A DNA stretch of 34,085 bases from Lentisphaeria bacterium (GCA_017504585.1 JAFVQX010000198.1:1-34085), one strand, 5' to 3'; positions 1-34,085 are shown, numbered from the stretch's first letter. Notes: generated by a model from the sequence alone, not told the origin. Made by a program: numbers and translations.

Positions 1-117
1 ACAATGCAAAAAACTTGGATTTTCTTTCCGTCAAATGAAAATTTGAGGAAGGTATCCACCCTTTTCAGAAATTACAACTTGTTATGCGAGGCAAATTGGC
101 GTATAGAACCAAATTCT

Positions 118-162
118 GAAAACGAAAAAGGAACAGTTTGAAGTTTTCTGCAAACTGTTCCT
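118..162 (-). terminator. Rho-independent terminator of tRNA-Ser
   Basis: A perfect 12-bp stem (AGGAACAGTTTG at 129-140 with CAAACTGTTCCT at 151-162, 10-nt loop) is followed, when read on the minus strand, by a T-rich run (TTTTTCGTTTTC). It lies about 58 nt downstream of the tRNA-Ser 3' end, so it most likely ends that transcript. On the plus strand no T-run follows. The remaining 1-117 shows no convincing gene. Confidence 0.85.
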
Positions 163-219
163 AATCAATACAATATACAAGTGCAACAAAAAACTCACAC
201 AAGTTTTATTTTAATAAAC

Positions 220-307
220 TGGCGGAGAGCGAGGGATTCGAACCCTCGGTACCTTGCGGTACACCGCATTTCCAATGCGGCGCCTTCGACCACTCGACCA
301 GCTCTCC
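220..307 (-). tRNA. tRNA-Ser (anticodon GGA)
   Basis: The reverse complement folds as a class II tRNA: acceptor stem GGAGAGC/GCTCTCC, D-arm, anticodon stem CCGCA/TGCGG around the loop TTGGAAA (anticodon GGA), a long variable arm GTACC-GCAA-GGTAC, and T-arm GAGGG-TTCGAAT-CCCTC. A long variable arm plus anticodon GGA means serine, reading UCC/UCU codons. Discriminator G is followed by a genomically encoded CCA (220-222). It stands alone, with its own promoter and terminator. Confidence 0.97.
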
Positions 308-326
308 GCGTATATAACGCTCCTTT

Positions 327-354
327 AAAATAGCACCGTTTGGGTAAAAAACAA
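327..354 (-). promoter_or_regulatory. Promoter of tRNA-Ser
   Basis: On the minus strand a -35-like TTGTTT (354-349) is separated by 16 nt from TATTTT (332-327). TGC directly before the -10 makes it an extended -10 (GTGCTATTTT). The predicted start, about 320, lies some 13 nt upstream of the mature tRNA 5' end. Confidence 0.6.
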
Positions 355-428
355 ATCCTGAACTGTGCTTTTGTTGAAAAATCTTTGGCAAAAGATCTTG
401 CAGAATGGGTGTCCGGCTCCCGGAACAT

Positions 429-1646
429 TCAGAATTTACTGGCTTTCCATTCCCGCGGATTTATTTCCGGCGGCTGAAACATCTTGCGATTGGGCATGGC
501 GGCAAGCATAGTACTGAAATCACCCAATACCAACTGGTTGGATGAACAGCGGTACCATTGATCGTATTCCTGTAAATTCAAACCCATGCACAACAGATAT
601 TCGTTGTAACTGTTGATCCACTCCCGGTCTTCGGCCAACGGTGCGGATTCGGGCATCCGGGGGTAATACAGCGTGCCGTCGGGCGCCAATGCCGCCACCG
701 GCACATGGGGCACTTGCAGCATGGAAAGGTAAAAGGAAAAGAGCATTTGCTCCAATGCTGCCGAAAATCCCAACCTTATTGTCCGGTATTCGCCCCGCCG
801 GGCTGCCGCCGGATCAAAGATATTGCGCCGCAGTTTATCGCGCTTGACCAGCAGTATCTTATTTTCGTAAGGCACAAAACTTGAAAATTTGCTGTATCCG
901 GAAAGAAACTGTTTCATCCGGCGCTGCCAATGGCGCTGCAAGTGTTCCATATCGTGGATCAGACGTTTGCGGATAACCTCTGCCGCCATGGCTGGCGGTA
1001 TATCGGCTATATCGTTGAACATGGTCAGCATCTTTTGCGGCCGGATGCTGGAGCGCAGTTCCACAAGTATTTGCAGCATTTCGGCCTTTTCTTTGAGATT
1101 GCGTTCTCTGCCCAGATAAACATTGTGCAGATCCACCAGCGCAAAGGCGTGTTTTGACGGCGAATAAAGTATATTGCCCAGATGAAAATCCCCGTGGTGC
1201 AGTTTTGAATTTACCAGTACATTCAGAAAATCCTTGAGCCCGCTCAAAAATTCATCGCTCTGCCGTATGTCGTATGCCAGACCGAACCAGTAACGCAGTG
1301 CGTCGGTGGCATCTTCTTCCCAGCATTGGGTCACCAGTGCTGTGTAATGTCCGGCTCGCCCCCAGCCCAGATGTTTTACTGCCGGGATATTATTTTTTTG
1401 CAATTTGCAATAGGCGTTGTATTCTTCGCGGGCAGCCGGAAAGAGTATGCTTTTGCAGCGGAAACTGCCGCAGACTTTTATGTAAAGATTTTCAAACCGG
1501 TAGACCGCCCGGGTTTCGGTGGCTTTTATGCACACAAGTTCTTCGGGCGCGGCCTGGGCGGCAAGTTTTTCCGCGATTTCCGGCGGCAGATGGTGCCAGC
1601 GCCATTTGCGTAAAGTAAAACCGAATTGTTGGGGGTCCATTCTCAT
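429..1646 (-). CDS. Kdo/WaaP-family lipopolysaccharide kinase-like protein
   Basis: This 405-residue protein has the protein-kinase-like fold signature of the lipopolysaccharide kinase (Kdo/WaaP) family. A candidate N-lobe lysine is in LYIKV (K57). The catalytic loop is [11 protein letters not shown] (D153, N158) and a DFG-like VDLH supplies the metal aspartate (D172). Family members phosphorylate sugars in the LPS inner core at the cytoplasmic membrane face; the acceptor here cannot be read from sequence. The last 150 or so residues are not recognised and may set specificity. The ATG overlaps the rsmD stop (ATGA at 1646-1643), so it is translationally coupled to rsmD. An alternative start is M3. 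No transmembrane segment is apparent. The family call is firm; the substrate is inferred only as an envelope glycan. Confidence 0.75.
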
Positions 1647-2227
1647 AAATCGCTTTTTACCTTGCAGAAAAGAAAATCCACGTTGCCGAGGGTGCGTTTC
1701 TGCACATCCAGCAGAGTATTGAGTTTGCTTATTTGCTGAAAGGGCGCTGTCGCTTCGGTGGTATCGGGCATTTCCCAGATCAGGAGCGAGTTTTGCCAGA
1801 GTTTCAGCAGATCTCCATTTTCCAGCAATTCTTCCAGATAGCTTGCCGATTCCGCGTAGGGCGGGTCAAAAAACCATATATCGTGTCTGCCCAGAGCCAG
1901 CAATGATCCGGCAATGGCTTTGCGCCGGATGGCGGTCATGGGGCAATCGGCACCGGCTTTCCGGAGTTTTGCAATGTTTTTTTCGATAAGTTTTACATGC
2001 ATGGCGTTGGCTTCCAGCAGCGTTACTGACGAAGCACCCCGGCTGGCGGCTTCCAAACCTATGGCGCCGGAACCGGCAAAAATATCGGCAAAACTTTTGC
2101 CGGATATATCCCCCAGACTGCTGAACAACGCTTCCCGCCCCCGCCCGGAAGTGGGACGCATGGAACGGTCGGGCGGTGTATCGAGCATTATGCCCCGCGC
2201 CAGTCCGGAAATGATCTTCAAAGCCAT
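1643..2227 (-). CDS. rsmD: 16S rRNA (guanine(966)-N2)-methyltransferase RsmD
   Basis: RsmD methylates G966 of 16S rRNA in the assembled small subunit, using S-adenosylmethionine. The 194-residue product starts with MALKIISGLARG, typical of the family. It carries the SAM-binding motif FADIFAGSGAIGLEA (about 46-60), the downstream acidic LLEAN, and the catalytic DPPY (111-114) of amino-methyltransferases. A longer frame reaches upstream to 2284, but the ATG at 2227 gives the normal family length and N-terminus, so it was chosen. The gene is first in a two-gene unit with the WaaP-like kinase and divergent from prmA, another translation-related methyltransferase. Confidence 0.93.
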   Translation of the reverse strand: MALKIISGLARGIMLDTPPDRSMRPTSGRGREALFSSLGDISGKSFADIFAGSGAIGLEAASRGASSVTLLEANAMHVKLIEKNIAKLRKAGADCPMTAIRRKAIAGSLLALGRHDIWFFDPPYAESASYLEELLENGDLLKLWQNSLLIWEMPDTTEATAPFQQISKLNTLLDVQKRTLGNVDFLFCKVKSDL

Positions 2228-2274
2228 AAAACAGTATATCCAACTTAAATTTATCAAAAAAATCCGTTTTTTAT

Positions 2275-2283
2275 AATATAGCA
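2275..2283 (-). promoter_or_regulatory. Extended -10 promoter of rsmD
   Basis: Read on the minus strand, GTGTGCTATATT contains TATATT (2280-2275) preceded by TGC, an extended -10. A weak TGTAAA at 2303-2298 is at -35 distance (17 nt) and coincides with the -35 of the divergent prmA promoter, so the two promoters overlap. The -10 is about 48 nt from the rsmD ATG. Confidence 0.5.
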
Positions 2284-2297
2284 CACGTTATAAAGAT

Positions 2298-2325
2298 TTT
2301 ACAATCTCCATAGAGCGTGTATATT
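2298..2325 (+). promoter_or_regulatory. Promoter of prmA
   Basis: TTTACA (2298-2303) is followed after 16 nt by TATATT (2320-2325). The predicted start is near 2332, giving a leader of about 22 nt containing the ribosome binding site AAAGGA before the ATG at 2354. Confidence 0.6.
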
Positions 2326-2353
2326 AAGAAAAAACCGGAAAAAGGATATTTTT

Positions 2354-3247
2354 ATGACTAAAATCAGCGATAAATTGTATTGTGTTAAACTTGTAGACTA
2401 CACTGCCAACCCGGATTTGACCTTTGAATTGTTGAGTTCGCTGGAAAGTTACTTTATGAGCTACGAGGACCGCGAAAGCGGCGCCATGTATCTTACTGCT
2501 TACTCTGAAACTCCGGAGGGTGCCGCTGAACTCAAACGCAAGATCGAAGAAAATATGCCTTTCTGGAGCGATGCCGGAGCGATTTTCAGCGATCCCGAGG
2601 AGTTCGAGCTTGCCAAAGAGGAGTGGAGCGAAGTCTGGAAAAAGTATTTCAACATCATCCACATTGCCGACAATCTGGTGATCCGCCCCAGCTGGCTGGA
2701 ATATAACGCCCAGCCTGGTCAGGCGGTGGTGAATATCGACCCGGGCATGAGTTTCGGTACCGGGCAGCACGCCACTACTGCTTACTGTCTGAAAGTTCTG
2801 GCACAGAATGCGGGCAAAGCCGAATATAAAAGCGTGCTGGATGCCGGCTGCGGTTCGGGTATCCTTGCCATTGCCGCCAAACTTTTAGGCTACGCCCCGG
2901 TGACGGCATACGATTACGATCCCGATTGCGTAACTGTTACGCTGGAAAATATGCAGTGCAACGGTTTGACGGGCGATGATATCGAAGTCTTTGCCGCCGA
3001 TGCCACCACTTACGATGCACCCCGGGAATTTGACTTTGCCTGCGTAAATATTTTAAGCCCCATACTTTGTGCCCACGCTCCCCGGATCATTTCGTGGGTC
3101 CGGCCCGATGGGTTGCTGGCACTGGCGGGCATCTTGAGTCAGGACTTTGAGGCTTTAAGCAAAACTTTTACCGCCGCCGGAGCTGTGGAGCTTGACCGTT
3201 TTACCGAAAAAGAGTGGACCAGCGGACTTTTCCGCAGGGTGAAGTAA
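2354..3247 (+). CDS. prmA: Ribosomal protein L11 methyltransferase PrmA
   Basis: PrmA trimethylates lysines (and the N-terminus) of ribosomal protein L11. The 297-residue length matches the family. An N-terminal substrate-recognition region (about 1-100) is followed by the diagnostic GMSFGTGQHATT linker (131-142), the SAM-binding VLDAGCGSGILAIAA (161-175), the acidic YDYDP (186-190), and VNIL (231-234), which stands in for the usual NPPY-type catalytic motif. An AAAGGA site precedes the ATG. It heads a plus-strand series of closely packed genes. PrmA is usually dispensable, so its role here is presumably ribosome fine-tuning, as in other bacteria. Confidence 0.93.
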   Translation: MTKISDKLYCVKLVDYTANPDLTFELLSSLESYFMSYEDRESGAMYLTAYSETPEGAAELKRKIEENMPFWSDAGAIFSDPEEFELAKEEWSEVWKKYFNIIHIADNLVIRPSWLEYNAQPGQAVVNIDPGMSFGTGQHATTAYCLKVLAQNAGKAEYKSVLDAGCGSGILAIAAKLLGYAPVTAYDYDPDCVTVTLENMQCNGLTGDDIEVFAADATTYDAPREFDFACVNILSPILCAHAPRIISWVRPDGLLALAGILSQDFEALSKTFTAAGAVELDRFTEKEWTSGLFRRVK

Positions 3248-3257
3248 GGAGCGTTTT

Positions 3258-4316
3258 ATGCAGATAAATATTGATGTGGAAAAATTGCAGAACCTGCTCA
3301 ACGAAGCCGTTGCTGCGGGCGAAGAAGCCGATTGCCAGCTGGCGATCTATAAATCCGGCAAACTGGTTGCCGATCTTTGTGTGGGCGAAAAAACTCAAAG
3401 CAACACCCTTTTTCCCATATTTTCCGTGGGCAAAGGCGTGACCAGCACTCTGGCACTGATGCTTTACGAAGATGGTCTGCTGGATTTTGATGCTCCGGTT
3501 GCGGAGTATTGGCGTGAATTTGCCCGCCATGGCAAAGAAAAAGTCAAGGTATGGCACATTTTCAGCCACCGGGCAGGCTTGTGGGAGATGCCTTTGCTCA
3601 AGAGTTACGAGGAACTGGGCGATTGGCAAGCGATGATCAAATACATGGAAGATGCAGTTTTTCAGGCAGAACCCGGCGGCAAGTGCCGTTATCACGGATT
3701 CACTTTCGGCTGGCTGGCAGGCGAAGTGATCGCCAGAGCGGGCAAAAAGAGTTTCAACGAGCTTTTGCGGGAAAAAATCACTGAACCTTTGCAAATCAGC
3801 CGTGAACTCTTTTTCGGTACCGATGCGGAAGCCGAAACCCGGCTGGCACTGCCGGTGGTAAGCCGCTTTGCGGATTTTACTGACAGCAGAAATATTTTCA
3901 GCAATAATTTAGCGGTACGCTCCGGCTGCATACCTTCAGCCAATGGTTTTGCTTCTGCCCGTGCCATTGCCAAAGTTTACGCTGCACTCTCCGGCAATGG
4001 CGTTGATGGCATACGCCTTTTGAAAGATGAAACCATCAAGTACGCCACCCAAAGCCGCCGTGCTGACTTCGACCCGCTGCCCAACGATCTGGGGGCATGG
4101 GCACATTTCGGACTGGGTTATGCTTTGGCTGGATTTCCGGAAAATCCAGGTGCCATCTTCGGCCACGGCGGAGCTATGGGTTCCGAAGGGCTTGCCATTC
4201 CGGAGTTGGAAGTGGGCATGAGCTTTACCAAAAATAAATTCAACACCACTCACCCCATCCACCCCTTGCGCAACCGTATCAGCGAGGCGTTGAATATAAA
4301 GATCCGGAACTGGTAA
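3258..4316 (+). CDS. Serine hydrolase of the beta-lactamase-related (class C-like) family
   Basis: This 352-residue protein has the penicilloyl-serine-transferase fold motifs: SVGK (S56-K59, the SxxK nucleophile box), YHG (Y145, in place of YxN) and HGG (303-305, in place of KTG). The pattern matches EstB/LACTB-like esterases and peptidases rather than resistance beta-lactamases. There is no signal peptide: the N-terminus is polar (MQINIDVEKLQNLL), so it probably acts in the cytoplasm on an ester or amide substrate. An AAGGAG site lies 6 nt before the ATG, which follows prmA by 10 nt, and rsmB begins 1 nt after its stop, so it is co-transcribed with RNA- and protein-modification genes without an obvious functional link. 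The substrate is unknown. Confidence 0.8.
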   Translation: MQINIDVEKLQNLLNEAVAAGEEADCQLAIYKSGKLVADLCVGEKTQSNTLFPIFSVGKGVTSTLALMLYEDGLLDFDAPVAEYWREFARHGKEKVKVWHIFSHRAGLWEMPLLKSYEELGDWQAMIKYMEDAVFQAEPGGKCRYHGFTFGWLAGEVIARAGKKSFNELLREKITEPLQISRELFFGTDAEAETRLALPVVSRFADFTDSRNIFSNNLAVRSGCIPSANGFASARAIAKVYAALSGNGVDGIRLLKDETIKYATQSRRADFDPLPNDLGAWAHFGLGYALAGFPENPGAIFGHGGAMGSEGLAIPELEVGMSFTKNKFNTTHPIHPLRNRISEALNIKIRNW

Positions 4317-4317
4317 G

Positions 4318-5601
4318 ATGAGAACTCCCCGGCAAAAAACTCCGATCAATACTCAAAATTCGCCAGAAGTTGTGCTTGCTGCGGCAGTTGAAGCGTTAAA
4401 AACTTTGCAGTCAAGCGCTTGCGGTCTGGATGAATATCTTGACCAACTGGAAGAGCCTTTGCTGCGCAAGCGTCTTACCAACGTGCTTTTTATTTTGTTC
4501 CGGCGGCGGCGTACTCTGGAAGAAACTCTGAAAAACTGCTGCACCAAGCCCCCCGCAGCGGAGGTTAAAAATCTGTTGATGGCGGCGCTGGTCATGGCAA
4601 AGTTTCAGAATTCTCTGGCGCCGGAAAGTGTGGTCAATATTGCGGTGACTCTTGCCAGAAAAGAGTTCGGTAACTTTGTGGCGCGTTTTGTCAACGCGGT
4701 TTTGCGCAAAGCATTGAAACTTGTTGAAAGCGTAAAAGTCGATCCCCTGCCGCCCCGTATAAGCGACCGCTGGAAAAAGGCTTTCTCCGGCGATGAATAC
4801 GACTTTCTGGCTGATTTGTTCACCATGCAGCCAGCCAATACGGTACGGCTCCGCAGCGGTTGTGAAATTTCTGAAGATTTGGCACTTACGCCGCTGGATC
4901 CGGGTTTGCCCTGGCAGTTTTTTGAGTGCGGTAACTTCAGTGAACTCCTTGCCGGCGAAGATTTTGCTCAAGGCAAGTTCTACATTCAGGATCCCGCCCC
5001 GGCACATGTGGTGACTTTGCTTGCAAAGTATGGAAATTTGCTGGCAGAAAAGGTGAATTTCCTTGATTTATGTGCGGCACCCGGCGGCAAATTCATTATG
5101 ACGGTGGAGCTTTTAAGTTCTTTGCAGAAAAAACTGCTTTCGGCAACTGCCTTTGACCGCAGCGTTCGGCGGCTGGAACTGGTGAAAAAGAATATGCTCC
5201 GCTGCAAAGTAACAGGTAAAGTAGAGTCCGGTGACGCCGCCGACCCCGGGATCTTTGCCGGAGAGAGCTTTGAACTGGTTACTTGCGATGTACCTTGCAG
5301 TAATTCCGGAGTTTTCCGCCACCGCCCCGATGCCTTGTGGCGTTGGAGTGTAAAATCCATGCAGGAAATAGCTGCTTTGCAATACAAGATACTCAAAAAT
5401 GCCGCCCGTTTGACCGCTCCGGGGGGCTTGCTGCTTTACAGCACATGTTCGCTGGAAGCCGAGGAAAACTCTTTGCAGATAACCAAATTTATCAAAGAGC
5501 ATAACGGGTTTGAACTCCTTGAAGAAAAACTCTTTATGCCCCAAGTGCATTGCGACGGGACTTATGCGGCTTTGCTGAAAAAAACTCCGGAGAAAATATA
5601 A
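4318..5601 (+). CDS. rsmB: 16S rRNA (cytosine(967)-C5)-methyltransferase RsmB
   Basis: RsmB makes m5C967 in 16S rRNA. The 427-residue protein has the family's two-part layout: an all-helical NusB-like RNA-binding domain (about 15-140), then a Rossmann methyltransferase domain with LCAAPGGK (251-258, SAM binding), DVPCSNSG (cysteine C327, release of product) and YSTCS (nucleophile C377). The start is 1 nt after the preceding stop and its own stop overlaps the thiL start (TAATG), indicating an operon. The window encodes a second NusB-fused RNA m5C methyltransferase at 21434-22810. This one matches the canonical RsmB better, especially in the N-terminal domain, so the symbol is placed here. Confidence 0.85.
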   Translation: MRTPRQKTPINTQNSPEVVLAAAVEALKTLQSSACGLDEYLDQLEEPLLRKRLTNVLFILFRRRRTLEETLKNCCTKPPAAEVKNLLMAALVMAKFQNSLAPESVVNIAVTLARKEFGNFVARFVNAVLRKALKLVESVKVDPLPPRISDRWKKAFSGDEYDFLADLFTMQPANTVRLRSGCEISEDLALTPLDPGLPWQFFECGNFSELLAGEDFAQGKFYIQDPAPAHVVTLLAKYGNLLAEKVNFLDLCAAPGGKFIMTVELLSSLQKKLLSATAFDRSVRRLELVKKNMLRCKVTGKVESGDAADPGIFAGESFELVTCDVPCSNSGVFRHRPDALWRWSVKSMQEIAALQYKILKNAARLTAPGGLLLYSTCSLEAEENSLQITKFIKEHNGFELLEEKLFMPQVHCDGTYAALLKKTPEKI

Positions 5602-6491
5602 TGAACGAAAGCAGCATTTTGCAGAAGATCCTGCCCATCTTCCATGCGGGAAATGATGTGGCAGTTCCCCCCGGCGACGATTGTGCATTGCTGGAGTTCG
5701 GCAATAAATTCCTGCTGGCGGCAGCCGATCAGGTCATCAGCAATGTGCATTACCTTGTGGACACCGCTCCGGAGCTGGTTGCCGGAAAGCTCTTGAAACG
5801 CAATTTAAGCGACATTGCCGCCATGGGCGGTATTCCCCGCTGGGCGTTGCTTACTTTGGCAGTAAAAGGCAGAAGCGATGAGTGGATGATCCGCTTTTTT
5901 ACCGGCCTGGAAGCCTGTGCCGAAAAGTACGGTGTTGCTGTGGTGGGCGGCGATCTTGCCGCCTTGCCCGGTGAACTTGATTGTGCAAGTTTAACGATTT
6001 TAGGCGAAGTGGAGCTGGAAAAAGTCTGTTTGCGGAAAAATGCCCAAGCGGGCGATTTTATAATGGTTACCGGCTCTCTGGGCGATACATTCCACAGCCA
6101 GCACCATTTGACTTTTGAACCCCGTTTGAAAGAGGGCCGGTTCCTTGCCGAAAACGGTTTGACCCGCTGCATGATGGATATATCCGATGGCGTGGCAGCC
6201 GATTTGCCCAAACTTTTGACCGAGTCCAATGCCGGGGCGGTGGTGGAATTGGAGAAACTGCCCTGCCGCAACAACTGCCATTGGAAAAATGCGCTCTGCG
6301 ACGGCGAAGATTACGAGCTGTTGTTCACCGTAAGCGAACCAAATCGGCAGCGGCTTGAACAAATGTGGCAATTCGATACCCCCGTAAGCTGTATCGGCAG
6401 GATCGTGGAAAATAAAGAAACAGTATATACCTTGAACGGCACTGCCGTACCAAACTTGGAGATGACAGGCTATGAACACTTTAACTCTTGA
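5601..6491 (+). CDS. thiL: Thiamine-monophosphate kinase ThiL
   Basis: ThiL phosphorylates thiamine monophosphate to thiamine diphosphate, the active cofactor (needed, for example, by Dxs encoded nearby). The 296-residue product has the AIR-synthase-like fold motifs GDDCAL (25-30, Mg/ATP), DQVISNVH (43-50), LKRNLSDIAAMGG, VVGGDLA, MDISDGVAADL and GEDYELLF. The frame opens further upstream, but the ATG at 5601, overlapping the rsmB stop by one base, gives the usual ThiL N-terminus and length. Its 3' end overlaps tsaE by 20 nt. No other thiamine gene is in the window. Confidence 0.92.
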   Translation: MNESSILQKILPIFHAGNDVAVPPGDDCALLEFGNKFLLAAADQVISNVHYLVDTAPELVAGKLLKRNLSDIAAMGGIPRWALLTLAVKGRSDEWMIRFFTGLEACAEKYGVAVVGGDLAALPGELDCASLTILGEVELEKVCLRKNAQAGDFIMVTGSLGDTFHSQHHLTFEPRLKEGRFLAENGLTRCMMDISDGVAADLPKLLTESNAGAVVELEKLPCRNNCHWKNALCDGEDYELLFTVSEPNRQRLEQMWQFDTPVSCIGRIVENKETVYTLNGTAVPNLEMTGYEHFNS

Positions 6492-6936
6492 AAATCAAGT
6501 TATCACCACCCGCAGCCGGGAAGAGAGCGAAGCATTCGGCGAAGCCTTTGCCCGAGCCTTGCCCGTGGGCAGCGTGGTTGCCATGTATGGCGATCTGGGA
6601 GCGGGCAAAACCGTTATCGCCCGGGGCTTTGCCCGTGGGTTGGGCATTACCGAAGCCGTATCCAGCCCCACCTATACTATTGTGCAGGAGTACGACATAC
6701 CCGGAAGCAACCGCCGCTTTTATCACCTCGATCTTTACCGGATAGCCGACGAACACGCCGCGCTGGGTTTTGGCGTGGATGAGTTTTTGAGCGATCCCGA
6801 CGCATGGACTCTTTTGGAGTGGCCCATACGCATAAAAGGCATTCTGCCGCCGGAGCTGATCACCCTGTCCATCGAAAAAACCGGTGAAGAAGAACGGACG
6901 ATTCGGCTGGAATTTCCGAAAAATATGGACAAATAA
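6472..6936 (+). CDS. tsaE: tRNA threonylcarbamoyladenosine biosynthesis ATPase TsaE
   Basis: TsaE is the small ATPase that works with TsaB and TsaD in forming t6A at position 37 of ANN-decoding tRNAs. The 154-residue length is normal. It has the Walker A GDLGAGKT (40-47), the family motif SSPTYTIVQEY (64-74), the HLDLYR segment (85-90) and LLEWP near the C-terminus. The ATG lies inside thiL (20-nt overlap), so its translation is probably coupled to thiL. It is the last gene of the prmA-to-tsaE series; an AT-rich gap with a new promoter follows. Confidence 0.93.
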   Translation: MNTLTLENQVITTRSREESEAFGEAFARALPVGSVVAMYGDLGAGKTVIARGFARGLGITEAVSSPTYTIVQEYDIPGSNRRFYHLDLYRIADEHAALGFGVDEFLSDPDAWTLLEWPIRIKGILPPELITLSIEKTGEEERTIRLEFPKNMDK

Positions 6937-6989
6937 GTACCATTGCAATATATTATATACACAAATTTTGCATTATTCAACAATTTTAT

Positions 6990-7017
6990 TTGCAAATTAA
7001 TCCAAGCGGTGTATCTT
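6990..7017 (+). promoter_or_regulatory. Promoter of nahK-galE unit
   Basis: TTGCAA (6990-6995) and TATCTT (7012-7017) are separated by 16 nt in the AT-rich gap after tsaE. The predicted start near 7024 gives a leader of about 30 nt with AGGG before the ATG at 7055. No clear terminator for the upstream operon was seen in 6937-6989. Confidence 0.5.
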
Positions 7018-7054
7018 AAAAAAGCAAGAGTAATAATTTCAGGGAATGGTATTT

Positions 7055-8158
7055 ATGAGTAAAAAATTTGATTTTCAGGCGATCGTCAAACAGTTTTGCC
7101 TGTATGGCGATCTGGTGAGTGTTGCCCCTTACGGTAACGGGCACATCAACGACACTTTCGAAATGGTCTTCGATCAGGCGGGTGCCCGGATGCGTTACAT
7201 ATTGCAGCGTATCAACACCAATGTTTTCCGCGATCCGGTGAACCTTATGGAAAACATCCGGCGGGTGACCAGCCACTTGGCGGCAAAGTCGGAAAACTCG
7301 CGTCAGACTCTGACTCTGGTGCCGGCGGTGGATGGCAAGAGCTATGTTATTGATGCGGAAGGCAACTGCTTCAGAACCTATTTATTTATCGAAAACGCCA
7401 AGAGCTACGATATATTGGAAACCGAAAAGCAGGCATACGAAGCCGCCCGTGCCTTCGGGCGTTTTCAGGCGGATTTGTCGGATATCCCCGGCGGCAGACT
7501 GGCGGAAACCATCAAAGATTTCCACAACACCCCCGTGCGGGTACAGCAGTTGGAAAACGCCATCAAGCTGGACAAATGCAACCGGGTCAAGGATGTGGCA
7601 GCAGAAATCGACTTTGTGCTTTCCCGCAAGCCCATGACCGAAAAACTTGTCAAACTGCAAGCCGACGGCGTGATTCCCGAACGCATCACCCACAACGATA
7701 CCAAACTCAATAATGTGATGATCGACGACGCCACCGGTTCGGGTATCTGCGTGATCGACCTGGATACGGTCATGCCCGGCCTTGCCCATTACGACTTTGG
7801 CGATATGGTGCGTACCGGTACATCGCCCGCACCGGAAGACGAAGTGGATTTGAGCAAGATCTGTATGCGTTTTAATATGTTCGAAGCTCTCCTGCGGGGC
7901 TACTGCTCGGAAGCCGGCAGAGTGCTTAATGATGTGGAGCTGGAAAATCTGCCCTTTGCCGGAGCGTTGATCACTCTGGAGATCGGCACAAGATTTCTCA
8001 CCGACTATCTGGAAGGCGATGTATACTTCAAGACCCACCGGGAAGGGCACAACCTTGACCGCTGCCGCAGCCAGTTCCAGCTGGTGCGTTCCATCGAAAG
8101 CCAGCACGACGAAATGATGAAACTTTTGAATAACGTAAAGAAAGAGTTGAAAAAATGA
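7055..8158 (+). CDS. Phosphotransferase-family sugar kinase, N-acetylhexosamine 1-kinase-like
   Basis: This 367-residue protein belongs to the APH/choline-kinase fold. It has the glycine-poor ATP loop YGNGHINDTF (26-35), the catalytic loop THNDTKLNNVM (D215 as base, N219/N220 for metal) and the metal motif CVIDLDTVMPG (D235, D237). This arrangement, in particular HNDTKLNN with IDLDTVMPG, resembles NahK, which phosphorylates GlcNAc/GalNAc at C1 in the galacto/lacto-N-biose pathway. The next gene, overlapping by ATGA, is a UDP-sugar 4-epimerase, which fits hexosamine salvage. No lacto-N-biose phosphorylase or uridylyltransferase is in the window. The ATG at 7055 was preferred to 7046 because AGGG (7041-7044) is at proper distance only for the former. 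Confidence 0.75.
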   Translation: MSKKFDFQAIVKQFCLYGDLVSVAPYGNGHINDTFEMVFDQAGARMRYILQRINTNVFRDPVNLMENIRRVTSHLAAKSENSRQTLTLVPAVDGKSYVIDAEGNCFRTYLFIENAKSYDILETEKQAYEAARAFGRFQADLSDIPGGRLAETIKDFHNTPVRVQQLENAIKLDKCNRVKDVAAEIDFVLSRKPMTEKLVKLQADGVIPERITHNDTKLNNVMIDDATGSGICVIDLDTVMPGLAHYDFGDMVRTGTSPAPEDEVDLSKICMRFNMFEALLRGYCSEAGRVLNDVELENLPFAGALITLEIGTRFLTDYLEGDVYFKTHREGHNLDRCRSQFQLVRSIESQHDEMMKLLNNVKKELKK

Positions 8159-9072
8159 GAGTTCTGATCACCGGAGGAGCCGGTTTTATCGGCAGCCACA
8201 TTGCTGAATACTTCAACGGCAAAGCCGAGATCCGCATTTTTGATAATCTGCGTACCGGCTACAAACACAATCTGGACGGTTTGGATGTGGAGTTTATTGA
8301 AGGCGATATTTGCGACCGTGCCGCCGTCAAAGCCGCCATGCAGGGCGTGGACTATGTATTCCATCTGGCAGCAATGGTCAGCGTGCCGGAATCCATGTTC
8401 AAACCCGGCGAGTGCGTGGATATCAACGTTCACGGCTTGCTGAATGTTCTGGAAGAAGCCGCCGCTGCCGGAGTCAAAAAACTCTGCTTCAGCACCAGTG
8501 CCGCCATCTACGGCGACAACCCGGTGGTGCCCAAGCTGGAAACCATGATCCCCGAACCCAAAAGTCCCTACGCCATTACCAAACTCGATGGCGAATACTA
8601 TTGCAATATGTTTACGAGAGAAGGCAAACTGCAGACCGCCTGTCTGCGTTACTTCAATGTCTTCGGGCCCCGGCAGGATCCCAAGAGTGCCTACGCCGCG
8701 GCAATCCCGATCTTTACTGCCAAGGCAGTTGCCAACGAAGATATCACCATCTATGGCGACGGCGAACAGACCCGGGACTTTATCTATGTAAAAGATATTG
8801 TGGAAGCCAATGTCTTTATGGCAATGAACGATTTTACCGGGGTGTATAATATAGCCTACGGCAAAAAAATCACCATCAACGATCTTGTTAAAGAGATCGT
8901 CAAAGTGACCAACTCCAAAAGCAAAGTCGTGCACCTGGATGAACGCCCCGGCGATGTGAAACACTCCATGGCAGGGGTGGAAAAACTCGCCTCCACCGGC
9001 TTCAAACCCAAACACACCTTCGCCGAAGGCATGGAAAAAACTATTGCGTTTTTCCAGAACAAAGCCAAGTAA
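8155..9072 (+). CDS. NAD-dependent UDP-sugar 4-epimerase (GalE/WbpP-type SDR)
   Basis: An extended short-chain dehydrogenase of 305 residues. It has the NAD-binding TGGAGFIGSH (6-15), STSAAIYG with S115, the catalytic YAITK (Y139, K143), RYFNVFGPRQ and TRDFIYVKD. It should interconvert UDP-Glc/UDP-Gal or UDP-GlcNAc/UDP-GalNAc through a 4-keto intermediate; the overall pattern recalls the WbpP/Gne group that handles N-acetylated sugars. The ATGA overlap with the hexosamine-kinase-like gene supports joint work in activated hexosamine metabolism. The stop codon is directly followed by the 10-bp repeat array at 9073. Exact specificity cannot be decided here. Confidence 0.85.
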   Translation: MRVLITGGAGFIGSHIAEYFNGKAEIRIFDNLRTGYKHNLDGLDVEFIEGDICDRAAVKAAMQGVDYVFHLAAMVSVPESMFKPGECVDINVHGLLNVLEEAAAAGVKKLCFSTSAAIYGDNPVVPKLETMIPEPKSPYAITKLDGEYYCNMFTREGKLQTACLRYFNVFGPRQDPKSAYAAAIPIFTAKAVANEDITIYGDGEQTRDFIYVKDIVEANVFMAMNDFTGVYNIAYGKKITINDLVKEIVKVTNSKSKVVHLDERPGDVKHSMAGVEKLASTGFKPKHTFAEGMEKTIAFFQNKAK

Positions 9073-9143
9073 ACGGTAACTTACGGTAATAAACGGTAAT
9101 TAACAGGAATTTGCCGACAGGCGTTTTCCGTTAGTTACCGTTT
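9071..9143. repeat. Decamer array with inverted repeat between galE-like gene and dxs (R3)
   Basis: From the last bases of the galE stop, 10-bp units are in strict phase: ACGGTAACTT (73-82), ACGGTAATAA (83-92), ACGGTAATTA (93-102), ACAGGAATTT (103-112, offsets from 9000). After GCC-GACA-GGC an inverted copy follows, so AAACGGTAACTTACGG (9071-9086) pairs with CCGTTAGTTACCGTTT (9128-9143) at 15 of 16 positions. The T-rich tail after the right arm makes it a possible terminator for the galE-like gene. The inverted copy runs into the dxs stop codon (TAA at 9137-9135). Confidence 0.75.
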
Positions 9144-11000
9144 TGTTGTTTCTGCTATGGCTCTGGCGATAGATTCTGTATCCAGCTGCAAGCTCTCGCG
9201 TAATTTATTTACTGCTCCGAAAGTTGGGGCTTGATCTGCTTTTATGCCCAATGAGTGCAATTTGTATGGCGTGGCAAGTTCGGCGGCACACCCGGCAGCT
9301 ATGGCACCGAAACCGGTGGAAGTCACATGATCTTCCAGCGTAAAAACGGACATAGTTTGCAAATCTTTCTGCAACTCATTTTTGTCAAACGGTTTGAGAA
9401 ATCTCACATTTACTACTTTGGCTGAAAGAGAGTATTTTTCTTGCAGCAAATCAGCTATTTCCAACGCCCGCACCGCTTCGGCACCTACGGCGTAGATCGC
9501 CAGATCGCTGCCCTGCCGCCAGACCGTTGAGCCGGGTTTTTCTATGGCGGAAATGGGGGGAATGTCGGAGCGTAAATCACTGCCGCTGCTGCCCCGGGGG
9601 TAGCGGATGACCACCGGAGAATGGAGTTTTACGGCGTACTCCAGCATAGGGTAAACTTCGGCTTCGCAAGCCGGCTGCATAACAGTTAAGTTGTTAAGGC
9701 CCAAGAGAAATCCCAAATCGTATATGCCGTGATGCGTGGGGCCGTCTTCCACCAATCCCGCCCGGTCAAGGGCAAAGATCACCGGCAGATCCATTAAACA
9801 AACATCGTGGAAAATGTTGTCCAGACTGCGCTGCATAAAAGTAGCATAAACAGCACAAATCACCGTTTTGCCCGCTGCCGCCAGGCCGGAAGAAAAAGTT
9901 ACTGCATGACTTTCTGCCATGCCCGCATCGTAAAAACGGTCGGGGAATTTTTGGGCAAAATCACTTAATCCCACCCCGGAAGTCATGGCGGCGACCACAG
10001 CAGAAATATCCGGATCTTTTTCCGCCAAACGGCAAGCAGCTTTGCCGAAAGCCGCCGAAAAGCCGGGAGTAGATTTTTTTATGGGCTTGCCAGTTGCCGC
10101 ATCAAAGGCACCCACGCCGTGAAAGCGTTCCGGAGCGGCCTCCGCCGGAGCGTAACCTTTGCCCTTTTGCGTAACTATATGGATTATCACCGGCCGGTCG
10201 TCCCGCTTGACCGCCGCAAACGCCCGTTCCATATCATGTATGTTATGCCCGTTGATGGGGCCAAGATAGCGTATGCCCAGTGATTCAAAGGGTTCGCTGG
10301 GGAGAAAGAGGTGTTTTGCCGTATCTTCCACATTTTTTATAAAATTGGTGATGCTTTGGGATTTGGGCAGCAGATTTATCATGGCTTTGGTGCTGTTTTT
10401 TATCCAGCGGTAGCGATAGCTGGTCATCATGCGGTTCAGCACTTTTGAGAGTGCCCCCACATTCTGCGAGATCGCCATTTTATTGTCGTTTAAGATAATG
10501 ACCAGATTTCTGCCGTAAGAGCGTACCTGATTCAACCCCTCCAGCGCCACACCGGAAGCGATGGCTCCATCGCCGGCAACGGCAATAACTTTGCTGCGGT
10601 CTTCGGGCTTTTGCGCAGCGCACATGCCCAACGCCGCCGAAATCGCCACTCCGGCGTGTCCGGCACCGTAGAAATCAAAAATACTTTCGTTGCGCACCGG
10701 AAATCCGCAGCAGCCATTGAACTCTCGCAAATGCTCAAATTCTTTCTGCCGCCCGGTCAAAAGTTTGTAAGAGTAGCTCTGATGACCCACATCCCAGATG
10801 ATGCGTTCAGCTGGCAGATCAAAACTCCGCAGCAGCGCTATGGTCAGCTCCACCGTGCCCAGATTGGGCGCCAAATGACCGCCCCCGCAGGAAACTTGCG
10901 AAATAATGCGCTGGCGCAATTCGCCGGCAAGTTTGCCGAGTTCTTCCGCAGTAAGAGGCCGCAAGTCAGCGGGCTTGGAAATTTTATCAAGAATACTCAT
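9135..11000 (-). CDS. dxs: 1-deoxy-D-xylulose-5-phosphate synthase
   Basis: Dxs condenses pyruvate and glyceraldehyde 3-phosphate with thiamine diphosphate, the first step of the MEP isoprenoid pathway. The 621-residue length is canonical. Visible are GGGHLAPNLG (39-48), DVGHQSY (70-76), the TPP motif GDGAIASG...NDN (143-150, 171-173), GAGHAGVAI, DAGMAESHAV and the C-terminal transketolase domain ending in a TFGAVNKLRESL segment. The loop DRAGLVEDGPTHHG is one residue shorter than the common DRAGxVGxDGxTHxG. The frame is open to 11114, but the ATG at 11000 gives the normal N-terminus. The predicted promoter puts the mRNA start almost on this ATG. ispH of the same pathway is at 26633. Confidence 0.95.
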   Translation of the reverse strand: MSILDKISKPADLRPLTAEELGKLAGELRQRIISQVSCGGGHLAPNLGTVELTIALLRSFDLPAERIIWDVGHQSYSYKLLTGRQKEFEHLREFNGCCGFPVRNESIFDFYGAGHAGVAISAALGMCAAQKPEDRSKVIAVAGDGAIASGVALEGLNQVRSYGRNLVIILNDNKMAISQNVGALSKVLNRMMTSYRYRWIKNSTKAMINLLPKSQSITNFIKNVEDTAKHLFLPSEPFESLGIRYLGPINGHNIHDMERAFAAVKRDDRPVIIHIVTQKGKGYAPAEAAPERFHGVGAFDAATGKPIKKSTPGFSAAFGKAACRLAEKDPDISAVVAAMTSGVGLSDFAQKFPDRFYDAGMAESHAVTFSSGLAAAGKTVICAVYATFMQRSLDNIFHDVCLMDLPVIFALDRAGLVEDGPTHHGIYDLGFLLGLNNLTVMQPACEAEVYPMLEYAVKLHSPVVIRYPRGSSGSDLRSDIPPISAIEKPGSTVWRQGSDLAIYAVGAEAVRALEIADLLQEKYSLSAKVVNVRFLKPFDKNELQKDLQTMSVFTLEDHVTSTGFGAIAAGCAAELATPYKLHSLGIKADQAPTFGAVNKLRESLQLDTESIARAIAETTKR

Positions 11001-11008
11001 AGCCCTAT

Positions 11009-11017
11009 AATATAGCA
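11009..11017 (-). promoter_or_regulatory. Extended -10 promoter of dxs, near-leaderless
   Basis: Minus-strand GTGTGCTATATT carries TATATT (11014-11009) preceded by TGC (11017-11015). Only 8 nt separate the -10 from the dxs ATG, so the expected start is about 11002. No room remains for a Shine-Dalgarno sequence. No clear -35 is seen. Confidence 0.5.
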
Positions 11018-11055
11018 CACCCGGCGGGAAAATCTTCTTTTTATGTTTTTTTCGG

Positions 11056-11104
11056 GCAAATAAAAACTGCAGAAACAAGTTCCTGCTGGGAGCTTCTGCA
11101 GTTT
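11056..11104 (-). terminator. Rho-independent terminator of ppk1
   Basis: AAACTGCAGAA (11064-11074) and TTCTGCAGTTT (11094-11104) form a perfect 11-bp stem with a 19-nt loop. Read on the minus strand it is followed by TTTTTATTTG. It lies 46 nt after the ppk1 stop and before the dxs promoter, so it separates the two transcripts. Confidence 0.75.
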
Positions 11105-11149
11105 CCGGCAGCACATTTTTGCCGCCGCCATCAGATTTTCCGGTCGATA

Positions 11150-13250
11150 TCAGAGATTTGTTCCGAAAATTTTCAGTACCTTATCTTGCGCATCTTCCCG
11201 GATCCCGGAAGCAAAAAGATTGTATAAATTCTGCTGGCTGCGGGTCGATGGATTGGCTTTGTTCATCAAAAGATATTTGCCCTTGCTGTTGAGTTTGCGC
11301 CCCTTTAACTGGTCGTTGAGTTCAAAGGCAAAGATCTTGCGGATCTGGCGCTGATTTTCTTCGCGGGTCACCGGAAAGAGTATCTCGATGCGGCGGTCAA
11401 GGTTGCGGGTCATAAAATCGGCGCTGGCAAGGTAATACTCGCCGGAATCATCGTTGGCAAAGTAGAAGATCCGGCTGTGTTCCAGATAGCGGTCCACGAT
11501 ACTTATAACATTTATATTGTTGTTGCCCACCCCCGGCAGCAGACAGCAGATCCCCCGCACGATCAGATCGATCCTGACTCCGGCATCGGCAGCCATATAC
11601 AAGTGGCGGATGATCTCCGGGTCGGTCAGACTGTTCATTTTGGCAATGATATGACCGGTTCTGCCGGCAAGGGCGTGTTCCCGTTCGCGGTCGATCAGGC
11701 TGGTGAGTTTCCAGCGCAGATCAAAGGGCGAAACCGCGATCTTTGACCAGCTGATCTCCGGCCGGGCGTTGCCGGTAATGATGTTGAAAAGTGTGGAAAT
11801 ATCTTCCGCCAGGGAGCCGTCGTCCGAAAACAGACTCAAATCTGTATAAAGCCGCGCCGTTTTGTCGTTGTAATTGCCGGTCGCCAGATGCACATAGCGC
11901 TTGATTTCCTCCTGCTCCTTGCGCACTATCAGCAGAGCTTTGCCGTGGATCTTCAAGCCGGATATACCGTAAACCACATGCGCCCCAGGCTTCTTCCAGA
12001 TGCCTTGCCCAGATAATGTTGTTGCCCTCATCGAACCGGGCTTTGAGTTCCACGACCACCGTAACCTGTTTGCCGTTGGCGGCGGCGCGGGCAAGCATTG
12101 CCACCACCGGAGAGTCGCCGCTTACCCGGTAAAGAGTCTGTTTGATCGCCAGCACTGCGGGATCTTCGGCGGCGGCGGCAAGCAGGCGTATCACCGGATC
12201 GAACTTCTGGAACGGCACCGCCAGCATTATTTCTTTGTGGCGGGTTATGCTTTCAAAAATATTTTCGTTTTCGGGCAGTTCCGGGTGATTTACCGGGCTC
12301 CAGGGTTTTTCCAGCAGATCGCTGCGGCGGCATTTGCCGATAAATTCAAAAAGTGCTTTCAAATTCAGCATACCATCTACGGTATAGCGCAGATCGTCGG
12401 AAAGCTCAAACTCTCTGGCAAGCCAGTTGCGCAAACTGCCCCGGGCTTTTTTGCTGACCTCCAGCCGGATGGGTTCCCGGGAGCGGCGCTCCTGCAAATT
12501 AAGTTCCACCGAGCGCAAAAGATCGTCGCCGTCTTCTTCGATGGCAAAGTCCATATCCCGGGTGATGCGGAAGGCGGCGCTGTCGATGATCTTGCATCCG
12601 GCAAAAAGCTCCGGCAGTTCGCTTTCGATCAAATCTTCCAGCAAAACAAATGCCTGACCGGGCAGTTTATCATCTGCGGCAATAAAGCGGTCGAGAACTT
12701 CGGGAACTTCCACAAACGCAAAAAACTCATTCTTTTTGCCGGTTTTGCTCTTTAACTGCACCGCCAGTTCGATAACGCAGTTGTTGAGTACCGGAAAGGG
12801 ATGACTGGGGTCTACCGCCAGCGGGGTAAGCACCGGCAGCACCGATTTACGGAAATAGTTTTTAAGTTGTTTGCGCGCCTTTTCCGGCAATTTTTTTATT
12901 TCGGTCAGGCGGATATTTTCTCTGGCAAGATGGGGCAAAATGTCGTTGTAAAGCAGCCGGTGCTGAAGCGCCAGGAGTTTTTCCAGCTTCCAGCGCAATT
13001 CCTGCAACTGATCGAATGCGGTCAACCCCGCCGGATCGCAGGAGTGGTCGCCGAACTCCAGCGCATGGCGCAGTCCGGCGACGCGCACCATAAAAAACTC
13101 GTCAAGGTTGCTGCTGAATATCGCAATGAATTTGAGCCGTTCCAACAGGGGCAGCTCCTTGCATGCGGCTTCTTCCAGCACCCGCCGGTTGAAGTCCAGC
13201 CAACTGAGTTCGCGGCTCAAAAAAATCTCGCTGCCATACTCTTTATACAT
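11150..13250 (-). pseudogene. ppk1: Polyphosphate kinase 1, frameshifted
   Basis: PPK1 makes inorganic polyphosphate from ATP. Two overlapping frames together give one full-length protein. The upstream part starts at the ATG at 13250 (AAAGG 9 nt before it, 13 nt after the upstream stop). It holds FLSRELSWLDFNRRVLEEA, SSNLDEFFMVRVAGL, the middle domains and KARFDEGNNIIWARHLEEA. The downstream part continues with GAHVVYGISGLKIHGKALLIVR and YVHLATGNYN, which carry the two conserved histidines (the H in KIHGK is the expected phosphorylated residue). The break is one extra base near 11987: GAAGAAGCC-T-GGGGCGCAT on the coding strand, where removing the T restores the family sequence. As read, the N-terminal piece lacks the active site. 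Either a recent inactivation or a sequence error; the rest is well conserved. Confidence 0.85.
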
Positions 13251-13263
13251 TGTCACAAACCTT

Positions 13264-14760
13264 TCAATATCGCCATATTTCTGCATTTTCTGCCAGTTGA
13301 TGCGGGGCGGCAAAAGTTGCGTTTGCCCGGTAATTCTCCGGATCGATCACTGTAAAGACCGCCCGTTTGCCGCAACTGATCGTGCCGATCGCGGACAAAT
13401 TGAATATTTCCGAAATCAAACCGCTCATTTCCCGGATGATCGTGCCGGTTGCCGCGTTTTGTTTGCGCCGCAAATTATAATATTCGGCGTGATTTCCGAA
13501 GCCGCGGGGGTGACTGCTGCCGAATTTGCCGCTTTGATCCCGGGCGCTTTCGTCGCTGCCGGGGACAACTTGTCCGTGCGCTGCCAACAGCTCCATATTT
13601 GCCTGGGAAAGCGTGTGGAACGCTCCGGTGGCGCCCGCCGCATCCTGCCGGACTATTTCCAGATAAAGCTGCCACGGAGTTTTGTTCAAGCCGGCGGCGG
13701 CATCTGTCAGCAGAGAGCCGTTGAATTTATCGAACGGTTGGGCCGCCGACACGATCCTGACCTGCTGAAAATACTCCATGGGGCGTTCGGCTTGCAGTTG
13801 CTTGAGAACATCGGCAAAAACTGCCGGATCGCGCAAGAGATCCATAATTTTCACATCATCATATTTATCAAAAGGTTCCGGCATGATCACACTCAACTGG
13901 GTCATGGAAGCGTTGTAACAATACAGATCGCCGGTAACGCGCAGATCAGGAGAAGCAAGGGCTTGCAATATAGCGTTTATTTTATGAAAATTGCTTTTGC
14001 CGGAAGTTTTCAGATGGCTCAAATGCAGTTTTTTCAAGCCGGAAGCCCGGGCGATGTTCAAGGTGAAATCCAAAGCTTCTTCCAGCATTTCACCCTCGCT
14101 TTTAAGGTGGATGGCAAAAATTTTGTCGTGCCGGGCAACTACTTTGAGCAGCGCAGTCAACTCTGCTTCGTCGGCAAAACACCCCGGCACATAGAGCAAT
14201 CCTGCCGAAAGCCCCAACGCTCCGGCGGCAAGCTCCCGGTCAAGGATTTGGCACATTCCGCTTAATTCATCCTGACTCAAGCGCTCCTTTTCGTACCCGG
14301 TAACTGCGGCGCGCAGGGTGTTATGACCCACCAGCGGAAAAAGCTCCAGCGCCGGAGATTTTTCCTGCAAACGCCCCATGTAGCTTGAAAGATCCGACCA
14401 ATCAAGCTGCACCTGATATTTTCTGTAAAGCGCTGCCAAATGCTCCCTGTTTAAGCTGCTTAACGGAAAGGGCGATAAACCGCAGTTGCCGGAAACTTCG
14501 TAAGCGATCCCCTGGGCGGTTTTGCCCAAAGCGCTTTGCATGGCAAAAATGGAAATATCCGAGTGGCCGTGGGCGTCGATAAATGCCGGACAAAGAAGTT
14601 TGTGATCTGCCAAAACCACATCATCGCTGCTCTTGCCGGAAAAATTCCCCCGCTCGACATTGACGATACGGCCTGATTTTACAGTAACTCTGCCCGCGTA
14701 AATTTCAGGCGAAATACCATCGGCGATCTGCCGTGCGATCAGGCGCTTTGCTCCGGTCAT
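13264..14760 (-). CDS. N-acyl-D-amino-acid deacylase-like amidohydrolase
   Basis: This 498-residue protein is of the D-aminoacylase branch of the amidohydrolase superfamily, which removes acyl groups from N-acyl-D-amino acids using a metal in a TIM barrel. Visible are FIDAHGHSD (60-68, metal histidines H64 and H66), SGNCGLS (90-96, with the family's metal-linked cysteine C93), GALGLSAGLLYVPG (179-192), HLKSEGE (H217), LSHLKTSG (H248) and PGSDESA (399-405) with HPRG (416-419). A small beta-sandwich at the termini frames the barrel. It is coupled to the WecA-like gene upstream by ATGA and precedes ppk1. A link to wall D-amino acids is possible but only inferred. Dihydroorotase-like or D-glutamate deacylase specificity is not excluded. 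Confidence 0.8.
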   Translation of the reverse strand: MTGAKRLIARQIADGISPEIYAGRVTVKSGRIVNVERGNFSGKSSDDVVLADHKLLCPAFIDAHGHSDISIFAMQSALGKTAQGIAYEVSGNCGLSPFPLSSLNREHLAALYRKYQVQLDWSDLSSYMGRLQEKSPALELFPLVGHNTLRAAVTGYEKERLSQDELSGMCQILDRELAAGALGLSAGLLYVPGCFADEAELTALLKVVARHDKIFAIHLKSEGEMLEEALDFTLNIARASGLKKLHLSHLKTSGKSNFHKINAILQALASPDLRVTGDLYCYNASMTQLSVIMPEPFDKYDDVKIMDLLRDPAVFADVLKQLQAERPMEYFQQVRIVSAAQPFDKFNGSLLTDAAAGLNKTPWQLYLEIVRQDAAGATGAFHTLSQANMELLAAHGQVVPGSDESARDQSGKFGSSHPRGFGNHAEYYNLRRKQNAATGTIIREMSGLISEIFNLSAIGTISCGKRAVFTVIDPENYRANATFAAPHQLAENAEIWRY

Positions 14761-15914
14761 CGTGTTTCGGCGTTTGGTTCAGGTTCTGCGATTTTATCCG
14801 GCGGCACCACGCTGTCGAGATCACGGGGGATCACCGCATATTGCAAAATGGTTATCAAAGTCAGCACCAGGATCATCTGCAAGGTAATAACTATGGTGGT
14901 CGCCAGCGCCCCCCACAGCATGGGCAGCGCGCTCAACCCGGTCAGCAGCACCAGCACATGCACCAGCTGGACCGCCCGTTTGCGGCTCAAGCCCATGCGC
15001 ACAAAGCGGTGGGATATATGATTGTGGTCGCCGATCCAGAACGGTTTGCCGTGGGCGGCACGCACTACTGTTACGCAAACAGCATCAAAAATCGGCACCG
15101 CAAGTATGCACAGCGGTATCAGTACCGAAAGTCTGCTGGCTGCCACATGGCTGTTGAAGTAAGTCGTTCCGGCACTGGATACTGCCAGCAGATACCCCAG
15201 CAGATGACTGCCGCCGTCGCCCATAAAAATCGAAGCGGGTGTGTAATTATAAAACCAGAACCCCATGGCGCACCCCGCCCCCAGCGCACTTAAACACGCC
15301 ACAAAATACTGCTGCTGAAAAGCCGCCGCCACCGTAAATAAGATCAATGCGATCGCCGCGGTCCCCGCCGCCAGACCATCCATATTATCAAAAAAGTTGA
15401 TGGCGTTCATCAGCATCATGAACCAGAAAAGTGTTACGGCAAAGCCGAACCACGGCATTTCCACAAACAGCGTTATGCGCACATTGCCCGCCCCCACGGC
15501 GATCAATGCCACAATAAACTGCCCCAGGAACTTCCAATGAGCTTTCAGGTGTCTGATATCGTCGATGGTTCCCAGCAGCGTTGCCAGCACTGCTCCCAGC
15601 AGAATATAACCTGTGCGGTCAAAAACCGAACAGGCTCCGGGGAAGTATTTGCTGATTTCCGCCAGAGCTTTGATATTGCCGCCCCAGCGGATCAGCAGCA
15701 TACCGCCCAGAACTGTTGCCAGATAGCCGGTCAGCATTGCCGCGCCCCCCAGCAGCGGAGTGGATTTGCCGTGGAATTTATGTTTTTCGCCGCTGGGCCG
15801 ATCCATGATGTCAAGATAAGCTGCCAGTTTTTGAGCAAGGGGGGTCAGCAGCAGCAGAGCCGCTATTCCGGCAAAAAATATGAAAAAATAGATATGATGC
15901 CATTGAATTGACAT
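14757..15914 (-). CDS. Undecaprenyl-phosphate sugar-1-phosphate transferase (WecA/TagO/MraY family)
   Basis: An integral membrane enzyme (385 residues, about ten hydrophobic segments) that transfers a HexNAc-1-phosphate from a UDP-sugar to undecaprenyl phosphate, starting a surface polysaccharide. Family motifs are present: DRPSGEKHKFHGKSTPLLGG (38-57), the Mg-binding LLGTIDDI (113-120), the central MNAINFFDNMDGLAAG (169-184), MGDGGSHLLG (231-240) and the late cytoplasmic loop WIGDHNHISHR (293-303). The histidine loop and lack of MraY-specific spacing favour the WecA/TagO group over MraY. It is first in a minus-strand unit with the deacylase-like gene and ppk1, and is divergent from the radical SAM gene through a shared, overlapping promoter region. 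Confidence 0.87.
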   Translation of the reverse strand: MSIQWHHIYFFIFFAGIAALLLLTPLAQKLAAYLDIMDRPSGEKHKFHGKSTPLLGGAAMLTGYLATVLGGMLLIRWGGNIKALAEISKYFPGACSVFDRTGYILLGAVLATLLGTIDDIRHLKAHWKFLGQFIVALIAVGAGNVRITLFVEMPWFGFAVTLFWFMMLMNAINFFDNMDGLAAGTAAIALILFTVAAAFQQQYFVACLSALGAGCAMGFWFYNYTPASIFMGDGGSHLLGYLLAVSSAGTTYFNSHVAASRLSVLIPLCILAVPIFDAVCVTVVRAAHGKPFWIGDHNHISHRFVRMGLSRKRAVQLVHVLVLLTGLSALPMLWGALATTIVITLQMILVLTLITILQYAVIPRDLDSVVPPDKIAEPEPNAETR

Positions 15915-15932
15915 TTTTCAGTAAACTTTCAT

Positions 15933-15961
15933 TTGAAAAAAACCTTAACAGACGTTATCTT
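15933..15961 (+). promoter_or_regulatory. Promoter of radical SAM gene
   Basis: TTGAAA (15933-15938), a 17-nt spacer and TATCTT (15956-15961). The predicted start near 15968 leaves a leader of about 44 nt with GGAGA before the ATG at 16012. The -10 lies inside the 21-bp palindrome. Confidence 0.55.
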
Positions 15962-15973
15962 AATAAGATAACG
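15953..15973. promoter_or_regulatory. 21-bp perfect palindrome spanning two facing -10 elements
   Basis: Arms CGTTATCTTA (15953-15962) and TAAGATAACG (15964-15973) flank a single central A. It contains the -10 hexamers of both divergent promoters. There is no T-run, so it is not a terminator. It could be a repressor operator or simply the mirror image of two -10 boxes. Confidence 0.6.
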
Positions 15974-15992
15974 CCGAATTTGGCGATTTCAA
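15965..15992 (-). promoter_or_regulatory. Promoter of WecA-like gene
   Basis: On the minus strand TTGAAA (15992-15987), a 16-nt spacer and TATCTT (15970-15965). The predicted start, about 15958, gives a leader of about 44 nt to the ATG at 15914. No strong Shine-Dalgarno is present before that ATG. Confidence 0.5.
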
Positions 15993-16011
15993 GTATATGG
16001 AGAATTTTTTT

Positions 16012-16962
16012 ATGCACAAACATTACGTTTTCGGTCCGGTGGCATCCCGCCGGCTGGGTATTTCGCTGGGGGTGGATCCCATCCGGCAGAAGTGCTGTAC
16101 CCTCGATTGCGTATATTGCGAAGCCGGCAAAACCGTGGAACTTACCTGCCAGCGCCGGAATTTTGCCCCGCTGGAGATGATCCAAGCCGAACTTGCTGAC
16201 GCTTTGAAAGAGGCCCCCCGGCTTGATTATATAACTTTTTCCGGTACCGGCGAACCCACTTTGTACCTGCCGCTGGCAGAACTGGCGCAATGGATAAAAA
16301 CCAATTATCCGGCATACAAGATCTGTCTTTTGACCAACGGCACATTGCTCCACGACCCCGAAGTGCGGAAAGTTCTGGAGTTTGTGGATCTGGCAATGCC
16401 CAATTTTGACGCTTCCAACGACGAAGAACTGGCGATCATCAACCGCCCCGCAGCCGGAATAACGGTTGAATCTATCGCCGACGGCATCCGCAGCGCCTGC
16501 CGGGAGTACCCGGGCAAGATAGCGCTGGAACTTTTTATCGTGCCGGGGGTGAATGACGATCAAACCAGCATCAGCCGTTTTGCCGGATATATAAAAAGTT
16601 TTGCCGGGCTCCGGAGCGTACAGCTCAACACCCTCGACCGCCCCGGTGTGGAAGAGTGGGTAAAACCCGCCCCGGCAGAAACAATCCGCAAATTTATTGC
16701 CGCGCTGGAAAGTATCGTGCCGGTGGAAGCCGTGGGCAGATACCGTTTCCGCAGCTATGCTTTGCGGGAAGATGTGGTTTTGCAGGAGCTCGATCACGAT
16801 CTGCTGGAGCTTTTGCGCCGCCGGAGCGCCACGGCCGAGGATATAGCTCTGACACTGAAAATATCGCCGGAAAAAGCCCGGGAACGCGCCGAAGAACTGC
16901 TCAAAGGCGGTATGCTTTGCGCCGAAAAGATGGAACGGGGGATTTTTTACTCCGCAGTATAA
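16012..16962 (+). CDS. Radical SAM protein of the COG0731 (wyosine synthase-like) group
   Basis: The 316-residue protein begins with HYVFGPVASRRLGISLGVD, the start typical of COG0731-type radical SAM proteins. It has a cluster motif C29-TLD-C33-VY-C36 that binds the 4Fe-4S cluster, followed by TFSGTGEPTL (75-84) for SAM binding and LLTNGTLL. The last 70 residues resemble a winged helix (LLRRRSATAEDIALTLKISPEKARERAEELL), unusual for the TYW1-type tRNA enzymes, so the substrate is not known. The ATG at 16012 (GGAGA 8-9 nt upstream) was preferred to 15997, which would place that site inside the gene. It shares its promoter region with the WecA-like gene, and mreC follows from its own promoter. 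Confidence 0.8.
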   Translation: MHKHYVFGPVASRRLGISLGVDPIRQKCCTLDCVYCEAGKTVELTCQRRNFAPLEMIQAELADALKEAPRLDYITFSGTGEPTLYLPLAELAQWIKTNYPAYKICLLTNGTLLHDPEVRKVLEFVDLAMPNFDASNDEELAIINRPAAGITVESIADGIRSACREYPGKIALELFIVPGVNDDQTSISRFAGYIKSFAGLRSVQLNTLDRPGVEEWVKPAPAETIRKFIAALESIVPVEAVGRYRFRSYALREDVVLQELDHDLLELLRRRSATAEDIALTLKISPEKARERAEELLKGGMLCAEKMERGIFYSAV

Positions 16963-16970
16963 GCAGAAAG

Positions 16971-16999
16971 TTGCAAAAACCGCGTTACCGCGTTATATT
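16971..16999 (+). promoter_or_regulatory. Promoter of the mreCD-PBP2 operon
   Basis: TTGCAA (16971-16976), a 17-nt spacer and TATATT (16994-16999). The predicted start is near 17006, with AAGG before the ATG at 17028. The spacer holds an 8-bp direct repeat, CCGCGTTA twice in tandem, ending inside the -10: a possible regulator site. Confidence 0.6.
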
Positions 17000-17027
17000 A
17001 CAACTTGTATTTCAAGGTATTCAGACA

Positions 17028-17954
17028 ATGCGCAGCAAGAAAAACACAAATTCAGAAAAAAGACACGTTTCCGGCAGCCCTACCGCTGTGACCCGGCATC
17101 TGGCGTGGTATCTGGGCATTCCGCTGGTGTTGCTCTTTTGTATTTTTGCGCCGTGGCAGCGGACGGTGAACAACTTTTTTGCCCCCTATTTATCGCTGAA
17201 CAATGCCGCCGGCAGCCTTCTGGCGGATCAGACCATGAAACTCCGCAGCCGCAGCGCTCTGGCAGAAGAAGTGGAAAAATTGCGCAAACAAAATCTGGAA
17301 CTTATTATGCAAAACGATCAGAACAAACGTTTTGCCCGCGAAAACCGCCAGCTGCGCGCCATGCTCGATCTGCCCGTTGCCCCCGGCTACGATCACGTTG
17401 CCTGCGATATTGTTTTGCGCGACCCGTGGATGTGGGAAAGCGGCTTTACCATCAACCGGGGCAGCCGCGACGGTATGCAGGAAGGTCTGGCAGTGATCGC
17501 ACCGGTGCCGGACAAAAGCGGCAAAGCTGTATTGCTGGGGGTGATCGAAAGCGTCAACAAATATTCTGCCCACGTTATAAGTGTGCTTAATCCGGAATTC
17601 CGGATCTCGGTATGGCTGCCGGAGTCCGGGGCGGTGGGGTTTCTCAATGCCGGTACTGTGGAAAAGACTTCCAGCGGCACCGCGGCGGTGGGATTTCTGC
17701 CGGCAAACCGGACTTTTGTCCTTAACGAGTTGATCTACACCACCGGGTTCGAAGCGGCGATCCCCGCCGGGTTGTGGCTGGGCAGTCTGGAAAGTATCGC
17801 TCCGGCATCGCTGCCTTTCGGCAACCGGCTTTACCGGCACGGTGCCATGCGTCCTGCCGGAGATCTGGAGCGGCTGCGCAGCGTGATCGTGGCCCGGATC
17901 AAAAAAACTCCCGGCACCGGACAGACCGGCAAAGCGGATAAAAAAGCACAATGA
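17028..17954 (+). CDS. mreC: Rod-shape-determining protein MreC
   Basis: MreC is the periplasmic scaffold of the elongasome, linking MreB and MreD to PBP2. The 308-residue protein has a short cytoplasmic N-terminus, one membrane segment (about 25-41, HLAWYLGIPLVLLFCIF), a coiled coil (about 65-112), and the beta-domain with INRGSRDGMQEGLAVI, GVIESVNKYSAHV and a late TTGFEAAIPAGLWLG. The frame stays open upstream into the radical SAM gene, but only the ATG at 17028 gives a proper MreC. It overlaps mreD by ATGA. mreB is not adjacent, so it must be elsewhere. Confidence 0.93.
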   Translation: MRSKKNTNSEKRHVSGSPTAVTRHLAWYLGIPLVLLFCIFAPWQRTVNNFFAPYLSLNNAAGSLLADQTMKLRSRSALAEEVEKLRKQNLELIMQNDQNKRFARENRQLRAMLDLPVAPGYDHVACDIVLRDPWMWESGFTINRGSRDGMQEGLAVIAPVPDKSGKAVLLGVIESVNKYSAHVISVLNPEFRISVWLPESGAVGFLNAGTVEKTSSGTAAVGFLPANRTFVLNELIYTTGFEAAIPAGLWLGSLESIAPASLPFGNRLYRHGAMRPAGDLERLRSVIVARIKKTPGTGQTGKADKKAQ

Positions 17955-18478
17955 ACAAACTTGTTTTCACACTTTTTACCGGATTTATCACCCTCTATTG
18001 TCAGCTTATTCTGGGCAATCTGGGGTGGTATCTGCCGTTGGGGCTGCTGGGGGCGCTCTACATAGCGCTGGCATTCGGCAAAAGCTGGGGGATCGTGGCG
18101 GCGCTGCTGACGGGCATGACTCTTGCGCTGCTTTACGGCAATGCGTGGAACATGCTCAATATCATAACATTTCCGCTGCTGGCGGGTTTTTCCAGCTGGT
18201 GGATCGAGCATCATGACGAAGATATAAATCTCAAATTCTACTTCCCCGGAGTGCTGGCTGGCGTACTGGCGGCATTCCCGGCGCTGGCACAGGAGCTTTT
18301 TTACTGGGGCGAATGGGGGAATTTTTCGCAGTCGATACTTTTTACGCTGCTGCGGATGCTCTGGTGCGCGGTGGTTTCCGGAGTGCTTTTTGAGGCAATA
18401 CTTTTTGCGGGCGAAGCCGCCACGCTTTATCTGGGGCTGCCCCGTTTTCTCACCCGGAAAGGTAACCGGCAGCGATGA
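17951..18478 (+). CDS. mreD: Rod-shape-determining protein MreD
   Basis: MreD is the small polytopic membrane protein of the elongasome. The 175-residue product is almost wholly hydrophobic with five or six predicted membrane spans (for example residues 5-22, 27-45, 50-64, 93-115, 127-147). Sequence motifs are weak in this family, so the call rests on length, topology and its place between mreC and PBP2, with ATGA overlaps on both sides. Those overlaps imply coupled translation of the three proteins. Confidence 0.85.
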   Translation: MNKLVFTLFTGFITLYCQLILGNLGWYLPLGLLGALYIALAFGKSWGIVAALLTGMTLALLYGNAWNMLNIITFPLLAGFSSWWIEHHDEDINLKFYFPGVLAGVLAAFPALAQELFYWGEWGNFSQSILFTLLRMLWCAVVSGVLFEAILFAGEAATLYLGLPRFLTRKGNRQR

Positions 18479-20286
18479 ACAAACTCAACAGTTTCCGGGC
18501 GCGGCTGCTGATCGTGGCGCTGCTGATGCTTGCGGGGATCTCGGTACTGGTTTTCAAACTCTGGTACGAACAGATCCACTTCGGCGAGCGTTACCGCAAA
18601 TCCATTACCCGTCAATCGGTGCGCCGGGTGCGGCTGCCGGGACTGCGGGGCAGGATCTTTACCTCGGATTATCTGCTGCTGGCGGACAATGCCCCAAGCT
18701 ACAATCTGGTATTTTATCTGCAGGAAATGCGCCGCAACTCACGCAAAAAAACCATCGAAAATATTAAAAATATCGCGCAAAAGCTCGCTTTCGAGCTGAA
18801 CCGCCCCGACTCGCTGACCGAAAAAGCCATCCGGCGGCATATCATCACCTCCCCCGGATTGCCATTGGTGCTTTACAAAAATCTCTCCGGCATCGAGCTG
18901 GCAAGAAGCTATCAGCTTATGCCCCAAATGCCGGGGGTGGGTATCGAAGTGGAGCCGGTGCGCCACCATCCGCAAAAAGATCTTGCCTCGCTGATAATCG
19001 GCTTTACCCGGCCGGAAACCGCCAGCGAAGCTCTTGACCGCAAAGATTACGCCTATTACCGCCCCGACTACGAGGGCAAAAGCGGTGTGGAAAAAGCCTT
19101 TGACAATATTGCCGGCAATCAAAGTACTCCCGGGTTGCACGGATACCCCGGCTTTGAGCTTATGCAGGTGGATCATCTGGGTTATGTCAACGCCCGGCAG
19201 CTGGATTATCTGGCGCCCCAGACCGGCAGCAACATAGTCCTGACTCTGGATTCGCGGGCACAGATACTGGGCGAAAAACTTATGAAAAACAAACGCGGTT
19301 CGCTGGTACTGCTCAATGCCGACACCGGCGAAGTGCTGGCGCTGGTTTCCAGCCCCCAGCTGGATATATCGCGCACCACGCCATCGTGGAGCCGGGGCTA
19401 TTACCGGGAATTGCTCAACGACCCCTTTCTGCCCATGTTCAACCGGGCGATCAACGGCCGCTATATGCCCGGGAGCATCGTTAAACCCCTTGCCGCATTG
19501 GCAGCTTTAAAAGCCGGTTTTTCTGCCGACCGGCTCGTGGAGTGCGATGGCAGAAGCATCATTCAGGGCGCCCGTATATCGTGCGCCAACCGCTACGGTC
19601 ATGGCAAATTGGATATGCTGGGCGCCATTGAGCGGTCATGCAACGATTATTTTATCGAAATGGGTCAGGAGCTGGGCGCAGAAAAACTTGCCGCCATGTA
19701 TGCCGATGCCGGTATCGGCAGCTCTCCGGGGCTGGAGATCGGCGGGACCCGGGGGCTGAACCCGTCGGAACGGATCGATTCTGCCAGATACAAGTGGCGC
19801 AAATATGATACAGCCAACATCTCCATCGGTCAGGGCATGATTTTGGTTTCGCCCCTGCAAGCGGCACGTTTTACGGCGGCGCTCGCCAACGGCGGCAAAC
19901 TTATGGATACATATCTCTTAAAAGAGGTTTACGACGATAAGGGCAAACTGCTCTTTGCCAACCGTCCCCGGCTGGCAAAACAATGGTCTTTGCCCAAAGG
20001 CGCGCTGGAACTGGTACTGCAAGGCATGTTTCAGGTGGTCAATTCCCCCCAGGGCAGCGGCAAAAGCGCCCAAAGCGACACCCTTGCCATTTACGGCAAG
20101 ACCGGCACCGCCGAAGTCGATACCCGCAACGGCAGAATAAACAACACATGGTTTATCTGTTTTACCGAAAAACGCAACACCCGTTACGCTCTTGCCGTGC
20201 TGGTGGAAGAGGGCCGTTCCGGCGGCAGGAATTGTGCGCCGCTGGCAAAAGAATTTCTGGAAAAATATTTGAAAAGCGAGTTGTGA
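18475..20286 (+). CDS. mrdA: Penicillin-binding protein 2 (elongation-specific transpeptidase)
   Basis: PBP2 cross-links peptidoglycan during side-wall growth. The 603-residue protein has an N-terminal membrane anchor (about 9-29), the pedestal domain with RGRIFTSDYLLLADN, and the transpeptidase domain with SIVK (S334-K337), SCN (388-390) and KTG (542-544). The GYPGFELMQVD segment is also typical of class B enzymes of this group. RodA, usually the next gene in rod operons, is absent here; an SDR gene begins 1 nt after the stop. It should be beta-lactam sensitive through S334 by family knowledge. Confidence 0.93.
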   Translation: MNKLNSFRARLLIVALLMLAGISVLVFKLWYEQIHFGERYRKSITRQSVRRVRLPGLRGRIFTSDYLLLADNAPSYNLVFYLQEMRRNSRKKTIENIKNIAQKLAFELNRPDSLTEKAIRRHIITSPGLPLVLYKNLSGIELARSYQLMPQMPGVGIEVEPVRHHPQKDLASLIIGFTRPETASEALDRKDYAYYRPDYEGKSGVEKAFDNIAGNQSTPGLHGYPGFELMQVDHLGYVNARQLDYLAPQTGSNIVLTLDSRAQILGEKLMKNKRGSLVLLNADTGEVLALVSSPQLDISRTTPSWSRGYYRELLNDPFLPMFNRAINGRYMPGSIVKPLAALAALKAGFSADRLVECDGRSIIQGARISCANRYGHGKLDMLGAIERSCNDYFIEMGQELGAEKLAAMYADAGIGSSPGLEIGGTRGLNPSERIDSARYKWRKYDTANISIGQGMILVSPLQAARFTAALANGGKLMDTYLLKEVYDDKGKLLFANRPRLAKQWSLPKGALELVLQGMFQVVNSPQGSGKSAQSDTLAIYGKTGTAEVDTRNGRINNTWFICFTEKRNTRYALAVLVEEGRSGGRNCAPLAKEFLEKYLKSEL

Positions 20287-20287
20287 T

Positions 20288-21034
20288 ATGCCCAAAAAAG
20301 TTCTTATAACCGGCGGCGGCAAACGCATCGGTGCGGCACTGGCAAAAGCCTTTGCCCGAAACGACTGGCTCCTTACGCTGCATGTAAACAACTCTCTTGC
20401 CGAAGCCATGGAGTTGATAAACACGCTGAAAAACCCCGGACTGCACCAAGTTACTCAATGCGATTTCAGCGACCAAACCAAGCGCCGGGAGTGGCTGCAA
20501 ACGCTGGGCAAGTTCGATCTGATCATCTGCAACGCCAGCTGCTACCGTCTGACCGGGCGCGATGAAACAGAAACATTGGAAAACCGTCAGCGCTACTGGC
20601 AGGTAAATTATCACTCGGTGCTGGAACTTATAGAGCTGCAGTACAAAAATCTGCCCTCCGATCTGCCGGCATCGGCATTGATCATGCTGGATTGCGATGT
20701 ATTGACTTCTTCCGGCGGCATAAAAGAGTTTACAGAACCGCCGCCGGGGGTGGACAGCTATCTGGCAAGCCGCATTGCCCTTGCCCGCCGTGTGCCGGAG
20801 CTGGCAAGAAACTTTGCCCCCCATCTGCGGATAAATGCGATCGCTCCCGGCCCGGTACTCCCCCCGGCAGATTGCACCACCGGCGGCATGACCGTGATTC
20901 TGGATAGAGTACCCATGCACCAGCCGGTCATGGTGCAGGATATAGTAAATACCGCACTTTACCTTGCGCAGACACCTTCCATGACCGGCAACATAATCGC
21001 CGTAGATGGCGGAATGCATCTGGGCGTAAAATAA
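20288..21034 (+). CDS. SDR-family oxidoreductase, pteridine-reductase-like, with altered active site
   Basis: This 248-residue classical short-chain dehydrogenase has the dinucleotide motif TGGGKRIG (8-15), whose KR favours NADPH, then NAS (82-84), NAIAPGP and the C-terminal MTGNIIAVDGG. The general pattern resembles pteridine reductases and FolM-type dihydromonapterin reductases. At the active site the usual YxxxK reads Y158-LAS-R162, so the catalytic lysine is an arginine. A proton-relay change is expected, but activity may persist. It starts 1 nt after PBP2, so it is the last gene of the mreCD operon, although no functional link is known. It is followed by the R1 repeat region. Confidence 0.75.
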   Translation: MPKKVLITGGGKRIGAALAKAFARNDWLLTLHVNNSLAEAMELINTLKNPGLHQVTQCDFSDQTKRREWLQTLGKFDLIICNASCYRLTGRDETETLENRQRYWQVNYHSVLELIELQYKNLPSDLPASALIMLDCDVLTSSGGIKEFTEPPPGVDSYLASRIALARRVPELARNFAPHLRINAIAPGPVLPPADCTTGGMTVILDRVPMHQPVMVQDIVNTALYLAQTPSMTGNIIAVDGGMHLGVK

Positions 21035-21079
21035 CCAAACCGGTTTTACCGTGCCGCCAACCGGTGCGGCATTGTGCGT

Positions 21080-21125
21080 GGCGGCTGGCTTGTCCTCCGT
21101 AGCCTCCGGCGTAGGAGGATGCCGC
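21080..21125 (+). repeat. 46-bp repeat, copy 1
   Basis: This block is identical, as its reverse complement, to 28826-28871, 7.7 kb away. It contains opposed TCCTCC and GGAGGA segments that can form an imperfect hairpin. Confidence 0.9.
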
Positions 21126-21164
21126 TGTACTCCGCATTCGCGGGCGATAGTGTGCGTGGCGGCT

Positions 21165-21200
21165 GTCGGACAGGTCGGACAGGTCGGACAGGTCGGACTG
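21165..21200 (+). repeat. Four tandem 9-bp units GTCGGACNG
   Basis: GTCGGACAG occurs three times and GTCGGACTG once, in exact 9-bp phase. The same unit occurs as two sets of three in R2 on the other strand (29243-29269 and 29310-29336). Confidence 0.9.
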
Positions 21201-21308
21201 GCATTGCCGCCTTACTGTTGCAACATTGTGTGTATGCCGCGTGGCATTACCCGGCGTATAGCTCGCCGGAGCGGAGCGTCTACCGGCTGCAGCGGGCTTT
21301 GCCCGCTT

Positions 21309-21348
21309 CCGTTAATTACCGTTATCTACCGTTATTTCCCGTTCAACA
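21309..21348 (+). repeat. Decamer array, four 10-bp units
   Basis: Units CCGTTAATTA, CCGTTATCTA, CCGTTATTTC and CCGTTCAACA are in strict 10-bp phase right after the GCGGGC hairpin. They are nearly the same sequence as the R3 units (reverse complement of ACGGTAATTA and relatives) and occupy the same place in the module order as the CCCATA-type array in R2. Confidence 0.85.
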
Positions 21349-21433
21349 TCGCGCGGACTTACAGGCGTGCGCACCACGACAGTATATAGTATGCCGTATA
21401 TCGTATGGGGTTATGGGGCAGCTTTGCGGACTG

Positions 21434-22810
21434 TTATTTTTTCCGCAGTCTGGCAACGAACATGGAGTCGCTGTTGTCCCGGGCGCCGCTGATTTTCAGC
21501 ATTCCGCTGGTGAGGTCGCCGGTCAGGGGATCAGCGAAACTTTCCAGAACAAATTCGCTGTGACGCCGGAGAAAATCGGCGATCATTGCCGAGTTTTCGC
21601 TTTCAAAGACACTGCATGTGGCGTAAACCAGTACGCCGCCCGGGCGGAGGGCGGGCAGGACATTTTCCAATACATTTTTTTGGATAAGGTTGATCTTTTC
21701 CACTTCATCGGGGGTGGATGACCAACGGCCGTCGGGGTTGCGCCGCCATACTCCGGAACAGCTGCACGGCGCGTCGATCAATATGCCGTCAAAACTGCCG
21801 CTTTTGCGGGGCGGAACTTTATTGCCGTCCCACGGACGGGTTTCGATATTGGGAAAACCGCTGCGGCGGGCGCGTTTTTTCAAATCTTCCAGCTTATAGG
21901 CGCGTATGTCGCCGGCTACGACTTTGCCGGTGCGTTCCATAAGTTCTGCCAGTGCCAGAGTTTTGCCGCCGGCACCGGCACAGCAATCCCACCAGCGTTC
22001 GCTCCGCCGTGGAGCGCACACTTGCGCAATGACTTGCGAGGCAAGATCCTGTACTTCGATGCGTCCGGCGCGGTAGGCTTCCAGCGTATACAAATTCACG
22101 CTGCCGGCAGTTACTGCCAGCGCTTGCGGCAGCCGGGGGTGGCGTTTTACGGTCAAACCGGCTCCGGTCAGTTCGCAGATGACTTGCGCCGGGTCGGCAT
22201 TCTGTATCCGCAGCCACAGCGGCGGCCGTGCCGAAAGCATTTGATAATATGCCTTCTGATCGGGCATAGTCTGCAGCAGTTCCAAGCTCCACTCCGCTTG
22301 CAGAGCTTCCCACGCCGGTTCGGTGGCGGGATCTGCTTTGCAGTGCCGGGCAAACTCCATGAAACGGCTGCGGAGTCTTTCCGGATCGGCGGCAATTTCC
22401 GGATCGGGCGCCGGTATGGAGGGCAATTCAAACTCTCTGGTCAGCAGATGGTGTGCTGCTTCGGGCGGAAGATTTTCCAACTGCCACGCTCCAGCCAGGA
22501 GCATGGCTGCGGTGCGTCCGGCAAGCTGACGGCTTCTGCCCGCAGCCAGTGCGGCGCACTCCTCTTCGGTCAGCAGCAGCTTCAGCCAACCGTAAAAGCG
22601 GAAAAATGCAAAAATACTTTCGCTGAAAAGCCGCCGGTCGCGGGAGCCGAAACAGCGGTTCTCCCGCCAATAGCTGCTTAAAAACCGGTCAAGGGCACGT
22701 TTTTCGGCAAAAACAGCCGTTACCGCAAGGTCAAAAATATTCCGCAGATTACGCAGTTGCGTATAGAGCCGCTTATCCTGATTGGCAGTCGCCGCCGAAG
22801 GTTTTTTCAT
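21434..22810 (-). CDS. RsmB-like RNA (cytosine-C5)-methyltransferase, second copy
   Basis: The 458-residue protein has an N-terminal NusB-like helical region (about 20-125, with FGSRDRRLFSESIFAFFRF), a variable linker and a C-terminal Rossmann methyltransferase domain. SAM binding is at CCAGAGGK (276-283), the motif IV cysteine is in DAPCSCSG (C349), and the nucleophile is in YATCS (C399). It is an rRNA or tRNA m5C methyltransferase by family. It differs considerably from RsmB at 4318-5601, so the two probably modify different sites. Its start lies 7 nt after the ybbR stop, so it is in an operon with recJ-cdaA-ybbR, and its 3' end adjoins the R1 repeats. Confidence 0.85.
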   Translation of the reverse strand: MKKPSAATANQDKRLYTQLRNLRNIFDLAVTAVFAEKRALDRFLSSYWRENRCFGSRDRRLFSESIFAFFRFYGWLKLLLTEEECAALAAGRSRQLAGRTAAMLLAGAWQLENLPPEAAHHLLTREFELPSIPAPDPEIAADPERLRSRFMEFARHCKADPATEPAWEALQAEWSLELLQTMPDQKAYYQMLSARPPLWLRIQNADPAQVICELTGAGLTVKRHPRLPQALAVTAGSVNLYTLEAYRAGRIEVQDLASQVIAQVCAPRRSERWWDCCAGAGGKTLALAELMERTGKVVAGDIRAYKLEDLKKRARRSGFPNIETRPWDGNKVPPRKSGSFDGILIDAPCSCSGVWRRNPDGRWSSTPDEVEKINLIQKNVLENVLPALRPGGVLVYATCSVFESENSAMIADFLRRHSEFVLESFADPLTGDLTSGMLKISGARDNSDSMFVARLRKK

Positions 22811-22817
22811 CGTCCGC

Positions 22818-23807
22818 TTACTCCTGCTGGACGGTTACTTTTGCCGTGGCTGGCTGGAATTTCTTTACCGAAAGCCCCGGCGTGGGATTGGTTATGGTTA
22901 TGGAAACCGGCAGATTATAGGTGCCGGGTTTGTCGATCTTATCCAGATTTATGGATGCATTGATTTCCCGGCTGTGCATCCTTGCCAGCGTACCCCGGGG
23001 GCCTCCGGCAATTACGGTCACCGTTTCCGGCTCCAGACTGGTCACCTGAAACTTCCGGGTACGTTCCGCACTTTGGATGATCAGAAGCGGCACGGCGCGG
23101 AAAGTATGAGTGGTCATGGCTTTGACCACTTCCACCTGGGCTTCCACCTCGCTGCGGTCCGCGCGGGTGCCGGGGGGCGTGCGCAAGTTGCAGCGGTATT
23201 CAAAACTGTCGGTCACCTGTTCATCGATGGGTATGGGGGTGGTGAAAATCTCCTGGATTGAATCCAACACCTTTGCCGGACCGCTGATCAGCGCTTTGGC
23301 AGGCACAAATTTGACACTGGCGATCTCGTAATCCTGTGGCAGTTTGCCCAGCGAGTCGTAGCGTGGCCGGATCGGCAGATGTTTGGAGATCACCGGCTCC
23401 AGATCCAGCACCAGATCCCGGGGCGAAATGGATTCGACCTTGACTCCGTAGACCAGACCGCTGATATCTTCCCGCCGCAGCCGCAGCTGATAGGGTTCGC
23501 CGGCAATAAAGCCCTCGCCATTGACTTCGGTGCGGATGCGCAATGCCCCCGGATCGATCTCATCAAGAGCTTTGGCATTGCCGCTTAAAGTTACTTTTAC
23601 CCGGCGGACTGTGTTGTCGCTCAACGCCAGATTGGCGGGCAACTCTATGGTCACCGGCACGCTGGTAAAGCTCTTTTCCCGCTTTTCGCTGGTGCGGGGC
23701 GCGATCGCCAGATAGAGCAGCAGCGCCAGAAACAGCGCCACTAATTTGCGCCAGAAATCCCGGCGGATGAATTCTTTGATGATTTGCCAACGGGTATTTT
23801 CCTGCAT
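22818..23807 (-). CDS. YbbR-domain protein (CdaA regulator, CdaR-like)
   Basis: This 329-residue protein has one N-terminal membrane span (about 19-36, WRKLVALFLALLLYLAIA) followed by extracytoplasmic YbbR beta-domains of about 80-90 residues each, seen as repeating patterns such as VPVTIELPANLAL, LRLRREDISGL and FRAVPLLIIQSAE. In Firmicutes the YbbR protein CdaR binds and regulates the diadenylate cyclase CdaA, and the gene order cdaA-ybbR is the same here. The ATG at 23807 is 1 nt past the cdaA stop and has GGGAGG 9 nt upstream; the earlier GTG at 23825 would include that site in the gene, so it was rejected. glmM, often third in the cluster, is not here. Confidence 0.87.
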   Translation of the reverse strand: MQENTRWQIIKEFIRRDFWRKLVALFLALLLYLAIAPRTSEKREKSFTSVPVTIELPANLALSDNTVRRVKVTLSGNAKALDEIDPGALRIRTEVNGEGFIAGEPYQLRLRREDISGLVYGVKVESISPRDLVLDLEPVISKHLPIRPRYDSLGKLPQDYEIASVKFVPAKALISGPAKVLDSIQEIFTTPIPIDEQVTDSFEYRCNLRTPPGTRADRSEVEAQVEVVKAMTTHTFRAVPLLIIQSAERTRKFQVTSLEPETVTVIAGGPRGTLARMHSREINASINLDKIDKPGTYNLPVSITITNPTPGLSVKKFQPATAKVTVQQE

Positions 23808-23808
23808 A

Positions 23809-24696
23809 TTATTGATCCTCCCCACTGCCGCTGGTGGTTTTTTCCGGCTCTTCGTCGCCGTGGAAGTTCACTTCGCCTTCGGGATCATCCAAAGCTCCGA
23901 GAATATCGGTGAGGGTCTCGCTGGTTTCGTCGTTGCTCATCAGCAGCTTGTTCAGCTCATTTTCCAGCGATTTGCCCGACAATCCGCGCATGATCGCGCC
24001 GCGGCACGCCACGCTGATATCGCCGGTTTCCTCGCTGACGACCACTACTGCTGCGTCGGTTTCTTCGGTGATCCCCAGCGCCGCCCGGTGGCGGGTCCCC
24101 ATCGTGCGCGACAAATTTGCATCCCGCGACAGCGGCAATATCGCCCGCGCCGCCACAATGCGGTCGTTGCGCACGATTATTGCCCCGTCATGCAGGGGCG
24201 AATTGGGGTAAAAAATCGATTGGATCAAAAGATTATTGAGCTTGCTGTCCAGCTTGATGGCGTCTTCCACGATCGCCCGCATACCGATGCGCCGCTCGAT
24301 GACGATGATCGCTCCGCAGCGGCGGCTTGCCATGCTGTTTACTGCCGAAACCAGCTCGTGGATGGTTTCTTTTTTGCGGTTGCGCTGAAAAAACGTATAA
24401 CTGCCCAGCTGGGCAAAGGCACGGCGCAATTCCGGCTGAAAGATCACAATGATCGTAAATGCCATCAGCGACATAAAATTGTCCAGCAGCCAGCGAACCA
24501 CCGTAAATCCCAGACTGTTGGCTATGATCGACAGCGCCAGAAACGCCACCACCAGCCCCGCCAGCACGTTCACCGCACGGGTCCCCCGCAGGTAATAAAG
24601 CACCTTGTAAATAACAAATGCGATCAGCAGGAATTCGATCGCTATGCGGACGAAATCCCAGACTGAACTCCAGTTTATTTCCAGATCCCAGAGCAT
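23809..24696 (-). CDS. cdaA: Diadenylate cyclase CdaA
   Basis: CdaA makes cyclic di-AMP, a second messenger tied to osmolyte balance and cell-wall state. The 295-residue protein has three N-terminal membrane spans (about 13-33, 43-61 and 66-86) followed by the cytoplasmic DAC domain with the catalytic DGA (170-172, in NSPLHDGAIIV) and RHR (202-204, in GTRHRAALGIT). An acidic C-terminal tail of about 50 residues (EETSETLTDILGALDDPEGE-like) is not part of the core domain. The stop is 1 nt from the ybbR start. recJ ends 34 nt upstream of its start. No c-di-AMP phosphodiesterase is in the window, though RecJ shares the DHH fold with those enzymes. Confidence 0.95.
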   Translation of the reverse strand: MLWDLEINWSSVWDFVRIAIEFLLIAFVIYKVLYYLRGTRAVNVLAGLVVAFLALSIIANSLGFTVVRWLLDNFMSLMAFTIIVIFQPELRRAFAQLGSYTFFQRNRKKETIHELVSAVNSMASRRCGAIIVIERRIGMRAIVEDAIKLDSKLNNLLIQSIFYPNSPLHDGAIIVRNDRIVAARAILPLSRDANLSRTMGTRHRAALGITEETDAAVVVVSEETGDISVACRGAIMRGLSGKSLENELNKLLMSNDETSETLTDILGALDDPEGEVNFHGDEEPEKTTSGSGEDQ

Positions 24697-24730
24697 ACGG
24701 TCACCTCGCTTTATGCGAAACTATACGGTC

Positions 24731-26446
24731 TTAATACGAGAGTCTTACATCGCAAATATTCAACTGCACCCGGTCGGTATTCATGTAATTATTGATCTGG
24801 GGCGTGGCAAGCACATCCACCGTGCCATGCATGAATTCTTCGGGCAGGAATTTGAATGCAATAAACTCGATCTGATTATGAAATCTGTCTTGCAGAATAC
24901 CCCGGGTATGGCGCTGACCCACCGGGAACGCCCGCACAACTTCCAACTCGTTGAAGCGGTAGACCGGTTTCTGATTGCCGTGGCCGAAAGGCGCCAGCTC
25001 GTTAAGGTAATCAAAGAATTCCGAATCCAGCTCTTTGATGCCGCACTCGCCATCGTACGCGGTGAATTCCTCCAGATCCGACTCGTTCATCTGCGCCCGG
25101 ACGTGCTGTTCAAATTCCTGATAAAATTGATCGATCAAATCGGCTTTGACCCCGATACCTACTGCCATGGGGTGCCCGCCATAACGCTCCAGCAAAGGTG
25201 CCGTCCGGCTCAAAGCTTCCACCAGATTCAACGAACCTATGCTGCGGCCGGAACCGTATGCCACGCCGTCATCCTGAATACTCAAAACAATAGTCGGGCG
25301 GTTGAAATCCCGCGCCAGACGCGATGCCACGATACCGATCACCCCCTGATGCCAGTTGTGACCTGCCACCAGAAGTGTGTAATTTTCCTGCAGCTGACCG
25401 TTGTTTTCCAACTGGGTGCGGGCTTCCTGATAGATCTCCTGCTCTTTATCCTGACGGGTGCGGTTAAAGTTTTCCAGCTCCGAAGCGTAGCGGTAGGCTT
25501 CCACAATATTATCTGACTCCAGCAGCGACAGCGCCACGTTGGCATCGCCCACCCGCCCCGCGGCGTTGATCCGCGGCGCCAGCTTAAAGGTGATATCCGA
25601 CGGCGAAAGATCGTTTTTGAGCTTGCTGGATTCGATCAGCGCCCGGATGCCCGGACGGAACTGCTTTTTGAGTATATCTATACCGTACTTGACCATAATG
25701 CGGTTTTCGCCCAGCAGCGGCACGATATCGGCTACTGTACCCAGCGCCACATAATCCAGCACATCTTCCAGATGGGTGGTAAAACCGCCCAGATTATGCT
25801 CTCTGCCGTATTTGATAAAGGCGTGGGAGAGCTTGAACGCCGTACCGGCGCCCGAAAGAATGTGCATATCTTCCAGCTCCGGATAGATCTTGGGGTTGAT
25901 CACCGCCAGCGCCCGGGGCAGCTCGTTGCTGGCCTCGTGGTGGTCGGTAATGATCGTATCGATATTCATATTGACCGCTTCGGTCACGGCATCCACGCTG
26001 GTTATGCCGCAGTCTACGGTGATCAGCACCTGACAGGGACCGAATATCGCCAGCGCCTTGTGCAGACTTTCCGGAGTAAAGCCGTATCCGTCGTCGAAGC
26101 GGTGGGGAATGAAGCTGCTGACTTTTGCCCCGTTGCGGCGCAGCACCAGCGACAAAAGTGCGCTGCCGGTGATACCGTCAGTATCGTAATCCCCGTGGAT
26201 AAGGATGTGTTCGTTGTTTTTGATCGCCTGCCAAATACGTTCGGCAGCTTTTTCGATCCCCGGGAAGCGATATGGATCGCTTAAATCCCGGAGCTGGGGA
26301 TTTAAAAACCCCGCTACCTGTTTTGGTGTGATCTCCCGAGCGGCAAAATAAAGCGCGATCGGCCGTGGCAGATTATGCTGCCTGGTCAATTCTTCAACTT
26401 CGCTTGAAATATTTGCCCGTATCAATTTCCATTTTTTAGAGCCCAT
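24731..26446 (-). CDS. recJ: Single-stranded-DNA-specific exonuclease RecJ
   Basis: RecJ degrades single-stranded DNA 5' to 3' in recombination and mismatch repair. The 571-residue length is normal. DHH-domain metal motifs are GDYDTDG (85-91), VDCGIT (144-149), TDHHEA (167-172) and GTVADIVPLLGENR, followed by the DHHA1 region with APRINAAGRVGDA and YGGHPMAVGIG. The ATG at 26446 has AGGA 6 nt upstream; a TTG two codons earlier sits too close to that site. It is the first gene of the unit recJ-cdaA-ybbR-RsmB-like. Confidence 0.95.
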   Translation of the reverse strand: MGSKKWKLIRANISSEVEELTRQHNLPRPIALYFAAREITPKQVAGFLNPQLRDLSDPYRFPGIEKAAERIWQAIKNNEHILIHGDYDTDGITGSALLSLVLRRNGAKVSSFIPHRFDDGYGFTPESLHKALAIFGPCQVLITVDCGITSVDAVTEAVNMNIDTIITDHHEASNELPRALAVINPKIYPELEDMHILSGAGTAFKLSHAFIKYGREHNLGGFTTHLEDVLDYVALGTVADIVPLLGENRIMVKYGIDILKKQFRPGIRALIESSKLKNDLSPSDITFKLAPRINAAGRVGDANVALSLLESDNIVEAYRYASELENFNRTRQDKEQEIYQEARTQLENNGQLQENYTLLVAGHNWHQGVIGIVASRLARDFNRPTIVLSIQDDGVAYGSGRSIGSLNLVEALSRTAPLLERYGGHPMAVGIGVKADLIDQFYQEFEQHVRAQMNESDLEEFTAYDGECGIKELDSEFFDYLNELAPFGHGNQKPVYRFNELEVVRAFPVGQRHTRGILQDRFHNQIEFIAFKFLPEEFMHGTVDVLATPQINNYMNTDRVQLNICDVRLSY

Positions 26447-26476
26447 TTTCAATCCTTTTTAAATTGTCATAATGGC

Positions 26477-26485
26477 AATATAACA
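26477..26485 (-). promoter_or_regulatory. Extended -10 promoter of recJ
   Basis: Minus-strand GATGTGTTATATTG contains TATATT (26482-26477) preceded by TGT. The predicted start is near 26470, giving a 24-nt leader with the AAGGATT site. No good -35 is seen. The pattern matches those of rsmD, dxs and tRNA-Ser. Confidence 0.5.
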
Positions 26486-26522
26486 CATCTTTAACGGCAA
26501 GGCAATGTTTAAACGCGTAATA

Positions 26523-26550
26523 TTGACATTTTTTTATCGAAAAACATATT
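26523..26550 (+). promoter_or_regulatory. Upstream promoter of ispH
   Basis: TTGACA (26523-26528), a perfect -35 consensus, is 16 nt from CATATT (26545-26550). A second promoter follows at 26574, so ispH may have two starts. Confidence 0.4.
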
Positions 26551-26573
26551 TTGCGGTTGCAATTTCTGCGATT

Positions 26574-26582
26574 TGGTATAAT
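26574..26582 (+). promoter_or_regulatory. Extended -10 promoter of ispH
   Basis: TGGTATAAT is a perfect extended -10 (TGn plus TATAAT). The predicted start is near 26589, about 44 nt before the ATG at 26633. No Shine-Dalgarno sequence is evident before that ATG. Confidence 0.6.
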
Positions 26583-26632
26583 ATTACCCCACCGATCAAG
26601 CGGTGATCTGTTAAATCAGAAATTTGTATCTT

Positions 26633-27517
26633 ATGGATAAATCTGTCAGTTCAGAAAAAAAACTTTTTGTTGCCGACCCCCACGGCTTCTGCAATGGGGT
26701 CAAGCGTGCCCTGAAAATCGTGGAAGATCTTCTGGAACAGGGTGCGGTCGATATATACATATATAACGATATCGTGCATAACTCTTTTGTGGTAAATGGT
26801 CTGAAAGAGCGCGGCGTAAAGTTTGTGACCACTCTTGATGAACCCGCCCCCGGCAGTCACATCGTCTGGAGCGCTCATGGTGTGTCGCCGGAGCTGGAGG
26901 CCCTGGCCCGCAGCAGAGCTTTGCAGATAACCGACGCCACCTGTCCGCTGGTCAGCCGGGTGCATGAACTGGCCAAACAATATCTGCAAGCCGGTGCCCG
27001 GGTGATTTTTGCCGGACATGCGGGGCATCCGGAAACGGATGGGGTGCTGGGCTGCGGCAATATAGATCTGGTCGGCAGGGAGGAAGATTGCGAAAAACTC
27101 CCGGAACTTTCTGACCGGAAAAAAACAGTTATGCTCACCCAGACCACCTGGTGTCAGGAAGATGTGGAAAAAATCATACGCGCCTTGCAGAAACGTTTTC
27201 CGGATATTGAGTGTATATCCAATATTTGTTATGCCACCAGCGAGCGCCAGCAGGCGGTGCGGACGCTGATCGGACAGCATAAAGTGGAGTATCTTGTGGT
27301 GATCGGTTCGGCGCACAGCTCCAACGCCCGCAGATTGTGCGAGGTCGCCCAAAGTTGCGGAAGCCGTGGGATCCTGATCAACGACCCCGGTGAGATCCGT
27401 CAGCTTGACCTGACGGAAGTTGCCCGCATCGGGATCACTGCCGGAGCTTCCACCCCGGAGATACTGCTGGAAAAAGCCATTAAAATATTGAATGATATGG
27501 GGTTTGAAAATGCGTGA
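26633..27517 (+). CDS. ispH: 4-hydroxy-3-methylbut-2-enyl diphosphate reductase IspH
   Basis: IspH is the last MEP-pathway enzyme, a 4Fe-4S protein making IPP and DMAPP. The 294-residue product has the three cluster cysteines in HGFCNGV (C20), ATCPLV (C104) and SNICYAT (C199). The substrate-binding residues are in DIVHN (H50), SAHGVS (H82) and AGHAGHPETDG (H132, catalytic E134). The C-terminus has GSAHSSNARRLCEVA and TAGASTPE. The usual TICxAT reads NICYAT, a mild change. The ATG at 26633 was chosen over an in-frame TTG at 26624. Its stop lies 8 nt into galK, so the two genes form an operon. Confidence 0.95.
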   Translation: MDKSVSSEKKLFVADPHGFCNGVKRALKIVEDLLEQGAVDIYIYNDIVHNSFVVNGLKERGVKFVTTLDEPAPGSHIVWSAHGVSPELEALARSRALQITDATCPLVSRVHELAKQYLQAGARVIFAGHAGHPETDGVLGCGNIDLVGREEDCEKLPELSDRKKTVMLTQTTWCQEDVEKIIRALQKRFPDIECISNICYATSERQQAVRTLIGQHKVEYLVVIGSAHSSNARRLCEVAQSCGSRGILINDPGEIRQLDLTEVARIGITAGASTPEILLEKAIKILNDMGFENA

Positions 27518-28670
27518 CTTGATAAAGGTTTTTCAGGAAAAATTCAACGCCAGCCCGACTGCGGGGGCTTCGGCACCCGGCAGATTGGAGATCCTGGGCA
27601 ATCACACCGATTACAACGAAGGCATCGTTTTGAGCTGCGCGGTGGATCAGAGGACTTCGGTGGTCATGGCCGCCAACCACAGCAGCATGGTGCAGCTTTA
27701 TGATCTGCGCGCCGGAGAAAGCGCTGTTTTTGATGTGCAAAATCTGACAAACACCATTCGACCCAAATGGGCAAATTATCCGGCGGGAGTGGTGTCAGAA
27801 CTGCAAGCGCGGCAGTTGAGCGTCGGCGGTTTTGATGCGGTCATTTCCAGCAATGTACCGCTGTCGGCGGGCATGTCCAGTTCGGCAGCGTTCGAAACCG
27901 CCATACTTTTCGGTTTGATGCAGCTTTATAAACTTGATGTGACCAGCGCCGATGCCGCCCGCATCGGTCAGGGGGTGGAAAACAACTTTCTGGGGGTAAA
28001 AACCGGGTTGCTCGACCAATTCAGCAGTATTTTCGGGGTCAGCAATTCCTTTATTCTCTCCGATTTCCGCACGGTGGAAGTTCTGGGAACCATTCCCATG
28101 ACCGGCAACGCCGGTATTCTGGTAGTCAACAGTATGCAGAAACACGATCTGGTGGACAGCGCATACAACGAGCGCCGTGCCGCTTGCGAAAGCGCCGCCG
28201 CCAAACTCGCCGCCCGGCACCAGACAGTAAAAACTTTGCGGGATGTATCCGGCGAACTTCTGGAAAGCGAAAAATCTCTGCTGACAGATATTGAATACCG
28301 CCGCGCCAAACATGTGGTGCAGGAGTGCGAACGGGTGCGGCGTGCCGTGGAATACCTGAAAAACAACGATTTGCAGTCATTCGGCGCCTTGTGGTGGGAG
28401 TCACACGAAAGCAGTCGGGTGAATTTCGAAAATTCCACCCCCGCGCTGGATAAGATCGTAGAGTTTTCCCATCAACTGCCGGGAGCGCTGGGGGCTCGTC
28501 TTTCCGGCGGAGGCTTCGGCGGCATAACCGTGCATCTGGTGCAAAACGATCACCTTGCCGAGTATCAGGATAAAATAACCGGACTTTATAAAGACTACTG
28601 CAATATCACTCCCGAAACAATAGTATGCCACCCGGGGAAGGGGGCAGTCAGCGAAACGCTGACTGCGTGA
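27510..28670 (+). CDS. galK: Galactokinase-like GHMP kinase
   Basis: A 386-residue GHMP-family sugar kinase that should phosphorylate galactose, or a related sugar, at C1. Motif 1 is GRLEILGNHTDYNEG (24-38), motif 2 PLSAGMSSSAA (117-127), the catalytic aspartate is in GLLDQFSS (D169), and motif 3 is LSGGGFGGIT (331-340). Standard galactokinases have GEHTDYN; here the glutamate is asparagine (N31), which may affect sugar binding. The ATG at 27510 was chosen; an in-frame ATG at 27492 lies further inside ispH. The last eight residues (AVSETLTA) and the stop are encoded by a repeat hairpin and its GTGAAG linker, so the original C-terminus may have been replaced. No galT or mutarotase is nearby. 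Confidence 0.85.
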   Translation: MRDLIKVFQEKFNASPTAGASAPGRLEILGNHTDYNEGIVLSCAVDQRTSVVMAANHSSMVQLYDLRAGESAVFDVQNLTNTIRPKWANYPAGVVSELQARQLSVGGFDAVISSNVPLSAGMSSSAAFETAILFGLMQLYKLDVTSADAARIGQGVENNFLGVKTGLLDQFSSIFGVSNSFILSDFRTVEVLGTIPMTGNAGILVVNSMQKHDLVDSAYNERRAACESAAAKLAARHQTVKTLRDVSGELLESEKSLLTDIEYRRAKHVVQECERVRRAVEYLKNNDLQSFGALWWESHESSRVNFENSTPALDKIVEFSHQLPGALGARLSGGGFGGITVHLVQNDHLAEYQDKITGLYKDYCNITPETIVCHPGKGAVSETLTA

Positions 28671-28751
28671 AGTCCGCCTGCGGCGGGTGAAGATGTGAAG
28701 AGCTTGCTTTTAACAAAGCAAGCGTGAAGCAGCTCGCTTACGCGAGTAAGG
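28644..28751 (+). repeat. Array of hairpins joined by GTGAAG
   Basis: Four palindromes are separated by GTGAAG hexamers. The first is GCAGTCAGCG-AAA-CGCTGACTGC (28644-28666), then GTGAAG at 28667. The second is CCGCC-TGC-GGCGG (28674-28686), then GTGAAG at 28687 and 28695. The third is GCTTGCTTT-TAAC-AAAGCAAGC (28702-28723), then GTGAAG at 28724. The fourth is CTCGC-TTAC-GCGAG (28733-28746), followed by GTAAGG. Loops and stems differ, only the linker is constant. The first hairpin and linker include the end of galK and its TGA stop. No T-runs follow, so ordinary termination is unlikely. Confidence 0.85.
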
Positions 28752-28825
28752 TCGTTGACTGGTGGAATAAATATTGCCCGCTTGCCACGGCGTAGTGTAA
28801 CGAAGCCGGGCGTATGCGGCGAAAG

Positions 28826-28871
28826 GCGGCATCCTCCTACGCCGGAGGCTACGGAGGACAAGCCAGCCGCC
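28826..28871 (-). repeat. 46-bp repeat, copy 2 (inverted)
   Basis: The reverse complement is identical to 21080-21125. The flank continues with the CATTGTGCGTG block also found beside copy 1, with one extra G at the junction. Confidence 0.9.
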
Positions 28872-28906
28872 CACGCACAATGTTGCGCCAGTAAGGCGGC
28901 AATACT

Positions 28907-28956
28907 CTCATACCCTCCCATAATTTCTCATACCCTCTCATAATTTCCCAAAAGCC
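28907..28956 (+). repeat. Decamer array, five 10-bp units
   Basis: Units CTCATACCCT, CCCATAATTT, CTCATACCCT, CTCATAATTT and CCCAAAAGCC are in strict 10-bp phase. The consensus is CYCATANYYT. Confidence 0.85.
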
Positions 28957-29040
28957 GCCATCTATCCTATTGCCCGCGAATGCGGCGAAAGGCGGCATAC
29001 GATATAACGTCGTAAGGCGAACACCTGTTTGCCGCGCGAT

Positions 29041-29080
29041 AGATTATGGGAGAGTATGGGAATGTATGAGAAAATATGGG
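29041..29080 (-). repeat. Decamer array, four 10-bp units, next to GCGGGC hairpin
   Basis: Plus-strand units AGATTATGGG, AGAGTATGGG, AATGTATGAG and AAAATATGGG are in 10-bp phase, the reverse complement of the CCCATA type. They adjoin the hairpin at 29083-29097, exactly as the CCGTTA-type array adjoins the same hairpin in R1. Confidence 0.85.
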
Positions 29081-29093
29081 AAGCGGGCAAAGC

Positions 29094-29200
29094 CCGCTGC
29101 AGCCGGTAGACGCTCCGCTCCGGCGAGCTATACGCTGGGTATTGCCCCCGCTGCAGCCGGTTGACGCTCCGCTCCTGCAAGCTATACGCTGGGTATTGCC
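29094..29200 (-). repeat. Tandem 53-bp module, two copies
   Basis: Copies at 29094-29146 and 29148-29200 differ at a few bases (GGTAGACG/GGTTGACG, CGGCGAGC/CTGCAAGC). A third copy, reverse complement, is at 21243-21295 in R1. Confidence 0.85.
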
Positions 29201-29210
29201 ACGCGGCATA

Positions 29211-29344
29211 CACACAATGTTGCAACAGTAAGGCGGCAATGCCAGTCCGACCCGTCCGACCAGTCCGACAGCCGCCACACACAATGTTGCAACAGTAAGG
29301 CGGCAATGCCCGTCCGACCTGTCCGACCAGTCCGACAGCCGCCA
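29211..29344 (-). repeat. Tandem 67-bp unit, two copies
   Basis: Copies at 29211-29277 and 29278-29344 differ at two positions. Each contains the 10-bp palindrome TGTTGCAACA and three 9-bp CNGTCCGAC units (29243-29269, 29310-29336). A degenerate part-copy lies at about 28875-28903, and a single relative with four 9-bp units is in R1. Confidence 0.88.
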
Positions 29345-29414
29345 CGCACACTATCGCGCTGGCTTGGCGGCACATTATGATTATGGTGCAGTATGCCGGA
29401 TAAGCTCTGTGGGG

Positions 29415-30209
29415 TCAGAAACTCATATTCCAGTTTTTGCTGTCCGGGCCGGTCAGGATCTTGAGTGCCCCGGGCCAGGATTTGCCTTTGGAGTCTGCCC
29501 AGGTTTCGAACTGCTTCTGGTTTACGCTTTCCACATGGCCGTCAATGAAGCACACATTGGCGTGCCCGCTGGAGTTATCCAAAGGTTCGCCGCCGTGCCG
29601 CATGGAAAAACGGCGGTATTTTGCCTCGGTGGCGATCGCACCGCTCCCCACCGACCCCTGTTCGCGGTGACGGTTGTCGGCAAAAAGAGCCACCTTGTCC
29701 GGATTGTTGATCCCGGCGTGGGTCTTTATGCCCCAACCGGTATCTTCGTACCCGCTGCTGGGGTTTGAGGTACAATAAGGGTTGATGCCGTATTGCGGCA
29801 CCTTGAATGTACCGGTAAAAACATCCTGCTCAATGCCTTCGGTGGGGCTGGGGGTATGGTCTTTGTCAAAGCCGCCGGTTTCGGAAGGACACTCAAAAAG
29901 CGTACCGGGGGCTGATTGGTGATAAAATGCTTTGTCGCAATATTGCCCGAGCTGTTTGATCCAGATGTTGGTTTCGGTTGCATGGCTGTATGCCGGCAGA
30001 TAATCCTGATTATCGGCACTGTATAACGCCGAAATAACACCGTACTGTTTGAGATTGCCCATACAGCTGCCGGATTTGGCACGCTCCCGTGCCGCCGACA
30101 ACGCCGGCAGCAGCATTGCCGCCAGAATGGCGATGATAGCGATTACCACCAGCAGTTCGATCAAGGTAAATGGTTTTTTCCGGGAAAGGATACTTGCAAC
30201 TCTTCTCAT
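29415..30209 (-). CDS. Prepilin-type pseudopilin-like protein with H-X9-DG-type C-terminus (B)
   Basis: A 264-residue protein with the type IV pilin/type II secretion N-terminus: a short basic leader [13 protein letters not shown], then [31 protein letters not shown] with the conserved E18 (fifth residue after cleavage). The usual glycine before the cleavage site is proline here. The remainder is the extracytoplasmic processing-associated domain type ending in [23 protein letters not shown]. Such proteins are very numerous in Lentisphaerota and Planctomycetota, and their function is unclear. The ATG at 30209 has AAAGGAG 6 nt upstream; an in-frame TTG at 30215 was rejected. It is the last gene of the operon from 34085, 50 nt after its paralogue, and possibly has an additional promoter. 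Confidence 0.88.
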
Positions 30210-30235
30210 AGTCAACTCCTTTGCTTGCTTGGGTT

Positions 30236-30263
30236 AGTATATTTTCTCCGGTGGATTGGTTAA
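30236..30263 (-). promoter_or_regulatory. Possible internal promoter for pseudopilin B
   Basis: Minus-strand TTAACC (30263-30258) and TATACT (30241-30236) are separated by 16 nt, overlapping the stop of pseudopilin A. The -35 is poor, so this is tentative. Confidence 0.3.
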
Positions 30264-31048
30264 AACGATACTTCAGTTGCCCCTTTGATGTAGCCCAGCA
30301 ATATCTGATAACCCGGCGAATAGTCGCTGGGGCCTTCCCACCAATTCTGTACTCCATCGTAGGTCAAACTCTCGGCATGACCGTCAATAAATACCACATT
30401 GCCGTAACCTTTCGGCGATTCAGCTTCCGGATCGCCGCCGTGACGCAGCGCCAGACGGATGGTTGTGGTTTTGCCGAAATTATCCATAACATGATTGCCG
30501 CGGTGCCGGTTGTCGCCAAAGATCATGATCCGGTCCGGATTGTTGATACGGGCGTGAGTATGGCAGTCGATCCCCCACTTGGTCTTGTACTTGTAAGTAC
30601 AATAGGGGTTGATGGCATATTGCGGATAGGTCTGAAATTCCCCTTTGAATCCGCCCAGACTGCTTTTGTAAGTTCCATAACCATCGCCTTCGCCGGGGCA
30701 TCGCCAGACTGTTGCTGCCGGAGCACCGGATCTCCAGCCGGAATCCGGCGAAACATAGTTGCCGATTTCATACGCCCACGGCGCAGTCCTTACCGAAGGA
30801 TAATCTCCGGAGTAGGGCAGATAATCCTGATTATCTCCGGAATAAAGCTCTTTGGCAACGCCCAGCTGTTTAAGGTTGCTCAAGCAGCCGGACTGCTTGG
30901 CACGCTCCCGTGCTGCCGACAACGCCGGCAGCAGCATTGCCGCTAAAATGGCAATGATGGCGATCACCACCAGCAGTTCGATCAGCGTGAAGCCCATGGG
31001 CTTCACTCCAGCGTGCTGGAGTGAAGGAGTGTTCGTTGATCTTTTCAT
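30260..31048 (-). CDS. Prepilin-type pseudopilin-like protein with H-X9-DG-type C-terminus (A)
   Basis: A 262-residue paralogue of the next gene. The leader is [19 protein letters not shown], then cleavage before F20 ([31 protein letters not shown], conserved E24). The body shares with B the segments LKQxGV, NQDYLP, YAINPYC (YGINPYC in B), [14 protein letters not shown] and [26 protein letters not shown]. It should be inserted in the cytoplasmic membrane, processed by a prepilin peptidase and exposed outside. Codons 9-21, just before the mature part, consist of GTGAAG/CTTCAC palindromes like those at 28644-28751. The start follows the upstream stop by 11 nt with AGGTGG before the ATG, so it is co-transcribed with the unrecognised 679-residue protein. 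Confidence 0.88.
30987..31026. repeat. GTGAAG/CTTCAC palindromes within pseudopilin A leader codons
   Basis: Plus strand reads GTGAAG-CCCATGGG-CTTCAC, a perfect 20-bp palindrome (30987-31006), then TCCAGC-GT-GCTGGA and GTGAAG, so CTTCACTCCAGC (31001-31012) pairs perfectly with GCTGGAGTGAAG (31015-31026). Two perfect palindromes thus share the middle CTTCAC. The coding sense is [13 protein letters not shown]. Confidence 0.9.
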
Positions 31049-31059
31049 CTTCCACCTCT

Positions 31060-33099
31060 TTATTTTTTGTTGATCCGCAACGCAGTCACCCCCCGGGGCG
31101 GTACTGGTATGGTAAACTCTTCAGTTGTTGCACTCATCACCCGGGTGGGGAAGGTGCTGACGATCTCTTGCACTTCAAACTCATAAGGCACAGCCGCAGT
31201 GACCCGGGGGCGGCCCCAGACTGCCATATTTTCCAAACCGATCTCCACAGTGTTGTCGCTCAAAGTTTTGCAGAGGATATTTACCGGCATGTTGCTGGCT
31301 TTGATCCACGGGTATATACTCTTTGCCAGTTCGATGACCGCTTCGGCACCCTTTGCCCAGAACTCGTCGGCGACCTCTTTGCGGTAACGCTTTTCGCTGA
31401 AATAGCAGAATCTGTGATCCGGGGCAGCTTGAGTTGCAGGGATGCTTTCCACAGTTTCCAGAGCTTTCACGCCGCCGGCGGCGATCACCAGCATTATGGA
31501 GTTGTCGGTAAGTTTCCAGCCGGGAATATCTTTAAGTGCAGCGGCTCTGCCGCAAAGCACTACCGGATAACGGTGGTTGGCAATAAGATCATCGAGTTCC
31601 GCCTTTTCCCACAAATGGGCGGCGGGCACCAGCAGCATACCGGGCACTTTATGAGCATTTTTGCTGTGAACAAAGCTCTGCACCGCCAAACCTTTGTCCA
31701 TAAAGTTCGCCACCTGATCCAATGCGGGGGTAAAGCCATCCTGCCAATAGTCGGTGCAGTTGTCCATGTAGCGATCGCTGTAAACGGCGGTTATGACGCC
31801 AGCTTGTATAGGGTCATTGTCAAAAACTACCCGCCAGCGTTCTCTTATATAGTCCCACTCGGACTTTTCGATGCCGTCTGCCAGACAGCAGAGAAAGCCG
31901 TCTGCCGCGTGCTGCAATTTGCCCTGATCGTTGTAGATAAACATGTTGCCAAGTTTATACATCTCTTTTTCGTAACCGGTGGTGGCGTGGCGCAGATTGT
32001 CCCAGAATTCGTCCACATCTTTTATGCCGTGCAAGGCAATGAGTTTGAGTTCCGGCATCGCGGCTTTGATCTCGCCCAGAGCCGCAGCGTAAAAGTTGTG
32101 ATAAAATGTGCTTTGCGGCCGGGTGGAATTCATACCCAGCGCCACAGTTTCCACAACCATACCGTCCAGCCCCAGAGCCGCCATCTTGCGGTAATCCACG
32201 CCATATTCGGTCAAAGCGTCAAAACAGCCTTTGGTCCATGCCGAATTGATAACGCCCTTGAAGTTATTGGCGTGCAGAGCTGTCAACGCCTTGCCCCAGA
32301 ACCGGCACCAGCGGTCGACCAGAAAGTTCGTCCACTCTTCAAAGCAGTTTTCGATTATCCATGCCTGACGCTTCTGCAACTCCGGCAATCCGGCAAGGGG
32401 TTTTTCTTTGCCGGCATCCATGGCGGCCATGACCTCCTGCTGGGTCACGATATGGGGGATCTTTGCGCTGAAAAATTCCGGAAAATCCAGATCCACAACT
32501 TCCATGAATTGCCCCATCATGCTGTCGGAAAAATCCAGTTCGCAGATGTTGCCCGAACTCCACGGACCCCAGCCGTCGGGCCCGTGCCAGCCGGCAAATC
32601 CGTAATCGCGGCAGACTTCCACGATTTTGGGTATGATGTGATCTTCAAAGAGCGATCCGTCTTTAAGCTGGGCAAGGGGGTTGATTTCGGCACCACGCCA
32701 GATGTTCGCCCAGCAGAGGCGGACTTCTTCGTGATCGCTGACCCACTCGCGGGTGAACTTGTTGTCCATAAACACGGTAAAACAGGAGCAGTAAACTTCC
32801 ACTCCGGCTTGAGTCAGACCGGCGATAAGTTTTTTCAAATCCACATCGGTCCACTCCTGCCGTTTACGCCGTTCATTACCCGGCTGACCATTCCGTGCGC
32901 AAATATCTGCGGGCAGATTTCTGCCGGTGATGGCTCCGGGGTGAGAGAAAATAAAGTCGGGGCTGGAAACCAACAGACACATGCCTTCGGGCACAAAGCC
33001 CAATTCGTCCAGATAACCCGCCACTCCGCAATCCGGAGCTTCCCGGTCAAATGCCAGCAGCTCCGTCCAGACCCAGGGGGAAAAATCGCTCTTATACAT
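31060..33099 (-). CDS. Unrecognised 679-residue protein, possibly a TIM-barrel glycoside-hydrolase-like enzyme
   Basis: I do not recognise the family. The protein is soluble-looking, with no signal peptide ([20 protein letters not shown]). The first two thirds alternate hydrophobic strands and helices in a way that suggests a (beta/alpha) barrel: [36 protein letters not shown] with D175, [16 protein letters not shown]. The end has short beta-rich stretches ([29 protein letters not shown]), as in accessory domains of glycosidases. A sugar-active role is only an inference from this shape and from the ASRT-type neighbour. The ATG at 33099 has GAGG 7 nt upstream; an earlier TTG was rejected. It sits 20 nt after the ASRT gene and 11 nt before pseudopilin A, in one operon. 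Confidence 0.7.
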
Positions 33100-33119
33100 A
33101 ATCAAACCTCAAAACTTGT

Positions 33120-33485
33120 TTATTCAGCGTGCCCCACACCCACATAGTACGCCATGGCGTTCTGGGTGGTATCCAGTCTGCCGAACTGGCAGATGATCGG
33201 CTCGTCGGCAGCAATGTGCAGAGCATACTGCGTTACCGGCGGGATCACGGCACCGTTCATCTCTTCGGGGTGATCCAGCCGGATGGTCAGCACCCGTTCT
33301 CTACCCACGGTAAGGGGTATATCTTTAATGGGGTCGCGGTCGCTGAAATACACATTGAGCTTTACGGCAATATCTTTTTCAGAAGGATTGAAGAGCATCA
33401 ACGCTTCGTGGGCTTCCATTTCGCCGTTATTGACTTTTTCCGGCAGATAACCGTCGGCAAAATACCAATTCTTTTTACCAGCCAT
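33120..33485 (-). CDS. Sensory rhodopsin transducer (ASRT) family protein
   Basis: The 121-residue protein matches the Anabaena sensory rhodopsin transducer family along its length. Shared features are an N-terminal WYFADGYLPE (7-16, like WAIAEGYIP), EALMLFNPSEKDIAVKLNVYFSDRDP (27-52, like the family's NAGDEDAHVEITIYYSDREP), IPLTVGRERVLTIRLDHP (56-73) and CQFGRLDTTQ (99-108). ASRT proteins are small soluble tetrameric beta-sandwich proteins. Outside cyanobacteria most have no rhodopsin partner and are thought to bind small molecules, perhaps sugars. No rhodopsin is in the window. It lies 2 nt after the M24-fold gene and 20 nt before the 679-residue protein, with its AAAGG site inside the end of the M24 gene, so expression is coupled. 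Confidence 0.85.
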   Translation of the reverse strand: MAGKKNWYFADGYLPEKVNNGEMEAHEALMLFNPSEKDIAVKLNVYFSDRDPIKDIPLTVGRERVLTIRLDHPEEMNGAVIPPVTQYALHIAADEPIICQFGRLDTTQNAMAYYVGVGHAE

Positions 33486-33487
33486 CT

Positions 33488-34085
33488 TTACAAACCTTTC
33501 GCTACCATTTCACGGATAAAGGGTGTGAGGGATTTGGGGCCGTCGCTGGTGATGACAAACCCTTCTTCGATGCGGTTGCTGCCCGCAGGATAGCCCCACA
33601 AACTTATGTCGCTGTTGACGCACATGTTGGCTTCGAACTTGTAGGTGGCATTTTCGTCCGGATAGGGCGATTCGGCTTCAGCCAGACCGATGCCGTGCAT
33701 GGGCGGATAAAGGTCGTATTTGGTCATGTTGTGTTTGGCAAAGACCGCTTTTACCGCTTTGACCATTTCGCCGGAAACAGTTCCGGCTTTAAGATACTGC
33801 TGCTGGACATTGGCGGCTTCGAACAAAACATTCAAAAAATACTTCTGGTCATCGGAGGCTTTGCCCACTACAAAGGGGTATTCCACAGTTGCCACATAGC
33901 CCTGATACTGCACTGCCATAGCTGCCATAAGCATATCGCCATTGCGCATGATTTTGTTGGTGGCTCGGCCGATGACAGTGTTGGTGCGTTCGCCGGAACC
34001 GAAAACCATAAAGTTGATATCTTCGGCACCTGCCATGCGGGCGGCACCTTCGGCGGCACCGGCAGCCATGGTTTCCGGATTGCCG
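33488..34085 (-). CDS. M24-fold (pita-bread) protein lacking most metal ligands, 5' end beyond window
   Basis: The C-terminal 198 or so residues of an M24 (creatinase/aminopeptidase P) family protein; the frame continues past the window edge. The fold is marked by RNGDMLMAAMAVQYQGYVATVEYPFVVGK, YPPMHGIGLAEAESPY and RIEEGFVITSDGPKSLTPF. In metal-dependent members the first block has two aspartates (GDxVxxDxG and GYxxDxxRTF); here those positions read A and T. The glutamate of TxEP is replaced in VNSDISLWGY. Only the histidine of HGIGL and the glutamate of RIEEG remain. A metal-free enzyme, as creatinase is, or a binding protein is therefore more likely than a peptidase. It is the first visible gene of the operon; its promoter is outside. 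Confidence 0.75.
   Translation of the reverse strand, partial: GNPETMAAGAAEGAARMAGAEDINFMVFGSGERTNTVIGRATNKIMRNGDMLMAAMAVQYQGYVATVEYPFVVGKASDDQKYFLNVLFEAANVQQQYLKAGTVSGEMVKAVKAVFAKHNMTKYDLYPPMHGIGLAEAESPYPDENATYKFEANMCVNSDISLWGYPAGSNRIEEGFVITSDGPKSLTPFIREMVAKGL

Follow-up and report, generated by a model that had tools for sequence, protein, structure and literature searches.

Two composite regions in convergent gaps

The window considered here, meaning the whole 34,085-nucleotide stretch of DNA that was analyzed, is one contig of a 2.94-Mb Lentisphaerae genome from an uncultured gut bacterium. The genome is a fragmented MAG (213 contigs, 81% complete), and the counts given for it rest on sequence searches. 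The nearest named records of its RecJ protein, at 92-96% identity, are from the Lentisphaerae metagenome bins SIG78, SIG95, SIG86, and SIG91; more distant RecJ records are from Victivallaceae/Lentisphaeria, several of them from sheep, goat, and roe deer gut. Two noncoding regions occupy convergent gaps in this window. R1 (21050-21420, plus strand) lies between an SDR gene ending at 21034 and an rsmB-like gene ending at 21434, and R2 (28644-29385, minus strand) lies between galK, which ends at 28670, and a pseudopilin-like gene at 29415. Codon usage, assessed with a simple score instead of a full gene finder, placed no gene inside any composite, and Rfam at gathering threshold returned only a single tRNA in the window. 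Searches of R1 against plasmid sequences, of R2 against phage sequences, and of the frame sequence against IMG/VR gave no match.

R1 is read entirely on the plus strand. Module A, a hairpin cargo of the form CCTCC-GTA-GCC-TCC-GGC-GTA-GGAGG (21088-21124), is followed by the left arm of a frame, which consists of the CCGCATTCGCGGGC hairpin and GATAGTGTGCGTGGCGGC (21131-21164), by the cargo of slot 1, a nonamer array of (GTCGGACAG)x3.8 (21165-21198), and by module D, the right frame GCCGCCTTACTGTTGCAACATTGTGTG (21200-21231). Then come module F (21244-21292), the 53-bp module of an earlier sequence-only reading; module G, a GCGGGCTTTGCCCGC hairpin (21292-21306); the cargo of slot 2, a decamer array of CCGTTATTTA (21309-21343); and module I, a tail starting ATCGCGCGG (21348-21394). 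R2 carries one module on the plus strand, the four hairpins with GTGAAG spacers that make up module K (28644-28748), and the first of these hairpins supplies the last codons and the stop of galK. The coordinates of both regions in the sequence-only reading hold up with the exception of the left edge of R2, which had been set at 28752 and moves to 28644 with module K overlapping the 3′ end of galK. All remaining parts of R2 are on the minus strand: module J (28775-28818), the module A hairpin as slot cargo (28827-28863), a module D frame (28876-28905), a slot-1 decamer array of TATGRGARNN (28906-28947), module I (28995-29040), a slot-2 decamer array of CCCATANTYT (29045-29082), the module G hairpin (29083-29097), module F as a 54-bp tandem duplication of 94% identity (29097-29199), and a 67-bp tandem duplication of 97% identity that holds frame D and nonamer cargo twice (29210-29343). 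In the predicted fold of R2, the arrays at 28906-28947 and 29045-29082 pair into one long stem. A stand-alone decamer palindrome (a TAACGGTAA array and, after it, TTACCGTT) sits at 9070-9145 in the third convergent gap of the window, and its decamer is the same as one of the slot cargoes.

The sequence-only reading had described R1 and R2 as built from the same parts on opposite strands, and this is borne out by inverted arms of 123 nt (94% identity), 75 nt (93%), 62 nt (92%), and 60 nt (97%). Its nonamer and decamer arrays are real, as are the tandem duplications of 67 bp and 54 bp. The length of 46 bp reported for the block identical in both regions was an underestimate; exact inverted identity runs for up to 57 bp, starting at 21254, and next for 56 bp, starting at 21191. 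Because 57 bp of exact inverted identity exists, recombination between R1 and R2 that would invert the recJ block is plausible. No inversion breakpoint can be assigned, since every congener examined has different genes on the far sides of R1 and R2. Synteny breaks at R1 and R2 were also considered as proof of rearrangement hot spots, a use that we rejected because the other neighbor of recJ differs in relatives as well and has no composite beside it in this genome.

A genome-wide family with a fixed module order

R1 has 72 matches in the genome and R2 has 130, and together these make up about 40 composites that measure roughly 200-850 bp. From the sequence, a family of such composite noncoding elements had been proposed, with confinement of the modules to these two regions named as the outcome that would speak against it; the family is genome-wide, with modules in about 40 places. 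Many composites are found at contig ends, and they account for some of the breaks between contigs in these bins. The module atlas, whose seeds were taken from R1 and R2 and which may therefore miss other modules, shows the recurring order [A] J [K'] frame C9 D F G decamers I; tandem copies of the series are frequent, and J C9 D F I is present twice on contigs 52 and 197. The canonical adjacencies C-D, D-F, and F-G were counted 84 times and their reversals 3 times, against 14.2 +/- 3.4 expected from 2000 shuffles within composites, the highest of which reached 27. Modules A, D, F, and I lie on the strand of their composite in 128 of 128 cases and K lies opposite in 12 of 12, where the strand was set by the majority of A, D, F, and I, and the result measures agreement and not direction. 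Fixed ends and terminal inverted repeats were sought and none were found, as composites begin and end in different modules.

These results do not agree with the shuffled order that had been claimed for R2. The series C9-D-F-G-decamer-I is collinear in R1, in R2, and in nearly all other copies, and the only differences between the two regions are where the TCCTCC hairpin (A) and the slot arrays sit. Written out, R1 is A C9 D F G dec I and R2 is C9 D C9 D F F G dec I dec D A J K'. Given the conserved order and the tandem copies in the atlas, the apparent other order of R2 is a different cut through a tandem series together with two local duplications and a moved A hairpin. The idea of R1 and R2 as a related pair likewise falls away. 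The best relatives of R1 are on contigs 52, 70, 197, and 66, and its module F is identical to one copy on contig 197, which indicates that R1 and R2 are not duplicates of each other.

Slots, cargo, and polarity

The frames enclose a slot bounded by GGCGGC and GCCGCC, and its content is an array of 9-bp units, one of three arrays with 10-bp units, or a hairpin. Between GGCGGC and GCCGCCTT we find five fillings, namely (GTCGGACNG)n, TATGRGARNN, TTGGGARNNN, and TAACGG decamers and hairpin A. Slot 2, after the GCGGGC hairpin, takes a decamer array of CCGTTA, CCCATA, or CCCAA type. Module borders are sharp and cargo is swapped within identical frames, in line with the modular build that the first reading had described. 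Arrays in slot 2 are C-rich in 32 of 32 cases and the other arrays are G-rich in 30 of 36 (p ~1e-13); this opposite composition means that the two kinds of slot hold their arrays in inverted orientation. Neighboring slots carry arrays of equal type in 12 of 23 upstream and 9 of 13 downstream comparisons, with about 7 and about 5 expected from the margins, a match that is suggestive only. A G-quadruplex reading of the GGGA decamers was set aside as not general because the CCGTTA and GTCGGAC arrays have no G runs. Congeners keep the architecture and use other slot words, for example GTAGGACAT in G002.

Probable exchange between copies

Variants in 22 D-F units are linked at an r2 of 0.225 when less than 10 bp apart and of about 0.06 when more than 50 bp apart, with a background of 0.048, so that linkage is down to background within about 50 bp, in agreement with the module-level exchange suggested earlier. 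Distances in D and in F are uncorrelated across units (r -0.02). Power is limited, as the split-half correlations used as controls are modest within D (r 0.31, p 0.01) and weak within F (r 0.16, p 0.11). The decay agrees with copies exchanging short tracts by recombination or gene conversion, a conclusion that is supported, not proven, and recurrent mutation could be part of its source.

Location and turnover of sites

Of the 58 gene ends that face composites, 45 are 3′ ends (binomial p 3e-5). In a sample made up of the window and ten further stretches, modules are present in 5 of 14 convergent gaps of at least 50 bp, in 1 of 37 tandem gaps, and in none of 18 divergent gaps of this size. All three convergent gaps of the window contain an array or a composite. 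Six of the 14 convergent gaps have neither module nor array, and the composite is accordingly not a general terminator. The sites themselves turn over between congeners. Downstream of rsmB, a composite is also found in G003 and none is found in G001, G002, or G004. The region 3′ of galK has no composite in L110, L111, or L120, and in L112 it has only a TACGGATTTG array before the contig ends.

The module A hairpin

Of 137 genomes of the order, 36 contain the pattern of module A, TGTCCNCCGNNGC..GCNNNGGNGGAT, and none contains its reversed control. At the free base pair, which is T-A, G-T, G-C, C-G, or A-T (and once T-G), 41 of 52 distinct variants among the matches listed are paired, compared with 24.5 of 52 expected (p 5e-5, for the same variants), and nearly all variants have GNA/GNA on either side of the inner stem. 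Module A thus shows compensatory changes. From this pairing and the GNA/GNA flanks, we infer that selection acts on the hairpin in its RNA or single-stranded DNA form, or else that this form is copied via a hairpin-dependent step. Found across the order and marked by a GNA/GNA loop and compensatory changes, this hairpin is a target in its own right and a sharply defined one. Module A alone also matches three viral contigs. In terms of folding at the level of whole regions, R1 as an unusually stable RNA was rejected, since it folds no better than shuffles (z -0.77), and R2 folds better than shuffles, with z values of -3.7 and -7.2 obtained from only 20 shuffles.

How the composites may have arisen

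We think it probable, though well short of certain, that R1 and R2 are two of about 40 slot-and-cargo composite repeats that grew by duplication and were mixed by short-tract recombination. Each copy consists of imperfect palindromic frames (GATAGTGTGCGTGGCGGC / GCCGCCTTACTGTTGCAACATTGTGTG), a core (F, the GCGGGC hairpin, decamers, and I), and optional J and K, all in one conserved order, and the slots of the frames hold interchangeable cargo in the form of the GTCGGACNG array, one of three decamer arrays, or hairpin A. Copies may grow by tandem duplication and by slippage of frames and arrays, and the GC-rich frames that they share may be where gene conversion or recombination over short tracts mixes and homogenizes them. 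Composites would persist downstream of genes, where space is likely to tolerate insertions, and their hairpins perhaps end or insulate convergent transcripts; an effect of the hairpins on transcription is plausible from their predicted structures. Copies may first have reached new sites through a trans-acting transposase or through recombination-driven copying, both of them candidates, and no transposase dedicated to the composites was found. A bolder version would invoke a dedicated mechanism that moves noncoding cassettes (9- and 10-bp arrays and GNA/GNA hairpins) in and out of frames with fixed polarity, a gene-free cassette system that would shape transcription ends or chromosome structure, and we regard this as a long shot.

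The composites could instead be a selected regulatory device, either a bidirectional terminator or a site for nucleoid proteins with the one-helical-turn arrays as putative binding sites. The convergent-gap bias, the array or composite in every convergent gap of the window, the strict polarity of the arrays, the compensatory changes in module A, and the predicted pairing of the R2 arrays all favor such a role. It is nevertheless unlikely, if deserving of attention, because six of 14 convergent gaps of at least 50 bp are empty, the sites are not conserved between congeners, and tolerance of insertions would yield the same bias. Mobilization in trans by an unrelated IS, as for a MITE, would account for dispersed copies with high secondary structure and for a module K that abuts or enters the end of galK. 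Sites also differ between congeners as such mobility predicts, in a comparison of one genome per species in which gene neighbors differ too and in which no pair of filled and empty sites from one species shows insertion, target duplication, or excision. A MITE should have fixed terminal repeats, however, and these composites start and end in varying modules, which makes this account quite unlikely.

Movement of a REP/BIME system by a RAYT would fit the palindromes, the composite build, and the 3′ location, and the genome does hold one truncated IS200-like Y1 transposase, with an intact one in G003. No transposase lies inside or beside the composites, as already noted from the sequence, and no intact RAYT was found in this genome, whose only Y1 transposase is that IS200-like remnant. 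Modules are present in G001, G002, G004, and G013 without any Y1 transposase (Y1_Tnp), in genomes that are 81-94% complete. The REP tag GTAG varies in module A (GTAG, GCAG, GAAG, and GGAG), and the GNAG lies inside the GNA/GNA loop of the stem and not at an unpaired end. Nor do the modules alternate in orientation as REPs do, with A, D, F, and I on one strand throughout and only K opposite. Taken together, these points make a RAYT-driven system very unlikely. The alternation of palindromic frame and cargo also recalls an integron-like cassette array with a site-specific integrase, a reading that is largely refuted and to which we assign almost no chance. No protein of the genus scores over the integron integrase cut-off, the sub-threshold hits being of the sort seen in 14 of 14 controls; the cargo has no genes; and GTTGCAAC, the core of the frame, departs from the attC box GTTRRRY. 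Many contigs end inside composites, which could point to an assembly artefact of the metagenome bin. Contig ends in repeats are expected, however, R1 and R2 both sit among normal genes within a single contig, and separately assembled congeners show the same architecture, all of which leaves the chance of an artefact close to nil.

Comparison with known systems

The best descriptions of composite interspersed repeats come from Proteobacteria and streptococci, and a literature search with the motif sequences and Lentisphaerae returned no description of such repeats in this phylum. In organization, the composites are closest to pneumococcal BOX elements and to REP/BIME. BOX elements of Streptococcus pneumoniae and S. 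suis are modular, with a fixed module order, variable copy number, and lengths of 67-637 bp; they form RNA stem-loops, are commoner between convergent genes, and have no transposase of their own (PMC3049150). The composites share the modular and ordered build with variable numbers of internal modules, as in the 54- and 67-bp duplications of R2, along with the stem-loops and the convergent-gap bias. BOX and RUP have defined ends and target duplications (PMC3049150), whereas here the ends vary and slots hold interchangeable 9- and 10-bp arrays. The comparison with BOX is by description, with no sequence relation known. REP/BIME elements are short palindromes in composite groups, located downstream of genes, hairpin-forming, and present in species-specific versions (PMC2817692, PMC3733652), all of which applies to the composites. 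Unlike REP/BIME, the composites have no linked RAYT and no conserved GTAG/CGTC tag, keep to one orientation, and carry tandem arrays as cargo. Neisserial intergenic mosaic and Correia elements, insofar as they are described where PMC3049150 cites them, resemble the composites as intergenic mosaics of repeated blocks between inverted repeats and differ in their defined 26-bp inverted ends, which have no counterpart here. Integron arrays similarly alternate a palindromic constant part with a variable part, but the composites come with no integrase over the cut-off and with gene-free cassettes. Because they lack tested defining features of both BOX (defined ends) and REP/BIME (a RAYT, the tag, and alternating orientation), we count them as composite interspersed repeats that belong to neither group. 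Our best reading is a new family, homogenized within the species and similar in kind to BOX and BIME, whose slot-and-cargo anatomy of conserved framework, strictly polar arrays, and freely exchanged array types provides a readable record of mosaic growth that can be tested with congener genomes.

In the window, module K, a four-hairpin module with GTGAAG spacers, overlaps the 3′ end of galK within the composite R2 (28644-29385). The final galK residues (galK end, 28644-28670) are encoded by the first hairpin of this module, giving a C-terminus of ...CHPGKGA-VSETLTA*; in the galK of relatives, the stop falls shortly past CHPGAGA. Module K is found in 11 almost identical copies, with copies on contigs 13, 15, 19, 109, 122, 149, 169, 190, and 191 of the same genome, and the majority sit at contig ends. 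The divergent copy is the window's own. Two pseudopilin-like genes lie in tandem at 29415-31048 and have in common a duplicated stretch of 135 nt (81%).

The only convergent gap of the window besides those of R1 (21050-21420) and R2 is occupied by a short palindrome (9070-9145) composed of TAACGGTAA decamers and their complement, and this decamer is also found elsewhere as slot cargo, the interchangeable content between the palindromic frames of composites.

Module A, the hairpin cargo of composites, has an alternative version, TGTCCGCCGTAGCTTTATGCGAAGGCGGAT, outside the listed composites (contigs 116, 139, 183, and 191). A truncated IS200-like transposase fragment is also present on contig 183 (positions 83-364 of the stretch read, L089). 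On contig 45 of a congener, at least four tandem copies of a ~174-bp unit carrying module A adjoin a composite. Among the matches listed, a genome from another family of the same order (G116) has 30 almost identical module-A hairpins of the CCGCC..GGTGG version, several of them equally far from contig ends. Three IMG/VR viral contigs (L145, L146, and L147) have one copy of module A each.
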